This document shows, piece after piece, positions 1-64,000 of a stretch of 64,000 nucleotides of DNA. A model generated the notes under the pieces. That model was given only the letters and a program-made list of their open reading frames with translations. It was not told where the DNA came from and searched no databases. Made by a program: the position numbers and the translations under genes. The DNA is from Actinomycetota bacterium (GTDB lineage: Bacteria; Actinomycetota; Thermoleophilia; Solirubrobacterales; Solirubrobacteraceae). Each line of letters starts with the position of its first letter. Within the stretch, counting starts at the first letter, position 1. The stretch is taken from contig VAWK01000050.1 in the NCBI GenBank assembly GCA_005885515.1, positions 23,784 through 87,783 on the forward strand. Direction: 5' to 3'.

Positions 1-538
1 TGTCCTCGCTGTCCTGCACGCCCTCGCGGATGACCGTGCCCCGATAGATGTCTGCCGCCAGCAGCGTCCCCAGCGCCGCCTGCCCCCGCCGCGCCTGGCT
101 CGTGACCGTGCGTACGGCCTCGGCGGTCGATGCGGCGGGGAGGATGCGGGCGTGCGCCAGCTCGTGGCGCAGGAAGCGCTCGCACTGCCCGGGAACCTGC
201 GGGTGCGACAGCACCGTGTCGATCTCGCCCAGCTCGACGGGCGCCGAGGCGATCAGCGAGTGCCTTACCCTGAGCAGCGCCTCGGCCACGATCTGCAGCT
301 GGTCGGCCTCCTCGGCGAGCAGATCGAGCGTGACGCTGACCGACCCGTCGAGCGAGTTCTCGATCGGCACGATCGCCCACTCCAGCTCGCCTGCGCGCAG
401 CTGCATGACGACCTCGTAGATGCTCGTCAGCGGCACCGGCTGGACGGCACCGGGGATGGCGCTGGCCAGCAGCGCCTCCTCGCTGAAGGTCCCCTCAGGG
501 CCCAGATAGCCGGCACGCGGCCGTGCGGTTGATGCCAT
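1..538 (-). CDS. pheA: Prephenate dehydratase (3'-truncated by window edge)
   Basis: Converts prephenate to phenylpyruvate in phenylalanine biosynthesis, in the cytoplasm. The translation begins MASTARPRAGYLGPEGTFSE; GYLGPEGTFSEEA is the family's N-terminal signature. It continues with VPIENSLDGSV and with RHSL and SHPQ motifs of the periplasmic-binding-protein-like catalytic fold. About 179 codons are visible; the TRD region and the C-terminal ACT regulatory domain would lie beyond position 1. The ATG at 538 is only one base from the stop of the DUF4446 gene upstream, so the two are probably co-transcribed. This ORF is not in the supplied track because it has no stop in the window. Confidence 0.93.
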   Translation of the reverse strand, partial: MASTARPRAGYLGPEGTFSEEALLASAIPGAVQPVPLTSIYEVVMQLRAGELEWAIVPIENSLDGSVSVTLDLLAEEADQLQIVAEALLRVRHSLIASAPVELGEIDTVLSHPQVPGQCERFLRHELAHARILPAASTAEAVRTVTSQARRGQAALGTLLAADIYRGTVIREGVQDSED

Positions 539-539
539 C

Positions 540-1076
540 TCAGGCGGGATGCTCGGCTGCCGTACCGGGTCCCTCGGCTGAGGACAGCGCGATGCGGACG
601 GCCTCGAGCTCCTCGGGAGACAGCTCCAGTTCGCCCTGGCCGCCGTTGACGGCCTTGGCGTACACGCGCGCCTGATCGCGGTGATGGATGCACGACAGCA
701 CGATCCCCGAGCGCTGGTCGTCCAGCAACGCGATCGATACCGACTGCTTGCCGGAGAGCTCGTTGTAGGCGTCATAGCGCACCAGCGCGCGGTGCGCGAA
801 CGTTCCGCGCAGCGCAGCCTCGGCGCCGCCGAGGCGCGCGTCCAGGCGCATCGCCACCTCGTCCACGTACGCGCGCAGGGCTTCGAACGCGTCGTGCACG
901 TCCGCCGCGTGCGCCACCAGGTCGCGCTCGCCGTGCTCGCCGAGCACCACGCGCTGCCTGCGCTGCAGCCGGCGCGTCTTCAGCAACAGTCCCACGCACG
1001 CCAGCAGCGCCAGCAGAGCGACGCCGGCGGCGGCGATCGCGATGATGCCGCGCGTGTCCGTGAGCGTGGTGGCCAT
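540..1076 (-). CDS. DUF4446 family membrane protein
   Basis: About 178 residues with one N-terminal transmembrane helix (IIAIAAAGVALLALLACVG) followed by a basic stretch and a soluble domain. The segment VRYDAYNELSGKQSVSIALL is characteristic of DUF4446, a family of unknown function widespread in Gram-positives. ATG 1076 is preferred over an in-frame GTG at 1082; neither has a clear Shine-Dalgarno sequence. It lies directly upstream of pheA with a one-base gap, an arrangement that says nothing clear about function. The C-terminus is acidic and ends near a region rich in Glu. Confidence 0.85.
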   Translation of the reverse strand: MATTLTDTRGIIAIAAAGVALLALLACVGLLLKTRRLQRRQRVVLGEHGERDLVAHAADVHDAFEALRAYVDEVAMRLDARLGGAEAALRGTFAHRALVRYDAYNELSGKQSVSIALLDDQRSGIVLSCIHHRDQARVYAKAVNGGQGELELSPEELEAVRIALSSAEGPGTAAEHPA

Positions 1077-1184
1077 CGCCACAAGTTAGCCGCTCGCCGT
1101 GGCGCGACGTTCGCTAGTCGCGCCTGCCGGCACGCGGCGCGCCCCACCGTCCGCGCCGGGCGAGCCAGACGCCGCGCGGGCGGC

Positions 1185-2327
1185 CTATTTTTCGAAGATC
1201 GCCAGGAACACGGCCTTGTTGTTTTCCAGGTCGTTCTCGCCCGGCACCCCCTCGACGAACACTTCTACCTTGGCTGCCACGCCGAGCGGCACTCCGATCA
1301 CTGGAATGTCGACGCTCACCGTTTTGCCCGGTTCGGACTTTTCGATCACGTGCGACGCCTTGAACTGCTTGCCGCTGGCCGTGACGGTCACGTCCGCCTT
1401 GACGTTTGTCTCGTTGAATTCGCCCGAGTTTTCGACCGTCGCCGTGAACGTCGGGTTGCCGCCGCCTTTGATGTGGTTGAGGGTCGGTTCGGGTTCCAGC
1501 TTGTTGGTGGCCACGCTCACGCCCGTCAGCGCGCTGCCGTGATTGCCGGGCTGCACCGGGGTGCTCGAGGAGCTGCTCGACCGGCCCGAGATGCGCGCCT
1601 GCACGGTGTTTGGGTCCAGCCAGCCGACGTTGGGGAGCGCGCGCGATTGGGACGTGCTGAGCCCGTGCACGCCCGCGGAGCTGAGCGCCTGCTGGATCAG
1701 GGGCGCGACCCGCTGCGAGTAGATGACATCGGACGCGAGAAATATCTCTATGTCGCCCGCGATCTGCGTGATCGCCTGCTTGCCCTGCCCGCCCAGCGCG
1801 GTCGGAACCAGGGCCGCGATCTTCGTCAGCGCTTCCGAGCGCATGTCCAGCGCCAGCAGCAGGTTGCGCTGCGCTCCCGCCATCTCCGCGGGCACGCTCA
1901 GGTTCTTTGCGCGCGTGGCCAGCGTTTGCGCCTGGATGCGCAGCTGATCGATCTGGACCTCGACGTTGAGCGCGGACTTGCCGCCCGCGCCGGTCAGCGC
2001 CGAGAACAGCGGGCCGGCGACGCTAGCGTCGGATTCGTGCGCGATCTGCCCGACGCTGCGGTTGTAGTTCTTCAGCGCCTGCTTTTTTTCGCTGTTCAGG
2101 CAGCCGTTGATGATCAGGATGATCACGATCAGCAGCACCACCCCGATCCCAGCCGCCACGCGGCGGCGCACCGTCACGGTGTGCTGGTCCAGCGCCAGGG
2201 CGCCGTGCGCAGGGCGCCGCGGGCGCGGACGATCGGGCGTCACGGTGCCATCTGCGCCCGGTCGCGGCCGGGCTGCTGTGCTTGACGGCCGAGGGTCTGT
2301 CTCCTCGCCATCGTCGAAAAACGACAA
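1185..2327 (-). CDS. Membrane-anchored protein with CARDB-like C-terminal domain
   Basis: About 380 residues. A Pro/Arg-rich cytoplasmic head (about residues 1-60) is followed by a single transmembrane helix (VVLLIVIILIINGCL), an alpha-helical extracellular region (about 85-250), a Ser-rich linker (SGRSSSSSS) and a beta-rich C-terminal domain. The latter (NPTFTATVENSGEFNE, ending ENDLENNKAVF) resembles CARDB/alpha-sandwich adhesion-like domains. I chose the TTG at 2327 because AAGGAG sits five bases upstream; the track's ATG at 2390 has no such site. Function is unknown. It is divergent from the kinase-fha operon and may be part of the same cell-surface programme, but that is inference. Confidence 0.75.
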   Translation of the reverse strand: MSFFDDGEETDPRPSSTAARPRPGADGTVTPDRPRPRRPAHGALALDQHTVTVRRRVAAGIGVVLLIVIILIINGCLNSEKKQALKNYNRSVGQIAHESDASVAGPLFSALTGAGGKSALNVEVQIDQLRIQAQTLATRAKNLSVPAEMAGAQRNLLLALDMRSEALTKIAALVPTALGGQGKQAITQIAGDIEIFLASDVIYSQRVAPLIQQALSSAGVHGLSTSQSRALPNVGWLDPNTVQARISGRSSSSSSTPVQPGNHGSALTGVSVATNKLEPEPTLNHIKGGGNPTFTATVENSGEFNETNVKADVTVTASGKQFKASHVIEKSEPGKTVSVDIPVIGVPLGVAAKVEVFVEGVPGENDLENNKAVFLAIFEK

Positions 2328-2353
2328 ATGCTGCTCCTTGCAGGGATTCCGAA

Positions 2354-2384
2354 GGCAGTCAGTATGACTACCGGCATGACTGCC
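2354..2384. promoter_or_regulatory. Inverted repeat in divergent promoter region
   Basis: GGCAGTCA and TGACTGCC form a perfect 8-bp inverted repeat separated by 15 bases. It lies in the 155-base space between the divergent genes starting at 2327 (minus) and 2483 (plus), so it could be an operator serving both. No regulator can be assigned from the sequence. Confidence 0.35.
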
Positions 2385-2482
2385 GGCCACCCCGGTGACG
2401 AGCCTGCAAGTTCAGCGTCAGCGTCTGCCTCCCTGCGATCGCAGGCAGGGTCTGCGCCTGCGGATGGCGAAAAACGTACCCG

Positions 2483-4504
2483 GTGCACTCCACGCACACC
2501 CTCGTCCACACCCCAGGGACGGCCGGGCGGGCGGACCTGGTCGAGTCGCCTCGGCTGCGCGCGCCGGTCGCTCGCGGCGCGAGCCCTATCGCGCGCGGGG
2601 GCGAGCGCGCCGATGCAACAGGCCTCGACGCCCAGTCGCAGGCTCGCGGCGGTCCCGGTGAGCTGGTGCTGGGCCGCTATAGCCTGTGCGAGCGCCTGGG
2701 TGCGGGCGGCTTCGGCGTCGTTTGGCGTGCCCGTGACGAGCTCCTGGGTCGCGAAGTTGCGCTCAAGCGCATCTCGCTGCCCGACGGCGACAGCGAGCGG
2801 GCAAGCCGCGAGGCGCTCGCCGCGGCGCGTCTGGCGCATCCGGCGATCGTGGCGCTGTACGAGGCGTGCGCGGCGAGCGATGCCTTCTATCTGGTATCCG
2901 AGCTGGTGCGCGGGGAGACCCTCGCGGGGCTGATCGCGACGCGGGCGCTCGACGACGAGCGCGTGCTGGGAATCGGCATCGCGCTCGCCGATGCGCTCGC
3001 CCATGCGCACGCGCGGGGCGTGATCCACCGCGACGTCAAGCCGCAGAACGTGCTCGTGCCGTCCGACTCGCAGGCTGTCGCGCCGGCGCCACGCGGCTTG
3101 CCGGCGGTGGCGAAGCTCACCGACTTCGGTGGCGCCAGCCTCGCGGGCGATGATGTGCTGACGCGCACCGGCGACGTGCTCGGCACGCTCGCCTACATGG
3201 CCCCCGAGCAGAGCGACGGCGGCGAGGTCGGCGAGGCGGCCGACCTGTACTCGCTGGCGCTGATCCTGTACGAGGCGTTCTCCGGCGTCAATCCGGTGCG
3301 CGGTCCGACAGCCGCGGCCACCGCGCGGCGCATCGGACGTCCGCTCGAGCCGCTCGCGCGCTCGCGGGGCGACCTGCCGGCCCCGCTCACGTGCGCCCTC
3401 GATCGAGCGCTGGCTGCGCGCCCCGCTGATCGCGGCACGCTCGAGCAGCTGCGCGCGGCCCTCGCGCAGGCGCTCGCGCTGGGCGCCGAGGGCGGCCCCG
3501 CGCGGGGGCGACCGCTTGCTCGCGTGCGCCTCGCCGCAGAACGTACGCGGGCAGGCCGGCCGCGCGCCGAGGTGAGCACGTGGGCCGCGGCGCCGGCGAG
3601 CGCGGAGGGATGGGAGGCCGCCCCCGCGCTGCGCGCCTGGCAGGCGCCCCTCTCCCAGCAGACGGCCCCACGCGCCTCCCCGGCCCGCGCGCGGGCCACG
3701 TCGCGCCCGCGGCACGAGCCCCGACCGGCGTACGAGCCACGGCCGCCGCAGGAGCGCCGCCCCGCTGCGTCCGGTCCTGCGCGCGCCGAAGCCTCCGGCG
3801 GCCGCCGCACGCACGCGGCGCTGGCGCGCGCGCTGTGGATCGGGTGTGCGGTCGCGACCATGGCGTGGGAGGCATGGAGCGGACGCGTGGGGGTGGCGCT
3901 GCTGATGCTTGCGGCGATCGCGCCCCTGGTTGCGCTGTCATCGCCGCGGCGATCGGACACCGAGCAACAGAGCGCGACGATCGCCGGCCGCAACCTGCTG
4001 GCAGGAGCGCTGGCGCCGATCCTCGGGCTGGCGAGCCTCGCGGGCGCGTTCCCGGCGATCGCCGGCCAGGCCTCGCGCTGGCGCACGCGCGCCGCCCTGG
4101 GCGCCCTGGGCTACTGGTGGCTCACGCTCGGCGAGCCTCTGCTGGCCCGGAGACTGTGGCTTGGCCCGGCGCCGGGAACGCCGCCGCGGGCGGCGTGGGA
4201 GGGATCCGTGAGTAGCGCAGCGGTACACGTGCTGGGCCCGGTGCTGAGCTTCGGCGTGCTGTTCGGGGCTGCGCTGTGGGGCGCGGCCGCGGTCTGCCTG
4301 CCGTGGATGGTGCGGGGGCGCAGAGCGGCGTTCGACGTGGTGGCGGTCACCGTTTGGTCGGCGGCGCTGGCCGCCGCCGCGCCGCTGGTCGACCACGGCC
4401 TCTCCGCCACCGCCGCGCACGGGAGCCCGCGCGGAGCCGTGCTGGGGGCGGTGATCGGCGGGGTGTTGGCCGTCGCCGCGCGCGCTCTGCGCGGTCCGGT
4501 CTGA
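2483..4504 (+). CDS. Polytopic eukaryotic-like Ser/Thr protein kinase
   Basis: A 673-residue kinase. The catalytic domain spans about residues 64-330: glycine loop LGAGGFGVVW, VALK lysine, catalytic loop VIHRDVKPQNVL, a DFG motif (LTDFGGAS) and YMAPEQ. A long Ala/Arg/Pro-rich linker follows, then roughly six to seven hydrophobic segments from about residue 450 to the end (for example LLAGALAPILGLASLAGAF). This replaces the single-helix plus sensor layout of PknB-type kinases. The first about 60 residues are low complexity, so a GTG start near the kinase domain is possible. It opens the fhaA-fhaB-pstP-pbpA-pknB-ddl operon, in the position where the cluster has its own regulator; FhaA-type proteins are likely substrates. 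Confidence 0.88.
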   Translation: MHSTHTLVHTPGTAGRADLVESPRLRAPVARGASPIARGGERADATGLDAQSQARGGPGELVLGRYSLCERLGAGGFGVVWRARDELLGREVALKRISLPDGDSERASREALAAARLAHPAIVALYEACAASDAFYLVSELVRGETLAGLIATRALDDERVLGIGIALADALAHAHARGVIHRDVKPQNVLVPSDSQAVAPAPRGLPAVAKLTDFGGASLAGDDVLTRTGDVLGTLAYMAPEQSDGGEVGEAADLYSLALILYEAFSGVNPVRGPTAAATARRIGRPLEPLARSRGDLPAPLTCALDRALAARPADRGTLEQLRAALAQALALGAEGGPARGRPLARVRLAAERTRAGRPRAEVSTWAAAPASAEGWEAAPALRAWQAPLSQQTAPRASPARARATSRPRHEPRPAYEPRPPQERRPAASGPARAEASGGRRTHAALARALWIGCAVATMAWEAWSGRVGVALLMLAAIAPLVALSSPRRSDTEQQSATIAGRNLLAGALAPILGLASLAGAFPAIAGQASRWRTRAALGALGYWWLTLGEPLLARRLWLGPAPGTPPRAAWEGSVSSAAVHVLGPVLSFGVLFGAALWGAAAVCLPWMVRGRRAAFDVVAVTVWSAALAAAAPLVDHGLSATAAHGSPRGAVLGAVIGGVLAVAARALRGPV

Positions 4505-4546
4505 CGTAGCATGGCTCACGGTCCAGCTGTCAGGGGCCCGTCCGCG

Positions 4547-5368
4547 ATGAATGTGCTGAAGAGCGTCGAGACCACGATCGCCAACCTCCTGGAGGGCGCC
4601 TTCGGACGGATCTTCCGCTCCGAGGTGCGCCCGGTGGAGCTGGCGCGCAAGCTCGCGCGCGAGATGGACGAGCACCGCACCGAGTCGCTGTCGCGCGTGT
4701 ACGCGCCAAATGAGTTCTCGGTATGGCTCTCGCCGCGCGACCGCACGCGGTACGAGGGAGTGGAGCACGAGGTGATCGACGAGCTGTGCGCGTACCTGCT
4801 CGAGCACGCCCGCCGCGAGGGCTTGATCCTGGCCTCGCCACCCCACATCGCCTTTCACACCGACGAGCGCCTGACGCTGGGCGAATTCGGCATTCAGGCA
4901 CAGCTCGTGCGCCACGACGAGCAACGCGAGCGCCCGCCGGCGGGTGTGCGCGGCGCGGGGGCCGCACCGGCGGCCGGCGCCGCACCGGCGCGCGCGGCGT
5001 CACCGGAGGGCGCGGGTGAAACGATGATCTACAGCGCCTCCGCGCGCCTGCGTGGGCCGATCGAGGAGGCCCAGGAGCGCCGCCCGGTGCCGCGCGCGAT
5101 GCTGGCGCTGGGAGCGCGGCGCCTGCTGCTGCCGCCCGCGGGCGGCACGGTCGGGCGCAGTCGAGACTGCGACATCGTGCTCGATGACGCCGGCGTCTCC
5201 CGCCGGCATGCCGAGATCCGTCCCGCGGCAGGCGGCTGGACGATCGCCGACCTCGGCTCCACCAACGGCGTGCTGCTCAACGGCCGGGCGCTGGGCAGCC
5301 GGCACGCCCTGCGGCCCGGCGACCGCATCGAGCTCGGCTCCACGGAGATCATCTTCGAACTTCGATGA
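4547..5368 (+). CDS. fhaA: FhaA-like protein, DUF3662 plus FHA domain
   Basis: About 273 residues. The N-terminal DUF3662 domain (about 1-120) carries EGAFGRIFRSEVRPVELARK, the hallmark of FhaA in actinobacteria. A variable Ala/Pro linker leads to a C-terminal FHA domain (about 185-273) with GRSRDCDIVL, SRRHAEI and STNGVLLNG, which binds phosphothreonine. I start at ATG 4547, where the conserved domain begins, rather than the track's 4511. In mycobacteria FhaA binds phosphorylated kinase and the MviN pseudokinase to control peptidoglycan synthesis. The stop overlaps the start of fhaB by four bases (ATGA). Confidence 0.93.
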   Translation: MNVLKSVETTIANLLEGAFGRIFRSEVRPVELARKLAREMDEHRTESLSRVYAPNEFSVWLSPRDRTRYEGVEHEVIDELCAYLLEHARREGLILASPPHIAFHTDERLTLGEFGIQAQLVRHDEQRERPPAGVRGAGAAPAAGAAPARAASPEGAGETMIYSASARLRGPIEEAQERRPVPRAMLALGARRLLLPPAGGTVGRSRDCDIVLDDAGVSRRHAEIRPAAGGWTIADLGSTNGVLLNGRALGSRHALRPGDRIELGSTEIIFELR

Positions 5369-5874
5369 CAACCCTGGCGCCCGTGTCGGTTGCGTTGAAG
5401 TTTGGCTTCTTGGCGGTCATGTATCTGTTCGCGCTGTGGGTCGCGCGCAGCGCGCGCAAGGACCTGCGCGGGCGCGGCGAGGCCGCGCGCGAGCAGCCGC
5501 CGCAAGCAGGCGCGATGCCCCCCGACGCCACCGGCATGTACTCGGCCTCGGCGCTCGGCCCGATCGACCTCGCGCGCCGCGCCCCGCGGCTGGTGGTCGA
5601 GCGCGCGCCGGGGCACGAGCCGGGCATGATCTATGACCTCGACGCGGATCTCGTGCTCGGGCGCGGCGATCGTGCCGAGATCAGGCTCGAGGACCCATTC
5701 GCCTCGGCGCGCCACGCGCGCGTGTACGAGCAGGGAAACATCGTGGTGATCGAGGACCTCGGCTCGACCAACGGCACCTACCTCAACGAGGAGCTGCTGG
5801 AGACCGCCCGTCCGCTGCACCCAGGCGACCGCGTGCGCATCGGCGACAGCGAATTCGCGTTTGAGGTGGACTGA
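5365..5874 (+). CDS. fhaB: FhaB-like membrane-anchored FHA protein
   Basis: 169 residues: an N-terminal transmembrane helix (FGFLAVMYLFALWVARS), a short linker, then an FHA domain (about 85-169) with LGRGDRAEIRLEDPFASARH and STNGTYLNEE. These are the phosphopeptide-binding loops. FhaB/FipA in mycobacteria links kinase signalling to division. It overlaps fhaA and pstP by four and one bases respectively, so translation is likely coupled. The FHA conserved residues (G, R, S, H, N) all appear present. Confidence 0.93.
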   Translation: MTTLAPVSVALKFGFLAVMYLFALWVARSARKDLRGRGEAAREQPPQAGAMPPDATGMYSASALGPIDLARRAPRLVVERAPGHEPGMIYDLDADLVLGRGDRAEIRLEDPFASARHARVYEQGNIVVIEDLGSTNGTYLNEELLETARPLHPGDRVRIGDSEFAFEVD

Positions 5875-7070
5875 TGCTGCGCGTCGCCGAGCAGTACGCC
5901 GCGACCGACACCGGGCGCCAGCGGCGCGCCAACGAGGACGCGCTGCTGTCGCGCGCTCCGCTGTTCGTGGTGGCCGATGGGATGGGCGGAGCGCAGGCCG
6001 GCGAGGTGGCTTCGCAGATCGCGGTGGAGGCCTTCAAGCGCGGTCTGCAGGACTCGGCCGAGCCCGAGACCGCGCTGGCGGAGCTCACGCGGGCGGCGAA
6101 CACGCGCATCCACGAGCTGTCGCATAGCCACACCGAGCAGGCCGGCATGGGCACCACCCTCACGGCCATGTACGTGGGGGCGGAGGACGTGTCGATCGCG
6201 CACGTGGGCGACAGTCGCGCCTACTGCTTGCGCGGCGCGGAGCTGATGCGGCTGACCGACGACCACTCGCTCGTGGACGAGCTGATGCGCCAGGGGCGGC
6301 TCACGCCCGAGGAGGCCGAGGAGCACCCGCAGCGCTCGGTGATCACGCGCGCGCTGGGCCCGGAGGGCACGGTGGACGTGGACACCCGCTCGTTTCGCGC
6401 ACGCGCGGGCGACGTGTACCTGCTGTGCAGCGACGGTCTCACGACGATGGTCTCCGAGGAGGAGCTGGCGGGGCTGCTGCGCGAGCACCCCCACCTGCGC
6501 GACGCGGGCGAGGCCCTGATCGCGGCCGCCAACGAGGCCGGGGGCCGGGACAACATCACGGTGGTGCTCGTGCGCCTTGAGGAGGTTGGGGCCGGCACGC
6601 AGCCCCCCGCGCCCGACGCGACGGCCTCCCCGCCCGGGGACGCCGCGCCAGACGCGCTCGACGCGACCGTGATCGGCGCTCCCGCGGTGCCCGCGCCGGT
6701 GATCCGGCGCCGCCCGCGCCGCCCGCTGCAGCGCGGCGCGCCGAAGGCCGCCTTGCGCGCGCGCGTGCGGCGCGCCGGCACGATCGGCGCCGTGCTCGTG
6801 GTGCTCGGGCTGCTCGGCGCAGGCGTGTACGAGGCGCTGCAGTCGGTGTACTTCATCGGCACCAACGGGCGCGGGCTGATCACGATCTATCGCGGAGTTC
6901 CGTTCAAGCTCCCGGGAAACGTGGCCCTGTACAGCAGCGACTTCGTCTCCGGGGTCAGCGCCTCGACGCTGCCGCCCGCCCGCCGCCGTGGGCTGCTCGA
7001 CCACTCGCTGCGCTCGGAAGGCAACGCGGCGGCGTTGATCCGGAGCCTGGAACTGGGCCAGCTCGAATGA
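5874..7070 (+). CDS. pstP: PP2C-family Ser/Thr phosphatase PstP
   Basis: 398 residues. The catalytic PP2C domain (about 1-235) has FVVADGMGGAQAGEVAS, VGDSRAY, CSDGLT and GGRDNITVVLV, including the metal-binding aspartates. An acidic/Pro-rich linker and an Arg-rich stretch precede one transmembrane helix (TIGAVLVVLGLLGAGVYEAL, about 300-322) and an extracellular tail of about 75 residues. It reverses phosphorylation by the kinases of this operon. Unlike the mycobacterial locus, the next gene is pbpA rather than rodA. Confidence 0.94.
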   Translation: MLRVAEQYAATDTGRQRRANEDALLSRAPLFVVADGMGGAQAGEVASQIAVEAFKRGLQDSAEPETALAELTRAANTRIHELSHSHTEQAGMGTTLTAMYVGAEDVSIAHVGDSRAYCLRGAELMRLTDDHSLVDELMRQGRLTPEEAEEHPQRSVITRALGPEGTVDVDTRSFRARAGDVYLLCSDGLTTMVSEEELAGLLREHPHLRDAGEALIAAANEAGGRDNITVVLVRLEEVGAGTQPPAPDATASPPGDAAPDALDATVIGAPAVPAPVIRRRPRRPLQRGAPKAALRARVRRAGTIGAVLVVLGLLGAGVYEALQSVYFIGTNGRGLITIYRGVPFKLPGNVALYSSDFVSGVSASTLPPARRRGLLDHSLRSEGNAAALIRSLELGQLE

Positions 7071-7080
7071 GGAGCGCGGC

Positions 7081-8532
7081 GTGAACCAGCCGATCCTGCG
7101 CCTGTTCGGCTTTGTGGTGCTGATGTTCGCGCTGCTCGTGGCGTTCACCTCGCGGTGGACGGTCTTCGAGGCGTCGTCGCTGCGCGACAACCCGCTCAAC
7201 GCGCGGGCGCTGCTGCAGCAGCAGCGCATCGAACGTGGCCGCATCCTCGCCGCCAACGGCGCCGTGCTCGCGCGCAGCGTGCGCGCGCCGCGCTCCAGCG
7301 GCTCGGAAGTCACATTCGAACGCTCCTATCCGAGCGGCGAACAGTTCGCGCACCCGATCGGCTACTCGTACATCGATCTCGGCCGCACCGGCGTGGAGAG
7401 CTTCCGCAACAGCGCGCTGAACGGCCAGCGGGAAACGGGCCTGCAGTCGATCCTCGATCAGTTGCAGGGCGCGAGGTCGCGCGGGGACGAGGTGATCACC
7501 ACGCTCGACCCGCAAGCCCAGCAGGTGGCCAACACCGCGCTGGCCGGCCACGAAGGCGCGGTGGTGGCGCTCGACCCGCGCAGCGGCGCGGTGGAGGTGA
7601 TGGCCTCGCAGCCGAGCTATGACCCGAACGCGCTGCGCTCGCAGCGCAGCTACCGCCGGCGCGCGCTGGTCGCGCCCGGCCGCCCGCTCGTGAACCGCGC
7701 GACCCAGTTCGGGTACGCGCCTGGGTCGAGCTTCAAGGTGGTGACGGCCACGGCGGCGATCGACACGGGCGCGTTCACGCCCGAATCGACGGTGAGCGGG
7801 CGCGACAACGTGCCGATTTCGGGCGTGCCGCTGCAGAACGACAACAACGAGAGCTTCGGCGCGATCACGCTCACGGAGGGCCTCGCGAAGTCGGTCAACA
7901 CGGTGTGGGCGCAGGTGGCCGAACGGCTGGGCCGGCAGACGCTCGCCCGCTACATGACCCGCTTCGGCTTCGACCGCAAGCCCAAGCTGGACTATCCGGG
8001 CGAAGAGATGTCGGCCAGCGGCGAGTACGAGCGCGCGCGGCTGCTTGCGCCCACGAGCCGGCTGGTGGACGTGGGACGGCTGGGCATCGGGCAGGACAAA
8101 CTCGAGGTCACGCCGCTGCAGATGGCCGAGGTGGCGGCAGCGGTGGCCAACCACGGCAAGCTTATGGTGCCACACCTGACCGACAGGATCGTCGATCCCG
8201 ACGGGCGTACCGTGCAGCGCGTCGCCCCGCGGCTGCAGACGGTGGTGATGAAGTCCTCAACCGCCGACGCGGTCACCGCCATGATGGAGGCCGTGGTCAA
8301 CGAAGGCACAGGCACATCCGCGCAGATCCCGGGCGTGCAGGTGGCGGGCAAGACCGGGACGGCGGAGACGCAGATCGGCACGGCGATCAACAACGTGTGG
8401 TTCATCGCCTTCGCGCCCGCGTCGGCTCCGCGCGTGGCGATCGCGGTGACGCTGCGCGGCGTGCCGGGCCAGGGCGCGGCGTTCGCGGCGCCGGTCGCCC
8501 GGCAGGTGATCGAAAGGCTGCTGCATGCTTGA
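7081..8532 (+). CDS. pbpA: Penicillin-binding protein 2 / PbpA, class B transpeptidase
   Basis: 483 residues, GTG start preceded by GAGGAG-like bases. An N-terminal transmembrane helix (LRLFGFVVLMFALLVAF) is followed by a dimerisation region and the transpeptidase domain. All three active-site motifs are visible: SxxK (GSSFKVVTA), SxN (KSVNTVW) and KTGTAE. It cross-links peptidoglycan in the cell wall. The gene ends eight bases inside the start of pknB. A SEDS partner (RodA/FtsW) is expected directly upstream in related loci and is missing here. Confidence 0.94.
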   Translation: MNQPILRLFGFVVLMFALLVAFTSRWTVFEASSLRDNPLNARALLQQQRIERGRILAANGAVLARSVRAPRSSGSEVTFERSYPSGEQFAHPIGYSYIDLGRTGVESFRNSALNGQRETGLQSILDQLQGARSRGDEVITTLDPQAQQVANTALAGHEGAVVALDPRSGAVEVMASQPSYDPNALRSQRSYRRRALVAPGRPLVNRATQFGYAPGSSFKVVTATAAIDTGAFTPESTVSGRDNVPISGVPLQNDNNESFGAITLTEGLAKSVNTVWAQVAERLGRQTLARYMTRFGFDRKPKLDYPGEEMSASGEYERARLLAPTSRLVDVGRLGIGQDKLEVTPLQMAEVAAAVANHGKLMVPHLTDRIVDPDGRTVQRVAPRLQTVVMKSSTADAVTAMMEAVVNEGTGTSAQIPGVQVAGKTGTAETQIGTAINNVWFIAFAPASAPRVAIAVTLRGVPGQGAAFAAPVARQVIERLLHA

Positions 8533-10513
8533 CCCCGGCACGACCATCGACGGCCGCTACCGGGTGCTCTCGCGCGTTGGCTCGGGCGGGATGGCCGACG
8601 TGTACCTGGCCGAAGACGGACTGCTGGGCAGGCAGGTGGCGGTCAAGCTGCTGCACCATCACTTCGCCGAGGACCAGGAGTTCGTGGAGCGCTTCCGGCG
8701 CGAGGCGTCAAGCGCGGCGGCGCTTTCGCACGCGAACATCGTCGCCATCTTCGACCGCGGCCAGTGGCAGGGGACGTACTACATCGCGATGGAGTACGTG
8801 GCCGGCCGATCGCTGAAGACGATCGTGCGCGAACAGGGCGCGCTTGATCCGGCGCTGGCGATCGACATCGTGTCGCAGATCCTCCATGCGGCCCGCTTCG
8901 CGCACCGGCACGGGGTCATTCACCGCGATCTCAAGCCGCACAACGTGCTGCTCGACGACGAGGGCCGGGCGCGCGTTACCGATTTCGGGATCGCGCGGGC
9001 GGGTGCGTCGGACATGACGCTGACCGGGTCGATCATGGGCACCGCGCAATACCTCTCGCCCGAGCAGGCGCAGGGCCATGCGGTGGGCGCGACCTCCGAC
9101 CTGTACTCGGTGGGGGTGATCCTGTACGAGCTGCTCACCGGTGTGGTGCCGTTCGAGGGCGAGACCGCGGTGGCGATCGCCTTCAAGCAGGTGGCAGCCG
9201 AGCCGCGACCTCCGAGCGCGCTCAATCCGGCCGTGTCGGGCGGCCTGGATGCGATCGTGCTGCGCGCCTTGGCCAAGGACCCGGATCGCCGCTTCTCTGA
9301 CGCGGACGAGTTCCGGGCGGCGCTGGCGCGCGAGCGCGCGGCGCTGCCCGCACCCGTCCCGGCGGCGGCCGCGGCGGCGGTGCTCGTGGGTGGTCCGCCG
9401 CCGCCGCCGGGGCCGGTTGGAGCATCGGCGGCGCGTCACACCGGCGGCGCGCTGCTGCTGCCCGCGGCGGGTGTGCGCGACGAGCGGCCGCTCCCCTCCG
9501 GTGGAGCCCCCGGGCGCCGGCGCCGGCTGCTGCTGGCGCTGGCCGCAGCCGTGCTCGTGGCGGCTGTGGTGCTGGCGCTGCTGCTGTCGGGAACGGCGGC
9601 GAAGGTGACCGTGCCCGACGTGACTGGACAGACCGAACAGGCGGCGGTCGCGACCCTGAGGCGCGCCGGGCTCGCCCCCGCTGCATCGCTGGCGGCAAGC
9701 TCGACGGTGGCGAGCGGGCTGGTGATCTCGGAGAGCCCGCACCGCGGCAGCAGGGTGGCCAGAGGCACGCGCGTGGCGATCACGGTCTCGAGCGGCCCGA
9801 GCAGCGCGGCGGTGGAGAACGTGGAAGGCCTGAGCGTCGCGCGGGCGATGGCGCGCTTGCGCGCGTCGGGCTTCAAGCCGGCGACGAAGTCTCAACCCAG
9901 TGCCTCGATCGCAAAGGGCCTGGTGATCGGGACCGACCCGCCGGCGGGAACGGTCGCGCTGGTAGGCAGCGCGGTGACGCTGCTCGTCTCGAGCGGGCCG
10001 GCGCAGGTGCGCGTCCCGGACGTGCTCGGGGAGTCGCAGACAGCGGCCGAAGCGGCGCTCACAGGCGCGGGCCTTGAGGTGGGCACGATCTCATCGCGCG
10101 TGTCCGGGCAGACCCCGGGCAGCGTGCTGGCGCAGTCGCCGCACGGCGGCGTGTCGCTGCCCAGCGGGAGCAAGGTGGGCCTGACGATCGCGCAGGCGCC
10201 GAGTCAGGTGGCGGTCCCCGGTGTGGTCGGCGAGGACGAGGCGAAGGCCGCGGCGGCGCTGGGCGCCGCCGGGCTGACGCCGAAGATCGTCTCGGCGAAG
10301 ACCAGCGAGCCGTCGCGGGTGGGGCTGGTGCTGAAGCAGTCGCCCGCGGCCGGGCACCGCGCGCGCAAGGGTGCGACGGTCACGCTGACGGTGGGAACAC
10401 TCGGCCCGCAGACCCAGACCACGCCCACCACGCCCACCACAACGACGCCGACCACGCCAACCACGACGAGCACCACGACGCCGCCGCCGGCCAGCGCACT
10501 GCCCGCCAAATGA
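8525..10513 (+). CDS. pknB: PASTA-domain Ser/Thr kinase PknB
   Basis: 662 residues. Kinase domain about 9-270: VGSGGMADVY loop, VAVKLL, HRDLKPHNVLL, VTDFGIAR and YLSPEQ. A Gly/Pro/Ala juxtamembrane region leads to a transmembrane helix (LLLALAAAVLVAAVVLALLL, about 337-357), then four PASTA repeats to about residue 625. The second repeat has a degenerate start (AVENVEGLS). PASTA domains bind muropeptides/lipid II. The protein ends in a Thr/Pro-rich tail with many TTP units, an uncommon addition. The start overlaps pbpA; the stop overlaps ddl (ATGA). Confidence 0.95.
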   Translation: MLDPGTTIDGRYRVLSRVGSGGMADVYLAEDGLLGRQVAVKLLHHHFAEDQEFVERFRREASSAAALSHANIVAIFDRGQWQGTYYIAMEYVAGRSLKTIVREQGALDPALAIDIVSQILHAARFAHRHGVIHRDLKPHNVLLDDEGRARVTDFGIARAGASDMTLTGSIMGTAQYLSPEQAQGHAVGATSDLYSVGVILYELLTGVVPFEGETAVAIAFKQVAAEPRPPSALNPAVSGGLDAIVLRALAKDPDRRFSDADEFRAALARERAALPAPVPAAAAAAVLVGGPPPPPGPVGASAARHTGGALLLPAAGVRDERPLPSGGAPGRRRRLLLALAAAVLVAAVVLALLLSGTAAKVTVPDVTGQTEQAAVATLRRAGLAPAASLAASSTVASGLVISESPHRGSRVARGTRVAITVSSGPSSAAVENVEGLSVARAMARLRASGFKPATKSQPSASIAKGLVIGTDPPAGTVALVGSAVTLLVSSGPAQVRVPDVLGESQTAAEAALTGAGLEVGTISSRVSGQTPGSVLAQSPHGGVSLPSGSKVGLTIAQAPSQVAVPGVVGEDEAKAAAALGAAGLTPKIVSAKTSEPSRVGLVLKQSPAAGHRARKGATVTLTVGTLGPQTQTTPTTPTTTTPTTPTTTSTTTPPPASALPAK

Positions 10514-11544
10514 GCCTTCCGTCGGTCAGCACGCTGACCGTGGCGGTGCTCGCCGGCGGGCGCTCCTCCGAGCACGACGTGTCGCTGTCGTCGGCCGCGT
10601 CGGTGCGCGACGGCCTGCTTGCCGGCGGCCACGAGGTCGCGTGGGTGCAGATCGGCGAGGACGGGGCGTGGCGTCACGAGGGCAGGCGGCTGCGCGTCTG
10701 CCCGGGGGAGGGACTGCTGGGTGCCGACGTGGTGTTTCCGGCGCTGCACGGGCCATTCGGCGAGGACGGGACGGTGCAGGGCCTGCTCGAGAGCCTGGAC
10801 GTCGCCTACGTGGGGTCGGGGGTGGCGGCCTCGGCGGTGTGCTTGAACAAGGTCCTCTTCAAGCAGCTGATGCGTGCCGTCGGCGGGGTGCCGCAGGTGC
10901 ACTTCGTGGGGGTGCGCGAGGAACACTGGGCCGCGCGCGGCTCGGAGGTGCTCGCGCAGATCGCGCGCCTGGGCATGCCGGTTTTTGTCAAGCCGGCGCA
11001 CCTGGGTTCCTCCCTGGGGATCGTGAAGGTCGCCGACTCCGAGCACGTCGCGGACGCGCTCCAGGACGCGTTCGCGCACGACGCGGTGGTGATCGTCGAG
11101 GCGATGGCGCCGGGGCTCGAGGTCGAGTGCGGCGTGCTGGGGCGGCTGCGGAGCGAAGCCGACACGGCTGAGCAGGCGCTGGCGTCCGAGCCCGGGGAGA
11201 TCGTGCTGGCGGGCGGCTGGTATGACTTCAACGCCAAGTACGCGCCGGGAGGGATGGAGTTGCGGCTGCCAGCGCGCATCTCCGCCACGGCAGCGCAGCG
11301 CGTGCGGGAGCTGGCGGTGGCGGCGTTCAACCACGCCGGCTGCGACGGCCTGGCGCGGGTGGACTTCTTCGTGGACGGCGAGCAGGTGCTCGTGAACGAG
11401 CTCAACACGATGCCGGGGTTCACGCCGACGAGCGTGTACGCCAAGCTGATGCAGCGCTCGGGGTTCTCCTACGCGGAGCTCGTCGACCGCCTCTGCCGCC
11501 TGGCGCTCGAGCGCCGCGAGCGGTCCCGCGCGCACCGCCACTGA
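10510..11544 (+). CDS. ddl: D-alanine--D-alanine ligase
   Basis: 344 residues. Makes D-Ala-D-Ala for the peptidoglycan pentapeptide. ATP-grasp motifs are clear: VLAGGRSSEHDVSLSSA at the N-terminus, FPALHGPFGEDGT, FVKPAHLGSSLGI and the metal-binding NELNTMPGFT near the C-terminus. The ATGA overlap with pknB makes it the last gene of the kinase operon, so precursor supply and kinase control are co-expressed. This linkage is not found in the mycobacterial operon. Confidence 0.96.
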   Translation: MSLPSVSTLTVAVLAGGRSSEHDVSLSSAASVRDGLLAGGHEVAWVQIGEDGAWRHEGRRLRVCPGEGLLGADVVFPALHGPFGEDGTVQGLLESLDVAYVGSGVAASAVCLNKVLFKQLMRAVGGVPQVHFVGVREEHWAARGSEVLAQIARLGMPVFVKPAHLGSSLGIVKVADSEHVADALQDAFAHDAVVIVEAMAPGLEVECGVLGRLRSEADTAEQALASEPGEIVLAGGWYDFNAKYAPGGMELRLPARISATAAQRVRELAVAAFNHAGCDGLARVDFFVDGEQVLVNELNTMPGFTPTSVYAKLMQRSGFSYAELVDRLCRLALERRERSRAHRH

Positions 11545-11610
11545 GTCGGCCGCCGGGCGAGCGCGAAGGACGGCACACCCGCGGCCACCGGCGCGGCCCG
11601 CGCATGCGGC

Positions 11611-13149
11611 CTACCTGAACAGCGTGAGTTCGTTGACCGAGGCCGACTGCATGCCCGGCGGCAGCGTGGTCAGCCAGACGAGGTAGTAGCGATAGGGCCG
11701 CGAGACCGCCAGCCGGATGCGCTGGCGGTTGACGACGGCGGGGCTCGAGCCGAGCGGGCCCTGCCAGCCGCGCGCGGGCAGCGGCGTGGCGTTGCCGTAC
11801 GGCAAGGCGAGCCGGATGCTGTTGGCGGCATAGACCTGCACCGCGAACCCGGGCGTGGGGGTCTGAATCTCGATCGCGGTGGCGGTGACGCCGGGGGCGG
11901 CGTCGAGGTACACGCCCGTGCCCACTCCGCCGGCCTTGGTGAGCGTGCCTTCGTAGTACTGCTGGGTGCTCCAGGACGTGTTGGGATCGCTGTCGATCAC
12001 GTTCTGGATACGGTTCTGGTTTTCCGGTCCGGTGCCGAACGGGTTGTAGCCGTGGGCGGCGGTCTGGCTGAGGGGCACGGGCACCAGGCCGGCGCCGGAG
12101 CCCACCCCCGGCGCCACGCCGGTGCCGCGATGGGTCTGGCCGGCGGCGAGATACAGGACGATGGCCACGATCGCCACCAGCAGCGCGAGCGAGGCCGCCC
12201 ACCGCGCGGGATGGCGCATCCGCCAGGGCAGCCGCCGCCACGCGCTGCCGGGCAGCGTCTGCAGCACGCTCGTGACCTCGCCGGTGGCCTGCCCCGTGCG
12301 GGAGGCCTCGATCGCCAGCACGTCCTCGAGGTCGGCGACCATGCTGGCGGCATCCGCATAGCGCTGACGCAGGTCCTTGGCGACGGCGCGATCGACGACC
12401 GAAGCGGCGGCAGCCGACACCGCCGGGCGCCGGTCCTGCACGTCGGGAACCTGCTCGCGTACGTGCCGCATGGCGACGGCCACCGGCGTCTCGCCCCTGA
12501 ACGGGACCTCGCCGGTGAGCATCTCGTACAGGACGATGCCCAGCGAGTACAGGTCCGACTGCCCGGTGACTGCCTCGCCGAGCGCCTGCTCGGGAGACAC
12601 GTAGTCGGTCGTGCCGAGCACGCGACCGGCGATCGTGAGGCCTTCCTCGGTGAGCGAGCGGGCGATGCCGAAGTCGGTGATCTTGGCCCCGCCTTCGACG
12701 CCGATCAGCACGTTCTGGGGCTTGACGTCGCGGTGCACGATCATGCGCTCGTGCGCTGCGCCGAGGGCGCGGGCGATCTCGATCGCGTATGCGATCGCCT
12801 GCGGGATGTCCAGCATCCCTTCGCGCCGGATGACGTCCTTCAGCGTCTCGCCGGGCACGTACTCGAGCACGATGTAGGGGGCGCTGGCGCGGCCGTCGCC
12901 GGCTATCTCCTCGCCGGCGTCGATGACCGTGACGATGTGCGGGTGGCTGAGCTGCGCGACCGCGCGCGCCTCGCGGCGGAAGCGCTCCAGGTGATCGGAG
13001 TCGGAGGCGATCTCGGCGTGCATCAGCTTGATCGCCACGGGCCGCTCGAGCACGGTGTCAAACGCGCGGTACACGGTCGACATCCCCCCGCGACCGATCG
13101 GGGCGTCCAGCCGGTAGCGTCCGCCGAGCAGGGTCCCGATCACAGCCAT
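11611..13149 (-). CDS. Ser/Thr kinase with extracellular discoidin/MviN-like domain
   Basis: About 512 residues from ATG 13149; the track's longer version adds unrelated sequence. Kinase domain about 9-270 with IGRGGMSTVYRAFD, VAIKLM, VHRDVKPQNVLIG, ITDFGIARS and YVSPEQAL. A single transmembrane helix (WAASLALLVAIVAIVLYL) follows. The extracellular part (about 365-512) has NPFGTGPENQNRIQNVID, DPNTSWSTQQY and ends SVNELTLF. This layout resembles the C-terminal jelly-roll domain of mycobacterial MviN and F5/8 type C domains, so it may sense a glycan. The same domain occurs in the broken gene at 28786-29849. Confidence 0.9.
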   Translation of the reverse strand: MAVIGTLLGGRYRLDAPIGRGGMSTVYRAFDTVLERPVAIKLMHAEIASDSDHLERFRREARAVAQLSHPHIVTVIDAGEEIAGDGRASAPYIVLEYVPGETLKDVIRREGMLDIPQAIAYAIEIARALGAAHERMIVHRDVKPQNVLIGVEGGAKITDFGIARSLTEEGLTIAGRVLGTTDYVSPEQALGEAVTGQSDLYSLGIVLYEMLTGEVPFRGETPVAVAMRHVREQVPDVQDRRPAVSAAAASVVDRAVAKDLRQRYADAASMVADLEDVLAIEASRTGQATGEVTSVLQTLPGSAWRRLPWRMRHPARWAASLALLVAIVAIVLYLAAGQTHRGTGVAPGVGSGAGLVPVPLSQTAAHGYNPFGTGPENQNRIQNVIDSDPNTSWSTQQYYEGTLTKAGGVGTGVYLDAAPGVTATAIEIQTPTPGFAVQVYAANSIRLALPYGNATPLPARGWQGPLGSSPAVVNRQRIRLAVSRPYRYYLVWLTTLPPGMQSASVNELTLFR

Positions 13150-13221
13150 GGGCCCGTATTGTGCGCGCAACGCGGGCGGCGCGCACACACGTCCGCGCTG
13201 CCCGTCGGGGGCTGTTGATGT

Positions 13222-14061
13222 TTATTTGAGAGGTTCGCCAGGGCCTGCGGCTCGCCCTCGCAGCCGCCCGGCTACGAGCGCCGCGAGCGCCAGTCGGTAC
13301 AGCGAGAACGGCAGCGGCGAGCGCTGGTGGCCGCCGCGCCGGCACAGCATACGAGCGCTCGCAAGCGTGGAGCACAGCGCGCTGGCGCTGCCCGCCGCAA
13401 GCATCGTGGCGGCGCCCGGCGGCAGGCGACGCGCGGCGGCGCGGGCGCCGCGTGGCAGGCTCGCCCCGAGCATCACCGGCAGCGCCGCGCGCCACGACAG
13501 GACGTGGGCGTCGCAGCGCCGAAAGCGGCGGGCCCGCGCGGCCGTAAGCGCGGCTCCGCTGCGCGAGATGCCCGGGACCAGCGCCAGCGCCTGGGCCACG
13601 CCGATGGCGAGCGCATCCCGCGGGCCGGCGTCGCGTACGCGTCGCGTTTCGGGGCGGGCGTCGGCGAGCAGCATCGCGATCGCGCCGAGCGCCAACGCGG
13701 CGGCGGTCGCGCGCGGACCACCGAGCCGGCGCTCGATCGGCCGCTGCAGGAGCAGCCCCGCGCCGGCGGGGGGCGCCGAGGAGAGCGCGAGCGCGGCGAG
13801 CGAGCGCCGGTCGAGCCTCGCGGCCACAGCCCCCAGCTGGCGGCGCATCCGCAGCGCCAGCGCCAGCGCGGCGCCGGCGTGCAGACTCACCTCGAAGGAC
13901 TTGCGCACTTCCGCATCGAGCTCGTCGTAGGGCCAGCCGGCGAGCAGCGGGACCAGGATGGTGTGCGCGGAGGAGGACACAGGCAGCAGCTCTGTGGGAC
14001 CCTCGAGCAGGCCCAGCACGATCGCGTGGCGTACTGCGAGGGTGTGCCTATGCGGCGGCAT
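13222..14061 (-). CDS. uppP: Undecaprenyl-diphosphatase UppP/BacA
   Basis: 279 residues, polytopic. Dephosphorylates undecaprenyl diphosphate to recycle the lipid carrier. GLLEGPTELLPVSSSAHT is the family's first signature with the paired glutamates, and LVPGISRSGAALTAAR is the second. Compared with typical proteins the first loop is slightly shorter and Ala/Arg-rich. It overlaps the end of the dedA-like gene by 14 bases, so the two form a small minus-strand operon. The neighbouring envelope genes fit its role. Confidence 0.9.
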   Translation of the reverse strand: MPPHRHTLAVRHAIVLGLLEGPTELLPVSSSAHTILVPLLAGWPYDELDAEVRKSFEVSLHAGAALALALRMRRQLGAVAARLDRRSLAALALSSAPPAGAGLLLQRPIERRLGGPRATAAALALGAIAMLLADARPETRRVRDAGPRDALAIGVAQALALVPGISRSGAALTAARARRFRRCDAHVLSWRAALPVMLGASLPRGARAAARRLPPGAATMLAAGSASALCSTLASARMLCRRGGHQRSPLPFSLYRLALAALVAGRLRGRAAGPGEPLK

Positions 14062-14722
14062 CGGGCGCGGGATCGCCCGTGTCGGCGCCTCGGCGGCGGC
14101 GGCGGATGATCAGGTAGATGAGCGCGAGGACGACGAGCGCGACCACCGCGTAGTCGACGTAGTCAAAGCCTTTGCGCACGCTCTTCCATTCGGCGCCCAC
14201 GGCTTCGCCCGCGAGGCCGAGGCCCAGCACCCAGGGCACGCACCCCGCGAGTGTGAACACGGTGAAGCGCACGAACGGCATCTTCGCCACGCCGGCAGGC
14301 AGCGAGATGAACGTGCGGACGATGGGGAGCATGCGGCTGAAGAAGACCGCGGCGGCGCCGTAGCGGGCGAACCAGCGGTCGGCCCACGCGAGCTGTCGCG
14401 GCTGGATGTGCAGCCAGCGGCCATGCCGTTCGACGAGCTCCAGTCGCCCGGCGCGGCCGACGCCGTAGGCGAGCCATGAGCCGAGCAGGTTGCCTGCCAC
14501 GCCGGCTGCGACGATGCCGGGGAGCGTGAGATGGTGATGGGCGCTGCTGGAGCCGGGATCGGCCACGGCGAAGCCGGCGAACAGCATCGTGGCCTCGGAG
14601 GGGATGGGCAGGCAGGCGCTCTCGGCGACCATCAGCGCGAACACGGCCGGCAGCCCCGCGTCGCGCACGAAGTGCCAAGCGATGTTGACGAGCGACTCGG
14701 AGACCGACGCCAGCACGAGCAC
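14048..14722 (-). CDS. DedA family (VTT domain) membrane protein
   Basis: About 224 residues from GTG 14722, which I chose because the track's ATG at 14788 lies inside the divergent gene. Motifs typical of DedA are present: ACLPIPSEATMLFAGF, GNLLGSWLAYGVGR and FFSRMLPIVRTFISLPAG. Four to five membrane segments. DedA proteins scramble or flip phospholipids and undecaprenyl phosphate; linkage to uppP supports a carrier-recycling role here, though that part is inference. The start codon is uncertain since no strong ribosome site is visible. Confidence 0.88.
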   Translation of the reverse strand: MLVLASVSESLVNIAWHFVRDAGLPAVFALMVAESACLPIPSEATMLFAGFAVADPGSSSAHHHLTLPGIVAAGVAGNLLGSWLAYGVGRAGRLELVERHGRWLHIQPRQLAWADRWFARYGAAAVFFSRMLPIVRTFISLPAGVAKMPFVRFTVFTLAGCVPWVLGLGLAGEAVGAEWKSVRKGFDYVDYAVVALVVLALIYLIIRRRRRGADTGDPAPDAAA

Positions 14723-14786
14723 AGCGGGCCACGATAGCGGTGCCTGAACGCGGATGGCCCCGCTGCGCGCGTTACCTTGCGTGCGC

Positions 14787-15818
14787 ATGCGCGTGTGGAT
14801 CGACCTGACGAACAGCCCGCACGTGCTCGTGATGCGGCCGGTGATCGAGCGCTTGCGCGCGGCCGGTCATGAGGTGCAGGTGACCTCGCGGGACTACGCG
14901 CAGACGATCGCGCTGTGCGAGCGGCTGGGCATCGCGCACACGCCGATCGGCCGTCACCGCGGGGAGCGCTTGGCGGCCAAGGCCTCGGGCCTGGTCTCGC
15001 GCTCGCTCGCGCTGGTGCGATGGGCTCGCCGCGAGGCGCGCGCGCACGGCCGCTTTGACATCGCTCTGGGCCACGGCTCAAACGACGTCTGCGTGGCGGC
15101 GGCGGCGTTGCGCGTGCCGAGCGCCACGATGTTCGACTATGAGTGGGCGACCGTTCAGCACAACCTCAACTGTCGCCTGGCGCGGGCGGTGGTGGTGCCC
15201 GAGGCGATCCCGCCCGAGCGGCTCGAGCGCTTCGGAGCTCGGGGCAAGCTGCGCCGCTACGAGGGCCTGAAGGAGGAGTATTACCTCGCCGACTTCGAGC
15301 CCGACGCGGCGGTGGCGGGCGAGCTGGGGCTCGATCGGGGGCGCCCGATCGTGGTCGTGCGCACGCCCCCCGAGGTGTCTCTGTATCACCGCTTCGGAAG
15401 CGAGCTGTTCGAGCGGGTGCTCGCCCGCCTGCGCCTGGCGGCCGCCGAACGGGGGGTGCAGCCGGTGGTGTTGGCGCGCGTGGACTCCCAGCGGGAGCGG
15501 CTGGCGCGCGAGCCGGGCCTGATGGTGCCGGAGAAGGCGATCGACGCGCAGTCGCTGATCTCCTACGCGGATCTGGTGATCTCGGCGGGCGGCACGATGA
15601 ACCGCGAGGCGGTGGCGCTGGGCGTGCCCGTGTTCAGCACCTTCGCAGGACGTCTGGGCGCGGTGGACGAGCGGCTGATCGGCGAAGGGCGCCTGCACAG
15701 GCTGCTCGACGCCGACCAGCTCGACCTGGGCTTCGGCGCGAAGCCGCGCTCCCAGGCTCGCGTCAAGCGCGACCCGGGCGTGCTGGTGCGGCTGCTCTTA
15801 TCTCCTCTCATCCCCTGA
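14787..15818 (+). CDS. DUF354 family, GT-B-like protein
   Basis: About 343 residues, beginning MRVWIDLTNSPHVLVMRPVI, the hallmark of DUF354. The fold is expected to be two Rossmann domains like UDP-GlcNAc 2-epimerase/glycosyltransferases; ISYADLVISAGGTMNREAVA matches the nucleotide-sugar-binding GGTM(N/T)REA element. The ATG at 14787 starts at the conserved domain; the track's start adds eleven unrelated residues. It heads the polysaccharide locus and may act on an activated sugar, but no member's reaction is clear to me. Confidence 0.85.
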   Translation: MRVWIDLTNSPHVLVMRPVIERLRAAGHEVQVTSRDYAQTIALCERLGIAHTPIGRHRGERLAAKASGLVSRSLALVRWARREARAHGRFDIALGHGSNDVCVAAAALRVPSATMFDYEWATVQHNLNCRLARAVVVPEAIPPERLERFGARGKLRRYEGLKEEYYLADFEPDAAVAGELGLDRGRPIVVVRTPPEVSLYHRFGSELFERVLARLRLAAAERGVQPVVLARVDSQRERLAREPGLMVPEKAIDAQSLISYADLVISAGGTMNREAVALGVPVFSTFAGRLGAVDERLIGEGRLHRLLDADQLDLGFGAKPRSQARVKRDPGVLVRLLLSPLIP

Positions 15819-15837
15819 CCGCCTTACAATCCGCAGG

Positions 15838-17964
15838 ATGCCCCGACGGATCCGCGCGGCGGCCTTCCCCCTGCACCGCCACGCTCTGCCACAGCTAGCG
15901 GTCGACGGGGCGCTGGTCGCGCTCGCATACTGGCTCGCCTTTCAGCTTCGCTTCACCAATGGCCCCAGCGGCTACTACGCGCACCTGCGCGACCGCACGA
16001 TCTGGTGGGTGCTCGCGGGGACGTTCCCGGTGCTGCTGTCCGCCCGTGTGTACCAGCGGCGGTGGCGCTTCTCGGGTCAGCGCGACTACGAGGCGGTGCT
16101 GCGCGGGGTGCTGGCGATCGTGGTGCTCACGGTCGTGGCGGTGGCGGTGGTGCGTCCGGTGGAGCACGCGACGCGCCACGGCACCGCGGCGATCGGGCTG
16201 CCGAACGGCGTGATCGTGCTGTTTGGCCTGCTCGCCCTGGTGTTCCTGGTGGGCGTGCGAGCGCTCACGCGCAGCGTGTACGAGCGCCGCCCGCTGGCGG
16301 CGTTCCGCGGCGGTCGCAAGGGCGAGCGCAGCGTGTTGATCGCGGGCGCGGGCGAAGGCGGCCGGCTGGTGGTGCGCGAGATCGTGCGCAACCGCGGCCT
16401 GGGGCTGGCGCCTGTGGGGTTCCTCGACGACGATCCCGCCAAGCGCAGGTTGCGCATCGACGGCGTGCGCGTGCGCGGCAACACCGAAGGCGATCTGCCG
16501 CGTGTGCTCGACGACGTCGAGCCGGACGAAGTGATCATCGCGATCCCCTCGGCCCCCGGCTCCACGCGCGCGCGCATCGTGCGCGAGTGCCGGGTGCGCG
16601 GGATCCCGGTGCGCACGCTGCCGACCGTGTTCGAGCTGCTGCAGACGACGCGACCGCTCGCCCGCCAGATGCGCGAGGTGCGCGTGGAGGATGTGCTCGG
16701 CCGCGAGCCGGTGCAGATGGAGCTCGCGCGCGTGGGCGAGTATCTGGGCGGCCAGACGGTGCTGGTGACGGGAGCAGGAGGCTCGATCGGCGCGGAGCTG
16801 TGCCGTCAGATCGCGCGCGTGGAGCCGCACCGGATCGTGCTGCTGGACCACGCCGAGGACAACCTGTTTGCGATCCAGCGTGAGCTGGAGGACGAACGCC
16901 ACGTGTCGCCGTCGATGCTCTCGGCCGTGCTCGCGGACTGCAAGGAGGAGGAGCGCATGCGCGAGGTGTTCACCGCGCATCGGCCCACGGTGGTGTTCCA
17001 CGCGGCCGCCTACAAGCACGTGGGGCTGATGGAGGTCAACCCGGTGGAGGCCGTGCGCAACAACGCGATCGCAACGAGGGTGGTCGCGCACGTGGCGGGC
17101 GAGCTGGGCGTGGAGTGCTTCGTGCTGGTGTCCACCGACAAGGCGGTGGCGCCCGCGACGGTGATGGGGGCGTCGAAGGCGCTGGCGGAGTTCGCGCTGG
17201 AAGCCGCCACCGCGCGCTTCCCTGCGACCCGCTACGCGGCTGTGCGCTTTGGCAACGTGCTCGGCTCCTCGGGCAGCGTGGTGCCGATCTTCCGGCGCCA
17301 GATCGAGCGAGGCGGGCCCGTGACGGTGACCGATGAGCGCATGACGCGGTACTTCATGACGATCCCCGAGGCCGTGCAGCTGATCATCCGCAGCGGTGCG
17401 CTCGCCTGTGCGCCGAGACCGGCGCCAGCGCGCATCTCGCTGGACGGCCACGGGCGCGATGGACGCGGGCGCGACGGCCGCAGCAGCGACAGCCGCGAAC
17501 CCCTGGCGTCGCCCGCGGGGGCCGACATCTACGTGCTTGACATGGGCGAGCCGGTGTCGATCCTCGAACTGGCGCGCGAGATGATTGGACTGTCGGGCCT
17601 GGACCCGGGCCGCGATATCGAGATCGAGATCGTCGGCCGGCGGCCGGGAGAGAAGCTGCACGAGGAGCTGTTCAACAGCTACGAGCGGCCGCAGCCCACG
17701 GCGGCGGAGAAGATCCTGCTGGCCGAACGCGAGCCGCTGGGCGGCGAGCAGGTGGAGGCGATGTTCGCGGAGATTGGCTTGCTCGTGCTCGAAGGCGACG
17801 CGGCGGGCCTGGCGGCGAAGGTATCGCAGCTGTCGGCCGACCATCTCGAGACCCAGACCGAGGCGGACTGGGTGCCCGCGCGCAGGACGGGTGACCGCCG
17901 TCTCGGCCGGCCGGGGGGCTCGCACGACGCGCCTGCGCCCCTCATACACTCTCGGGACTCATGA
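15838..17964 (+). CDS. CapD/FlaA1-type membrane-bound NDP-sugar 4,6-dehydratase
   Basis: 708 residues. Four N-terminal transmembrane helices (about 15-145), a CoA-binding-like Rossmann domain (SVLIAGAGEGGRLVVREI, about 160-280), then a short-chain dehydratase domain. The latter has VTGAGGSIGAELCRQI (NAD loop), LADCKEE, AAYKHVGLMEVNP (catalytic region) and FGNVLGSSGSVVP. Such enzymes convert UDP-GlcNAc to a 4-keto-6-deoxy sugar for surface glycans. A charged low-complexity insert (GRDGRGRDGRSSDSRE) interrupts the C-terminal part and is unusual for the family. The downstream gene follows at 17 bases. Confidence 0.9.
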   Translation: MPRRIRAAAFPLHRHALPQLAVDGALVALAYWLAFQLRFTNGPSGYYAHLRDRTIWWVLAGTFPVLLSARVYQRRWRFSGQRDYEAVLRGVLAIVVLTVVAVAVVRPVEHATRHGTAAIGLPNGVIVLFGLLALVFLVGVRALTRSVYERRPLAAFRGGRKGERSVLIAGAGEGGRLVVREIVRNRGLGLAPVGFLDDDPAKRRLRIDGVRVRGNTEGDLPRVLDDVEPDEVIIAIPSAPGSTRARIVRECRVRGIPVRTLPTVFELLQTTRPLARQMREVRVEDVLGREPVQMELARVGEYLGGQTVLVTGAGGSIGAELCRQIARVEPHRIVLLDHAEDNLFAIQRELEDERHVSPSMLSAVLADCKEEERMREVFTAHRPTVVFHAAAYKHVGLMEVNPVEAVRNNAIATRVVAHVAGELGVECFVLVSTDKAVAPATVMGASKALAEFALEAATARFPATRYAAVRFGNVLGSSGSVVPIFRRQIERGGPVTVTDERMTRYFMTIPEAVQLIIRSGALACAPRPAPARISLDGHGRDGRGRDGRSSDSREPLASPAGADIYVLDMGEPVSILELAREMIGLSGLDPGRDIEIEIVGRRPGEKLHEELFNSYERPQPTAAEKILLAEREPLGGEQVEAMFAEIGLLVLEGDAAGLAAKVSQLSADHLETQTEADWVPARRTGDRRLGRPGGSHDAPAPLIHSRDS

Positions 17965-17980
17965 GGGACGGACCGCACGC

Positions 17981-19636
17981 ATGACCCCCTCGCTGCTGGC
18001 ATTTTCGCTCTCGAACTCCTTCGCAAAGGTCGGAGCGGTCGCCGCCTTCGTGGCACTGGTGGGCATCGCGGTCTTGTCGCTGCTGTCGTTCTCGCAGGCA
18101 CGCGAGCTCAAGCGCCTGCGCGAGTGGGCGGGCCGGGCGCCCGAGCGCGCGGCCGAGCTCGAGCAGAGGGTGGGCGCGATTTCCGCAGCCCGCGTCCAGC
18201 GGACAGATGCGCCGGCGCCACAGGCGCGGGCGCCGCAGCATCCAGTCCCGGGCGCCCGCCCGCCCGGCGCGAGTCAGGTCCCGGGCGCCGATGCCTCTCC
18301 CGCCACAGCGGCGATGGCCGCGCAACCCGCCACGGCGGGCGCTCCCGCGATCGCCGGCTCTCCCGCCACGGCTGCATCGGCGGGCCCAGCGGCCGCTCCG
18401 GCCACGGCCGCGGGCATCGCCTCGGCGGCCGCGCCCGCCTCGGCCGCACCGCCGGCAACGGCAGTTCCGCCCGGCTCGGTGGACGCTTCGCCAGCCGTCG
18501 GCGCCGACCCTGCCCGGCCGGGCAACCACTCGGCGCAGTCCGCGCCGCACGCCGGCGGAGCCGCGACGAGCGCACCGCTCGCGGCCGCAGGCGAGGGCCA
18601 GGCCGCCAGGCGATCGGCAGCGACGGTCGCCGTGACCGCAGCCTCGGCCGCCTCGGCCTCGACGGCGCGGGCGCCGGTGTCGCCGCCCGCGCCAGCGGCG
18701 AGCACCCCACCGGCCTCAACCCCTGGCGCGATCCTGTCCGGCTCGAGCCCACCGGCCTCCGCCCCCGGCGCGCCCCAGGGTGCCGCAGCCGGTGATGAGG
18801 CCACTGCTAACCCGCCGCGCTCGGTCGCGAGCCAGCCGGCCGCCGCCGTGCCGGCGTCGAACGGCCCCGTTCCCGCTGCGCACGCGCGCGGGACGGTCGC
18901 GGATGGCAGCGCCGACGCGCCCTCCCGCGCCCCCGCGACCGCTGCCGCGAGCGCAGTCACGGGCGCCAGCGCGCGCCCGCCGCTGCCGCCCCCGCCTTCC
19001 GAGCCGCCCCGGCGCCGCGTGCCCGCAGGCGCGGAGCTGGCGGCCGATCCGATCGCGCCCGGCGCAGCCCCCTCGCCGCTGACGCCAGAGCAGGCAGCTG
19101 TGCGGGCTGCCCGCCGCCGGCGCGCGCGGGAGCCGAGGGGCTCATCCAAAAGAGCGGCGGTGATCGCCGGAGCCTTGCTCGCGGGAGCGGCAGCGGTGGT
19201 GATCGGCGTGCTCGCGCTCGGCGGGGGCTCGGCTGCCCGCAAGAGCGCTTCGGGCTCCGCGCCGACGCACCACGCGCGCGCCAAGCAAGTGAGATCGCCC
19301 AGGGCAAGACACGCTTCCGCCGCCTCCTCGAGGGCGGCGGCCACGAGCGTCGCTGTGCTCAACGGCACGGAAACGAGCGGGCTCGCCCACCGCGTCTCGG
19401 GCCAGCTGCACCAGCAGGGCTACGCGCGGGCGGCGGCCCTGAGCGGGCGCCCGCCCGGCGCCAACCAGTCCACCGTGGTGGAGTACGCGAGCGGGCACAA
19501 GAGCGATGCCGAAGGCATTGCGCGCGCACTCGGGGTCTCGCGGACAGAACCGATGGAAGCCACGGTGTCGTCGCTGGCGAGCTCGGCGAGCGTGGTGGTG
19601 ATCGTGGGCCTCGACAAGGCTGCGGCAGGGCCCTAG
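17981..19636 (+). CDS. Two-helix membrane protein with LytR_C domain and long Ala/Pro linker
   Basis: About 551 residues from ATG 17981; the track's start at 17585 lies within the preceding gene. An N-terminal transmembrane helix (AVAAFVALVGIAVLSLLSF) and a short coiled-coil-like segment lead into about 330 residues almost entirely Ala, Pro, Ser, Thr and Gly. A basic stretch and a second helix (VIAGALLAGAAAVVIGVLAL) follow. The C-terminal domain (about 460-551) is LytR_C-like: TSVAVLNGTETSGLAHRVSG and SVVVIVGLD. LytR_C often accompanies wall-polymer ligases, but no LCP domain is present here. Confidence 0.8.
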   Translation: MTPSLLAFSLSNSFAKVGAVAAFVALVGIAVLSLLSFSQARELKRLREWAGRAPERAAELEQRVGAISAARVQRTDAPAPQARAPQHPVPGARPPGASQVPGADASPATAAMAAQPATAGAPAIAGSPATAASAGPAAAPATAAGIASAAAPASAAPPATAVPPGSVDASPAVGADPARPGNHSAQSAPHAGGAATSAPLAAAGEGQAARRSAATVAVTAASAASASTARAPVSPPAPAASTPPASTPGAILSGSSPPASAPGAPQGAAAGDEATANPPRSVASQPAAAVPASNGPVPAAHARGTVADGSADAPSRAPATAAASAVTGASARPPLPPPPSEPPRRRVPAGAELAADPIAPGAAPSPLTPEQAAVRAARRRRAREPRGSSKRAAVIAGALLAGAAAVVIGVLALGGGSAARKSASGSAPTHHARAKQVRSPRARHASAASSRAAATSVAVLNGTETSGLAHRVSGQLHQQGYARAAALSGRPPGANQSTVVEYASGHKSDAEGIARALGVSRTEPMEATVSSLASSASVVVIVGLDKAAAGP

Positions 19637-19701
19637 CCGACGCCGGCGACCATCCGATAGCCGACTTCCTCGACATTCCCGAGCGCTCCTCCAAGCCGCG
19701 C

Positions 19702-20436
19702 GTGCGCGGCCTCACGCACGTGATCGACCGCGGGCTGTCGGTCGCCGAGATCGACAACCTGCTCGAGGTCGCGGGGGAGTGCGTGGACGTCGTCAAGCTT
19801 GGCTGGGGCACGGCGCTCGTGAGCGCCAACCTGAAGCAGAAGCTCGAGCGGTACGCCACGCACGAGGTTCCGGTGGTGCTCGGAGGCACGCTCACCGAGC
19901 TCGCCATCCGGCAGGGTCGCATCGAGGGCCTGATCGGGTGGCTGCGCGAGCTCGGCCTGCGCCACGTCGAGGTCTCGGACGGCACGATCGCGATCGACCC
20001 TGAGTTCAAGCGCGATCTGATCCAGCGGCTGGCGCAGGAGTTCACGGTGCTGGCCGAGGTCGGCAGCAAGGACGTCGACTTCATCATGGCTCCGTACGTG
20101 TGGGTGGAGCAGATCCAACGCGACCTCGACGCCGGCGCGTGGAAGGTGATCGCCGAGGCGCGCGAGTCGGGCACAGCCGGCATCTACCGTGCCACCGGCG
20201 AGGTGCGAACCGGTCTGATCGACGAGATCGCGCACGCGGTCGACCCCGACCGCCTGATCTTCGAGGCGCCACGGCGCGAGCAGCAGGTGTGGCTGCTCAA
20301 GCGCTTCGGCACGGAGTGCAACCTGGGCAACATCGCGCCACAGGATGTCCTCTCGCTCGAGACCCTGCGGCTTGGCCTGCGGGCGGACACCGTCGATCGG
20401 TTCGCCCTGGGGGATCGTGGATCGGGCGACGATTGA
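19702..20436 (+). CDS. comA: Phosphosulfolactate synthase (ComA family)
   Basis: At least 244 residues. The family adds sulfite to phosphoenolpyruvate to form phosphosulfolactate, the first step of coenzyme M synthesis in archaea and of sulfolactate in some bacilli. Motifs: GLTHVIDRGLS, DVVKLGWGTA, VPVVLGGTLTE, HVEVSDGTI and VLAEVGSKD. GTG 19702 is the first canonical start, but homologous-looking residues (ADFLDIPERSSKPR) precede it in frame with no ATG/GTG/TTG back into the previous gene. A non-standard start such as ATA or ATT is therefore possible. No comB/comC neighbours are visible. Confidence 0.88.
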   Translation: MRGLTHVIDRGLSVAEIDNLLEVAGECVDVVKLGWGTALVSANLKQKLERYATHEVPVVLGGTLTELAIRQGRIEGLIGWLRELGLRHVEVSDGTIAIDPEFKRDLIQRLAQEFTVLAEVGSKDVDFIMAPYVWVEQIQRDLDAGAWKVIAEARESGTAGIYRATGEVRTGLIDEIAHAVDPDRLIFEAPRREQQVWLLKRFGTECNLGNIAPQDVLSLETLRLGLRADTVDRFALGDRGSGDD

Positions 20437-20933
20437 CCAGCCCGGATAGGGCTCTCGCGGGCGCCGACAGGGCGGCCGGCGCGGTCTTCGCCCTGCTGGT
20501 GGCCGCCTGTTTCGCAGCCTTCTTCGTTACGCAGCGCCTGAAGCACACGCCCACGCTCGTGCAGCGCTTCGAGCTGACCCCGTTCTTCTCGCCGACGCCC
20601 GCGGGCCACGTTAAGCGCGAGGCGATCTCGTTCAAGCTCGCGCACGCCGACGAGGTCACGGTGACGATCGTCGACTCCACCGGCAGCGACGTGGCGACGC
20701 TCCTGCGCGATCGCTTCGTGACCCGCTACAAACAGTTCTCCCTGCGCTGGAACGGCCGACTTGGCGTGGCGCACGGCTTCACGTTCGTCGGCACCGCCGC
20801 TGGGCGCTCGGTGCTGCTGCCGTCCAACCACGGCCCGCTGGCCCCCGCGGGCGAATACCGCGTGCGCGTGAGTTTGCGCGGGCAGCGGCGCGCGGTCCTC
20901 TCCCCGCGCAGCTTCACGCTGGTGAGGCGTTGA
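20433..20933 (+). CDS. Membrane-anchored FlgD-like Ig-domain protein
   Basis: About 166 residues from TTG 20433, whose TTGA overlaps the comA stop. One N-terminal transmembrane helix (AGAVFALLVAACFAAFFVT) precedes an extracellular beta-sandwich. EVTVTIVDSTGSDVATLL, LRWNGR and AGEYRVRVSLRG follow the pattern of FlgD-like Ig domains. Function is unknown; it sits between comA and the polymerase gene and its TTGA stop is shared with the next start. The track shows it only as the tail of a longer shadow ORF. Confidence 0.7.
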   Translation: MTSPDRALAGADRAAGAVFALLVAACFAAFFVTQRLKHTPTLVQRFELTPFFSPTPAGHVKREAISFKLAHADEVTVTIVDSTGSDVATLLRDRFVTRYKQFSLRWNGRLGVAHGFTFVGTAAGRSVLLPSNHGPLAPAGEYRVRVSLRGQRRAVLSPRSFTLVRR

Positions 20934-22384
20934 GCACGGCGGCGCCGCGGCTGCCCGGAGCGACCACGCTCGGCTCCGGTCTCGTGCTGGCCGCGGTGGC
21001 AGCGGCGCTCCTGCTGGCGCCGCTGGTGCTGCTGATGCGCCGCGACCCGCGGGCCTTTCCCCTGCTCGCGCTGTTTGCGCTCCCCTTCCGGCTGCCCGTG
21101 TCGGCGGACGGCCGTACCGTCAACCTGCTCATTCCCCTGTACATCGTCGTGTCCGCCGGCACGCTCGCGCACCTCCTGCCGCGCGCGCAGCAAGCGCTCG
21201 CGCGGCAGCGCTCACACCACGCCGGCAGCGCCGCGCCGGCCCCCGCCGCGACCTGCCCGGCAGGATCTCGGTACGGCGGAGCCGACCGTTGGCAGCGGCG
21301 CCTGCGCGCGCTGCTCACGCCGCGCGGGCTGCAGTGGCTGCTGATGGGGTCGGTCGCCCTGTATGCCGTCCAGGCGCTGTACTCGCCGGACATCGCCAAG
21401 GCGGGTGAGAACGTCGCCTTCTTCTATCTGCCGTTCACGCTGCTGTTCCTGCTGCTGCGCGACGTCCGCTGGACGCGCCAGCTGCTGCTGGCCTGCCTCG
21501 CCGTCGTGGTCGCGCTCGCCGTCATATTCGCCGGGATCGGCTTCATCGAGTACGGCCGCAAGACGCTGTTCTTGAACCCCAGGGTGGTGGCCGCAAACCA
21601 GTACGACAACTACTTCCGCGTCAACTCGCTGTTCTTCGACCCCAACGTGTACGGCCGCTTCCTGGCGCTCGTGATGATCGCTCTCACCGCCTTCGTGCTG
21701 TGGCGCTCTCGTCGCCGCGACGTGATCGCGTGCGTGGCCGTGCTGGCCTGGCTGCTTGCCGGGCTCGTGACGAGCTTCTCGCAGAGCAGCATCGCCGCGC
21801 TGCTGCTCGGGCTCGCGGTGCTCGCCGCGTGGCGCTGGGAGCTGCGCGCGACGCTCTATGCGGCCGGTGCGCTCGTGGCGCTCGCCGTGGTCATCGTGCT
21901 GGCTGCGCCGAGCAGCCTGCATTTCGGACTCAAGGGCTCCGGCGGGTCGGCGAGCAACGCGACCAGCGGGCGCACGAAGCTGATCGCCGGCGGCCTGGAA
22001 CTGTTTGCCGAACGGCCGCTCCAGGGCCATGGGTCGGGCTCGTTCGAGCGCTCCTACAAGGCGCACCACCTCGCCTCCGGCGCCCAGAACGCGACCTCGG
22101 CATCGCACACGATTCCGGTCACGGTCGCGGCCGAGCAGGGACTGCTCGGTCTAGCGCTCTATGCGGCGCTGCTCGTCGCAGCCTTCACGGTGCTCTTCAG
22201 CGGCGCCGGTCGCTCGCCGCCGCGCGTCGCGATCGCCGCGTGCTTCGCCGCGCTCGTGCTGCACACGTGGACATACGCCGACTTCCTCGAGGACCCGCTC
22301 ACCTGGACGCTGCTGGGCATCGGCGCGGCGCTCGCCCGCGCCAGAGGGGGTGAACGGTGCTTGGCTACCTCAAGCGGCTCCTGA
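20930..22384 (+). CDS. O-antigen ligase/Wzy-like polymerase
   Basis: 484 residues, about 11-12 hydrophobic segments, TTG start overlapping the previous stop. The large loop between late helices contains SLHFGLKGSGG, GRTKLIAGGLELF and GHGSGSF, as in the Wzy_C/O-antigen ligase family, and it carries HTIPVTVAAEQGLLGLALY near the C-terminus. It probably polymerises or ligates the glycan repeat at the outer face of the membrane. A charged loop at about residues 85-120 is variable. Overlap with the flippase gene supports joint expression. Confidence 0.87.
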   Translation: MSTAAPRLPGATTLGSGLVLAAVAAALLLAPLVLLMRRDPRAFPLLALFALPFRLPVSADGRTVNLLIPLYIVVSAGTLAHLLPRAQQALARQRSHHAGSAAPAPAATCPAGSRYGGADRWQRRLRALLTPRGLQWLLMGSVALYAVQALYSPDIAKAGENVAFFYLPFTLLFLLLRDVRWTRQLLLACLAVVVALAVIFAGIGFIEYGRKTLFLNPRVVAANQYDNYFRVNSLFFDPNVYGRFLALVMIALTAFVLWRSRRRDVIACVAVLAWLLAGLVTSFSQSSIAALLLGLAVLAAWRWELRATLYAAGALVALAVVIVLAAPSSLHFGLKGSGGSASNATSGRTKLIAGGLELFAERPLQGHGSGSFERSYKAHHLASGAQNATSASHTIPVTVAAEQGLLGLALYAALLVAAFTVLFSGAGRSPPRVAIAACFAALVLHTWTYADFLEDPLTWTLLGIGAALARARGGERCLATSSGS

Positions 22385-23901
22385 CCACCGGCGCCGCGTA
22401 CCAGTTTGGCGACATCCTCGCCAAGGCGATCGCGCTCCTCACGATCCCGCTCTACACCAGGTACGTACCGCGCGCCGGCTACGGTGCGGCGAACTCGCTG
22501 CTCACGTCGGTGATCCTGGCGAGCATCTTCCTGCGCGTGGGCGTCGGCGAGGCGTTCATCCGCTTCTACTTCGATGACACCGACGCCGCTCGCCGCGAGC
22601 GCATCGCGCGCAGCGCGACCGCCACCGTGGCGTGGACCACGACCATCGCCTCGCTGCTGGCGCTGGCGTTCGCGGGGCCGCTCTCGCGTGCGCTGCTCGG
22701 CTTCCACGACCCCCTGCTGATCGACTGCGCGACCGTCGGGCTGTGGGCGTTCACCAATCTGGAGATGGCATACGCGCAGCTGCGGGTCGACGAACGCACC
22801 CGCGCGTACGTGTTTGCGACCGGCGCCAACGTGACGATGACGGTGGGCTTCACGGTCGCCCTGGTCGTGTTCGCCCATCAGGGAGCACGCGGGCTGCTGC
22901 TGGGCAACTTCGGCGCCTCCGCGCTGGTCGTGCTCGGCCTTTGGTGGATCCTGCGCGGGCGCGTCAGCCTGCGCCCGCCCGTCGGGCGCGCCCAGGCAAG
23001 CGACCTTCGCGCGATGCTGCGCTTCGGCCTGCCCACGGTGCCCGCCGACGCCAGCGTGTACGCGTTGCAGGTCGCCGATCGCTTCTACCTCTACCGCGGC
23101 TACTCCCACGCCGCAGCCGGTGACTACTCGGTCGCGCTGCAGTTTGCCACTGTCGTGTTCGTGCTCGTGCGCGGGTTCCAGTATGCGTGGCCGCCGTTGG
23201 CGTACTCGATCGACTCGGACGCCGAGGCGGCGCGGCTGTACTCGCTCGTCACCACCTACTTCGCGCTCGCCAGCGGCGCGGTGGTTGCCGCCGTGGCGCT
23301 GCTCGGACGCTGGATCGTGCGCCTGCTGGCGGCGCATCAGTTCTTCGGCGCGCACGGCGCATTGCCGTGGCTGGCGCTCGCGTGGAGCCTCTACGGCCTC
23401 TACCAGGTGATGATCGTGATCACGGGACGCACCCGCGCGACCGCCCGCAACCTCCCGGCGGCCGCCGCTGGGCTGGCCGTGAACATCGCGCTGCTGCTCA
23501 TCCTCGTTCCCCGCACCGGCGCCGGGCTGGGCATCGCCGGGGCGGGGATCGCCCTGTGCGGGGCATACCTGTCGATGCTCGCGGCGATGTATGTGCTCAC
23601 CCGGCGCCTGTTCCCGGTCCGCTTCGAATGGCGGCGGCTCGCGCAGCTGAGCGCATTGCTCGCGGCGGTAGCGGTGTCCGGGGAGCTCTTGCTCCCGCGA
23701 AGCGGCTCCGGCGGGCTTGCGCTGCGCACGCTTTGGCTCGCGCTGATCCCGGCGCTGCTGCTGGTCACGCGCTTCTTCCACGCTCACGAGCGCGCCCAGG
23801 CGCGGGCGCTCCTGGCGGACGCGCAGCGGCGTGTGGCCGCCTTCCGCGCGCGTCACGGTGACGTTGAGGCCTACGCGGAGGATCCGCTGCGCGACCTGTG
23901 A
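22357..23901 (+). CDS. Wzx-like oligosaccharide flippase
   Basis: 514 residues, about 12-14 transmembrane helices, GTG start 28 bases inside the polymerase gene. The N-terminal AAYQFGDILAKAIALLTIPL and TRYVPRAGYGAANSL are typical of the MATE/MOP flippase superfamily (polysaccharide biosynthesis protein). It would move lipid-linked repeat units across the membrane before polymerisation. Ends with an Arg/Ala-rich cytoplasmic tail (about 60 residues). Last forward gene before an inverted glycosyltransferase. Confidence 0.9.
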   Translation: MLGYLKRLLTTGAAYQFGDILAKAIALLTIPLYTRYVPRAGYGAANSLLTSVILASIFLRVGVGEAFIRFYFDDTDAARRERIARSATATVAWTTTIASLLALAFAGPLSRALLGFHDPLLIDCATVGLWAFTNLEMAYAQLRVDERTRAYVFATGANVTMTVGFTVALVVFAHQGARGLLLGNFGASALVVLGLWWILRGRVSLRPPVGRAQASDLRAMLRFGLPTVPADASVYALQVADRFYLYRGYSHAAAGDYSVALQFATVVFVLVRGFQYAWPPLAYSIDSDAEAARLYSLVTTYFALASGAVVAAVALLGRWIVRLLAAHQFFGAHGALPWLALAWSLYGLYQVMIVITGRTRATARNLPAAAAGLAVNIALLLILVPRTGAGLGIAGAGIALCGAYLSMLAAMYVLTRRLFPVRFEWRRLAQLSALLAAVAVSGELLLPRSGSGGLALRTLWLALIPALLLVTRFFHAHERAQARALLADAQRRVAAFRARHGDVEAYAEDPLRDL

Positions 23902-23934
23902 GCGCGTGCGCCGCCGGTGGGCGTCGGGCCGTGC

Positions 23935-24879
23935 TCAGAGCGCCGGCGGCAGGCTGCGGTTGTAGGCATCGGCCGCCTCGCGGAGCCCCTCTCCGCGGTC
24001 CGGCCTGAGCGTCGCCGCCACGTGGCGCCAGTAGCGTCCGGGGCGCTGCCCGGGGAGCGCGACGGCGGCCAGCGCGCGCTCGGCGTACGCGAGCGCGGTC
24101 AGCCAGCGCACGGCGCGGGCCGCCGCGCGCGAGTGGTGCTTGCGCATGTACAGGTCGCGGTTGCGCGACAGTTCCACGATGCGCCGCTCCGCGAGCGCCC
24201 CGGTCGAGAGCTGCTCGTGGTGGACGGCCGCGGCGGCCGGAACGTACACGCTGCGCCAGCCAGCGTCGCTCAGCCGCCGCGCGAAATCGACCTCGTCGGA
24301 GTACACGAAGAAGTCGGGATCCAGGTAATCCACCGCGGCGGCGGCGGCGCGCCGAACGAGCAGCGCCGAGGACTGGCACCAGTCCACCTCGCGCGTGCGC
24401 GATCCTCGGCTCTGGACCGTGAGCAGGCGGTGCAGCAGCAGCACCCCCGCCGCGGCCGCGAGCGGGGTCGGGAAGCGCCACGCGCAGGCCTGCGGCGAGC
24501 CGTCCGGGCGCACCAGCCTGGCGCCGGCCAGCGCCGCTCGCTCGCGCTCCTCGAGCGCCTCGTGCAGGGCCATCGTGGCGCCGGGTCGCAGCTCGGTGTC
24601 CTCGTTCATGAGCAGCGCGTAGCGGCCGCGCGCCCGGCGCAGCAGCTCGGAGTCGTTCAGCGCCTTGCCCCGCCGTCGCCGAAGCGCGATCGTCTCGTCC
24701 ACGGCCCGGTGGGCGCGTGCCGCCAGCTCCGAGCCGTCGCCCGAGCAGTTGTCCAGCACCAGCACCTCGCACTCGAATGGCAGCCGCTCACGCTCGCGCG
24801 CGATCGAGTCGAGCGCGCGCAGCAGAAGCTCCCGCTTGGCGGTGTTGACTACGCAGTAGCTGAGCTCCAGCTCATCCAC
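23935..24879 (-). CDS. Family 2 glycosyltransferase
   Basis: 314 residues. GT-A fold: LSYCVVNTAKRELLLRALDS, VLVLDNCSGDGS (nucleotide-binding), LLMNEDTEL (DXD-like) and DPDFFVYSDEVDFARRL. It is of the rhamnosyltransferase-like class that adds a sugar to a lipid-linked chain. It is the only gene of the polysaccharide block on the minus strand and shares a 7-base divergent gap with the next glycosyltransferase, leaving almost no room for promoters. Substrate not determinable. Confidence 0.9.
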   Translation of the reverse strand: MDELELSYCVVNTAKRELLLRALDSIARERERLPFECEVLVLDNCSGDGSELAARAHRAVDETIALRRRRGKALNDSELLRRARGRYALLMNEDTELRPGATMALHEALEERERAALAGARLVRPDGSPQACAWRFPTPLAAAAGVLLLHRLLTVQSRGSRTREVDWCQSSALLVRRAAAAAVDYLDPDFFVYSDEVDFARRLSDAGWRSVYVPAAAAVHHEQLSTGALAERRIVELSRNRDLYMRKHHSRAAARAVRWLTALAYAERALAAVALPGQRPGRYWRHVAATLRPDRGEGLREAADAYNRSLPPAL

Positions 24880-24886
24880 CTGCCTA

Positions 24887-26002
24887 TTGTCCGTGCACGT
24901 GCGCGTACACGTCGTCGACCCCTCGGCCTACACGCCCCCGTACGATCACGCGCTGTGTCGCGCGCTGGGCGCGGCCGGCGCCGAGGTGGAGCTGTACACG
25001 AGCCGGTTCCCTTACGCCTCGACTCCCGACCCCGATGGCTACGAGCGGCGCGAGTTCTTCTATCGCCGCGCCTCTGCCGGTTTGCCGCGCGCGACGCGCC
25101 GCCTGGTGAAGCTCGCCGAGCACGTGCCCGACATGCTGCGCTACCGTCGCGCCGCCCGCGCCGCGGAGGTCGTGCACTTCCAGTGGCTCGCCGTCCAGCA
25201 GCTCGATGGCCGGCTGCTCCCGGGCGGGCGGCCGCTCGTGCTCACCGCACACGACGTCCTGCCGCGCGAGCCGCATCTGGGCCAGCGGGCAGCGCAGCGA
25301 CGCGTGTACGGGCGCTTCGATGCGATCATCGTGCACTCCCGGCACGGGCGCGAGCGGCTCGTGGAGGAGCTCGGCGTGGACTCCGCGCGAGTGCACGTGA
25401 TACCTCACGGCGCCTTCACTCACCTGGCCGAGGGCGCCGAGCAGATCGCGCCGCGTCTGCAGAGCGAGCTGCCGGTGGTCCTGTGCTTCGGCCTGCTGCG
25501 CCCCTACAAGGGCCTCGAGCTGCTGCTCGATGCGTGGCGCGGAATCGAGCGGGCCGAGCTCTGGATCGTGGGGATGCCGCGGATGGATATCTCCCCGCTG
25601 CGCGCGGTCGCGCCGGCGAACGTGCGCTTCGATGCGCGCTTCATCTCCGACGCCGAGCTGCGCGGCTACTTCCGCCGCGCCGACCTGGTGGTCCTGCCCT
25701 ATCGCGCGGCGGAGCAGTCCGGCGTGCTGTTCACGGCGCTGGCGTTCGGCAAGCCGCTGCTGGTGAGCGATGTCGGCGGGTTCGCCGAGCTCGCAGCCAC
25801 CGGCGCCGTACGCGCGTTTCCGGCGGGCGATGCGCGCGCCCTGCGCGCTGCGCTCCAGCAGCTGCTCGCCGAGCGCACAACGCGGGAGCTGCTCGCCGAG
25901 CGCGCCCGCAGCGCGGCTCGCGAGTGCTTTGCCTGGCAGGACATCGCCGCGCGCACGCTGACCTTGTACGCGGCGCTCGTGGGCGAGAATGGCGCGCGAT
26001 GA
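24887..26002 (+). CDS. Family 4 glycosyltransferase (GT-B)
   Basis: 371 residues from TTG 24887; in-frame GTGs at 24893 and 24899 are alternatives. The N-terminal half has VDPSAYTPPYDHAL and VLTAHDVLPREP; the C-terminal half has VVLCFGLLRPYKGLELLLDA and VLPYRAAEQSGVLFTALAFG, the donor-binding E-x7-E-like region. A retaining transferase building the surface polysaccharide. It overlaps the next gene by ATGA. Rough length fits the family. Confidence 0.9.
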   Translation: MSVHVRVHVVDPSAYTPPYDHALCRALGAAGAEVELYTSRFPYASTPDPDGYERREFFYRRASAGLPRATRRLVKLAEHVPDMLRYRRAARAAEVVHFQWLAVQQLDGRLLPGGRPLVLTAHDVLPREPHLGQRAAQRRVYGRFDAIIVHSRHGRERLVEELGVDSARVHVIPHGAFTHLAEGAEQIAPRLQSELPVVLCFGLLRPYKGLELLLDAWRGIERAELWIVGMPRMDISPLRAVAPANVRFDARFISDAELRGYFRRADLVVLPYRAAEQSGVLFTALAFGKPLLVSDVGGFAELAATGAVRAFPAGDARALRAALQQLLAERTTRELLAERARSAARECFAWQDIAARTLTLYAALVGENGAR

Positions 26003-27162
26003 GAACCGCGCTCGAGGTCTGCTTCTGGGCCAGCGCGGGCCTGATCGCCTGGACTCACCTGGGCTATGGCGCCGCGCTGGCCCTGCTCGCGCGCGCGTTT
26101 GCACGCCCCGCGCGCATGCCTCGCCAGGACGCCCGCGCGTCGGTGCTTCCGTCGCTGTCGCTCATCATCGCCGCCCACGATGAGGAGGCGGTGATCGCGC
26201 AGAAGGTGCGCAACGCCCGAGCCCTCGACTACGCGGACACTCTGGTGGAGGTGATCGTGGCCTGCGACGGGTGCTCAGATGCGACCGCCGCCCGCGCGCG
26301 CGAGGCCGGCGCTGACATCGTGCTCGAGCTGGAGCGCGGCGGCAAGATCCGCGCCCAGGATGCAGCCGTGGCGCGCGCGCGCGGAGAGATCGTGGCGTTC
26401 TCCGACGCCAACGCGCAGTGGCGGCCCGACGCGGCGCGCGAGCTGGTGGGGGCGTTCGCCGACCCGCGCGTGGGCTACGCATGCGGGCAGGTGCGCTTCA
26501 CCCGCGCGGCGCCAGCCGGCTCGGGGGCGCCAAACCAGGAGGGGATCTACTGGCGCTACGAGCTGGCCGTGCGCGAGCTGGAGTCGCGGCTGTGCTCGGT
26601 CACAGCTGGCAACGGCGCGATCTATGCGACCCGGCGCAGCGCCTACATGGTGGTCGACCCGATCATGGGCCACGACCTGGCGCTGCCGTTCAAGATGGTC
26701 AAGCGCGGCCTGCGCGCGGTGTATGTGCCACAAGCGCAGGCCAGCGAGCGGATGGTGCCCTCGCTCGCCGGCGAGTTCGCGCGCAAGCGGCGCATGATGA
26801 GCCACACCTGGCCGATCGTGCTGCGCGGGGGCATGCTCTCTCCGCGCGGCTACCCGCCGGGCTATGCGCTCATGATCCTGTCGCACCGCGTGCTGCGCTA
26901 CTGCACGCCTTGGCTGCACGCGCTGGCGCTGGGCGCCAACATCGCGCTCCTCGCGGCCGGCGCGGGAGCGCTGTACTGGCTGACGCTCGCGCTGCAGCTG
27001 GCGCTTGCGCTCGCGGCGCTGCTGGGCGGCTCCGTGCGCCTGGCGCCGCTGCTGCTCGCGCGCTACTACGTGCTCACCACCGCCTCCCCGGCCGCCGGCC
27101 TTTGGGACTGGCTGCGCCACGGCACCGCCGCCTGGTGGGACGCCGCCGAGGGAACGCGGTGA
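25999..27162 (+). CDS. Membrane-bound family 2 glycosyltransferase
   Basis: About 387 residues. N-terminal helix, then GT-A domain with LSLIIAAHDEEAVI, VIVACDGCSDAT, VAFSDANAQWRP (DxD-like) and a TAGNGAIYATRR segment, followed by KRRMMSHTW (a QxxRW-like position) and three C-terminal helices. This is the layout of processive or Bcs/HAS-like enzymes. Start ATG 25999 overlaps the previous stop; the track's start at 23917 is an open-frame extension. It shares GTGA with the next gene. Confidence 0.88.
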   Translation: MRTALEVCFWASAGLIAWTHLGYGAALALLARAFARPARMPRQDARASVLPSLSLIIAAHDEEAVIAQKVRNARALDYADTLVEVIVACDGCSDATAARAREAGADIVLELERGGKIRAQDAAVARARGEIVAFSDANAQWRPDAARELVGAFADPRVGYACGQVRFTRAAPAGSGAPNQEGIYWRYELAVRELESRLCSVTAGNGAIYATRRSAYMVVDPIMGHDLALPFKMVKRGLRAVYVPQAQASERMVPSLAGEFARKRRMMSHTWPIVLRGGMLSPRGYPPGYALMILSHRVLRYCTPWLHALALGANIALLAAGAGALYWLTLALQLALALAALLGGSVRLAPLLLARYYVLTTASPAAGLWDWLRHGTAAWWDAAEGTR

Positions 27163-27752
27163 TCCGCCGGCTGGTCGACATCGCGGTCTCGGCCGCGGCC
27201 CTGTCGCTGAGCGCACCGCTGCTGCTGGTGGCGGTGCTGGCGATACGCATCGAGTCACGCGGCCGCGCGATCTACCGGCAGCGGCGGGCGGGCAAGGATG
27301 GGGTGCCCTTCGACGTGTACAAGCTGCGCACGATGGTCGACGGCGCCGAGCACGTCGGCGCCGGACTGGCGGTCAACGCGAACGACTCGCGCATCACCCG
27401 CGTGGGCGCCCTGCTGCGCCGCACCTCGCTGGATGAGCTGCCCAACCTGCTCAACGTGCTGCGCGGCGAGATGTCGCTGATCGGCCCGCGACCCACGCTG
27501 CCGGTGCAGGTCGCGCAGTACACCGGGCGCCAGCGCCGGCGCCTGGAGATCAAGCCCGGCATCACCGGATGGGCACAGGTCAACGGTCGCGCGTCGCTGC
27601 GCTGGGCCGAGAGGATCGAGCTCGACCTGTACTACATCGAGCACCGCTCGCTGGCGCTCGACTTGAAGATCCTCGCGCGCACCCCGGCGATGGTGCTCGG
27701 CGGGAGCGGTGTGTACAAGGGACAGGCGGGCGGCTGGGAGGGCCGGCTGTGA
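27159..27752 (+). CDS. Priming sugar transferase (bacterial sugar transferase family)
   Basis: About 197 residues, GTG 27159 overlapping the previous stop. One N-terminal helix (VDIAVSAAALSLSAPLLL), then YRQRRAGKDGVPFDVYKLRTM, LRRTSLDELPNLLNVLRGEMS, IGPRPTLP and PGITGWAQVNGR, which is the complete signature of the family. It transfers a sugar-1-phosphate to undecaprenyl phosphate, the first committed step of repeat-unit assembly. It is a short form without the N-terminal multi-helix domain; the CapD protein upstream supplies a plausible nucleotide sugar. Confidence 0.93.
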   Translation: MIRRLVDIAVSAAALSLSAPLLLVAVLAIRIESRGRAIYRQRRAGKDGVPFDVYKLRTMVDGAEHVGAGLAVNANDSRITRVGALLRRTSLDELPNLLNVLRGEMSLIGPRPTLPVQVAQYTGRQRRRLEIKPGITGWAQVNGRASLRWAERIELDLYYIEHRSLALDLKILARTPAMVLGGSGVYKGQAGGWEGRL

Positions 27753-28747
27753 GCCGCGCGGCGGTGCTGCTGACGGGAGTCGGCAAGCGCTATGACATCG
27801 TCTCGTGCTTTGCCCGCCTGACCAACACGCTCGCCGCCGATCCCTCGCCGCTGGCGCCGGCCCAGTACGCCGCGCAGGTGCGCTGCGAGGTCCCGCTGAT
27901 CGGCGACCCGGGCTACGTGCCCGCGCTCGAGCGCCTGTGCGAGCAGCACCGCGTCGGGGCGGTGCTGCCGCTGACCGACCTGGACATCGTCGTGCTCGCC
28001 GAGGCCCGCGCGCATGGCCGCCTGCCGGCATTCGTGCCCTCGCCCGCGGTCGCGCGGGCGACGTATGACAAGTACGAAGCCCACCTGCTGCTGGGACGGT
28101 TGTCGCTCCCGTCGCCTCCGACAGCGTTGCCGGAGGACGATGACGACGGGCTGAGCTACCCGGTGATGGTCAAGCCCCGGCGCGGTTCGGGCGCGCGCTC
28201 GATCCATCTCGCCCACGATGCCGCACAGGCGCGCTTCTTCGCCGACTACATAGCCGAGCCGGTGATGCTCCAGCAGGCGATGGCGGGGCCCGAGCTGTCC
28301 ATCGACTGCCTCGGCGATCTGGACGGGCGCTGCATCAACGCGATCCCGAGGACGATGCTCGAGTCGCGCGGCGGCGAGTCGATCAAGGGCGCAGTCGTAC
28401 GCGACGAGGAGCTGATCGAACTCGGGCGGAGCACGATGGAGGCGCTCGCGGTGACCGGGCCGGCGACGATCCAGGTATTCCGCGATCCGGAGCTCGGCCT
28501 GAGGATCACGGACGTGAACACGCGTTTTGGCGGCGCCTTCCCGGCACCCACATACGCCGCCCTGCCGGGCCGCACCTACCCCGAGCTGATCGTGGCGATG
28601 GCCTCCGGCGAGACGGTCGAGCCGCACGTGGGCGAGTTCCGCGAGGGGACGACGTTCACCCGCTACTACTGGCAGCTGGAGCTCGACGAGCGGCTGTCGC
28701 CGACGGGCCGTGACGTCGTGCCCGGCGGTCCGCCGCCTCCGCGCTAG
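27749..28747 (+). CDS. ATP-grasp carboligase-like protein
   Basis: About 332 residues from GTG 27749. RAAVLLTGVGKRYDIVSCF is a glycine-rich N-terminal Rossmann-like strand; YPVMVKPRRGSGARS, GPELSIDC and LRITDVNTRFGGAFP are ATP-grasp nucleotide and metal sites, as in carbamoyl-phosphate synthase-like proteins. Such enzymes in polysaccharide loci add amino-acid or other acyl groups to sugars. The exact substrate is unknown. Last intact gene of the operon; the GTGA overlap with the sugar transferase supports co-translation. Confidence 0.85.
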   Translation: MSRAAVLLTGVGKRYDIVSCFARLTNTLAADPSPLAPAQYAAQVRCEVPLIGDPGYVPALERLCEQHRVGAVLPLTDLDIVVLAEARAHGRLPAFVPSPAVARATYDKYEAHLLLGRLSLPSPPTALPEDDDDGLSYPVMVKPRRGSGARSIHLAHDAAQARFFADYIAEPVMLQQAMAGPELSIDCLGDLDGRCINAIPRTMLESRGGESIKGAVVRDEELIELGRSTMEALAVTGPATIQVFRDPELGLRITDVNTRFGGAFPAPTYAALPGRTYPELIVAMASGETVEPHVGEFREGTTFTRYYWQLELDERLSPTGRDVVPGGPPPPR

Positions 28748-28785
28748 GCTCGGTGCGCCGAGCGCGGCACCGGTAGAATCGGGCC

Positions 28786-29849
28786 GTGGCCACCTTGCTT
28801 GCCGACCCGCCTGCCAGGCCAGGCGGCCAGCAGCAGCCTCCATCGCCGGCCGGGACACCGCCCGCGGGCGCGCCTGACCCAGGGCTGCAGCGGAGCTGTT
28901 CGAACTGCGGCGCGCCGATGCGCCGATGTGCGCCGAGCAGGATTGGTGCCTTCAATGTGGCGCGGCAGCGCCGGGCAGCCTGCACGCGGGCTCACCGCGA
29001 TGGCGCTCCGCCGCGGCGCTCCTCGCCGCGGCGGCCCTGCTGGTGGCCGGAGCCGCCGCGGCCGCGTATGCCGCTCTCAGCAAATCCACCGGCAAACCGC
29101 GCGCGCCCGTCGCACGGCTCGTCTAGACGCCCGCGCGCGCGCCGGGTGCGGCGGCGCCGCTTCCCCCGACGACGCCCGCGGTGCCTACGCCAACGACGCC
29201 AAAGCTCGGCGTTCCGGCAAAACCGCGCCTTCCGCTGGTGAAAAAACCGAACATCCCGCTCGCCGGCGCGGTGACGAAACCGCCGGCCGCGACGTCGCCG
29301 GCCACGACCACGCCCGCCGCTTCTCCGACCACCACGACGCCTAGCGCGAGCACGAAAACCTCAACCGGCGCCGGCTCGACCACCGAAACGCACCCCGCGG
29401 CGATCGTGCTGGACACGAACGCCGCCTCCACGTACAACCCCTACAGCTATCCCGCGAGCAGCTTCGGCGACCCCAGCCTGGCGATCGACGGCGAAACCTC
29501 GACCAGCTGGAACGCCAGGGTCGATCCGACCGTGGCTCCCAAGATGGCCGAGGGGCTGCTGATCGACCTGAAGACCGCGCAGCGGCTGTCGGCGCTGGTG
29601 CTCACGACCTCCACGCCGGGCATGACCGTCCAGGTGTACGGGTCGGCCAGCCACGCCGCACCGTCCTCGATCACCGACCCCGGCTGGGTGCGCCTGAGCG
29701 GGGTGCGCGTCGACAAAAAGCGCTCGCTGCGCCTCCCGCTGGCGGACTCCAAGCGCGCGTTTCGCTTCGTGGCGCTGTGGATCAGCGCCGCGCCGCCGTC
29801 CGCGCGTCACGTGAGCGTCAACGAACTCGAACTGTTCCCGGCGCGCTAG
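28786..29849 (+). pseudogene. Broken zinc-ribbon / transmembrane / discoidin-like protein
   Basis: Three consecutive pieces read as one protein when two lesions are repaired. Piece one (GTG 28786) ends in CSNCGAPM; an exact 8-bp tandem duplication CGCCGATG-CGCCGATG then shifts the frame. Removing one copy continues as CAEQDWCLQCGAAAPG, completing a four-Cys zinc ribbon, and a transmembrane helix (AAALLAAAALLVAGAAAAAY). A TAG at 29124-29126 then interrupts the same frame, which resumes with a Thr/Pro linker and a discoidin-like domain (SWNARVD, ending SVNELELFPAR). That domain matches the kinase at 11611. Either a recent pseudogene or sequence error; the 29181-29849 piece might still be made from its own start. 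Confidence 0.75.
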
Positions 29850-30760
29850 CGCGAGCGCGCGCGCGCCCGCTGCCGGCTGCCGCGCTTGGCGCCGGCGCCG
29901 CGCGGCGCCCACACCTCATCCAGGAAGGCGGCGATCTCGGCCGTCAGCCGCTCGGGACTGAAGCGCAGCTCCAGAAGCGAGTCGGCCTCCAGCAGGCGCC
30001 CGTTGGGCAGCTCCTCGACAAGCTGGCCGGCGTCGGAGAACGGGTGGACGGGATCGCGGCGGTGTCCAAGCACGAGCGCAGGCGTCTGGAAGGTTCGCCG
30101 CTCGTTCCGGTGGGGCGCGACGCGGCCAAAGAAAAGGCCTTGCAGCACGGCTCCGCCGGGTCCCGGATCCTGGCGGACGACGTCGAGCAGCACGTTGCCG
30201 TAGTCGGGCAGGATCGACCGCGGCACCGCGCGGGCGCCCGTCGCGAGCACCTGCATCCCGCGCTCGCCGAATGTGAGCGCGACCAGCAGCGGCGTGAACG
30301 CGAGCGCGCTCCACAGCAGCGCGTTGTCGAGCACGGGCATCTCGATCACCATCCCCCGCAGGCGCTCGGGATGGGCGAGAGCCACCTCGAGCGCGGCGTT
30401 GGCTCCCAGCGAGGTGCCCATCACCACCGCCTGCTCGATCTGCAGGTGGTCCATCAACCCCACGACCTGCTCGGCGAAGATCGTCATCGAGTATCGCCCC
30501 ATGTCGCGCGGGCGGTCGGACTCCCCGTGCCCGAGCAGATCGATCGTGAGCACCCGGTTGCCGAACGCGGCCAGGTCTTCGGCCAGCGGCCAATGCATGC
30601 GCTGCGAGAGCAGCAGGCCATGCACGAGGATCACCGGCCGCGCCCCGGCTGGAGCGCTCTTCGCCGTGCGCCCGCGGCCGCCCACCGGCGTCACCGCAGC
30701 GGGACCCCCGCCGAACTCCGAGTAGGCGATGCGCTGGCCCTGGAACCGGAACGAGGACAT
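29846..30760 (-). CDS. Alpha/beta hydrolase
   Basis: About 304 residues from ATG 30760 (GTG 30766 is possible). The track's long ORF back to 31327 runs through the SDR gene on the other strand. Motifs: VILVHGLLLSQR (oxyanion), VLTIDLLGHGESDRP, VMGTSLGANAAL (nucleophile elbow GTSLG) and a C-terminal Arg-rich tail. The catalytic His would be in the PNGRLLEADS-LLELRFSPERL stretch but is not obvious, so activity is unproven. Substrate unknown. It converges with the preceding broken gene, overlapping its stop by four bases. Confidence 0.82.
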   Translation of the reverse strand: MSSFRFQGQRIAYSEFGGGPAAVTPVGGRGRTAKSAPAGARPVILVHGLLLSQRMHWPLAEDLAAFGNRVLTIDLLGHGESDRPRDMGRYSMTIFAEQVVGLMDHLQIEQAVVMGTSLGANAALEVALAHPERLRGMVIEMPVLDNALLWSALAFTPLLVALTFGERGMQVLATGARAVPRSILPDYGNVLLDVVRQDPGPGGAVLQGLFFGRVAPHRNERRTFQTPALVLGHRRDPVHPFSDAGQLVEELPNGRLLEADSLLELRFSPERLTAEIAAFLDEVWAPRGAGAKRGSRQRARARSR

Positions 30761-30863
30761 CGGCACGCGAACCCTACATGGCGGCTCCTGGAGACGCTGC
30801 GTTCGGCGGCCCGGTAGGTTTTCTGCGCGCACGATTCCGCCAGCCACGATCGGGAGGACATCC

Positions 30864-31763
30864 ATGGCCAAGCAACCCCGCATTCTCGCCGGAGAGACCG
30901 CAGCCATCACCGGGGCGGCGCGCGGGATCGGACGGGCGACGGCCGAGGCGCTTGTGCGCCAGGGGATGAGGGTGGCGATCGGCGACGTGGATCTCCAGAC
31001 GGCGCAGCGGACAGCCGCCGAGCTCGGGCCGAGCACGGTGGCGCTGCCGCTCGACGTCACCGACCGCGCCTCGTTTTCCTCCTTCCTGGACGAGGCCGAG
31101 CGGCAGCTCGCGCCGATCGACGTGCTCGTGAACAACGCCGGCATCATGCAGATCGGGCGCTTCATCGAAGAGGACGACCTCACGGCGCGACGGATGATCG
31201 ACATCAACCTCAACGGCGTGATCCTCGGCACCAAGCTGGCGCTCGAGCGCATGCTCCCGCGCGGGCGCGGGCACATCGTCAACGTGGCCTCGCAGGCCGG
31301 CAAGTTCGGCACTCCCGGGGGAGCCACCTACTCGGCGACCAAGCACGCCGTTGTCGGGCTAACGGAGGCGGTACGCGGCGAGATGCGGCTGATGGGCGCG
31401 GAGATCCAGCTCAGCTACGTGATGCCGTACGTGGTCAAGACGGAGCTCGGCTCCGGGCTGGGTCAGGCGCGCGGGCTGAGCGAGCTCGAGCCAGGCGACG
31501 TGGCGGATGCGATCGTGGAGGCGCTTCGCTACGGCACGGTGGAAGTGTGGGTGCCCAAGCGCTCGCGCCGCACCAACCAGATCGTCACCGTGCTGCCACG
31601 CCGCCTATCGGAAGCGATGGGGCGCGCGCTGAAGGCAGACCGCGTCCTGACCGACGCCGACGCAGGTCTGCGTCGCGGATATGAGCTGCGCGCCGCACGC
31701 TCTGATCCCGGGCTCGAGCCGGCCGAGGAGCCGGCGCGGCTGACGCCCGCATCCGGCGACTGA
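30864..31763 (+). CDS. Short-chain dehydrogenase/reductase
   Basis: About 299 residues; ATG 30864 has GGGAGG nearby upstream. Rossmann motif TGAARGIGRATAE, NNAGIM, catalytic Ser in VNVASQAGK and YSATK (Tyr-x3-Lys) are all present. Asp after the second strand (GDVDL) suggests NAD preference. The extended C-terminus (about 60 residues, RRTNQIVTVLPRRLSEAM) is typical of the retinol-dehydrogenase-like group. Monocistronic by spacing; divergent from the hydrolase at 30760. Confidence 0.9.
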   Translation: MAKQPRILAGETAAITGAARGIGRATAEALVRQGMRVAIGDVDLQTAQRTAAELGPSTVALPLDVTDRASFSSFLDEAERQLAPIDVLVNNAGIMQIGRFIEEDDLTARRMIDINLNGVILGTKLALERMLPRGRGHIVNVASQAGKFGTPGGATYSATKHAVVGLTEAVRGEMRLMGAEIQLSYVMPYVVKTELGSGLGQARGLSELEPGDVADAIVEALRYGTVEVWVPKRSRRTNQIVTVLPRRLSEAMGRALKADRVLTDADAGLRRGYELRAARSDPGLEPAEEPARLTPASGD

Positions 31764-31829
31764 TCGCGCCCCCCGCTCGCAACGGCCCGGCGATCGGCGA
31801 GCTGCGGCATGGCGGCGGCGAATGCGGAC

Positions 31830-32711
31830 TCAGCGCGCCAGCAGCCACTGCGCGATCAGCGAGCCGATCAGCGGTCCCTGGTCCTCCTGCAGGAAGTGGC
31901 TGGCGTCCTCGATCGGACGGGGCGAGGGGCGCCCGATCGCGGCTGCAAAGCGCTCGGCAACCGACAGCGGCAGCACCGGGTCGGAATCGGCCCACAGCAT
32001 CAGCGTCGGCCTGCGGTCAGCTTTCAGCGCCGCCTGGACTCGCTGCCCGGCCGCCGCGCCGGGCGCATCGGGGCTCTGCGGGATCAGCAGGGGAAACGCA
32101 CGCGCGCCGGCCTTCGAGGCGACATCGGGAAACGGCGCGTCGTACGCGGCGATCACCTCGTCCCCCGGATCGCGCTTGCACGCACCGCGCACGAGAAAGC
32201 CGACCGGTAGATCCTCGGTGCGCAGGACGAAGTCGCGGAACGCGATCCACGCATCGGTCATGCGCTGGTGTCCGGTGAACAGGCCGGTGTCGAGGATCAC
32301 CAGCCGGGCCACGCGCTCGGGGTTCTCGACCGCCAGTCGCAGGCCGATCGGCCCTCCCCAGTCGTGCACCACCATGGTTGCGTCGCGCAGGTCGAGGTCC
32401 TCGAGCAGCGTCCCGGCCATGGCCGTGTGGCGGTCGTAGGAATACCAGCCGATGTCCACCGGCTTGTCCGAGGCGCCGAAGCCGACCAGGTCGGGCGCCA
32501 CGCAGCGAAAGCCGGCGTCGCGCACGGGCGGGATCACCTTTCGCCACAGAAAAGACCACGTGGGCTCGCCATGCAAGAAGATCACCGGCGCGCCTTCGCC
32601 CTCGTCGCGGTGAGCCAGGCGCAGCCCGTCGACGTCGCGATAGCAGACCCTGAAGGGAAAGTCCGGCAGACCCTCCAGCGCCTGTTCGGGAGTTCGCACG
32701 GCCTCGCTCAT
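31830..32711 (-). CDS. Haloalkane dehalogenase-like alpha/beta hydrolase
   Basis: About 293 residues from ATG 32711. HGEPTWSFLWRK carries the oxyanion Glu and halide-stabilising Trp; VVHDWGGPIGL gives the nucleophilic Asp; a later Asp (WADSDPVLP) and DASHFLQED (His) complete the triad. This combination is typical of the HLD-I dehalogenase branch, which hydrolyses carbon-halogen bonds. Epoxide hydrolases share the Asp-elbow but usually have two cap tyrosines, so dehalogenase is preferred. No neighbouring halo-acid pathway is visible. Confidence 0.87.
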   Translation of the reverse strand: MSEAVRTPEQALEGLPDFPFRVCYRDVDGLRLAHRDEGEGAPVIFLHGEPTWSFLWRKVIPPVRDAGFRCVAPDLVGFGASDKPVDIGWYSYDRHTAMAGTLLEDLDLRDATMVVHDWGGPIGLRLAVENPERVARLVILDTGLFTGHQRMTDAWIAFRDFVLRTEDLPVGFLVRGACKRDPGDEVIAAYDAPFPDVASKAGARAFPLLIPQSPDAPGAAAGQRVQAALKADRRPTLMLWADSDPVLPLSVAERFAAAIGRPSPRPIEDASHFLQEDQGPLIGSLIAQWLLAR

Positions 32712-32757
32712 CGCGCGGGCGGAGCATACCCCGGAGCGCATCGGCTAGGCTCGCGCG

Positions 32758-33351
32758 GTGCACGGCGCGGCGACACTGCTCTCCCCGATGCTGGCAGCGG
32801 AGAAGAGCAAAGTGCCCTTCTACATAGCGGGCGGGGTGCTGGCGACGTGGGCGGTCATCGTGTCGGTGCTGTTGGGCCTGCGCAAAGCCGACTTCCCGGG
32901 CAACCTCACGGGGCAGCGGGTGGTGCTCGCGATCAGCGGCGTGCTCGTTGCCGGCGCCATCTCGACGGCCGTAGTGACCTCGAGCTCGCCCGAGAAGGGC
33001 TTGGCGGTGAAGACGCCGCCGCCGCCGGCCAAGGCAGGCGCGGCACCCGCATCGAGCAAGGCCGCGACGAGCGCTGTCTCGCTGGCGGCCGATCCTGGCG
33101 GGCTGCTGAGCTTTGACACCAGGAAGCTCAACGCCAAGCCTGGGGCGGTGACGCTCACGTTCACCAACGCCTCGCAGCTCGAACACAACGTCACGATCGC
33201 CGCAGGAAGCAAGGTGCTGGGCGCCACGCCGACCTTCGCGAGCGGCTCGCGGACGCTGCGGCTGAAGCTCAAGCCGGGAAGCTATACCTTCTACTGCTCC
33301 GTCCCCGGGCATCGCCAGGCGGGGATGGAAGGCACCCTGAACGTCACATGA
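32758..33351 (+). CDS. Membrane-anchored cupredoxin
   Basis: About 197 residues, GTG start. Two N-terminal hydrophobic segments (IAGGVLATWAVIVSVLLGL and VLAISGVLVAGAIST) are followed by an Ala/Pro linker and a plastocyanin-like domain. The four type-1 copper ligands are in order: His (LEHNVTI), Cys (FYCSVPGH), His (the same motif) and Met (AGMEGT). It probably carries electrons on the outer face of the membrane. It overlaps the next small gene by ATGA, and a TenA-like gene follows closely. Confidence 0.87.
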   Translation: MHGAATLLSPMLAAEKSKVPFYIAGGVLATWAVIVSVLLGLRKADFPGNLTGQRVVLAISGVLVAGAISTAVVTSSSPEKGLAVKTPPPPAKAGAAPASSKAATSAVSLAADPGGLLSFDTRKLNAKPGAVTLTFTNASQLEHNVTIAAGSKVLGATPTFASGSRTLRLKLKPGSYTFYCSVPGHRQAGMEGTLNVT

Positions 33352-33629
33352 AGCTGTACGTCTGCTGGGGCACCTTTCCCTCCCCGAGGCCGGGCGGGCA
33401 CCCGTGCGCCAACGCCTACCACGCCTTGAGGGATGCCGGCCACGAGCCCGAGGTGATCAGGTCCTACGGGTTTGCGCCCCTGCCCGCGTTCCTCAACCAG
33501 ACGCGCGGGCGCCGCGAGGTGGAGCAGCTCACCGGCAACCGCTGGGTGCCTACGCTGGTGCTAGATGACGGCGCCGTGATCGACGGCTCACGCGAGATCG
33601 TCGCCTGGGCGCACAGCCACCCGGCGTAG
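33348..33629 (+). CDS. Small thioredoxin-fold (GST N-terminal-like) protein
   Basis: 93 residues: [19 protein letters not shown], then [20 protein letters not shown]. The cis-Pro and the strand-helix order match the glutathione-S-transferase N-terminal/glutaredoxin fold, but there is no CxxC; two Cys (5 and 20) are distant. It lacks the helical GST C-terminal domain. ATGA overlap with the cupredoxin suggests a joint function, possibly thiol or copper handling; inference only. Confidence 0.75.
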
Positions 33630-33643
33630 ATGCGAGACGGCGA

Positions 33644-34321
33644 ATGGACGTAATTACCTCACTCGATCAGGCGCGGGCCGAGATCGACGTGCTCGAGCAT
33701 CCCTTTTACCGGCGCTGGCGCAATGGCGAGCTGCGCCCTCAGGAGCTCTCGAGCTACGCGCACCAGTACGGCCACGCGGTGATCGCCCTCGCGCAAGCGT
33801 CGGGGCAGGCAGCCCGGCACGCCGACGCCGACCACGCGGACGCCTTACGCGCTCATGCGGTCGAGGAGGCTTCACACGTCGAGCTGTGGGACCGATTCGC
33901 GCGGGCTGCCGCTTTGCGGCCGCTGCGCGTTCGCGCGGCCGCGGCCGCCGAGACGCGCGAGTGCGCACGCTCGTGGACGGCGGGCGAGGATCAGCTCGAG
34001 CGCCTGGCGGTGCTGTATGCGATCGAGGCCAGCCAGCCCGCGGTGTCGCGGACGAAGCTCGAAGGGCTGGTGCAGCACTACGGCTATGCCGTTGAAGGGC
34101 CAGCGGTCGAGTACTTCCGCGTCCACGCCGTGCGCGACCACGACCACGCCAGACTCGCGCGGGCGCTGATCGGGCAGCTGATCGAGCGGGCTACCGATGG
34201 CGGGCTGGCGACGTCACGAATGGTCCGCCGCGCGCGCCGGGCGCTGCGGGGCAACTGGCGCCTGCTCGACGGCGTGGAGGCGACCGATCGGGGCGCGTCG
34301 GCGCTCGTCGGGGACGGTTAG
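33644..34321 (+). CDS. TenA/PqqC-like (heme-oxygenase-fold) protein
   Basis: 225 residues, mostly helical. [37 protein letters not shown] and [14 protein letters not shown] place Glu and His residues like the diiron members of the TenA-like family (CADD/UndA type). It could be an iron-dependent oxidase or a simple helical scaffold. It sits 14 bases after the GST-like gene, so the three-gene set 32758-34321 may be one operon. ATG 33644 has GAATGG rather than a clear SD. Confidence 0.78.
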
Positions 34322-34356
34322 ACCGCACCGCTCCGCGCGCCTGGCGGCAGCTGCGA

Positions 34357-35157
34357 TCAGCCTTTTCGGGAGCTCGCGCTGGGGGGGCTTGCAGCGCGCG
34401 CGGTCTCACGACACAGGCGCCAGGCGAACAGCACGGCGGCGACGGAGGTGGCGAGGTTGAGGCTCGACACGCCCGCGCGCATGGGGATCGATATGCGCGC
34501 GTCGGCGCGCGAGCTGAGCTCGTCGCTGAGCCCGTAGCGCTCGCCGCCGAAGGCCAACAGCGCGCGCGGCGGCAGCGCGTCCGGCGCGATCGGGTCTCCG
34601 CCGGGATCGACCGCGAGCAACGGGCGAGCGCCCGATGCGAGCGCGCGCCGGATGTCGACGCGAAGCACCGGCAAGGCGTAGTGCAGGCCGGCGGAGCCCC
34701 GCAGCGCGTCGGCGTGCCAGGGATCATGACCGCCGCCCGTCAGCACGCCAGCGGCGTCGACGGCGGCGGCGACGCGGACGCAGGCGCCGATGTTGCCCAG
34801 ATCGCGCGGGTCCTCGAGCAGGACGAGCGGCGCGGGGCGCGGGTCGGCGAGCACCGGTGCGAGCTCGAGCGCGGGGCGCTGGGCCAGGCTGATGACGCCG
34901 GTCGACGGTGCCCATGGCGCGAGCTGCGCGAAGACGGCCGGATCGACCGCGCGGGCGAGCGCGCGCACACGCGGCTGCACGTCCGCGGCGAGCTCCGCGG
35001 TGAGCCGGTCGAGCTGCTCGGCGTCGCTGCAGACGACCTCGAGAACGCGCGCGCCGAAGCGCAGCGCGTGCTTGAGAGCGTGAAGCCCCTCGAGCACCGC
35101 CAGCGAGCCATCGTGCCGCGCGCGGCCGAAGCGCGCGATGAGCGATCCGTCCTGCAC
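34357..35157 (-). CDS. TrmH/SpoU-family RNA 2'-O-methyltransferase
   Basis: About 266 residues from GTG 35157. The SPOUT knot motifs are visible: LVLLEDPRDLGNIGACVRV, LAFGGERYGLSDEL and ISIPMRAGVSSLNLATSVA. Members 2'-O-methylate tRNA or 23S rRNA using S-adenosylmethionine. The start is uncertain: the frame is open upstream through two copies of a VQDG-encoding repeat up to an ATG inside the divergent regulator. Convergent in expression direction with the TenA-like gene; no operon partner. Confidence 0.86.
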   Translation of the reverse strand: MQDGSLIARFGRARHDGSLAVLEGLHALKHALRFGARVLEVVCSDAEQLDRLTAELAADVQPRVRALARAVDPAVFAQLAPWAPSTGVISLAQRPALELAPVLADPRPAPLVLLEDPRDLGNIGACVRVAAAVDAAGVLTGGGHDPWHADALRGSAGLHYALPVLRVDIRRALASGARPLLAVDPGGDPIAPDALPPRALLAFGGERYGLSDELSSRADARISIPMRAGVSSLNLATSVAAVLFAWRLCRETARAASPPSASSRKG

Positions 35158-35195
35158 GCGCCGATGATCGCCGTCCTGCACGTGCCGATGATCGC
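35148..35195. repeat. 24-bp tandem duplication upstream of TrmH gene
   Basis: Two adjacent 24-base units, CGTCCTGCACGCGCCGATGATCGC and a copy with one C-to-T change. They lie at or just upstream of the methyltransferase start and about 110 bases from the divergent TetR gene. They may be a duplicated operator or a slippage product. Confidence 0.75.
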
Positions 35196-35305
35196 AAGAA
35201 CATCGACTGGCACCCGCGGGGAAGCGATGGCGCACGACCGGAACGCGCGGCCGCGATCGCGCGCCGGACGCCGCCCGCGGCTGCGGCGCAGATATTTTGG
35301 TTGCC

Positions 35306-35977
35306 ATGCCCGAGGCTCCGACCCCTGCCAGGGATCCCGCCGCCACCGGCGGGCTTCCCTCACCGAGCGCCGCTGCCTCGCGCCGTGGCCGGCGCGCGGC
35401 AGCCACGCGCGAGGATGTGCTGGCGCTGGTCATGCACCGCTACCTGCGCGGGCTGCGCGTGGACGTGCAGGCGATCGCCGCCGAGCTGGGGCTCGGCCGC
35501 ACGACCATCTACCGCTGGTTCGGCTCGCGCGAGGAGCTGATAGGCGAGGTGGTCGTCCGGGCGGCCGAACCGGTGCTCGCGGAAGCACGCAGCGGCGCGC
35601 GCGGCGAGGGCGCCGAGGCGCTGCTTGACACGTTCGACCGCTTCAACCGCAGCATCGCCGCGAGCACGGCGCTGCGGCGGTTCATCGAGCGCGAGCGCGA
35701 GGCCGCGCTGCGGGTGATCACCTCTTCGGGCGGACAGGTGCAGCCGCGAATCGTGGCCATGATCACGGCGCTCATCGCCGCAGAGGTGAGTGCCGGCGCG
35801 TACGAGCCGCCGCTGGAGCCGGCAACGCTCGCCTACGCGATCGTGCGACTCGCGGAGGCATTCCTGTACAACGACGCCGCCGTCGGCATTCGCGGCGACG
35901 TCGATCGCCTGCGCGAGGTCGAGGCCGCTATGCTCGGCCTGAAGACGGCTCGCACGCGCCATCCGAGACGCAGATGA
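35306..35977 (+). CDS. QsdR-like TetR-family regulator
   Basis: About 223 residues from ATG 35306. The helix-turn-helix (VQAIAAELGLGRTTIYRWFGS) is followed by the QsdR-type ligand domain (LIGEVVVRAAEPVL, DRFNRSIA, IVRLAEAFLYND). It probably represses or activates the dioxygenase gene with which it shares an ATGA overlap. A close paralogue is encoded at 49552-50217. AT-richer bases (GATATTTTGG) just upstream may be its promoter. Ligand unknown. Confidence 0.88.
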   Translation: MPEAPTPARDPAATGGLPSPSAAASRRGRRAAATREDVLALVMHRYLRGLRVDVQAIAAELGLGRTTIYRWFGSREELIGEVVVRAAEPVLAEARSGARGEGAEALLDTFDRFNRSIAASTALRRFIEREREAALRVITSSGGQVQPRIVAMITALIAAEVSAGAYEPPLEPATLAYAIVRLAEAFLYNDAAVGIRGDVDRLREVEAAMLGLKTARTRHPRRR

Positions 35978-36915
35978 AGCTCGAGGGCATCCACCACATC
36001 ACGGCGATCACCGCCGACGCGCCCGGCAACGTCGAGTTCTACGCGGGCGTGTTGGGCCTGCGGCTGGTGAAGAAGAGCGTCAACCAGGACGACCCGAGCG
36101 TCTACCACCTGTTCTATGGCGACGAGGAGGGCTCGCCGGGCGCCGATCTGACGTTCTTCGAGTATCCCGCGATCGCCCGCGGGCGGGCGGGCGCCGGGAT
36201 GGTCCATCGGATCGTGTGGAGGGTGGCGTCAGGAGAGGCGCTGGACTTCTGGCAGGAGCGCCTGCTGGCGGCGGGAACGCCGGCACGGCGGGCGAATGAC
36301 AGCCTTCTGTTCGCGGACCCGGAGGGTCTCGAGCACGAGCTGCTGATCTCCTCAAGCGCGGATCCGCCACTGCGCGCGAGGACGCCGCAGATCGACGGCG
36401 AGAACGCGCTGATGGGCTTTGAGGGCGTGCGCGCCTACGACGGCGATCCCGCCCGCAGCGCCGGCCTGCTCCGCGACACGCTCGGTTTCAGTGGCGGCGA
36501 TGCGAGCGGGCGCTGGGAGGTGCGGGGCGCTGAACGCGGAAGCTTCTACGCATACGACGCGCCGCCCGGCACCGAGGCGATCCAGGGCGCGGGCAGCGTG
36601 CACCACGTCGCGTTCGCCTGCCGGCCCGAGGAGCAGGCGGAGTGGCGGGCGCGCGTGGCCGCCGCCGGCGCGCGCCCGACGGAGGTGATCGACCGCTTCT
36701 ACTTCCGCTCGATCTACTTTCGCGAGCCGAGCGGCGTGCTGTTCGAGATCGCGACGATCGGCCCCGGCTTCGCGGTCGACGAGGACGAGGCTCACCTGGG
36801 GGAGCACCTGTCGTTGCCGCCGCGCCTGGAGCCGCTGCGCGACCGCTTGGAGAGCACGCTCACGCCGCTGCCCAACCCGCGGCTGGCGCTCGAATCGCAG
36901 TCACCGCGCGGCTAG
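35974..36915 (+). CDS. Two-domain VOC ring-cleaving dioxygenase
   Basis: 313 residues comprising two vicinal-oxygen-chelate domains. GIHHITAIT, GSVHHVAFAC and GVLFEIATIGPG give the His/His/Glu metal ligands of the MhqO/hydroquinone-type ring-cleaving dioxygenases. The gene overlaps the TetR regulator by ATGA, so the pair is an auto-regulated aromatic or quinone detoxification unit (inference). Length is typical. Confidence 0.87.
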   Translation: MKLEGIHHITAITADAPGNVEFYAGVLGLRLVKKSVNQDDPSVYHLFYGDEEGSPGADLTFFEYPAIARGRAGAGMVHRIVWRVASGEALDFWQERLLAAGTPARRANDSLLFADPEGLEHELLISSSADPPLRARTPQIDGENALMGFEGVRAYDGDPARSAGLLRDTLGFSGGDASGRWEVRGAERGSFYAYDAPPGTEAIQGAGSVHHVAFACRPEEQAEWRARVAAAGARPTEVIDRFYFRSIYFREPSGVLFEIATIGPGFAVDEDEAHLGEHLSLPPRLEPLRDRLESTLTPLPNPRLALESQSPRG

Positions 36916-36966
36916 GGAACAGCGCTCGGTTGCACGGCTCCCGGCGCGGCGCGTGCCCGCTGGGCG

Positions 36967-37686
36967 TCAGCTGCCAGCGGCGAAGGACGGCTCGACCAAT
37001 GACTCGCGCGCGCGCCACTCTCGGAGCACCTCGAGCGATCCGTCGATGATGCGGTTGAGGAACTCGGTGCGATCGTTCACGTGCGGGAACGGAGCATCCG
37101 GAACGGCCAGCTCGAGGAAGTCGCACAGCGGCTCCCAGCCTTCCTCCACGCGCCACACCAGCAGGCGCTCGGCGGGGACGGTCCGCTGGACCTCCTCGTT
37201 GTGGCGGTGCATCGTGTCGATCAGCTGATCGGGCTCGTCGTGTCCGGCGGAGAACGTGCCCTGCTCCTCCCACACGAGGCGGTCGATCATTTTCAAGAAC
37301 CCCCTCCAGCGAGGGTCCACGTGTGCTTGGGCGCTTGACAGCAGACGGATCAGCGACTCGCCATGACGCACCGCCCACACGGTCTGGCGCATGCTGCGCT
37401 CCCAGCCCTGCGGATCGCGCACGCTGAGCAGGACCTTGGCCTCCGGGTAGAAGTCCATCAACTCGCGGTAGAAGTAGCCACCCGGCCAGTCGACGGTCGA
37501 GTTGAAGCCATCGAAGATCTCCGTCCACGGCTGCTCGCCGTCGAGCGCCCGCTCCCACAGCTGCGCCTGATCGAGATCGGCGAGCACGTCGACCATGTGG
37601 TAACAGGGCCCCACTCCGAGCATCTCCAACGCCACCTTCTGCGTGAGCGTGCCCGTGCGCGGCATGCCCGCTCCTATGAGCTTCAT
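36967..37686 (-). CDS. Sulfotransferase family protein
   Basis: About 239 residues from ATG 37686, preceded by AAGGGAG. The PAPS 5'-phosphosulfate loop is GAGMPRTGTLTQKVAL, and KVLLSVRDPQGWERSMRQTV holds the 3'-phosphate-binding Arg/Ser region. FDGFNSTVDWP and PLCDFLELAVPDAPFP complete the pattern of the 'sulfotransferase family' common in actinobacteria. The acceptor is unknown. No PAPS-forming genes are adjacent. Confidence 0.88.
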   Translation of the reverse strand: MKLIGAGMPRTGTLTQKVALEMLGVGPCYHMVDVLADLDQAQLWERALDGEQPWTEIFDGFNSTVDWPGGYFYRELMDFYPEAKVLLSVRDPQGWERSMRQTVWAVRHGESLIRLLSSAQAHVDPRWRGFLKMIDRLVWEEQGTFSAGHDEPDQLIDTMHRHNEEVQRTVPAERLLVWRVEEGWEPLCDFLELAVPDAPFPHVNDRTEFLNRIIDGSLEVLREWRARESLVEPSFAAGS

Positions 37687-37863
37687 CGCTGCTCCCTTGG
37701 GCTCGTTGTGTAGTCGCCGGCTGTGCGCTGGCAACTGCGTGCGCCGCCGCCATGACCCTGGTTCCGTCGGCGTGGCGCGGGCGCCAGCCCGCGGCACTCT
37801 AACGGAGATACGCCTACAGGTTGGCCGGTGGGCGAGCGTGCGACTCGCAACCCGACCTTGGCC

Positions 37864-38385
37864 TCACTGCCTCCACTTGATCGTGCAGCCGACCGGCGGC
37901 GTTTCGGCGCGATCGGGAGAGTTGCCCGCGAGCACCGCGTCGAGCGCCGCGCGCAGCCAGGCGGCGTTCTGCGCGGGATCGTCGTGGTCTTGGTCCGGTG
38001 CGCCGCGGTAGCGCACGATTCCACCCGAGTCGACGACGAACACGTCGGGGGTGGTCTTGGCGTCGTAGGCTCGCGCGACCGCCTGTGACTCGTCGCGCAG
38101 GTAGGGCACGCCGCCGAACTCTCCGTCGCGCACGCGCGCGCGCATCGCCTCGAGCGAGTCGCGCGGGTAGCGCTCGGCGTCGTTGGGGTTGATCGCCAGG
38201 ACGCGCACCTCGCGCGGCGCGTAGTCCCTCGCCACGGCGATGATGCGCTCGTGCCAAGCGAGGGCATACGGGCAGTGGTTGCACGTGAAGCACACCACCG
38301 TCGGCCCCGCCCCGTCGAGCGCGTGTGTGTTGCCGCTCGTGTCGGGCAGCGAAAATGACGGCGCTCGCTCGCCGACCGCGGTCAC
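37864..38385 (-). CDS. Thioredoxin-family (AhpC/TSA-like) protein
   Basis: 173 residues, GTG 38385. VVCFTCNHCPYALAW carries CxxC (Cys-Asn-His-Cys), then RVLAINPND, GGVPYLRD (cis-Pro) and TPDVFVVDSGG. This is the 'thioredoxin family' group close to peroxiredoxins but with a redox CxxC. It shares GTGA with the upstream DF-family gene, so the pair probably works together in thiol redox chemistry. Confidence 0.87.
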   Translation of the reverse strand: MTAVGERAPSFSLPDTSGNTHALDGAGPTVVCFTCNHCPYALAWHERIIAVARDYAPREVRVLAINPNDAERYPRDSLEAMRARVRDGEFGGVPYLRDESQAVARAYDAKTTPDVFVVDSGGIVRYRGAPDQDHDDPAQNAAWLRAALDAVLAGNSPDRAETPPVGCTIKWRQ

Positions 38386-38729
38386 GCGTAGCTGCCCTCG
38401 TGCGTCGCGTGCGCGGCCTTTGCCGCCGCGCGCACCGCGTCGCGGACGTCGGCGGGATCGGGCGTGGGCGAGTAGCGCCCGTCGCGCCGTCTGTAGACAC
38501 GACAGGTGAGGCCGACCGGCTCGCCCGCCGGCGGCTGCACGTCACGCCCGTCGATGCGAATGGTAGGCGAGCCGACAAAGCCCTCCGCCTGGGCATCGCC
38601 CTCGGTCCGGACCTCGCGCACGATCACGGCGTCCGGGTCAAGCCCGGTCTCGGCGAGCACCGCTCGCAGGTCGCTGAGCGCGGCCGGGTGTGAGGGGCAG
38701 CCCGCCCAGAACAGCAGCTCGACACGCAT
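38382..38729 (-). CDS. DF-family (seleno)protein homologue, Cys form
   Basis: 115 residues: VELLFWAGCPSHPAALSDL, then FVGSPTIRIDGRDVQPP and LTCRVYRRRDG. It is a small thioredoxin-like protein in which the active-site position, selenocysteine in some relatives, is Cys. It overlaps the thioredoxin gene by GTGA, the usual partner. Role unknown; possible reductant or mercury/alkyl-metal handling. ATG 38729 begins at the domain. Confidence 0.75.
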   Translation of the reverse strand: MRVELLFWAGCPSHPAALSDLRAVLAETGLDPDAVIVREVRTEGDAQAEGFVGSPTIRIDGRDVQPPAGEPVGLTCRVYRRRDGRYSPTPDPADVRDAVRAAAKAAHATHEGSYA

Positions 38730-38809
38730 CAGCCCAGCTTAGCCATGCCGGAAGCGCGCCTGGCGCGCGCGCCCTGCGGCGGCTGGCGACGGCGTTTTTG
38801 CCGCAGCTT

Positions 38810-38834
38810 GCTTGAAGCCCGCTCGCTCGGGTAG
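38810..38834 (+). promoter_or_regulatory. Candidate sigma-B-like promoter of the YciE-like gene
   Basis: GCTTGA and GGGTAG are separated by 13 bases, matching the general-stress sigma consensus (GTTT/GCTT plus GGGTA). It lies about 45 bases upstream of the YciE-like stress gene. Support is from sequence pattern only. Confidence 0.35.
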
Positions 38835-38878
38835 GGAGGTCTCTGAACTGCCCGATTTTCAAGTGAAGGAGCAGCGGC

Positions 38879-39622
38879 ATGAGCACTACCGAGACGCCCA
38901 CACGCGATGCGAAGCTCGTCCAATACCTCGGCGAGGCGTTGGGCAACGAGAAGCGTCTGGAGACCGCGCTGCAAGCGCACATCGGGATGACCACCCGGGC
39001 TCCCTACAAGCGGCGCCTGAGCCAGCACCTGGCTGAAACCAAGCGTCACGCGACCAACCTGAAACGACGCATCAAGCAGCTCGGCGGCCCGTCGGATCCG
39101 ATACCGGCGCCGCTGGTGGATGCGGCGGGCGCCGTGGTCGGCCGCGCGCACAAGGCCACAGCGCTCGCGCAGGGTCCCCTGCACGCGCTGCGTGGAACCG
39201 GTGAGGCCGAGCGGCAGCTCAAGAACGCGAAGACCGAGTACGCCGAGGAGGCGCAGGAGATCGGGATGTACTCGGCAATCGAGGCCCTGGCGGTGGCGGT
39301 CGCCGACAAAGAGACCGCGCAGCTCGCGCGCGAGATCCTGCGCGACGAGCGTCGCATGTTCGCGTTTCTCGCACGCGAGATCCCGCGGCTGACGACCGCG
39401 GTCGCTCGCGCCGAGATCCCCGCGCGGCAGCGCGACGGCGCGGCCGGTGGAGCATCGCGCAAAGCCAAAGGCCGGCGCGGCGCCGCGGCGCACAGCACGC
39501 CGCGCCGCACCAGCGCGCGCAGCAGCACCAGCGCGCGCAGCAGCAGCACGCGGCGCAACGGGGCTCGGCGGAGCCCGCGCGTGCGTGCGCAGCGCGGGCG
39601 GGCGCAGCTGACGTCGCGCTAG
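38879..39622 (+). CDS. YciE/DUF892-like ferritin-like stress protein
   Basis: 247 residues, ATG preceded by AAGGAG. The helical domain (about 10-175) contains QYLGEALGNEKRLETALQAH, AEEAQEIGMYSAIEALAVAV and LRDERRMFAFLARE, as in DUF892. These proteins are induced by stress and may bind metal. The C-terminal 70 residues are an Arg/Ser/Ala tail (TSARSSTSARSSSTRRNG) that could bind nucleic acid. A small gene follows after 10 bases. Confidence 0.82.
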   Translation: MSTTETPTRDAKLVQYLGEALGNEKRLETALQAHIGMTTRAPYKRRLSQHLAETKRHATNLKRRIKQLGGPSDPIPAPLVDAAGAVVGRAHKATALAQGPLHALRGTGEAERQLKNAKTEYAEEAQEIGMYSAIEALAVAVADKETAQLAREILRDERRMFAFLAREIPRLTTAVARAEIPARQRDGAAGGASRKAKGRRGAAAHSTPRRTSARSSTSARSSSTRRNGARRSPRVRAQRGRAQLTSR

Positions 39623-39632
39623 GCTGCAACGC

Positions 39633-39932
39633 ATGAAGGGCGATCGGGTGGAGATCGTGATCGCCGCAGACGACGGCTCGCGCGCGTACGAGATCACCGC
39701 CACGCGCGCGGGCCGCCGGGTGGAGACCACAACGGCGCGGGGTGTGGTGGAGGTCGCCGAGGTGACCCGCAGCGGCGAGCCCGTACGCAGGGCGAGGTTC
39801 ATGGCCAGTCGCGTGCTGGCGCTGGTCGAGCATCCGGCGAGCGAGGCTCGCGCCAGAAGCGAGTCCGCAGATGACCAGCTTCAGGAGCAGCTTCCCGCGG
39901 CCGGGGACGCTCCCGGGCTCGGTTGGAGCTGA
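39633..39932 (+). CDS. Small hypothetical protein
   Basis: 99 residues. The first 70 (VEIVIAADDGSRAYEITATR, VVEVAEVTRSGEPVRRARFM) look like a compact beta-rich domain; the rest is Ala/Glu/Gln-rich. I do not recognise the family. It follows the stress protein closely and ends 80 bases before the ABC fragment. Codon use is normal for the region, so it is probably real. Confidence 0.5.
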   Translation: MKGDRVEIVIAADDGSRAYEITATRAGRRVETTTARGVVEVAEVTRSGEPVRRARFMASRVLALVEHPASEARARSESADDQLQEQLPAAGDAPGLGWS

Positions 39933-40012
39933 GGCACAGGGCCAAGGGGATCGCGGAGCGCGTGCGTGCCACGCGGCGGCCACGGGATCGCTGCGATCAT
40001 GTGGCGCCTCCG

Positions 40013-40579
40013 ATGCCGGCTCGACAAGATGGCCAAGACGGCGCCAGCGTCGTCGCCGCACACGACGTGACGCGCCGCTATGGCGCGGATGCCACCCTGG
40101 TCGATGCGCTGCGTGGCGTCTCGCTCGATGTGTGCGCCGGCGAGCTCGTGGCGGTGATGGGACCGTCGGGGTCGGGCAAGTCGACGCTGATGCATGCGCT
40201 GGCCGGTCTTGACAAGCCGACCAGCGGCAGCGTGCAGATCGCGGGCATCGAGATCACTGGCATGGACGACGCGAAGCTCACGCAGCTGCGGCGCGAGCAC
40301 ATCGGCTTCGTGTTCCAATTCTTCAACCTGCTGCCCATGCTCAACGCGCAAGAGAACATCGTGCTGCCGTTGACGATTGCCGGCGAGCACCCGGACGGGG
40401 CGTGGCTCGAGGAGCTACTCCTGCGGACGGGCTTGGCCAAGCGCCGCTCGCACCGCCCAGCGGAGCTGTCCGGGGGCGAGCAGCAGCGCGTGGCGGTCGC
40501 GCGCGCTCTGGTCACCCATCCGACGATCTTGTTCGCCGATGAGCCGACCGGAATACGAGTGAGCCGCCGGCTCGGCTGA
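40013..40579 (+). pseudogene. Truncated MacB/LolD-type ABC transporter ATPase
   Basis: Reads as an ABC ATPase: VVAAHDVTRRYGADATLV, Walker A GPSGSGKSTLMHALAG, Q-loop FVFQFFNLLP, signature LSGGEQQRVAVARAL and Walker B ILFADEPTG. It then ends as IRVSRRLG and a stop instead of the D-loop and switch His (normally about 40-50 more residues). No permease follows. The start is at ATG 40013 or within the upstream open frame. A deletion removed the end of this gene and its partner; the sequence after 40560 is unrelated. Confidence 0.8.
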
Positions 40580-40595
40580 ACGCGGACTGCGCCGC

Positions 40596-40790
40596 TCAGC
40601 GCGCAGCCCGGCGCAGCGACAGCGCGAGCAGCGCGAGGACAGCGGGCGGCATGACCCACCACGCGCCCGTGCCCGTCTGGGCGATCAGGGCTGTCAGCGC
40701 GAGCGCCGCGACGATGCCGACGGCGGTGATCCAATCGTCGCCGACGATGAACCGCCAGACCGAGCGGCAGATGGCGAGAACCCGGCTCAT
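40596..40790 (-). CDS. Small two-helix membrane protein
   Basis: 64 residues from ATG 40790, sharing ATGA with the stop of the upstream membrane-protein gene. Two hydrophobic stretches (WITAVGIVAALALTALIA and WWVMPPAVLALLALSL). No family recognised. Probably an accessory of the COG4280 protein by position. Confidence 0.65.
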   Translation of the reverse strand: MSRVLAICRSVWRFIVGDDWITAVGIVAALALTALIAQTGTGAWWVMPPAVLALLALSLRRAAR

Positions 40791-41545
40791 GCCGGCCCGC
40801 CGGCCGTGGTGGCGGCGACGGGCGCGCGACGGAGCCACAGCACCATCACCAGCGAGGCCAGCGCCACGACGGGAATGATCGCCAGCAATGCCGCGTCGTC
40901 ACCGGGCCATGAAGCGCCGGCGCCTTGCGTTCCCCAAAACGTGCCGAAGGAGGTCAGCATCACGCCAACCGCGAACTTCATCGTGTTCTCGGGAACGCGG
41001 GCCAGCGGCGCCCTGACCGCCAGCCCGGCCAGCGCCACGGCCGCGATCGCCGCGATCGCGGCCGCTGCCGCGAGAGGGATCCGATGCTGGTTGGCGCCGA
41101 ACGTCAGCACGATCACCGCCACCTCGAGTCCCTCCAGCAACACGCCCTTGAACGAGACGACGAAGCCGTAGGCGTCGATCCTCGCGCCGGCGCGCTCGCC
41201 GGCGGCGCGCGCCGCTGCGCTGCTGCTGGCAAACGTCGCGGCCTCGTCGTGCATCGCCTGCACGCCCGCGGCCCGAAGGATCGCCTTGCGCAGCCACTGC
41301 AATCCAAACACGAGCAGCAACCCACCCACGACGAGGCGCAACGAGTTCACTGGCAGGCGAGTCAGCGCGGGACCCGAGGCTGCGATGAGCGCCGCCAGCG
41401 CGAGGGTTGCCGAACCGCACCCATACAACGCGGAGTGCCAGCCTCGCGTCGTGCCGACCGCAAGCACGATCGTCAGGGCCTCGACGGCCTCCACGGCGCA
41501 TGCGAGGAAGACCGACACGACCAGCGCCAGCTCCGGTCCCGACAT
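40787..41545 (-). CDS. COG4280-type membrane protein (FTR1-like)
   Basis: About 252 residues, seven predicted helices. Two repeated motifs, EAVEALTIVLAVG (helix 1) and LEGLEVAVIVLTFG (helix 4), resemble the ExxE elements of the FTR1 iron permease/OFeT family. ATG 41545 is chosen over TTG 41563. It likely moves a metal or other cation; no oxidase partner is adjacent. The small protein overlapping its stop may be a subunit. Confidence 0.75.
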   Translation of the reverse strand: MSGPELALVVSVFLACAVEAVEALTIVLAVGTTRGWHSALYGCGSATLALAALIAASGPALTRLPVNSLRLVVGGLLLVFGLQWLRKAILRAAGVQAMHDEAATFASSSAAARAAGERAGARIDAYGFVVSFKGVLLEGLEVAVIVLTFGANQHRIPLAAAAAIAAIAAVALAGLAVRAPLARVPENTMKFAVGVMLTSFGTFWGTQGAGASWPGDDAALLAIIPVVALASLVMVLWLRRAPVAATTAGGPA

Positions 41546-41646
41546 GCGCTTCAGTATTGCCAACGAAGCTCCCGGGCGCGGGGGAAAGGCGGACCCGGGC
41601 GGCGCAGCCAGGCGACGAACGCCGAGGCTGCGTTGCTGCGGATGGC

Positions 41647-42789
41647 TTAGCCGGACGGAGTCGCCGACGCGTTGGCCGCCTCCAGACGCGCAGCGGTGGC
41701 CAGCAGCAGCTCCTCTCCGCCGGGCGGCCCCACGAGCTGGATGCTCCCCGGAAGCTTCGAGCTCGCCACCGACACGGGCTGTGCCGTGCAGGGCACCCCG
41801 GCGGCGTTGAACAGCGATACGTGGCGGGTCAGCTCGATCGCGGCCGGGAGCGTCGCGTCGCCGAGCACGTCCTCCAGGCGGGGCGGGAAGATCGGCAGCG
41901 TGGGCAGCGCAAGCAGCTCGATCTCCTCGAACAGCGCGAGCAGCGCCGATCGCCAGCCGGCCAGTTTGCCTCGCGCGTCCTCCAGGCCGGGACGGAAGGC
42001 ATCGACCATGCCGAGCGTCTGGATGACGTCGGCGCCGACGTTCTCCGGATCGGCCTGCGCGAGCTCGCGGTCGGCATCGGGGATCTCGTTGAAGTAGATC
42101 GTGCTAAAGCAGGTGGTGCCGGTCTCGAAGTCGCTCCAGTCGAGCGGCACCACCTCGAGTTCGGCGATACGCAGGGCATCGTCGATCGCCGCCTCGAGCG
42201 CGGGGTGAGCGGACGTGGGAAGGCGACCCACCGTCCGGGCCGGCACCGCGCTTGGCGCGAACCCAGGCTCGAGCAGCTGCATGCCGAGCACGAGCCCCGC
42301 CACGTTGCTCGCCAGCGGGCCGATCGTGTCGAGGCTCGGCGCCAGCGGCCACACGCCGGCGAGCGACACGCGCCCGTGGGTGGTCTTCAGGCCCGCCACG
42401 CCGCAGCACGCGGCGGGAACCCTCACCGAGCCCCCGGTGTCGGAGCCGAGCGCGACGTCGGCCTCGTCGGTGGCCACCGCCACCGCCGACCCGCTCGAGG
42501 AGCCGCCGGGGATCAGCGTCGAGTCCAGCGGGTTGGTCGGCGTGCCGAACCACGGGTTGGTCCCGATCGGGAGCATCGCGAACTCGTGCAGGTTGGCCTT
42601 GCCGACCAGCCTTGCGCCCGCGCTGCGCGCGCCGGCCAGGCAGGCGGCGTCACGCTCGGCCGGGGCGGCCCTGCGCTCGAGCGCTCGCGAGCCGGCGGTC
42701 GTGGGCACGCCCTCCACGTCGATGATGTCCTTGACGGCCAACCGCACCCCCGCGCCCTCACTGTGCATCCGGGTGATGAAGGTGGCCAC
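41647..42789 (-). CDS. Amidase (amidase-signature family)
   Basis: 380 residues. The Ser-cisSer-Lys triad is visible: Lys in RLAVKDIIDVEG, cis-Ser in PGGSSSGSAVAVA and nucleophile Ser in GSDTGGSVRVPAA. Hydrolyses amides; the substrate cannot be told from sequence. The protein is somewhat shorter than the usual 450-480 residues, starting directly at the conserved Lys region, so the N-terminal helical cap is minimal. It is 27 bases upstream-adjacent to xthA on the same strand. Confidence 0.88.
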   Translation of the reverse strand: MATFITRMHSEGAGVRLAVKDIIDVEGVPTTAGSRALERRAAPAERDAACLAGARSAGARLVGKANLHEFAMLPIGTNPWFGTPTNPLDSTLIPGGSSSGSAVAVATDEADVALGSDTGGSVRVPAACCGVAGLKTTHGRVSLAGVWPLAPSLDTIGPLASNVAGLVLGMQLLEPGFAPSAVPARTVGRLPTSAHPALEAAIDDALRIAELEVVPLDWSDFETGTTCFSTIYFNEIPDADRELAQADPENVGADVIQTLGMVDAFRPGLEDARGKLAGWRSALLALFEEIELLALPTLPIFPPRLEDVLGDATLPAAIELTRHVSLFNAAGVPCTAQPVSVASSKLPGSIQLVGPPGGEELLLATAARLEAANASATPSG

Positions 42790-42816
42790 GCGAGCAATAT
42801 AAGAAATCGGATCCGG

Positions 42817-43680
42817 CTACGGCGACTGGGGGAGCTTGACCGAGTCGCGCTTCAGCACGGGAGCCGAGGGCGGCGGCACGACCGGCCCGATGTCGCCGTC
42901 CGGCGCCTCGTCCAGATCGACGATCACAGGGGCGTGATCGCTCGGGCCTCGGCCCTTGCGCGCCTGCCGGTCGACCCACGCGGCGCGCACCCGGCTGGCG
43001 ACCGCGGCGGTCGCCAGCGCGAGGTCGATGCGCATGCCCAGGTCCTGATGGAACATCCCTGCCCGATAGTCCCAGTAGGTGAACACGCGCTCGGTCGGCC
43101 AGCGATCGCGCACGACGTCGCGAAGGCCCAGCTCCTGCAGCTTGGCGAGCGCCGCTCGCTCGGGCGGCGTGACGTGGGTATGGCCGGTGTAGGCGTCCGG
43201 ATCGAACACGTCGGCGTCGGTCGGGGCGATGTTCATGTCACCGCACACGATCGTCGCCTCCGGCGCGGTGCGCAGTAGCTCTCGCAGCGCAGCCAGCCAC
43301 GCGAGCTTGTAGCGGTAGTGCTCGGAATCGGGCACGCGCCCGTTGGGCACGTATACGCAATGCACCCGAACGCCGCCACACGTCGCCGCCACGGCACGCG
43401 CCTCGGGTCGCGGGAAGCCAGGCGCGTCGTGGATTCCGGCGACGACGTCCTCCAGCCCCTCCCGCGAGAGGATCGCCACCCCATTCCATTGCGCTTCGCC
43501 GTGCAGGGCGATCGCATAGCCGCGACGGGCGAGCTCTTGACCGAGCAGTCGTTCGAACGCGCCGTCGGCCAGCTTGGTCTCCTGCAGGCAGAAGACATCG
43601 GGTTGGCGCTCATCCAGCCAGGGCAGCAGCCGCGGCAGTCGCTGCTTGACCGAGTTGACGTTCCAGGTGGCGACCCGCAC
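42817..43680 (-). CDS. xthA: Exodeoxyribonuclease III
   Basis: 287 residues, AP endonuclease/3'-5' exonuclease of base-excision repair. MRVATWNVNSVKQRLPRLLPWL, VFCLQETKLAD, CGDMNIAPTD, FTYWDYRAGM and the C-terminal SDHAPVIVDL give all catalytic residues (Asn, Glu, Asp-Asn, His). A Pro/Asp tail of about 30 residues follows. Complete. Confidence 0.94.
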   Translation of the reverse strand: MRVATWNVNSVKQRLPRLLPWLDERQPDVFCLQETKLADGAFERLLGQELARRGYAIALHGEAQWNGVAILSREGLEDVVAGIHDAPGFPRPEARAVAATCGGVRVHCVYVPNGRVPDSEHYRYKLAWLAALRELLRTAPEATIVCGDMNIAPTDADVFDPDAYTGHTHVTPPERAALAKLQELGLRDVVRDRWPTERVFTYWDYRAGMFHQDLGMRIDLALATAAVASRVRAAWVDRQARKGRGPSDHAPVIVDLDEAPDGDIGPVVPPPSAPVLKRDSVKLPQSP

Positions 43681-43869
43681 CGGCGCCTACGCTAGCGCCG
43701 TCGCCTCTCGGGCTCGCGCAGGTGGCGCGGGGTCATGCCGCAGACGCCTCGCTCACAGCGAGCCGGCCCGTGCCCCCAGCCGTCAGCGATAACGTGGCCT
43801 GACCTGACCGAGGACAAGCGCGAGCGGGTCACCGCGCTGGAGGGCGCTCTTCTAGGATGCCCCGGAGCG

Positions 43870-45462
43870 ATGCTGCTGCCGCCCTCTGGATATCGGCGCT
43901 CGTGCGCGGCGGCGGTGGTCGCGATCGCCTCTGCGGCCCCGCTGGGCGGATGCGGCGGGGGCGCCGGCGCGGAGAAGCCAGCCGCCGGTGCGCAGGGCCA
44001 GGCGACGGTGGCCGCGAACGGTTCGAGGCTTGCATCGGCGATCCCGAGCGGCATCCACAAGATCCGCCACGTCGTCGTGATCATGCAGGAGAACCGCTCG
44101 TTCGACACGTACTTCGGCACCTATCCGGGCGCCGACGGAATCCCGATGAAGCACGGCACACCGGCGGTGTGTCTTCCGGACCCGGCGACGGGCAAGTGTG
44201 TCAGGCCGTTTCACGATTCGGCTGACGTCAACGCGGGTGGCCCACACGGTGCTCCTGCCGCCACCGCCGATATCGATGGCGGGCGCATGGAAGGGTTCAT
44301 CGCCGAGCAGCGCCGGGGTCGGCGGACGTCGTGCAGGAACGTCAACTCGCCTGCCTGCAGCGCCGTACGCAGCGGGCCCCCGGACGCGATGGGCTACCAC
44401 GATGAGCGCGAGCTGCCGAACTACTGGGCCTATGCCCGCAACTTCGTGCTGCAGGACCACATGTTCGAGCCCAACGCCTCGTGGAGCCTCCCGGCTCATC
44501 TGTTCCTCGTCTCGGAGTGGTCGGCGCGCTGCGCGAACAGCAACCCCAGCAGCTGCGCCAACGCCCTGCAGGTGCCGAGTCTCCCACCCGACTTCGGTGT
44601 GCGTGTGCGACGCGCGCGCGGGCTTGGCGCCTATCCGCCGCCCGACTACGCTTGGACCGACCTCACCTACCTGCTGCACCGCAGCGGCATCAGTTGGGGC
44701 TATTTCGTGGCCGGCGGCGGGCAGCCCGACTGCGCAGACGACGAGTTCGCCTGCGCTCCCGTGCGCCAGAGCGCCTCTACGCCCGGGATCTGGAACCCGC
44801 TTCCGTACTTCGAGACCGTCCATCAGGACAAGCAGCTCGCGAACGTCCAGCCGTTGGCGCGCTTCTACCGGGACGCCCTCGACGGGTCGCTCCCGGCCGT
44901 CTCATGGGTCGCGCCGAGCCAGCGGTTCAGCGAACATCCGCCGGCGTCAGTGCGCGCCGGACAGGCCTACGTGACGAGCCTGATCAACGCTGTCATGAGC
45001 GGGCCCGATTGGCCGAGCACGGCGATCTTTCTCGCGTGGGACGACTGGGGCGGCTTTTACGACCACGTTCGGCCACCACGCGTCGACCGGAACGGCTACG
45101 GCTTGCGCGTTCCAGGGCTTCTGATCAGCCCCTACGCCAGGCGCGGCTACGTCGACCACCAGACGCTCAGCTTCGACGCCTACGCGAAGTTCATCGAGGA
45201 CGACTTCCTGGCCGCTCAGCGCCTCGATCCCAGCACCGACGGGCGCCCCGACCCACGGCCCGACGTGCGCGAAACGGTGCCTCAGCTCGGCAACCTGTCC
45301 AGCGACTTCGACTTCAGCCAGGCGCCGCGACGCCCGCTGCTGCTGCCCGCGATCGGACCGCTGCCATCGGTCGCTCCAGCGCGGACCGCGGGTCGCAAGG
45401 CGCTCCATCGTCGCCGCCGCGGTGCCGGCGGGCGGCGGCCGACCGCTGGGCTCAAGAGGTGA
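43870..45462 (+). CDS. Phospholipase C/acid phosphatase-like phosphoesterase lipoprotein
   Basis: About 530 residues. ATG 43870 gives a signal peptide with a lipobox-like LGGC ([19 protein letters not shown]). The catalytic domain starts [20 protein letters not shown], with [26 protein letters not shown] and [15 protein letters not shown], the phosphoesterase (PLC/AcpA) family. Metal-binding Glu/Asp/His residues are present. It probably releases phosphate from lipids or nucleotides outside the cell. An Arg-rich C-terminus is unusual. Confidence 0.88.
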
Positions 45463-45619
45463 GCGCCGCAGCCACGAGCAGGCTCGCCGCTGGAGAGCCG
45501 CCGAAGCCGGTTAGCGCACATTCTTCTCCGCGTAACGTGCGGAATCTTTCAGGACGGGTGCGCCAACCCCAGCGCGCCTGATTCTAGGATCGGCGACTCC
45601 TCAAGGATCGAGGTGCAAA

Positions 45620-45653
45620 CGTCCCCGGTCCGCCCCTCCTCGGGCCGGGGACG
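45620..45653 (+). terminator. Strong GC hairpin, putative terminator
   Basis: CGTCCCCGGTCCG and CGGGCCGGGGACG pair over 13 bp (one G-U/mismatch) with an 8-base loop, about 160 bases after the phosphoesterase stop. No long T-run follows, so it may terminate factor-dependently or act as a barrier before the next gene. Confidence 0.5.
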
Positions 45654-45698
45654 CGTCTTACTCGTCCGCGCCAGGCGCGTCGCGGGATCCGCGAGCGG

Positions 45699-46859
45699 AT
45701 GATCGGGGTATCTTCTGTCCCCTTGGCTAAGAAGCAAGTCCTAATCCTCGGGGCTGGTTTCGCGGGCTTGGAGTTGGCGGCGCGGCTCTCCGATTCGGTC
45801 GCGGACGCGGTCCAGGTCACGCTCCTTGACAAGAACGACTCGTTCCACTTCGGCTTCTCGAAGCTGGATGTCCTGTTGGGCCGGCGATTCCCATCAGACG
45901 TACGCTTGCACTACCGCGACATCGCCAAGGAGGGCGTCGAGTTTCGTCAGGAGAGCATCACCGCGATCGATCCGGAGCGGCGACGAGTGACTACCGACAA
46001 GGGCTCGTATGACGCCGACGTCCTCGTCGTTGCGCTTGGGGCAGAGTACGACTTCGCGGCCACCCCAGGCTTCGAGGAAGGCGGCTTCGAGTATTACTCG
46101 CTCGCAGGGGCCGACCGCTTGCGCGAGGTTCTCGCCGGCTTCGACTCGGGCACGATCCACGTGGCGGTCCTCGGTCATCCGTTCAAGTGCCCACCCGCCC
46201 CGTTCGAGGGGGCGTTCCTGCTCCACCATCAGTTTGTGGAGCGCGGGATCAGGGAGGCCGTTCGGATCCGGATGACCTTCCCGATGGCCGCGCCGGTTCC
46301 GGTGACCGAGGAGGTCTCGCGGATGTTCCTTCGAGCTCTCGATGAGCGAGGGATCGAGTACGCGCCCAAACAGCTTGTAGCCAGCCTCGACGTGAACGCG
46401 CACAAGGCACAGCTCACGAGCGGCGAGAGCGTCCCCTACGACCTATTCGTCGGCATACCCGTCCATCGGGTGCCGCAAGTGGTGACGAGCTCGGGGCTCG
46501 CAGTAGATGGCTGGGTGCCCGTCGATCGCGCCAACCTCGCGACCCGCTATCCGGATGTCTATGCGTTGGGCGACGTCGCCGGCTTGCCGATCTCAAAGGC
46601 AGGGGTGTTCGCCGAGGCTGCCGCCGTAGTCGTGGCAGACGACATCGCCGCGCGCCTCGCCGGCCGCGAGCCTCCGCCGCCGTACGAGGGCGCGGGCAAC
46701 TGCTATGTCGAGTTCGGTGGCGGGCTGGTCGGGAAGGTCGAGGCGAACTTCCTCGGCGGGCCGCACCCGACGGCGCGGCTGATCGAGCCCTCCAAAGAGC
46801 TCGCTGCAGAGAAGAAAGCGTTCGGCGCGACCCGTCGAGAGCGCTGGTTTGCAGCCTGA
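45699..46859 (+). CDS. SQR-like FAD/NAD(P)-dependent oxidoreductase
   Basis: 386 residues. FAD-binding motif VLILGAGFAGLELAARL, a second Rossmann element (VLGHPFKCPPAPFEGAF) containing one Cys, and VYALGDVAGLPISKAG (FAD ribityl contact). The pattern fits the sulfide:quinone oxidoreductase/FCSD family, where the Cys in KCPPAP contributes to the active site. The gene is slightly less GC-biased than neighbours. TTG 45723 is an alternative start. No sulfur-oxidation partners are near. Confidence 0.82.
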   Translation: MIGVSSVPLAKKQVLILGAGFAGLELAARLSDSVADAVQVTLLDKNDSFHFGFSKLDVLLGRRFPSDVRLHYRDIAKEGVEFRQESITAIDPERRRVTTDKGSYDADVLVVALGAEYDFAATPGFEEGGFEYYSLAGADRLREVLAGFDSGTIHVAVLGHPFKCPPAPFEGAFLLHHQFVERGIREAVRIRMTFPMAAPVPVTEEVSRMFLRALDERGIEYAPKQLVASLDVNAHKAQLTSGESVPYDLFVGIPVHRVPQVVTSSGLAVDGWVPVDRANLATRYPDVYALGDVAGLPISKAGVFAEAAAVVVADDIAARLAGREPPPPYEGAGNCYVEFGGGLVGKVEANFLGGPHPTARLIEPSKELAAEKKAFGATRRERWFAA

Positions 46860-46943
46860 TCGTGCCGACGGGGCCCGCGCCACGGCCCGATAACCCTGCC
46901 GATATCGCCGAGCTCGGCTCGGGTGGGCGCATTTCCGCCCGTC

Positions 46944-47168
46944 TCAGCGCGGCATACCGGCGTCTATCCAGTCCCGGAACAGGCCGACGTCCTCCGCGGG
47001 CCACGGCGCATCGCAGGGCATCGTCCCATCGGCCAGACGCGTATGGACCTCCTCGGCGTTCTCGCACAACTCGTCGTATGACGACAAATCGAATGCAAAC
47101 GCCATCGCGTCGACGTCCTCGGCTCGAAACAGGGGCAGGATGTCGCGCTCGAAGCTCGGATCGCTCAT
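46944..47168 (-). CDS. Small conserved protein, c-type-cytochrome-like end motif
   Basis: 74 residues: FERDILPLFRAEDVDAMAF, then DGTMPCDAPWPAEDVGLFRD and WIDAGMPR. The DGxMPCD..WP..D...FxxWIxxGMP pattern resembles the closing part of cytochrome-c-like modules seen in other bacteria, but no CxxCH is present, so it should not bind haem that way. ATG 47168. Stand-alone. Confidence 0.6.
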   Translation of the reverse strand: MSDPSFERDILPLFRAEDVDAMAFAFDLSSYDELCENAEEVHTRLADGTMPCDAPWPAEDVGLFRDWIDAGMPR

Positions 47169-47297
47169 CGGCTGCCGTATTTACCACGATGCGGGATGCG
47201 GTTGCGCGACGGGCCCGGGTGCTGCCGCGCAGCTCGCCGGTCTCATCGCTTGATCAGGCGCTCGCTGTCCAGGCGCGTGCTGGGATACTCCTCGCTC

Positions 47298-47639
47298 GTG
47301 GAGCCACAGTTCACGTCGCTATCTGAGCTGCGCCGCTTCGCTCTCGGGGAGGGGGTGAGCGCCCAGGCGCTGTTCGGCGAGGGGGCGATGCTCAACCTGG
47401 TCGAGCTCATGCCGGACGCGCTCATCCCCCCGCACAGCCATCCGCACGAGCAGCTCGGCGTGGTGCTTTGCGGGCAGCTGAAATTTGTCGTCGCGGGTCA
47501 TGAACACGTTCTCGCAGAGATGGACGCCTACGCGCTGCCGGGAGACGTCGAGCACCAAGCGCAGGCGGGGTCACAGGGAGCACTCGTGCTGGACGTCTTC
47601 CAACCGGTCCGCGAGGACTACCGCGACGCTGCGCAGTGA
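47298..47639 (+). CDS. Single-domain cupin
   Basis: About 113 residues from GTG 47298. The cupin metal site is PPHSHPHEQLGVVL (His, His, Gln/Glu) with YALPGDVEHQAQAG supplying the second-motif His. Function (enzyme or regulator) unknown. The upstream 130 bases hold no other gene. Confidence 0.75.
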   Translation: MEPQFTSLSELRRFALGEGVSAQALFGEGAMLNLVELMPDALIPPHSHPHEQLGVVLCGQLKFVVAGHEHVLAEMDAYALPGDVEHQAQAGSQGALVLDVFQPVREDYRDAAQ

Positions 47640-47827
47640 AGCAGCAGCGCGCCGTGACTTCGATTTGCACGAGCGACAGTCCGGGTTGGGATAGTCGCTG
47701 CGCCCCTCGGATGCATCGGTGCTACCGCCATGCGACAGCAGGCCGGCCCGACGGCGCTGGCGCGCAAGGCGCTCCACGCTGCGATCTGCCAGGATCGCTG
47801 CCGCCCCCGTTCGTGAAAGGAGAAACC

Positions 47828-48421
47828 ATGCCCGAGTACGCGCCCGGAACCCCGTCCTGGGTCGAACTTTCCTCACCGGACACCGATGCCGCCGCGGGCT
47901 TCTACGGCGAGCTCATGGGCTGGCGCGCGACGGAGCCGGGAGGGGCCCAGACCGGCGGGTACCGCATGTTCCAGCAGGACGGCAAGAACGTCGCCGGACT
48001 GATGGGCCACATGCGGGAGGGTCAGCCCACCGCATGGGCGACGTATGTGAGCGTCGCCAACGCCGACGAGACCGCGGCCAAGGTCAGGGCGGCCGGCGGC
48101 ACCGTGGTGCTCGAGCCGATGGATGTGATGGACATCGGACGGATGGCGTTCTTCGCCGATCCCACCGGTGCCGTGTTCGGCGCCTGGCAACCGAAGAGCT
48201 TCACCGGCGCCGACCTCGTCAACGAGCCCAACTCGCTCTGCTGGAATGAGGTGCTCACGCGTGCTCCTGATCAGGGCCGGGAGCTTCTCGGCTGTCTGGC
48301 CCCGCCTTCAGGCAAGCCGGCTGAGCGCCGCGACTATCCGCGGCGCGGCCCGAGCGTCAACGCCGGACCGGCGGCGCTTCGACAGCCCCGCGGTGGCGAA
48401 CCAGGAAGCCCGCGTTGGTGA
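47828..48421 (+). CDS. VOC family protein, second domain lost
   Basis: 197 residues, ATG with a strong AAAGGAG ribosome site. The first VOC domain is intact: SWVELSSPDTDAAAGFYGEL, TYVSVANADETAAKV, FFADPTGAVFGAWQP. The linker NSLCWNEVLTRAPDQG begins the expected second VOC domain, but the frame then becomes a low-complexity tail (RELLGCLAPPSGKPAERRD). Homologues of this hydroxylase-like type have about 260 residues with two domains. The gene may still yield a one-domain protein. Confidence 0.8.
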   Translation: MPEYAPGTPSWVELSSPDTDAAAGFYGELMGWRATEPGGAQTGGYRMFQQDGKNVAGLMGHMREGQPTAWATYVSVANADETAAKVRAAGGTVVLEPMDVMDIGRMAFFADPTGAVFGAWQPKSFTGADLVNEPNSLCWNEVLTRAPDQGRELLGCLAPPSGKPAERRDYPRRGPSVNAGPAALRQPRGGEPGSPRW

Positions 48422-48500
48422 CCAAGGCGCACGCTAGCGCCAGTACGAGGCCCAGAAGCATGATCTGCACCTATCGGGCCCCGACAGCGGGCGCCCGCCG

Positions 48501-48707
48501 TCAGGAGCGTTGCGCTCTTAGACGATTGAGTCGTCGCGCTTCGGCCTGCGCCACTTGCCGCGCGGCTCGCGTGGCCATGCGCTCGAGCCGTCTGCGGCGG
48601 TCGAGCGTTATCGCGTCGGAGACGTACTCGTCTCGATCGTGCTCCTCGAGCACGCGACGCGTCCGCTGCGCGATCAGTCGCAGTAGCCTGAGGTGCGTAT
48701 CGATCAT
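48501..48707 (-). CDS. Small Arg-rich helical protein
   Basis: 68 residues from ATG 48707 with GGAGGG upstream. Sequence is strongly helical and basic (LRLLRLIAQRTRRVLEEHDRDEYVSDAI, ending AEARRLNRLRAQRS in part). ATG overlaps the stop of the cold-shock-like leader ORF (ATGA). No family recognised. Confidence 0.55.
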   Translation of the reverse strand: MIDTHLRLLRLIAQRTRRVLEEHDRDEYVSDAITLDRRRRLERMATRAARQVAQAEARRLNRLRAQRS

Positions 48708-48766
48708 CGGCGCCCTCCACGTGGCTGGCCGCACTGGTTGAACCACTTGGCTGTTCCTGGAGCCAT
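48704..48766 (-). pseudogene. Cold-shock-protein N-terminal remnant / 20-codon leader ORF
   Basis: ATG 48766 follows a good ribosome site (GGAGG). The peptide starts MAPGTAKWFNQ, the same pattern as CspA proteins (MAxGTVKWFN), and then turns into CGQPRGGRR and a stop. The RNA-binding core is missing, so a deletion left the csp start in place. The stop overlaps the next ORF by ATGA, meaning that the remaining signals could drive it. Confidence 0.55.
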
Positions 48767-49073
48767 CGCTCTACCTCCGTCCATTGGTAAGTGCTGCGGA
48801 CGCGGAGATTGCGCGAGCAAAGGCAACGAGCGCGGGCACAGGGTCGGGATCACGACCCGACTGGACAGCGCACGATAGCAGTCGCCCGCAGCGGGTCGCA
48901 AAGGAAGAGGCCGCTGGACCGCGGCCGGAATCTTCGCGCTCGAAGGAGGACTCGGCCTGCTCGCGACCGTCTCGCTGATTCGCAACCGCGACAGTCGTGC
49001 GCACGTGGAACTGGGGGCCACGCCGGCCGAGCAGCCCGCGCCGGGCTAGCCACGCGCCGCGGCTCCTGGTCGC
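48767..49073. other. Gap without a confident gene
   Basis: About 307 bases. A short plus-strand open frame ending at 49049 (ALEGGLGLLATVSLIRNRDS) has a hydrophobic stretch and might be the end of a decayed membrane-protein gene, but it has a stop shortly upstream and no start. Nothing else is visible. Confidence 0.5.
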
Positions 49074-49479
49074 TCATCTGTCCGGGAGAATCCCCGTCGC
49101 TTGGCCGACCTCTATCAGGTGTCCGTCAGGGTCGCGGATGTAGCACCGGATCTCGCGTCCATGATCCTTTGGCGGGGTGAGGAACTCGGCGCCGCGTCCG
49201 CTTCAATCTGCGTAGGTCGCCGCCATGTCCGCGACGCGGATGTTGAGAAAGTTGCTCACCCGGTTCGGGTCACGGGGCGGCTCGAGCGTGACCGTCGGCT
49301 TCTCCGCCGACGTTGATGATGATCCAGCTGTTCGCGAGCGCGACGATCGACGGTTCGCCCTCCCGCACAAGCTCGCCGCCGAGTACGTCTGTGTAGAAGC
49401 GGCGCGAGCGTTCGACGTCGTCGGAGACGATGAAATGCGTAAGCACGATCCCGTCCTTCGGTGCCGGGAATTCGGCCAT
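49074..49479 (-). pseudogene. VOC/glyoxalase gene with frameshift and nonsense codon
   Basis: ATG 49479 has AGGAGG upstream. The frame reads MAEFPAPKDGIVLTHFIVSDD, FYTDVLGGELVREGEPSIVA and NSWIIINVGGEADG, then is lost. A shift gives KPTVTLEPPRDPNRVSNFLN and IRVADMAATYAD, then TGA (expected Trp position), then SGRGAEFLTPPKDHGREIRC, YIRDPDGHLIEVGQATG. Together this is a complete single-domain VOC protein with two lesions. Confidence 0.78.
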
Positions 49480-49551
49480 CGGAGCCTCCTTGGGTTGTTT
49501 AGCTGATCGAAAGGACCGCAAGCCGCTGACGTACAGCGGTTCCGGATGCAG

Positions 49552-50217
49552 CTAGTCCGACGCAAACCGGCGACCGCCCGAGCGCGATCGCGAGCTCCCG
49601 TCGTCGCTGGGACGTTCCGCGGCGAACATCGCCGCCTGAACATCCCTGAGCCGGTCGACGTCGCCGCGCATGCCCGCGACAGCGTCATTGAAGAGGAAGG
49701 CCTCGCCGAGGCGCACGATCGCGTAGCCCAGCGTTGAAGGCTCGATGGCCGGCCGATACCGGCCCGCCTGCACCTCCTGCCTGATCAACGCGGTTACCAT
49801 CTCGACGATCCGGGGCTGCACCTTGCCAGCGCCCGAGATGATGACGCGCAGCGCCGCGTCGCGCTCGTTTTCGACGAACTGGCGCAGCGCCGGAGCGTCG
49901 GCAAGACTGCGGTTGAAGCGATCGAGGGTGTCGAGCAGGGCGAGTGCGCCCGTCCCGCGGGCGCCTACCCGTGCCTGCTCGAGCAGCGGTTCGGCGGCGC
50001 GCACGAGAACCTCGCCGATGAGCTCGTCGCGTGAGCCGAACCAGCGGTAGATCGTCGTGCGACCGAGCCCGAGCTCGCCTGCGATCGCGTGCACGTCGAT
50101 GCGCCGTCCGCGGAGGTAGCGGTGCATCGCCAGGGCAAGCACGTCCCCGCGGCTGGCGGCTGGCGGCCGGCCGCGCGACTGGGTAGGTACTGCCGATTGG
50201 ATCGAGGTCTCCGTCAT
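49552..50217 (-). CDS. QsdR-like TetR-family regulator, paralogue of 35306
   Basis: About 221 residues from ATG 50217. The DNA-binding helix (VHAIAGELGLGRTTIYRWFG) and ligand domain (ALLDTLDRFNRSLADAPALR, IVRLGEAFLFND) closely follow the regulator at 35306. Divergent from a secreted lipase gene across 95 AT-rich bases with an inverted repeat, so it probably regulates that gene and itself. Ends with a Ser/Arg tail. Confidence 0.88.
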   Translation of the reverse strand: MTETSIQSAVPTQSRGRPPAASRGDVLALAMHRYLRGRRIDVHAIAGELGLGRTTIYRWFGSRDELIGEVLVRAAEPLLEQARVGARGTGALALLDTLDRFNRSLADAPALRQFVENERDAALRVIISGAGKVQPRIVEMVTALIRQEVQAGRYRPAIEPSTLGYAIVRLGEAFLFNDAVAGMRGDVDRLRDVQAAMFAAERPSDDGSSRSRSGGRRFASD

Positions 50218-50246
50218 GACATGAAACAATCCCAAGTTTTTGTTAC

Positions 50247-50267
50247 ATCAAACTGTTTTGTTTTGAT
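50247..50267. promoter_or_regulatory. Candidate TetR operator in divergent promoter
   Basis: ATCAAA and TTTGAT form an inverted repeat with a 9-base spacer in the AT-rich 95-base space between the TetR gene and the lipase gene. The half-sites extend imperfectly on both sides (ACATCAAA, TTTGATAC). A plausible site for the adjacent regulator. Confidence 0.5.
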
Positions 50268-50312
50268 ACGTTCCCGCCAACTGTACTACCCGGCGCGGGC
50301 AGGAGGAGAAAG

Positions 50313-51686
50313 ATGAGCAGGATCCGTCCTTGGAAACGCCATGCTGACCAGGGGGCCGCGCGTTTGCTCGTCGCCGCGATGGCGGCCGGCGCGTTGCTGT
50401 TGGCCGCGGCACCGGTGGCGCACGCCTCGACGTTCGAACGCCGCCCGGTCCTGTTCGTCCACGGCTTCGAGAGCGCCGGCTCGAACTTCGCCTCCCAGGC
50501 GATGCGCTTTGAAAGCAACGGCTACCCGCCCAGCTGGGTCGACGAGCTCGACTACAACTCGACGCGGGCGACGAGTGACCAGAGCGAAGTCGAAAAACAG
50601 ATCGAAGAAGCGATCGCGGCCCTCAAGAAGCGGACCGGCAAGTCCCAGGTCGACGTGATTGGGCACTCGGAGGGAACATCGGTGATGTACCACTACCTCG
50701 CGGAAAGCGCAAAAGCCGCCGAACACAAGGCGAGCGTGGCGCGCTACGTCAACGTCGACGGCCAGGAAGAAAATCCGGGCGTGCCGACGCTCGCGCTTTG
50801 GGCAGGGCGCTGCGGCGACATCACGTGCAGCAACCCCGAACGGCACATGGAAGGCGCCGAAAACGTCACGATCCCCAACCAGACGCACGTGCAGACGTCC
50901 ACCTCGTCCCAGAGCTTCCAACAGATCTACAAGTTCTTCAGGGGGACGCTGCCGGGGCACGACATCGTCCCGCAGAAGGACAAGATCCAGCTCGCCGGTA
51001 AGGCACTCGAATTCCCGCAGAACTCGGGTCTGGCCGGGGACACCGTGCAGATCTGGCCGCTCAACTTCGAAGGGGCGCGGACTACCCCGAAGCCGATCGC
51101 GTCGATCGCGATCACCGACGGTTCGACCGCCGGCGGTGCCTGGGGACCGGTATCGGCGAAGGCGGGGCAGCGCTATGAATTCACGATCTTGAAACCGGAC
51201 GGCAAGACGGTCCACGTGTACATGGAGCCGTTCGTGAGAAGCGACTACGCCATCCGCCTGCTCGGGTCGATTCCGATCGAGGCATACACCGGAAAGAGCC
51301 CCCTCAGCTCAGGGGCGGTGATGATCAGGTACAAGGAGTACTGGGGCAACGAACCAGGCCAGAACGACGAACTGCTCGTCAACGGCCTGAACGTTTGCAC
51401 GGCAGCCCTGTGCCCCTGGGAAAAGGAGGTGAACGCGTTCTTTGCGTTCAACTGGGAAGGCAGGCCAGAAACGACCCTCAATGAAGACCCGGTTCTGAGC
51501 AAGCTGCCTTTCATCCAGGCCGCGCAGGTGTATGTCCCCGGCAGCGAACCACCCAATGCCACCGTTTCCTACCAGCTGAACTCACGCGGCGGCGGAGGAG
51601 TGCGAACGCTGAACGTCCCCAACTGGGAAGGCGTGACCAACCAGGCCGAGATCTTCTGGAATGACTTCGAGAGCCTGAACTTCTAG
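50313..51686 (+). CDS. Secreted lipase-like alpha/beta hydrolase
   Basis: 457 residues; ATG after AGGAGGAGAAAG. Sec signal peptide (LLVAAMAAGALLLAAAPVAHA), then PVLFVHGFESAGSNF (oxyanion) and VDVIGHSEGTSVMYHYLA (nucleophile elbow GHSEG). Asp and His are probably in the NVDGQEENPG and TIPNQTHVQTS stretches. The C-terminal half (about 230-457) is beta-rich and may bind lipid. Codon use favours GAA over GAG, unlike most of the window but like the genes at 60456 and 61507. Confidence 0.85.
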   Translation: MSRIRPWKRHADQGAARLLVAAMAAGALLLAAAPVAHASTFERRPVLFVHGFESAGSNFASQAMRFESNGYPPSWVDELDYNSTRATSDQSEVEKQIEEAIAALKKRTGKSQVDVIGHSEGTSVMYHYLAESAKAAEHKASVARYVNVDGQEENPGVPTLALWAGRCGDITCSNPERHMEGAENVTIPNQTHVQTSTSSQSFQQIYKFFRGTLPGHDIVPQKDKIQLAGKALEFPQNSGLAGDTVQIWPLNFEGARTTPKPIASIAITDGSTAGGAWGPVSAKAGQRYEFTILKPDGKTVHVYMEPFVRSDYAIRLLGSIPIEAYTGKSPLSSGAVMIRYKEYWGNEPGQNDELLVNGLNVCTAALCPWEKEVNAFFAFNWEGRPETTLNEDPVLSKLPFIQAAQVYVPGSEPPNATVSYQLNSRGGGGVRTLNVPNWEGVTNQAEIFWNDFESLNF

Positions 51687-51786
51687 CCAGCATCGACGCG
51701 GCGGGTGCCGGGCGACGGTAGCGGTCCGGCGCCCAATGCGCCGAGGAGAGACACACCATGTCAGCCCGCCTTGCCCGCAGCCTGGT

Positions 51787-53052
51787 TCATCGAGGCGGGC
51801 GCGCGGCATCGTCACCTCGCGCGGATTCGACGAACACATCGAGTGGCTCCAGCTGCCACGGCTCATCCGCTCCCGGTGGAGCGTTCAGCCAACGCGCGGC
51901 GTCGGCTCGACCGAGATCGATGAGCGCCTCGATGAACTCCTGGTCGAACAGCAGGTAGCTGAGCAGCTCGCCGTGCGCCGGGCTGTCGCCCCCCAGCAGA
52001 CGATTGAGCAGCGGGAAGTCGGGGGACCGGAGCCCCTTTAGACCGCCGTAGCGAGTCCGAAACACATCCGAGGCGATGTCGCCGATGACGCCACGCCGTG
52101 CTGGCGCGATAAAGATGTAAGGCACGCGGGCCTCTCGGTAGCGCATTGCCGCCGGTGCGACCCCACCGTTGGCGAAGAACTCGTTGATGTTTCCGAGCAT
52201 GCGCATGTCCTCGCCCAGCGGATCCACGAGCGTGCCGTGCAGGGCGTGCAATGCGCCGTCGCCAAAGTCGGGCGGCTCGCTGTCATGGCGCCCGGGCTCC
52301 GATGGCGGCTCGGTGATCGCTTCGGTTCCGATGACGACGAGGCGCTCGGCACCGAGATCGAGAGCCGGCTTGATCGGGGTGTTGAGCCGCGTGCCACCGT
52401 CCACGTACCAGCCGCGCGCCTCGGCCGGTGTCTCGACCCGGACCGGCGGGAAGAGGATCGGAATCGCCGCCGAGGCCCGGACATGTTCATCGGAGAGCGC
52501 GGTCGGGACGTATTCGATCGCGTGCGAATTGTGCGCTGGTAGCTCATTGTGGCTCTCGACGAACGCCACCGTGCGGCCCCTGCCCGCAGCGGTCGCGACG
52601 ACCGCCACAGCATCGAGGAGTCCCTGCCCCACGTTGCGGTGAAGATCACCCCACGACATCCAACGCTTCAGGCTGTGCTCCAGCGGCTTGGGATCGAGCA
52701 GGCTCGGCAGACGAACGCCGGGCACCGACAGCAGCTCGCCGGCATATCGCAGTGCCGTCAACGGCAGCTGTTGGAGCAGGATTGGCCGGATCACGCTGCC
52801 CTTCGTGGCCTGCCGCCAGCGGTCGAGCAGGCCGGCTGCCTGCTCCTCGGCGTCTAGGTGCGCGCTAGCTCCCATGTAGCCGGCATTGATCGCGCCGACG
52901 CTTGTGCCCACAAACAGCGTCGGTCGCTGATTACGCGCATCGAGCGCGGGCGAGAGGATCGAGATCGCGCCGGCCTCGTAGGCGCCGCGAGCGCCGCCGC
53001 CTGACAGCACGCTTCCGATCCGGGGAGCACCTGCATCTGAAACGCTGCGCAT
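51787..53052 (-). CDS. Patatin-like phospholipase
   Basis: About 421 residues from ATG 53052. The oxyanion loop SGGGARGAYEAGAIS, nucleophile GTSVGAINAGYMG and Asp in YVDGGTRLNTPIKP form the complete Ser-Asp dyad site. Cleaves acyl chains from membrane lipids. The C-terminal part (about 320-421) is longer than minimal patatins and uncharacterised. Monocistronic. Confidence 0.9.
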   Translation of the reverse strand: MRSVSDAGAPRIGSVLSGGGARGAYEAGAISILSPALDARNQRPTLFVGTSVGAINAGYMGASAHLDAEEQAAGLLDRWRQATKGSVIRPILLQQLPLTALRYAGELLSVPGVRLPSLLDPKPLEHSLKRWMSWGDLHRNVGQGLLDAVAVVATAAGRGRTVAFVESHNELPAHNSHAIEYVPTALSDEHVRASAAIPILFPPVRVETPAEARGWYVDGGTRLNTPIKPALDLGAERLVVIGTEAITEPPSEPGRHDSEPPDFGDGALHALHGTLVDPLGEDMRMLGNINEFFANGGVAPAAMRYREARVPYIFIAPARRGVIGDIASDVFRTRYGGLKGLRSPDFPLLNRLLGGDSPAHGELLSYLLFDQEFIEALIDLGRADAARWLNAPPGADEPWQLEPLDVFVESARGDDAARPPR

Positions 53053-53306
53053 CGATTGTCCATGATCCGCGCCGCCAAGAGATCCCGCGCAGCTCAAAGG
53101 TAGCTGCGCCGGCGAGTCCTCTCACGAGCGCGGTGCCCGAGGGTTGGGTGCACCGCGACAACCTCGACTTATCAACAGTGCAGCACATCCCAGCACGCTG
53201 CCCGGCGCTCGCTCTGCTGGTGGCGATGCCGCGCCCGCCACGTGTGCGTCGGGGACAGCGCCGCAGTGGCCGATGGCGGGCCCCCCGTGCGGCGACGAGA
53301 CCGCGG

Positions 53307-54428
53307 CTACAGCTCCGCGATCCGCCGCTCCAGAAAGCGCCGCTCGCGCTCTGAGCGCGCGAGCTCTAGCGCACGCTCGAACGCTTCCCGGGCCTCGTCG
53401 GTGCGCCCCAGGCGGCGCAGCAGCTCCCCCCGCGTGGAGTGCAGGTACTGGTAGTCGCCCAGCTCGAGACGGTTGACGATCTCAAGTGCCGGCCCCACCG
53501 AGCCGGCCTGCGCGACCGCGACCGCGCGGTTGAGCTCCACGACCGGCGAATGCGTGATCTCCGCAAGCTGCTCGTACAGCGCCGCGATCTCGCTCCAGTC
53601 GATCTGCTCGCCGGTCTGAAGCGAGGCGATCGCGGCCTGGAGCACGTACGGGCCGCGCCCGCGCAGCGCGATCGCCCGCTCTAGCGCCCCCCGGCCGGCC
53701 GCGAGCTCGGCCGCGTCCCATAGTGAGCGGTCCTGCTCCTTGAGCAGCACCAGCTCATCGCCGGCGAACCTCGCCTCGCGCCGCGCGTGATGGATCATCA
53801 TCAGCGCCAGCAGCCCGTGCACCTCCGGCTCGTCGGGCATCAGCACAGCGAGCAGCCTGCCCAGCCTGATCGCCTCGGCTGCGAGGTCGACGCGGCCCGA
53901 GTATCCCTCGTTGTAGATCAAATAGACCACCGCCAGCACCGCCTCCAGCCGATCCGGGAGCAGATGCTCGGCGGGGACAGCAAACGGGATGCCGGCCTGC
54001 TTGATCTTTGCCTTGGCGCGCGAGAGCCTGCGCTTCATCGTCTCCTCGGAGACGATGAACGCGTGCGCGATCTCCTCCGTGGTCAGGCCGCCTAGCGCGC
54101 GCAGAGTGAGCGCGACCTGCGCCTCGAGCGCCAGCGCCGGGTGACAGCAGGTGAAGATCAGCTCGAGGCGCTCGTCCTCGATCGTCGTGTCGTCGATCTC
54201 GTCCATGGTCGCCTGTGGCACCTCCAGCAAGCGGGTCTTCTCGGCGAGCGTTCGCTCCCGGCGAATCCGGTCGATCGCCCGGTTACGCGCCGTGACGACC
54301 AGCCATGCACCCGGGTTTGCGGGGATGCCGTCGTGCCGCCAACGCTCGGCCGCGACCGCGAACGCCTCCTGAGCGGCCTCCTCGGCGAGGTCGAAGTCGC
54401 CAAGGAAGCCGATCAGCGAGGCAAGCAC
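53307..54428 (-). CDS. ECF42-type sigma factor with C-terminal TPR-like domain
   Basis: At least 373 residues. Sigma-2 region ends RNRAIDRIRRER; sigma-4 region LGGLTTEEIAHAFIVSEETMKRRL. The about 220-residue C-terminal part (LLPDRLEAVLAVVYLIYNEGY, GELLRRLGRTDEAREAFERAL) is the TPR-like extension of the ECF42 group. Its immediate upstream neighbour is the DGPF/YCII gene, the classic partner. GTG 54428 is the first canonical start, but LALLDQVFRDEWGR lies upstream in frame with no ATG/GTG/TTG, so the real start may be non-standard. Confidence 0.88.
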   Translation of the reverse strand: MLASLIGFLGDFDLAEEAAQEAFAVAAERWRHDGIPANPGAWLVVTARNRAIDRIRRERTLAEKTRLLEVPQATMDEIDDTTIEDERLELIFTCCHPALALEAQVALTLRALGGLTTEEIAHAFIVSEETMKRRLSRAKAKIKQAGIPFAVPAEHLLPDRLEAVLAVVYLIYNEGYSGRVDLAAEAIRLGRLLAVLMPDEPEVHGLLALMMIHHARREARFAGDELVLLKEQDRSLWDAAELAAGRGALERAIALRGRGPYVLQAAIASLQTGEQIDWSEIAALYEQLAEITHSPVVELNRAVAVAQAGSVGPALEIVNRLELGDYQYLHSTRGELLRRLGRTDEAREAFERALELARSERERRFLERRIAEL

Positions 54429-54466
54429 CCGCCCCCATTCATCGCGGAAGACCTGATCGAGCAGCG

Positions 54467-54805
54467 CTAGCGCTCCACCAGCGGCCTGATCTCGACCCCG
54501 CCACCGAACCGAGCCGCGGGCACCCTCGCCGCCAGCTCGATCGCCTCATCCATGTTCTGAGCCTCGAACACGTAGTAGCCGCCAAACACCTCCTTGGTGT
54601 CGGCGAACGGACCGTCGGTCGTCAGTGCGCGGCCGTCTTGCACGCGAACCGTTGTGGCCGTCTCAACGGGCTGCAGCTGGCCGCTGCCCACACAGCGCGA
54701 ATCGGCAGTCAGCGCCATGTACTCGCCCAACGCCTTCTCGTACTCGTCCTTCGGCAGCGCCTCATGTGAACCCGGCGCTGAGTAGATCAGCAGTGCGTAC
54801 TTCAT
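54467..54805 (-). CDS. YCII-related DGPF-domain protein
   Basis: 112 residues from ATG 54805 with AGGAGG upstream. KYALLIYSAPGSHEALPKDE, ALTTDGPFADTKEVFGGYYV and AIELAARVPAARFGGGVEIR match the DGPF family. These accompany ECF42 sigma factors and may be their targets or co-factors. The stop lies just upstream of the sigma-factor frame. A decayed second copy is found immediately upstream (54875-55012). Confidence 0.9.
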   Translation of the reverse strand: MKYALLIYSAPGSHEALPKDEYEKALGEYMALTADSRCVGSGQLQPVETATTVRVQDGRALTTDGPFADTKEVFGGYYVFEAQNMDEAIELAARVPAARFGGGVEIRPLVER

Positions 54806-54874
54806 CTCGAACCTCCTGCAAAGAGACTTATTGTCGCCACCAAGACGAACGGGGAGCCGCTCAGGGGACGTGCT

Positions 54875-55012
54875 GAGCGGCGGGCGCACCTCCACCGCGG
54901 CGCCGCGCCGCCGGCACGCTCGCGGCGAACTCGACCGCGCTCTGGAGGCCATCTAGTCGGCGACGCGGAAATCCGCCGAACACGTTCGTCTTCGGCGAGC
55001 GGCCCGTCCGTA
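54875..55012 (-). pseudogene. Decayed second DGPF/YCII copy
   Basis: Pieces in three frames recall the intact neighbour: TDGPLAED (compare TDGPFAD), then KTNVFGGF, then AVEFAASVPAAR (compare AIELAARVPAAR), then AVEVRPPL (compare GVEIRPLV). No single frame spans them and there is no start. This is the C-terminal half of a tandem duplicate broken by several indels. Confidence 0.65.
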
Positions 55013-55078
55013 CTCAAGGTCCGCCAGCCTGCAGGCAGCACTCGGCCTGCGCGCCCGGGGCACAGTCGTAGCCGGTCC

Positions 55079-55432
55079 TCAGCTCAGCCATGCGGACAGC
55101 TCCTCCAGAGCCTCCGGGATGACGTAGTAGTAGGCCCACAGCCCGCGGCGCTCGGAGTCCACAATGCCCGCGTCGCGAAGCTTCTTCAAGTGATGCGAAA
55201 GCGTGGGCTGGGAGATCTCGAACAGGGGCACGAGCTCACACACGCACACCTTGCCGGCGTGCCTGCGCAGCACGTCGACGAGCTGAAGGCGCACGGGGTC
55301 GCCGAGCGCCTTGGCGACCACGGCCATGCGGCTCGCCGCCTCACGCTGCACGTCTGGGTAGACGACGGGCTCGCAGCAGCGCTCGCCCGCAGGGCGCTTC
55401 TGCTTGGGGGCAAGTTCCAGATCGACAGCCAT
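55079..55432 (-). CDS. arsR: ArsR-type metalloregulator
   Basis: 117 residues. Winged helix with KALGDPVRLQLVDVLRRHAG and SQPTLSHHLKKLRDAGIVD. The metal site includes KVCVCELVPLF (CVC motif of As/Sb sensors) and an N-terminal ERCCEP. Represses its own and the divergent operon until arsenite binds. It is divergent from a metallophosphoesterase and an aquaporin across 54 bases containing inverted repeats. Confidence 0.9.
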   Translation of the reverse strand: MAVDLELAPKQKRPAGERCCEPVVYPDVQREAASRMAVVAKALGDPVRLQLVDVLRRHAGKVCVCELVPLFEISQPTLSHHLKKLRDAGIVDSERRGLWAYYYVIPEALEELSAWLS

Positions 55433-55433
55433 C

Positions 55434-55469
55434 TATGTACATATATCGATTGAACCGACATCTGTCAAT
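55434..55469. promoter_or_regulatory. Divergent arsR operator region
   Basis: TATGTACATA is a perfect 10-bp palindrome at 55434-55443. ATTGA at 55449-55453 and TCAAT at 55465-55469 form an inverted repeat with an 11-base spacer. The AT-rich 54-base space must hold both promoters, so ArsR bound here would control both directions. Confidence 0.5.
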
Positions 55470-55486
55470 GGATAGGGTTTTGGATC

Positions 55487-56209
55487 GTGACCGACGCCGC
55501 AGCGGTGATCACTGACGTTCACGCCAACCTCCCCGCGTTGCAGGCCGCGCTCAGGCGCATCGACGATCTGGGCATCGACCACGTCTACTGCGGCGGTGAC
55601 CTGGTGGGGTACGGGCCGCACCCTAACGAGGTGTGCACGTTGATCGCCGAGCGCCAGATACCGACGATCTACGGCAACTACGACTACGCGATCGCGCGCG
55701 ATGAACACGACTGCGGCTGCGCCTACGTCACTCCTCACGAGCGCGAGCTCGGGCAGCTCTCGGTCGAGTGGACGCTCACCCATACCGAGCAGGCGGCCAA
55801 GGACTTCATGCGCGGCTTGTCGTTCGACCTGCGCTTCCCGGTCGGGGCGGTTAACGTCCACCTCGTCCACGGCTCGCCGAGAAAAGTCAACGAGTACCTC
55901 TTCGTGGACAAGCCGGCGAGCCTCTATGAGCGGCTCGCTGCGGCCGAGAGCGATCCGGTATTGGCATTCGGCCATACCCACAAACCGTGGGCGCGAGAAT
56001 TCGGCGGCGTGCTGTTCATCAACTGCGGCTCGGTGGGCAAGCCCAAGGATGGTGACCCGCGCGCGGCCTTCGCGATCCTGCACCCCGCGCGCGAGAAGGT
56101 GCAGGTGACGATCGAGCGCGCCGACTACGACGCCGGCGCGGTCGCGGCACAGGTTCGGAGCGCCGGGCTGCCGGGCGAGTACGCCGAGAAGCTGCTCTTG
56201 GCCGCCTGA
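55487..56209 (+). CDS. Calcineurin-like metallophosphoesterase
   Basis: 240 residues from GTG 55487. Metal-site motifs: AVITDVHANLPAL, HVYCGGDLVGYGPHP, IYGNYDYAI, VHLVHGSPR and AFGHTHKPW. The third motif has Tyr where His is usual (GNYD for GNHD). It lies between arsR and an aquaporin gene, so its regulation by arsenic is likely though its substrate is unknown. Confidence 0.9.
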   Translation: MTDAAAVITDVHANLPALQAALRRIDDLGIDHVYCGGDLVGYGPHPNEVCTLIAERQIPTIYGNYDYAIARDEHDCGCAYVTPHERELGQLSVEWTLTHTEQAAKDFMRGLSFDLRFPVGAVNVHLVHGSPRKVNEYLFVDKPASLYERLAAAESDPVLAFGHTHKPWAREFGGVLFINCGSVGKPKDGDPRAAFAILHPAREKVQVTIERADYDAGAVAAQVRSAGLPGEYAEKLLLAA

Positions 56210-56348
56210 ACGGAGCGTTTGAGGTACGTGCTTTTCGTCTTTAACCCACGACGCCAGGCGCTCGCAGATGGCGCTGACCTTCTTCGAACGGCTCGGCCGC
56301 CCGGGCGTTACGCGCCGAGCCAGCGGGCAGCGAAGCGGCTGAGGTGCC

Positions 56349-57140
56349 ATGCGACGCGATCGGAGACCGGGCGTGAGCGGAACTAGCACTCCTCCGCTCC
56401 CCCGCAGAGCGCTCGCCGAGCTCCTCGGATCGGCGTTCCTCGCGGCGCTCGTGATCGGCTCGGGCATCGCTGCGCAGGAACTCTCCCCCGGGAACGTGGG
56501 CCTGCAGCTGTTCGAGAATGCCGCTGCCACCGCGGCTGGCCTGTTCACGATCATCCTCATGTTCGGCCCCGTCTCCGCCGGCCACTTCAACCCGGTGGTC
56601 TCGGTCGTCGACGCGAGCTACGGCGGCATCAGCTGGCGCGACGCGCTCACATACGTGCCCGCCCAGGTGGCCGGCTGCACGCTCGGCGCCATCGCCGCCA
56701 ACGGCATGTTCACCAAGGCGGCCATCAGCCTCTCAACGCACCATCGCGCCTCGTCCGCCCACCTCTTTGGCGAGGTGATCGCCACTGCGGGCCTCGTACT
56801 CGTGATCTTCACCCTCGCGCGTACGCGGCGCAGTCATATGGCGCCCGCGGCCGTGGGCGCCTACATCGGCGCTGCCTACTTCTTCACCAGCTCCGCCAGC
56901 TTCGCCAACCCCGCGATCACCGTCGGACGGATGTACTCGAACACGTTTGCGGGCATCGCGCCGGCGTCGGTACCCGGCTTCGTGCTCGCTCAGCTGGTCG
57001 GCGGGGCGGCGGCGGTCCTCGCTCTCCGGGTGCTCTATCCGGACCACACACCTGCCGATGCCGCCGAGGTCGTGTTGCCACGCGGCGGTCCAGTCGACAT
57101 AGCAATCGCCATGCTTCCGGAGTCGACAAGCCGGGAGTAA
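56349..57140 (+). CDS. MIP-family channel (aquaporin/AqpS-like)
   Basis: 263 residues, six helices plus two half-helices. The pore boxes are GHFNPVVSVV (NPV) and FANPAITVGRM (NPA). The first box deviates from NPA. Aquaglyceroporins replace ArsB in arsR-aqpS operons and pass arsenite. Here the gene follows arsR and a metallophosphoesterase; no arsC or arsB is visible downstream. The C-terminus is extended (VVLPRGGPVDIAIAMLPES). Confidence 0.87.
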   Translation: MRRDRRPGVSGTSTPPLPRRALAELLGSAFLAALVIGSGIAAQELSPGNVGLQLFENAAATAAGLFTIILMFGPVSAGHFNPVVSVVDASYGGISWRDALTYVPAQVAGCTLGAIAANGMFTKAAISLSTHHRASSAHLFGEVIATAGLVLVIFTLARTRRSHMAPAAVGAYIGAAYFFTSSASFANPAITVGRMYSNTFAGIAPASVPGFVLAQLVGGAAAVLALRVLYPDHTPADAAEVVLPRGGPVDIAIAMLPESTSRE

Positions 57141-57331
57141 GCCTTCAGGCAGGACGCCGAGACGCTCAACCGAGCCTTCGGTGGGGTCGGCGCGGCGTTG
57201 GGCGCACGGCAGTCGTGATGGTCCTCAACCAGAAGTCCGCGCGCAAGCTTCGCGCGGACCAGTCAGCGTCACGACACCTTGGCCGACCGCGTCGGAGCCG
57301 GGCTTTATGCCGACCTGCAAACCTTCTGCTC

Positions 57332-58699
57332 ATGCAAACGAGCCGGCCCGCGCGGCCGCCCGACCTGCTTCCGCCTGAGCCCTCGGAGCCTCCGGTGGTT
57401 CAGACGATGCGCTGGATCCGCTCGCCGATCGACTTCCTGGAGTCGTGCCGGCGCCGGCTCGGCGACACGTTCAGCGTGCGCTTCATCGGCTTCCAGACGC
57501 CGATGGTGATGCTGTCGGACCCGGAGGCGGTCAGGGCCCTGTATACCGCGCGAGACAGCGGGCTGCCGCCGGGCCGCACGCTCGGGCTGCGGCCCGTGAT
57601 GGGCCCTCGGTCGATCCTGTTGCTCGAGGGACAGGAGCATCTGGCGCGCCGCAAGCTGATGCTGCCGCCGTTCCACGGCGAGCGGATGCGGGCCTACGAG
57701 GACGTGATTCGGGAGGTCGCCGCAGGCGAGATCGCGACTTGGCCGCGCGAGCGGGCGTTCCCGATGCATCCTCGGATGCAGGCAGTCACTCTCGAGGTGA
57801 TCATGCGGGCGGTGTTCGGGGTCACCGATCGCGAACGGCTCTCGCAGCTGCGTGTCGGGCTGCGCTCGCTGCTCGACGACACGGCATCTTCCCGCCTCCA
57901 ACTCAGCGTGCTGGTCGCGCGGCGCCTCCGCCGCGCTGGCCCGCCCGCCGGGCTCGACGGCCTGACGATGGACGTCGACGAGCTGCTGGCCGCCGAGATC
58001 GCCGAGCACCGGGCCGATCCGGCGAGCACCGAGCGCGATGACATCCTCGCGCAACTGATGGCGGCGACCTTCGAGGACGGCGGACGGATGAGCGACAGCG
58101 AGCTGCGCGATCAGCTGGTGACGCTGCTGCTCGCCGGACACGAGACGACAGCGACCGCGCTCGCCTGGACGTTCGACCTGCTTCTTCGTCATCCCGCGCA
58201 GCTGGCGCGCCTGCGCACCGAGGTCGAGCGGGGCGCTGAGGACACCTATATCCGCGCCGTCGTCGCCGAGTCGCTCCGCTTGCGCCCGGTCGTACCGATC
58301 GCGGGACGGCGGCTCGGGTCCGAGCTGCTGGTAAACGGCTACACGCTGCCGGCCGGCACCGACGTCGCGCCGTCGATCTGGCTCACCCACACGCGCGCAG
58401 ATATCTACCCAGAGCCGCTCGCCTTCCGACCCGAGCGCTTCCTCGAGGACGCTCCCGCGACCTACTCGTGGATACCCTTCGGCGGCGGCTCGCGACGGTG
58501 CCTCGGGGCGAGCTTCGCAGAGCTCGAGATGCGCGTCGTGCTGCGCGAGGTGCTGCGCAGCTGCGAGATCCGCGCCGCCGACGCACGGCCCGAGCGAATC
58601 GCGCGTCGCAACGTCACGCTCGCGCCCCGCCGCGGGACTCGGGTCGTCGTGTCCGTGCAACCGCCCGCCGCCGCTCCAACGGCCACTGCGACGGCTTGA
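57332..58699 (+). CDS. Cytochrome P450
   Basis: About 455 residues from ATG 57332. I-helix LLAGHETTATALAWTFDLLL, ExxR in AVVAESLRLRPVVPIAGRR, PERF region and haem loop FGGGSRRCLGASFAELEMR with the thiolate Cys. The N-terminus lacks a membrane anchor, typical of bacterial soluble P450s. Substrate unknown; no ferredoxin gene adjoins. Confidence 0.93.
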   Translation: MQTSRPARPPDLLPPEPSEPPVVQTMRWIRSPIDFLESCRRRLGDTFSVRFIGFQTPMVMLSDPEAVRALYTARDSGLPPGRTLGLRPVMGPRSILLLEGQEHLARRKLMLPPFHGERMRAYEDVIREVAAGEIATWPRERAFPMHPRMQAVTLEVIMRAVFGVTDRERLSQLRVGLRSLLDDTASSRLQLSVLVARRLRRAGPPAGLDGLTMDVDELLAAEIAEHRADPASTERDDILAQLMAATFEDGGRMSDSELRDQLVTLLLAGHETTATALAWTFDLLLRHPAQLARLRTEVERGAEDTYIRAVVAESLRLRPVVPIAGRRLGSELLVNGYTLPAGTDVAPSIWLTHTRADIYPEPLAFRPERFLEDAPATYSWIPFGGGSRRCLGASFAELEMRVVLREVLRSCEIRAADARPERIARRNVTLAPRRGTRVVVSVQPPAAAPTATATA

Positions 58700-59166
58700 A
58701 GCGTTCCGGTCCGGCGTACCTGCGGCTCGTGCGGGCCGCGAGGCCCGGACGGGATCACGGCCGCTGGACTCCTCCTGCTCGCTGCGTGCGCCTACCGATC
58801 GCGCCGACGCACTCGCATTGGGGTCGCCGGACTACTGCTGTTCCGCGAATGCGAGCACCCTCGTGCCGACCCTACCGTGCTGCCTTCCGCGCAAGGGGCT
58901 CCTCACGCCACAAGTGGTGCGAAGTAGCCCGGGATGCACGAAGCAGGGACCCAGCTCCTCCGCATCCGTGTGGCGAAGCGGGCGCCGGTCGATAGAGGAG
59001 CTCGTGCTCCTCGACCTTTGCGCCAGTCTGATGAGCATCGGTCCGGATGGCTCGATTGTCCCGCTAGGGCACGTTGCGCGAGGAGCAGCAGCGCATCGGG
59101 CAGGCCGGCGCGAACGAGTCCTTAGCAATCGGTGCGCCCAGTTCCAGCCGCGCGGCTCTTGGGGGT
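58700..59166. other. 467-base stretch without a confident gene
   Basis: Short plus-strand frames resemble protein in places (EELVLLDLCASLMSIGPDGS, then in a shifted frame REEQQRIGQAGANES) but have no start or coherent frame. Possibly a decayed gene. No RNA or repeat seen. Confidence 0.5.
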
Positions 59167-59577
59167 TCACCCCTGGCGGTCAGGACCTGCGCGTTCGAGC
59201 TCGATCCGGATCAACACGCGACGTTCGCGTTCCATCCGCTCCCGGTAATCGTCCCAGTCGGGGTTCTCGTCCGGGAAACGCTTGTAGTAGTCGATCAGGG
59301 GGTCCATCGCCTCCGGCAGCGAGACCACCTGCGCAGTGCCCTCGAAGAAGAGCCACTGCCCGAAGAACCCGTTGGTGAAGATGCAGGCCTGCGCCCAGGG
59401 ATCGCGACGGAGGTTGCGCACCTTGTAGGCGGTCTCCCTGCTCGAGATCATCGCCCGCCCCTCGCCGTCGACGTTCACGAGTACTGGGCTCTGCTGGATC
59501 CTGCCGTCGGCCCGGCGGGTGGCGAGCACGCCGCGATGGTGTTTCTGCACGAACGCGCGCGCCTCGTCGAGATCCAC
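59167..59577 (-). CDS. PPOX-class F420-dependent oxidoreductase-like protein
   Basis: 136 residues from GTG 59577. Split beta-barrel: FVQKHHRGVLATRRADGRIQ, SPVLVNVDGEG, MISSRETAYKVRNLRRDPW and QWLFFEGTAQVV. The arrangement is that of the Rv1155-type FMN/F420-binding family. It reduces an unknown substrate. The start lies close to GTG with no strong ribosome site. Confidence 0.88.
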   Translation of the reverse strand: MDLDEARAFVQKHHRGVLATRRADGRIQQSPVLVNVDGEGRAMISSRETAYKVRNLRRDPWAQACIFTNGFFGQWLFFEGTAQVVSLPEAMDPLIDYYKRFPDENPDWDDYRERMERERRVLIRIELERAGPDRQG

Positions 59578-60211
59578 GGTCCGACTCTAGCTCTGGCGAA
59601 GGGCAAAGCCCATCGCCGTAGCGGATTCGCCCGTGAAGTGCAGATTCTCGCTTCCATACCGAGCGAGGGCCCTCCGCTCGCGGGGCCAAGTGCCCGCCGT
59701 TGACGAGCAGTTCTGACGGGCGTGCTGTCAGCTTCCGCATCTGTCCGGCGAAGTCGACTGAGGGCGGCCAGACGACTGCTTCGCCGGGCTAAGCGAGCGT
59801 CTGTCGAGCGGACGCGGAGATGCTCGGTGGTCATCCATCGGTGTGCCAACGAAAGCCAGACCGCTCTGGCTCGGGAAGCGTCCCGCCGCGTAACCCACCA
59901 CCCGAGCTGCCTTCGGGGGCGGGCGGGAAGTAGGTCGGCGAGCGATACTCGCGGCAGGCAGACCGCGACCAAACTCGAAGGGCTCATCGACCGCGGAGAC
60001 CCCTTCCTTACCATTCTTCGCCGGCCGTCTTGTCGGGGCCGCGGTGCCGAAACGTCCGCGGTGGCCGCGCGCCGAGTGCCCTGTGACGACTCGCTAGGAC
60101 GACACGCGCGCTCCCAGGACGCCCCCAGGAAGCGCGCCGCCAGAACCCCAGCGCAGCCCGGCGCGTCGCGTGGCCACCGTCCTTGTCGGTCGGCAATATC
60201 GTCGGTGGCTC
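59578..60211. other. About 630-base stretch without a confident gene
   Basis: Only shadow-like open frames are present on both strands, without family motifs. It includes the upstream region of the small ORF at 60212. No tRNA, repeat or clear promoter is visible. Confidence 0.55.
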
Positions 60212-60463
60212 ATGACCACAGTCGCCCGCGTGTTTGCGTCGGTGAAACTGGTCCCGGAGTCCGAGAGTCGGGAAGCACGGGAATACTGGGAAGAGCACCG
60301 GGACGCGTTTGACGGGCCTGCGTGGCTCCTGGAGAACATTCTCGATCCCAAGCGCGAGGCCGGAAAGACGCGCGCCGCGGTGTTTAGAAAGCCAGGGAGC
60401 GGGGAAGTACTGCCCCGGTCGAGCTGCGAGCAAGGGAGCGAAGGGGAGAGAGGCGGTGCGTGA
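60212..60463 (+). CDS. Small charged protein upstream of lipase
   Basis: 83 residues from ATG 60212 (GTG 60170 is an alternative). SESREAREYWEEHRDAFDGP and AWLLENILDPKREAGKT look protein-like and helical; the last 20 residues are low complexity. It overlaps the lipase start by eight bases, which suggests coupling. No family recognised; could be spurious. Confidence 0.38.
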   Translation: MTTVARVFASVKLVPESESREAREYWEEHRDAFDGPAWLLENILDPKREAGKTRAAVFRKPGSGEVLPRSSCEQGSEGERGGA

Positions 60464-61505
60464 CGCGAGCATTCGGGGTTGGCTGCGAGCCGTCGCCGTA
60501 ACGGGCGGGGTCATCGTGCTGACTGGGGTGCTGCTCGCAATGGTGGGGGTCGCGCGGGCCGGATACGCCCCGCTGAACCAGCCCGGGCCCAAGCTCGAAG
60601 TGTCGGGCCGGCTGCTGCGAGCCGCGCTCCGCTGCACGCCCGAGGTGGCCAGCGACCCGCGCGAGCCGATCCTGCTCATCCCCGGTACCACGCTCACGCC
60701 GGAAGCCAACTTCTCGTGGAACTACGAGCGCGCGCTCACAGCGCTGGGGCTGCCTTACTGTACGGTGGAGCTGCCAAACCATGCCATGTCCGATATCCAG
60801 GTCGCGGCGGAATACGTCGTGTACGCCCTGCGCAGGATGTCCAGCTTCGAAGGCAAGAACGGTGCCCGCAAGGTCCAGGTCATCGGCTACAGCCAGGGCG
60901 GCATGGTCCCGCGGTGGGCGCTTCGCTTCTGGCCCGACACGCGCAAGCTCGTCGACGACGACGTGGGACTGGACGCGTCCAACCACGGCACCGTCACCGC
61001 GGAGGCCGCGTGCCTTGAAGCGTGCGCGCCGGCGGTGTGGCAGCAGCGCGACAACTCCGCGTTCACCGCAGCGCTGAACTCGTACGCCGAAACATTCCCG
61101 GCGATCTCCTACACCGAGGTCTACTCGCAGAACGACGAGATCGTGGTCCCCAACCTGAACGAACAAGGGAGCTCCTCCGTGCACAGCGGCGCCGGCGAAA
61201 TCGCCAACATCGCCGTGCAGGAAGTCTGCCCGGGCCACGTGGCCGATCACCTGGCGATGGGCAGCTACGACCCTGTCGGCTACGCGCTCGCGATCGACGC
61301 CGTCACGCACGCGGGGCCCGCGCAGGCGTCCCGCATCGCCGCCACCGTCTGCGCGGAACCGTTCCAGCCCGGCGTCGACCCGAGCACGTTCGCCCAGGAC
61401 GACGCCAAATACGACCAGGAAATCAGCGAAGTGTTCGCCACCTACCCGCGCAGCAAAAGCGAACCGCCGCTGAAGTGCTATGTGACCGCGAGCTGCCGCG
61501 GCTGA
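60456..61505 (+). CDS. Membrane-anchored/secreted lipase (class 2, CalB-like)
   Basis: About 349 residues from GTG 60456 after GGGGAGAG. N-terminal helix/signal (AVAVTGGVIVLTGVLLAMVG), then EPILLIPGTTLTPEANFSWN, PYCTVELPNHAMSDIQ and VQVIGYSQGGMVPRWALRFW (nucleophile GYSQG). DNEIVVPNLNEQGSS-type segment and a later His (CPGHVADHLAMGS) complete the triad region. Codon use favours GAA. One base separates it from the next secreted hydrolase. Confidence 0.87.
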   Translation: MRDASIRGWLRAVAVTGGVIVLTGVLLAMVGVARAGYAPLNQPGPKLEVSGRLLRAALRCTPEVASDPREPILLIPGTTLTPEANFSWNYERALTALGLPYCTVELPNHAMSDIQVAAEYVVYALRRMSSFEGKNGARKVQVIGYSQGGMVPRWALRFWPDTRKLVDDDVGLDASNHGTVTAEAACLEACAPAVWQQRDNSAFTAALNSYAETFPAISYTEVYSQNDEIVVPNLNEQGSSSVHSGAGEIANIAVQEVCPGHVADHLAMGSYDPVGYALAIDAVTHAGPAQASRIAATVCAEPFQPGVDPSTFAQDDAKYDQEISEVFATYPRSKSEPPLKCYVTASCRG

Positions 61506-61506
61506 G

Positions 61507-63597
61507 ATGAGCACACTGCGGGCTTGGATACTCCTTGCGCTGGCGCTGCTCGCCTCCGTCGCCGGCGCGCTACCGGGTGCGGCGGCGGAACTGCCGACCG
61601 AACCGAAATGCGAGTTCATCGCCAGCCCCGGCAGCAGCAAGTGCATGCTGCCGTTTCCCGACGACTACTACACCAAGGCCGATCCGACGAGCCCCACGGG
61701 GCGGCGTATCGACTTCCGCGAACTGGGCATGCCCACGAACGCCGCCGGTGTGCCAATCGAAGTCGCTCCGTACAACGTAGGCGACGGCTTCAGCCCGGGC
61801 TCGGTGATCACGGTGAAGATCCCCGGGATCGAAACGGCCGCCGACGTGGCGGCGATGCGTACCGTGCCGATCAACGGAATCGGCCGCTACACCGCGTCGG
61901 GCGCGCCGATCTTGGTGATCGATGCGAGCAGCGGGCAGCGCTGGCCGATCTGGGTCGAGATCGACTCGACGGTCAAACCGGACAAGGCAAACGTCGAGAT
62001 CCATCCCGCGGTCAACTTCACCTCGGGCCACCGCTACATCGTCGCCCTGCGGAACCTGAGAAACGCAAACAAACAGCACCTCGAAGCGCCCGAAGGGTTC
62101 CGCTTCTACCGCGACAACCTCCCCTCCTCCGAAGAAAAGGTCAACGCACGCCGTGCACACTTCGCCGAACTATTCTCCAAGCTCAAAGCCGCCGGCATCG
62201 CGCGCTCGAGCCTCTACCTCGCATGGGACTTCACGGTCGCCAGCGACCAGAACAACACCGGCCGGGAGCTCGCGGTGCGCAACGCCGCGTTCGCGCAGCT
62301 CGGCGACACCAACCTCGCCGACGGCATCGTGCAGGGAAGCTCGCCCACGTTCACTGTCACGAGCGTCGAAAACGAACCTGACCCCGGTGAAATCGCGCGG
62401 CGGGTCAAGGGCGAAATCGTCGTGCCTTGCTTCCTGTTCCCGAGCTGCGGGCCCGGCGGCACGATGGTGCTGGGCGCCGGAGGCGCGCCGGTCCAGAACG
62501 GCATCTGGAGCGCCAACTTCGACTGCATCATCCCCGCCGTGGCCACCACCGGTCCCGGAGAGTCGGCGCGCCCGTCGCTCTACGGGCACGGCCTCTTCGG
62601 AAACGCCGGCGAGGTCGCCTCCGGCCCGCAGCGAAGCCTCTCCCAGGCGCACGACACCGTTCAGTGCGCGACCGATGAGATCGGCATGGCCGAGTCGGAC
62701 ATCCCGTCGGCGGTGGCCGCCACTCAGAACCTGTCGCTGTTCGACAGGATCCCCGATCGCCTGCAGCAGGGGCTGCTCGACGAGCTCTACCTCGGCCGCG
62801 CGCTGATCAGCCCGAGCGGCTTCACAACCAACGCCGCCTTCCACCAGGACGGCACGCTCTCCACGCCGTCCGTGCTGAACATCAGCCACCTCTACTACAA
62901 CGGCAACAGCCAGGGCGGCATCATGGGCGGCGCGCTTACGGCAGTATCGCCCGACTTCAGGCGTGCGTCGCTAGGCGTGCCGGCGATGAACTACTCGGTG
63001 CTGCTGCCGCGGTCGGTGGACTTCGACCAGTTCGCCGAACTTCTGTACCCGGCCTACCCCGACGAAGAATCACGGCCGCTGATCTTCGACATCATCCAGC
63101 TGCTGTGGGACCGCGGCGAGCCTGACGGCTACGCACAGCGGATGACCTCGAACCCGCTGCCCGACACCCCGTCCCACCAGGTGCTGCTGGACGTGGCCTT
63201 CGGCGATCACCAGGTGACCGACTACCAGGCCGACGTGGAGGCGCGCACGGTCGGCGCGAGAGCGCATCGCCCGGTCCTGTATGAAGGGCGCTGGCCGAGC
63301 GGGTTGCCGCTGTGGAGCGTGGACGGGATCGTCACGTATCCCTACACAGGGTCGGCGATCTACTACTGGGACGGCGGGCCGATCCGTGAAAGCGCGCCCG
63401 GCTCGGGCCAGTTCATGGGCACCGAACCGCCCCCGTTCGAAAACCTGCCCAACCGCTCGGGCGCAGACCCGCACGGCCTGCCGCGCGCCACTCCCGCCGA
63501 GCAGCAGCTCGTCTCGGACTTCTTCGAAGGCGCCGTTCAGGTGGGCGACAGCTGCAACGGCGGTCCCTGCTACTCGGGCAGCTTCACCGGGCCGTAG
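61507..63597 (+). CDS. Large secreted hydrolase (VolA/Pla-1/cef-like)
   Basis: 696 residues with a Sec signal peptide (ILLALALLASVAGALPGAAA). The N-terminal part (FPDDYYTKADPTSPTGRRID) resembles the N-terminal domain of bacterial virulence-factor lipases; the centre has LYGHGLFGNAGEV and LYYNGNSQGGIMGGALTAV (nucleophile GNSQG) and FGDHQVTDYQADV (His). Several Cys pairs suggest extracellular folding. It follows the lipase gene by one base, so they form an operon. Codon use favours GAA. Confidence 0.85.
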   Translation: MSTLRAWILLALALLASVAGALPGAAAELPTEPKCEFIASPGSSKCMLPFPDDYYTKADPTSPTGRRIDFRELGMPTNAAGVPIEVAPYNVGDGFSPGSVITVKIPGIETAADVAAMRTVPINGIGRYTASGAPILVIDASSGQRWPIWVEIDSTVKPDKANVEIHPAVNFTSGHRYIVALRNLRNANKQHLEAPEGFRFYRDNLPSSEEKVNARRAHFAELFSKLKAAGIARSSLYLAWDFTVASDQNNTGRELAVRNAAFAQLGDTNLADGIVQGSSPTFTVTSVENEPDPGEIARRVKGEIVVPCFLFPSCGPGGTMVLGAGGAPVQNGIWSANFDCIIPAVATTGPGESARPSLYGHGLFGNAGEVASGPQRSLSQAHDTVQCATDEIGMAESDIPSAVAATQNLSLFDRIPDRLQQGLLDELYLGRALISPSGFTTNAAFHQDGTLSTPSVLNISHLYYNGNSQGGIMGGALTAVSPDFRRASLGVPAMNYSVLLPRSVDFDQFAELLYPAYPDEESRPLIFDIIQLLWDRGEPDGYAQRMTSNPLPDTPSHQVLLDVAFGDHQVTDYQADVEARTVGARAHRPVLYEGRWPSGLPLWSVDGIVTYPYTGSAIYYWDGGPIRESAPGSGQFMGTEPPPFENLPNRSGADPHGLPRATPAEQQLVSDFFEGAVQVGDSCNGGPCYSGSFTGP

Positions 63598-63786
63598 CGG
63601 GGTCCGATGGGCCGCGCGGGCGCGAGCCGCCCTGCCGGACCCACACAGCGCCAAGCGCGAGACCCTCAGCTTTGGTCCGCTCGCGGATGATCTTTCTGTC
63701 CGGCGCACGCACCCTACAGCCGCTCTGACCAGCAGAGCCTTCTCGACGATTAAGCGATTCAGCGGGTTTGCAGGGACCGTCGGTAA
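63598..63786. other. Gap between hydrolase and tRNA fragment
   Basis: 189 bases without a coding signal. A possible weak hairpin (GGTCCG...CGGACC) just after the stop could be the operon terminator. Base composition is close to the genome average. Confidence 0.4.
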
Positions 63787-63827
63787 TGGAGCTAGCCGGA
63801 CTCGAACCGGCGACCTCCTGGGTGCGA
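63787..63827 (-). tRNA. 3' half of a tRNA-Ala(CGC) gene (fragment)
   Basis: The minus strand reads TCGCACCCAGGAGGTC, GCCGGTTCGAGTCCGGC and TAGCTCCA. This matches positions 33-73: T33, anticodon CGC, A37, half the anticodon stem, variable loop, T-arm (GCCGG/CCGGC) and acceptor end. The 5' half (GGAGCTA acceptor, D-arm) is absent, so it is not functional as placed. Typical of attachment sites where an element crosses over at the anticodon loop. Confidence 0.75.
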
Positions 63828-63862
63828 TCCACCGACTCTGCACACTGATTTCGTGTCAAAAG
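63816..63862 (-). repeat. Left arm of 47-bp inverted repeat
   Basis: Matches 63954-64000 in inverse orientation with one mismatch in 47 bases (at the anticodon first base). It overlaps the tRNA fragment by 12 bases and continues into sequence that is not tRNA. Weak similarity continues further inward (AAAAGGTGCC versus AAAAGTGCC). Confidence 0.9.
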
Positions 63863-63953
63863 GTGCCGATTAGCGGGGGTTTGTGAATGGCCCAAATCCC
63901 AGCCCTCGGCGCGGATGCACGTGGATTATCGGCGATTATCTGCGACTCAGGCA

Positions 63954-64000
63954 CTTTTGACACGAAATCAGTGTGCAGAGTCGGTGGATAGCACCCAGGA
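63954..64000 (+). repeat. Right arm of inverted repeat, cut by window end
   Basis: Inverse copy of 63816-63862. It stops at the window edge exactly inside the tRNA-like part (TAGCACCCAGGA), so a second tRNA-Ala 3' half probably continues beyond. The 91 bases between the arms hold no gene. Confidence 0.88.

What the first reader, a model, noticed from the sequence alone, without database searches (positions are those of the whole stretch)
19637..20436. Phosphosulfolactate synthase in a polysaccharide locus, with no canonical start for its conserved N-terminus
ComA is known from coenzyme M or sulfolactate synthesis, but no pathway partners are nearby and the gene is embedded between wall/polysaccharide genes. 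Family-like residues continue upstream of the first GTG with no ATG/GTG/TTG in frame, suggesting a rare start such as ATA or ATT. A sulfonated surface glycan or metabolite is one speculative role.
Basis: partly seen in the sequence, partly recalled or inferred. Interest (0 to 1): 0.55.

Follow-up and report, generated by a model that had tools for sequence, protein, structure and literature searches.

The report
ComA gene with conserved ATA start
A gene for a sulfite-fixing enzyme (ComA family) in an uncultured soil actinobacterium starts with the very rare codon ATA, which is kept at the same spot in many related species, and the enzyme travels with a ligase gene that suggests an uncharacterised sulfonate pathway linked to cell-surface sugars.

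Summary
Window 19657-20436 encodes a full-length ComA-family (phosphosulfolactate synthase) protein with no in-frame ATG/GTG/TTG upstream of its conserved N-terminus. Comparison settles the start: ATA 19657. Eleven of 18 congeneric orthologues have ATA at this codon, ten with no other usable start, and sister lineages have ATG, GTG or TTG at exactly that position. In most relatives ATA overlaps the stop of the upstream LytR_C gene (ATAG), and no Shine-Dalgarno motif is seen, so termination-reinitiation is the likely mode.

The polysaccharide context is real but incomplete. DUF354-CapD-LytR_C-comA is conserved across much of Solirubrobacteraceae. No coenzyme M pathway is found. The partner that does follow comA is an ATP-grasp ligase (window 27749-28747): of 220 Thermoleophilia genomes, 75 have both, 40 comA only, 2 ligase only; in the window's family 20/20 versus 0/23, while the neighbouring Wzx gene shows no such link. 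Elsewhere comA sits beside sulfate-to-sulfite genes. A phosphosulfolactate-derived building block joined by the ligase, possibly onto a surface glycan, is the best reading. Enzyme activity, start use and product are untested. AUA starts have precedent, so this is a new variant of a known kind.

The parts
19657..20436 (+). comA-family phosphosulfolactate synthase gene, start codon ATA (259 codons plus TGA)
   Evidence: PF02679 288 bits full length; 1u83/1qwg homologues; Foldseek TMq 0.85 to 1qwg; ATA aligned with ATG/GTG/TTG starts of relatives
19657..19659 (+). ATA start codon (ATAG context)
   Evidence: conserved in 11 of 18 genus orthologues, no alternative canonical start in 10 of them
17981..19636 (+). 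upstream LytR_C-domain membrane/wall protein; stop TAG 19634-19636, residual in-frame TAG 19658-19660. In nine relatives its stop is the TAG of ATAG
   Evidence: PF13399; stop positions
20433..20933 (+). secreted FlgD-Ig-like protein, start TTG overlapping comA stop (TTGA)
   Evidence: no Pfam hit in the window copy; homologue in L099 hits FlgD_ig
20930..22384 (+). O-antigen ligase/Wzy-like protein, start TTG overlapping the upstream stop (TTGA)
   Evidence: PF04932
22357..23901 (+). Wzx-like flippase
   Evidence: PF01943
15838..17964 (+). CapD-like nucleotide-sugar dehydratase/epimerase
   Evidence: PF02719; synteny
14781..15818 (+). DUF354 glycosyltransferase-like protein
   Evidence: PF04007; synteny
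27749..28747 (+). ATP-grasp ligase (PylC-like N-terminal domain), the co-occurring partner of comA
   Evidence: PF21360, PF15632, PF02655; co-occurrence; directly follows comA in eight loci

Best explanation
The gene is an intact comA-family phosphosulfolactate synthase whose start codon is ATA at 19657. It is translated in an operon behind a LytR_C-domain gene, most likely by ribosomes that terminate on that gene and reinitiate at the weak AUA, which would keep ComA output low. The enzyme is inferred to add sulfite to phosphoenolpyruvate, giving (2R)-phospho-3-sulfolactate. The product does not go to coenzyme M; it is inferred to feed a module with an ATP-grasp ligase, which would join the carboxylate to an amine. 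In this family the module sits inside a surface-polysaccharide cluster, so the end product may be a sulfonated decoration of, or precursor for, that glycan. Shown by sequence: the start position, the synteny, the absence of CoM partners, the ligase co-occurrence. Inferred: reinitiation, enzyme activity, ligation, glycan destination.
For: ATA aligns with ATG, GTG or TTG in sister lineages. ATA is 4/199 Ile codons in the comA bodies and 6/184 in window genes, yet shared at codon 1 by 11 species; no other of 250 codon columns ends in A in all 11 rows, and only 10 of 80 four-fold columns are invariant, none A. Conservation switches from the LytR_C frame to the comA frame at ATA (identity 0.60 vs 0.45 upstream, 0.84 downstream). 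Eleven other gene families in the same loci have canonical starts nearly throughout, against 9 of 18 comA copies without one. ComA fold and full-length match. Cluster conserved. comA and ATP-grasp: 75 both, 40 comA only, 2 ATP-grasp only, 103 neither, Fisher 2e-26 (no correction for relatedness); 20/20 vs 0/23 in the family, while Wzx is in nearly all of those 23. comA beside Sat, CysC and CysH in L099, L113, L124, L126. No comC in 23/24, no comD over cut-off, comB only beside another paralogue. CysH-type genes present in 23/24.
Against: No protein, ribosome-profiling or enzyme data exist. The score is below the archaeal ComA equivalog cut-off (249 vs 280 bits). In the window species the upstream stop lies 20 nt before ATA, so overlap coupling is not intact there. 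Predicted order in residues 1-20 is only moderate (block means 65 and 78 pLDDT), and GTG 19702 would keep the first barrel strand. One ATA locus, L004, has upstream in-frame GTGs, so its start is ambiguous. Forty comA-bearing genomes lack a strong ATP-grasp hit.
Confidence: 0.68

Rival explanations
1. Translation starts at the canonical GTG 19702, giving a 244-aa protein, and the upstream similarity is untranslated relic.
For: It is the first ATG/GTG/TTG in the frame; strand 1 of the barrel begins only at residue 20 of the ATA product.
Against: That GTG is absent in all other orthologues; the start would remove residues R10, K13, P14, R15, which are invariant in 19 orthologues, and the motif shared with YitD. 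In other ATA species the next canonical codon is TTG at L19 (L008, L018) or GTG at V22, just before or inside strand 1.
Confidence: 0.08
2. The ATA is only a by-product of a conserved TAG stop of the LytR_C gene; comA starts at some other near-cognate codon or by frameshift from LytR_C.
For: Nine of 11 ATA loci use the TAG as the LytR_C stop; the comA frame is open far upstream in some species.
Against: The first A of ATA is the third base of a sense codon of the upstream gene (mostly CCA, 8/305 Pro codons in window genes) and is A in 11/11; the window has an earlier LytR_C stop and L004 has TAA, yet both keep ATA. L007 has an in-frame stop 10 codons upstream. comA-frame residues upstream are less conserved than the LytR_C frame. 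Relatives have ATG/GTG/TTG at the same codon.
Confidence: 0.08
3. ComA here belongs to a coenzyme M or free sulfolactate pathway unrelated to glycans; its position in the polysaccharide operon is only co-regulation.
For: In other Thermoleophilia comA lies with sulfate-reduction, fumarase-like and flavoprotein genes, or just with ATP-grasp, without polysaccharide genes.
Against: comC and comD are missing and comB occurs in 3/24 congeners, beside another paralogue. comA keeps its place next to LytR_C, CapD and FlgD/Wzy genes across much of Solirubrobacteraceae, and FlgD- and Wzy-like genes also follow the sulfate-assimilation/comA cluster in L099 and L113.
Confidence: 0.35
4. The protein has the ComA fold but another substrate (for example a different enolpyruvyl compound or another nucleophile than sulfite).
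For: Below the TIGR03849 cut-off; divergent ComA-like paralogues exist in the same genus.
Against: The GGTL, SDG, EVG, RESG, FEAP, Q, LxN and ETLRxGLRxDT blocks match 1u83 and 1qwg closely; sulfite-producing genes flank comA in related lineages.
Confidence: 0.2

Closest known systems
B. subtilis YitD (PDB 1u83) and M. jannaschii ComA (PDB 1qwg), phosphosulfolactate synthases
   Same: Fold, full-length sequence match, conserved blocks, and the N-terminal P.R..KPR..G motif of YitD
   Different: No comB/comC/comDE route; ATP-grasp partner; polysaccharide cluster; ATA start; score below the archaeal equivalog cut-off
AUA start codons of S. aureus infC and ccpN (PMC13009471)
   Same: A conserved AUA start; the non-canonical starts measured there gave about 10-30% of AUG expression
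   Different: Those have extended Shine-Dalgarno pairing; here no SD signal above shuffles in nearly all loci, and the codon overlaps the upstream stop (ATAG) in most relatives. infC of this genus starts with GTG
Translational coupling by termination-reinitiation at ATGA or TGATG junctions (PMC6728339)
   Same: Four-base stop/start overlaps: ATAG at comA in relatives, TTGA, ATGA and GTGA at other junctions of the cluster
   Different: The start is AUA, not AUG; the window copy has a 20-nt gap instead of the overlap

Membership tests
ComA / phosphosulfolactate synthase family (PF02679) | Full-length match over the curated cut-off | tested here: met
   288 bits, profile 1-243 of 243, cut-off 25.2
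ComA / phosphosulfolactate synthase family (PF02679) | ComA barrel fold | tested here: met
   AlphaFold model, pLDDT 85; 1qwg TMq 0.85, 1u83 TMq 0.81
ComA / phosphosulfolactate synthase family (PF02679) | Phosphosulfolactate formation from PEP and sulfite | not testable with these tools
   No biochemistry; conserved blocks only
Archaeal ComA equivalog (TIGR03849) | Score over the equivalog cut-off of 280 bits | tested here: not met
   249.2 bits
Coenzyme M biosynthesis pathway (ComA-ComB-ComC-ComDE) | ComB, ComC and ComD in the same genome | tested here: not met
   Own genome (92% complete): ComB only beside the divergent paralogue on contig C27, ComC none, ComD none
Conserved non-canonical (AUA) start codon | Conserved ATA at the position of canonical starts in relatives, no in-frame alternative | tested here: met
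   11/18 genus loci; ATG/GTG/TTG at that codon in sister lineages; alternative GTGs upstream in L004 only
Conserved non-canonical (AUA) start codon | Extended Shine-Dalgarno pairing, as in the S. aureus cases | tested here: not met
   Duplex energies within shuffles for nearly all ATA loci
Termination-reinitiation coupled gene pair | Stop/start overlap or very short gap | tested here: met
   ATAG overlap in 9/11 ATA loci; 20-nt gap in the window
Termination-reinitiation coupled gene pair | Downstream translation depends on upstream translation | not testable with these tools
   Needs reporter experiments

The most novel reading that the evidence does not exclude
Thermoleophilia build a sulfolactate-bearing surface glycan: ComA fixes sulfite onto PEP and the co-occurring ATP-grasp enzyme joins the resulting sulfo-acid to an amino group of the polysaccharide or its precursor, with ComA dosage throttled by a lineage-conserved AUA start coupled to the LytR_C gene.
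Probability: 0.22. Interest if true: 0.75.

Novelty: new variant of a known kind. Interest (0 to 1): 0.52.

Why it matters
Gene callers that allow only ATG/GTG/TTG mis-start such genes, and few conserved AUA starts have been documented. This one has a clear comparative signature and a stop/start overlap instead of a Shine-Dalgarno, so it makes a testable case of weak-start reinitiation. The comA/ATP-grasp pairing points to an uncharacterised sulfonate pathway in a large, mostly uncultured soil class, with a cultured relative (Conexibacter arvalis DSM 23288, locus L069) in which to test it.

Tried and rejected
IF3 autoregulation as a model: infC of the genus starts with a canonical GTG. A Shine-Dalgarno that would rescue ATA: none above shuffles in nearly all loci. 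Frameshift fusion with LytR_C: rejected on L007, frame conservation, and canonical starts in relatives. Assembly error: the ATA loci come from MAGs of different projects. Coenzyme M pathway: partners missing. Ligase co-occurrence as a mere echo of the polysaccharide locus: the Wzx control does not behave so. Paper searches for sulfolactate with polysaccharide in actinobacteria, and for sulfoacrylic acid with coenzyme M, gave nothing useful. Bacterial CoM synthesis through sulfoacrylate is known to me from memory only and was not tested.

Full report
Observation. The frame ending at TGA 20436 is open far upstream, but its first ATG/GTG/TTG is GTG 19702. The reading upstream of it, IADFLDIPERSSKPR, is family-like: phmmer aligns residues 9-252 of the translation (P0001, which starts at 19639) with B. 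subtilis YitD (1u83, 1.4e-51), including the P.R..KPR..G stretch.

The start codon. Orthologues were found in 18 genus loci and in G037 of another family of the order. In 11 of the 18, the codon matching window 19657-19659 is ATA. Ten of these have no upstream in-frame ATG/GTG/TTG within the open frame; L004 has three upstream GTGs and is ambiguous. Three congeners have GTG and one ATG at the same place (the GTG group is one codon shorter), and three have no start there but upstream GTGs. In 80 further loci, with organism names and partly the same genomes, this position is regularly ATG, GTG or TTG in Solirubrobacteraceae and Conexibacter. ATA therefore sits where relatives initiate.

Is it more than chance? 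ATA makes up 4 of 199 Ile codons in the bodies of these 11 comA genes and 6 of 184 in window genes. Four-fold sites differ by 0.42 on average between pairs; 10 of 80 four-fold columns are invariant, none of them A, and codon 1 is the only one of 250 columns ending in A in all 11 rows. The species are related, so these are not 11 independent events; on the comA tree the ATA label needs two changes, which fits one gain in the genus and later replacement by GTG or ATG. The loci stem from MAGs of different projects. Eleven other gene families in the same loci have canonical starts nearly throughout, against 9 of 18 comA copies with none.

ATA or merely TAG? In nine ATA loci the four bases ATAG hold both the comA start and the TAG stop of the upstream LytR_C gene. 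If only the stop mattered, the first A, a third codon position of LytR_C (mostly CCA, 8 of 305 Pro codons in window genes), would be free to drift to G or C, but it is A in all 11. The window has an earlier LytR_C stop (TAG 19634) and L004 has TAA, yet both keep ATA. Conservation also changes frame at this point: 0.60 identity in the LytR_C frame and 0.45 in the comA frame upstream (with in-frame stops in two species), 0.84 downstream.

Mode of initiation (inference). No Shine-Dalgarno pairing exceeds shuffles in nearly all ATA loci. Other junctions of the cluster are four-base overlaps: TTGA 20433, TTGA 20930, ATGA 25999, GTGA 27159, GTGA 27749. Such overlaps couple translation by termination-reinitiation (PMC6728339). 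AUA starts of infC and ccpN in S. aureus are documented; the non-canonical starts measured there lower expression to about 10-30% of AUG, but with extended SD pairing (PMC13009471). infC in this genus has a normal GTG. A separate lineage, L104, also lacks canonical comA starts and has a CTGA overlap at the homologous position, so stop/start overlap at comA seems to tolerate weak starts.

The protein. PF02679 matches over its full length at 288 bits. The AlphaFold model (pLDDT 85) is closest to 1qwg and 1u83, TMq 0.85 and 0.81. The NCBI archaeal equivalog model is not reached (249 of 280 bits), so it is filed as a ComA-family protein, not as the archaeal equivalog. The activity is inferred.

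Pathway. In 24 genus genomes ComC-type dehydrogenase is found once, ComD never over cut-off, and ComB three times, each beside a divergent ComA-like paralogue (window genome: contig C27). No CoM pathway is therefore evident, with the caveat of incomplete genomes. Sulfite supply is plausible: CysH-type genes occur in 23 of 24.

Neighbourhood. DUF354, CapD, LytR_C, comA, FlgD-like, Wzy-like and Wzx-like genes keep their order in the genus, and the DUF354/CapD-LytR_C-comA part largely across Solirubrobacteraceae, including Conexibacter arvalis DSM 23288. In eight other loci comA is followed by an ATP-grasp gene, without polysaccharide genes detected; the orthologue of that gene lies at 27749-28747 of the window. 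Over 220 Thermoleophilia genomes of at least 85% completeness, 75 have both, 40 comA only, 2 ATP-grasp only and 103 neither (Fisher 2e-26, not corrected for relatedness); within the window's family it is 20 of 20 against 0 of 23. Wzx is present in nearly all of those 23, so the link is not a by-product of having a polysaccharide locus. In L099, L113 and L126, and partly in L124, comA stands between flavoprotein plus fumarase-like genes and CysH, CysC and Sat, followed by TauE in L099, L113 and L126, with FlgD-like genes in all four and Wzy-like genes in three. That is what a sulfite-consuming synthase would need, and it again joins comA to glycan-type genes.

Synthesis. Best reading: ComA makes phosphosulfolactate, and the ATP-grasp enzyme uses it or a derivative to form an amide-type bond. 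In the window's family this is tied to a surface polysaccharide; elsewhere the same unit may serve another end. Fumarase-like and flavoprotein partners suggest, by analogy with malate-fumarate-succinate, that sulfolactate may be dehydrated and reduced in some lineages; this is speculation.

Verdict. It is a new variant of known kinds (rare AUA starts, bacterial ComA pathways) rather than categorically new.

Noticed in passing
L104:5992-5994: comA of a Solirubrobacteraceae MAG lacks ATG/GTG/TTG; CTG at the homologous site overlaps the stop of the preceding gene (CTGA), an apparently independent non-canonical start.
   Followed up: partly
L047:10403-12819 (own genome, contig C27): A divergent ComA-like paralogue, a ComB gene and an ATP-grasp-like gene stand together inside a second polysaccharide cluster (Wzy_C, Polysacc_synt, deacetylase, CpsB_CapC).
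   Followed up: partly
L099:3322-12757; L113:3285-12460; also L124, L126: Cluster of flavoprotein, class I fumarase-like subunits, comA, PAPS reductase, APS kinase, ATP sulfurylase, TauE, FlgD-like and Wzy-like genes (not every gene seen in each locus): a candidate sulfonate-synthesis operon.
   Followed up: partly
L101:4742-6780, L117:3146-5172 and others: A SdhA/NadB-like flavoprotein gene overlaps comA, with a LysR gene upstream, in many Thermoleophilia.
   Followed up: no
L022, L023, L024, L027/L028: A third ComA-like family in some congeners (RPAKPRTRGVTEIRGPYYS...); in G003 it is split between two adjacent matches (L027/L028), possibly by a frameshift.
   Followed up: no
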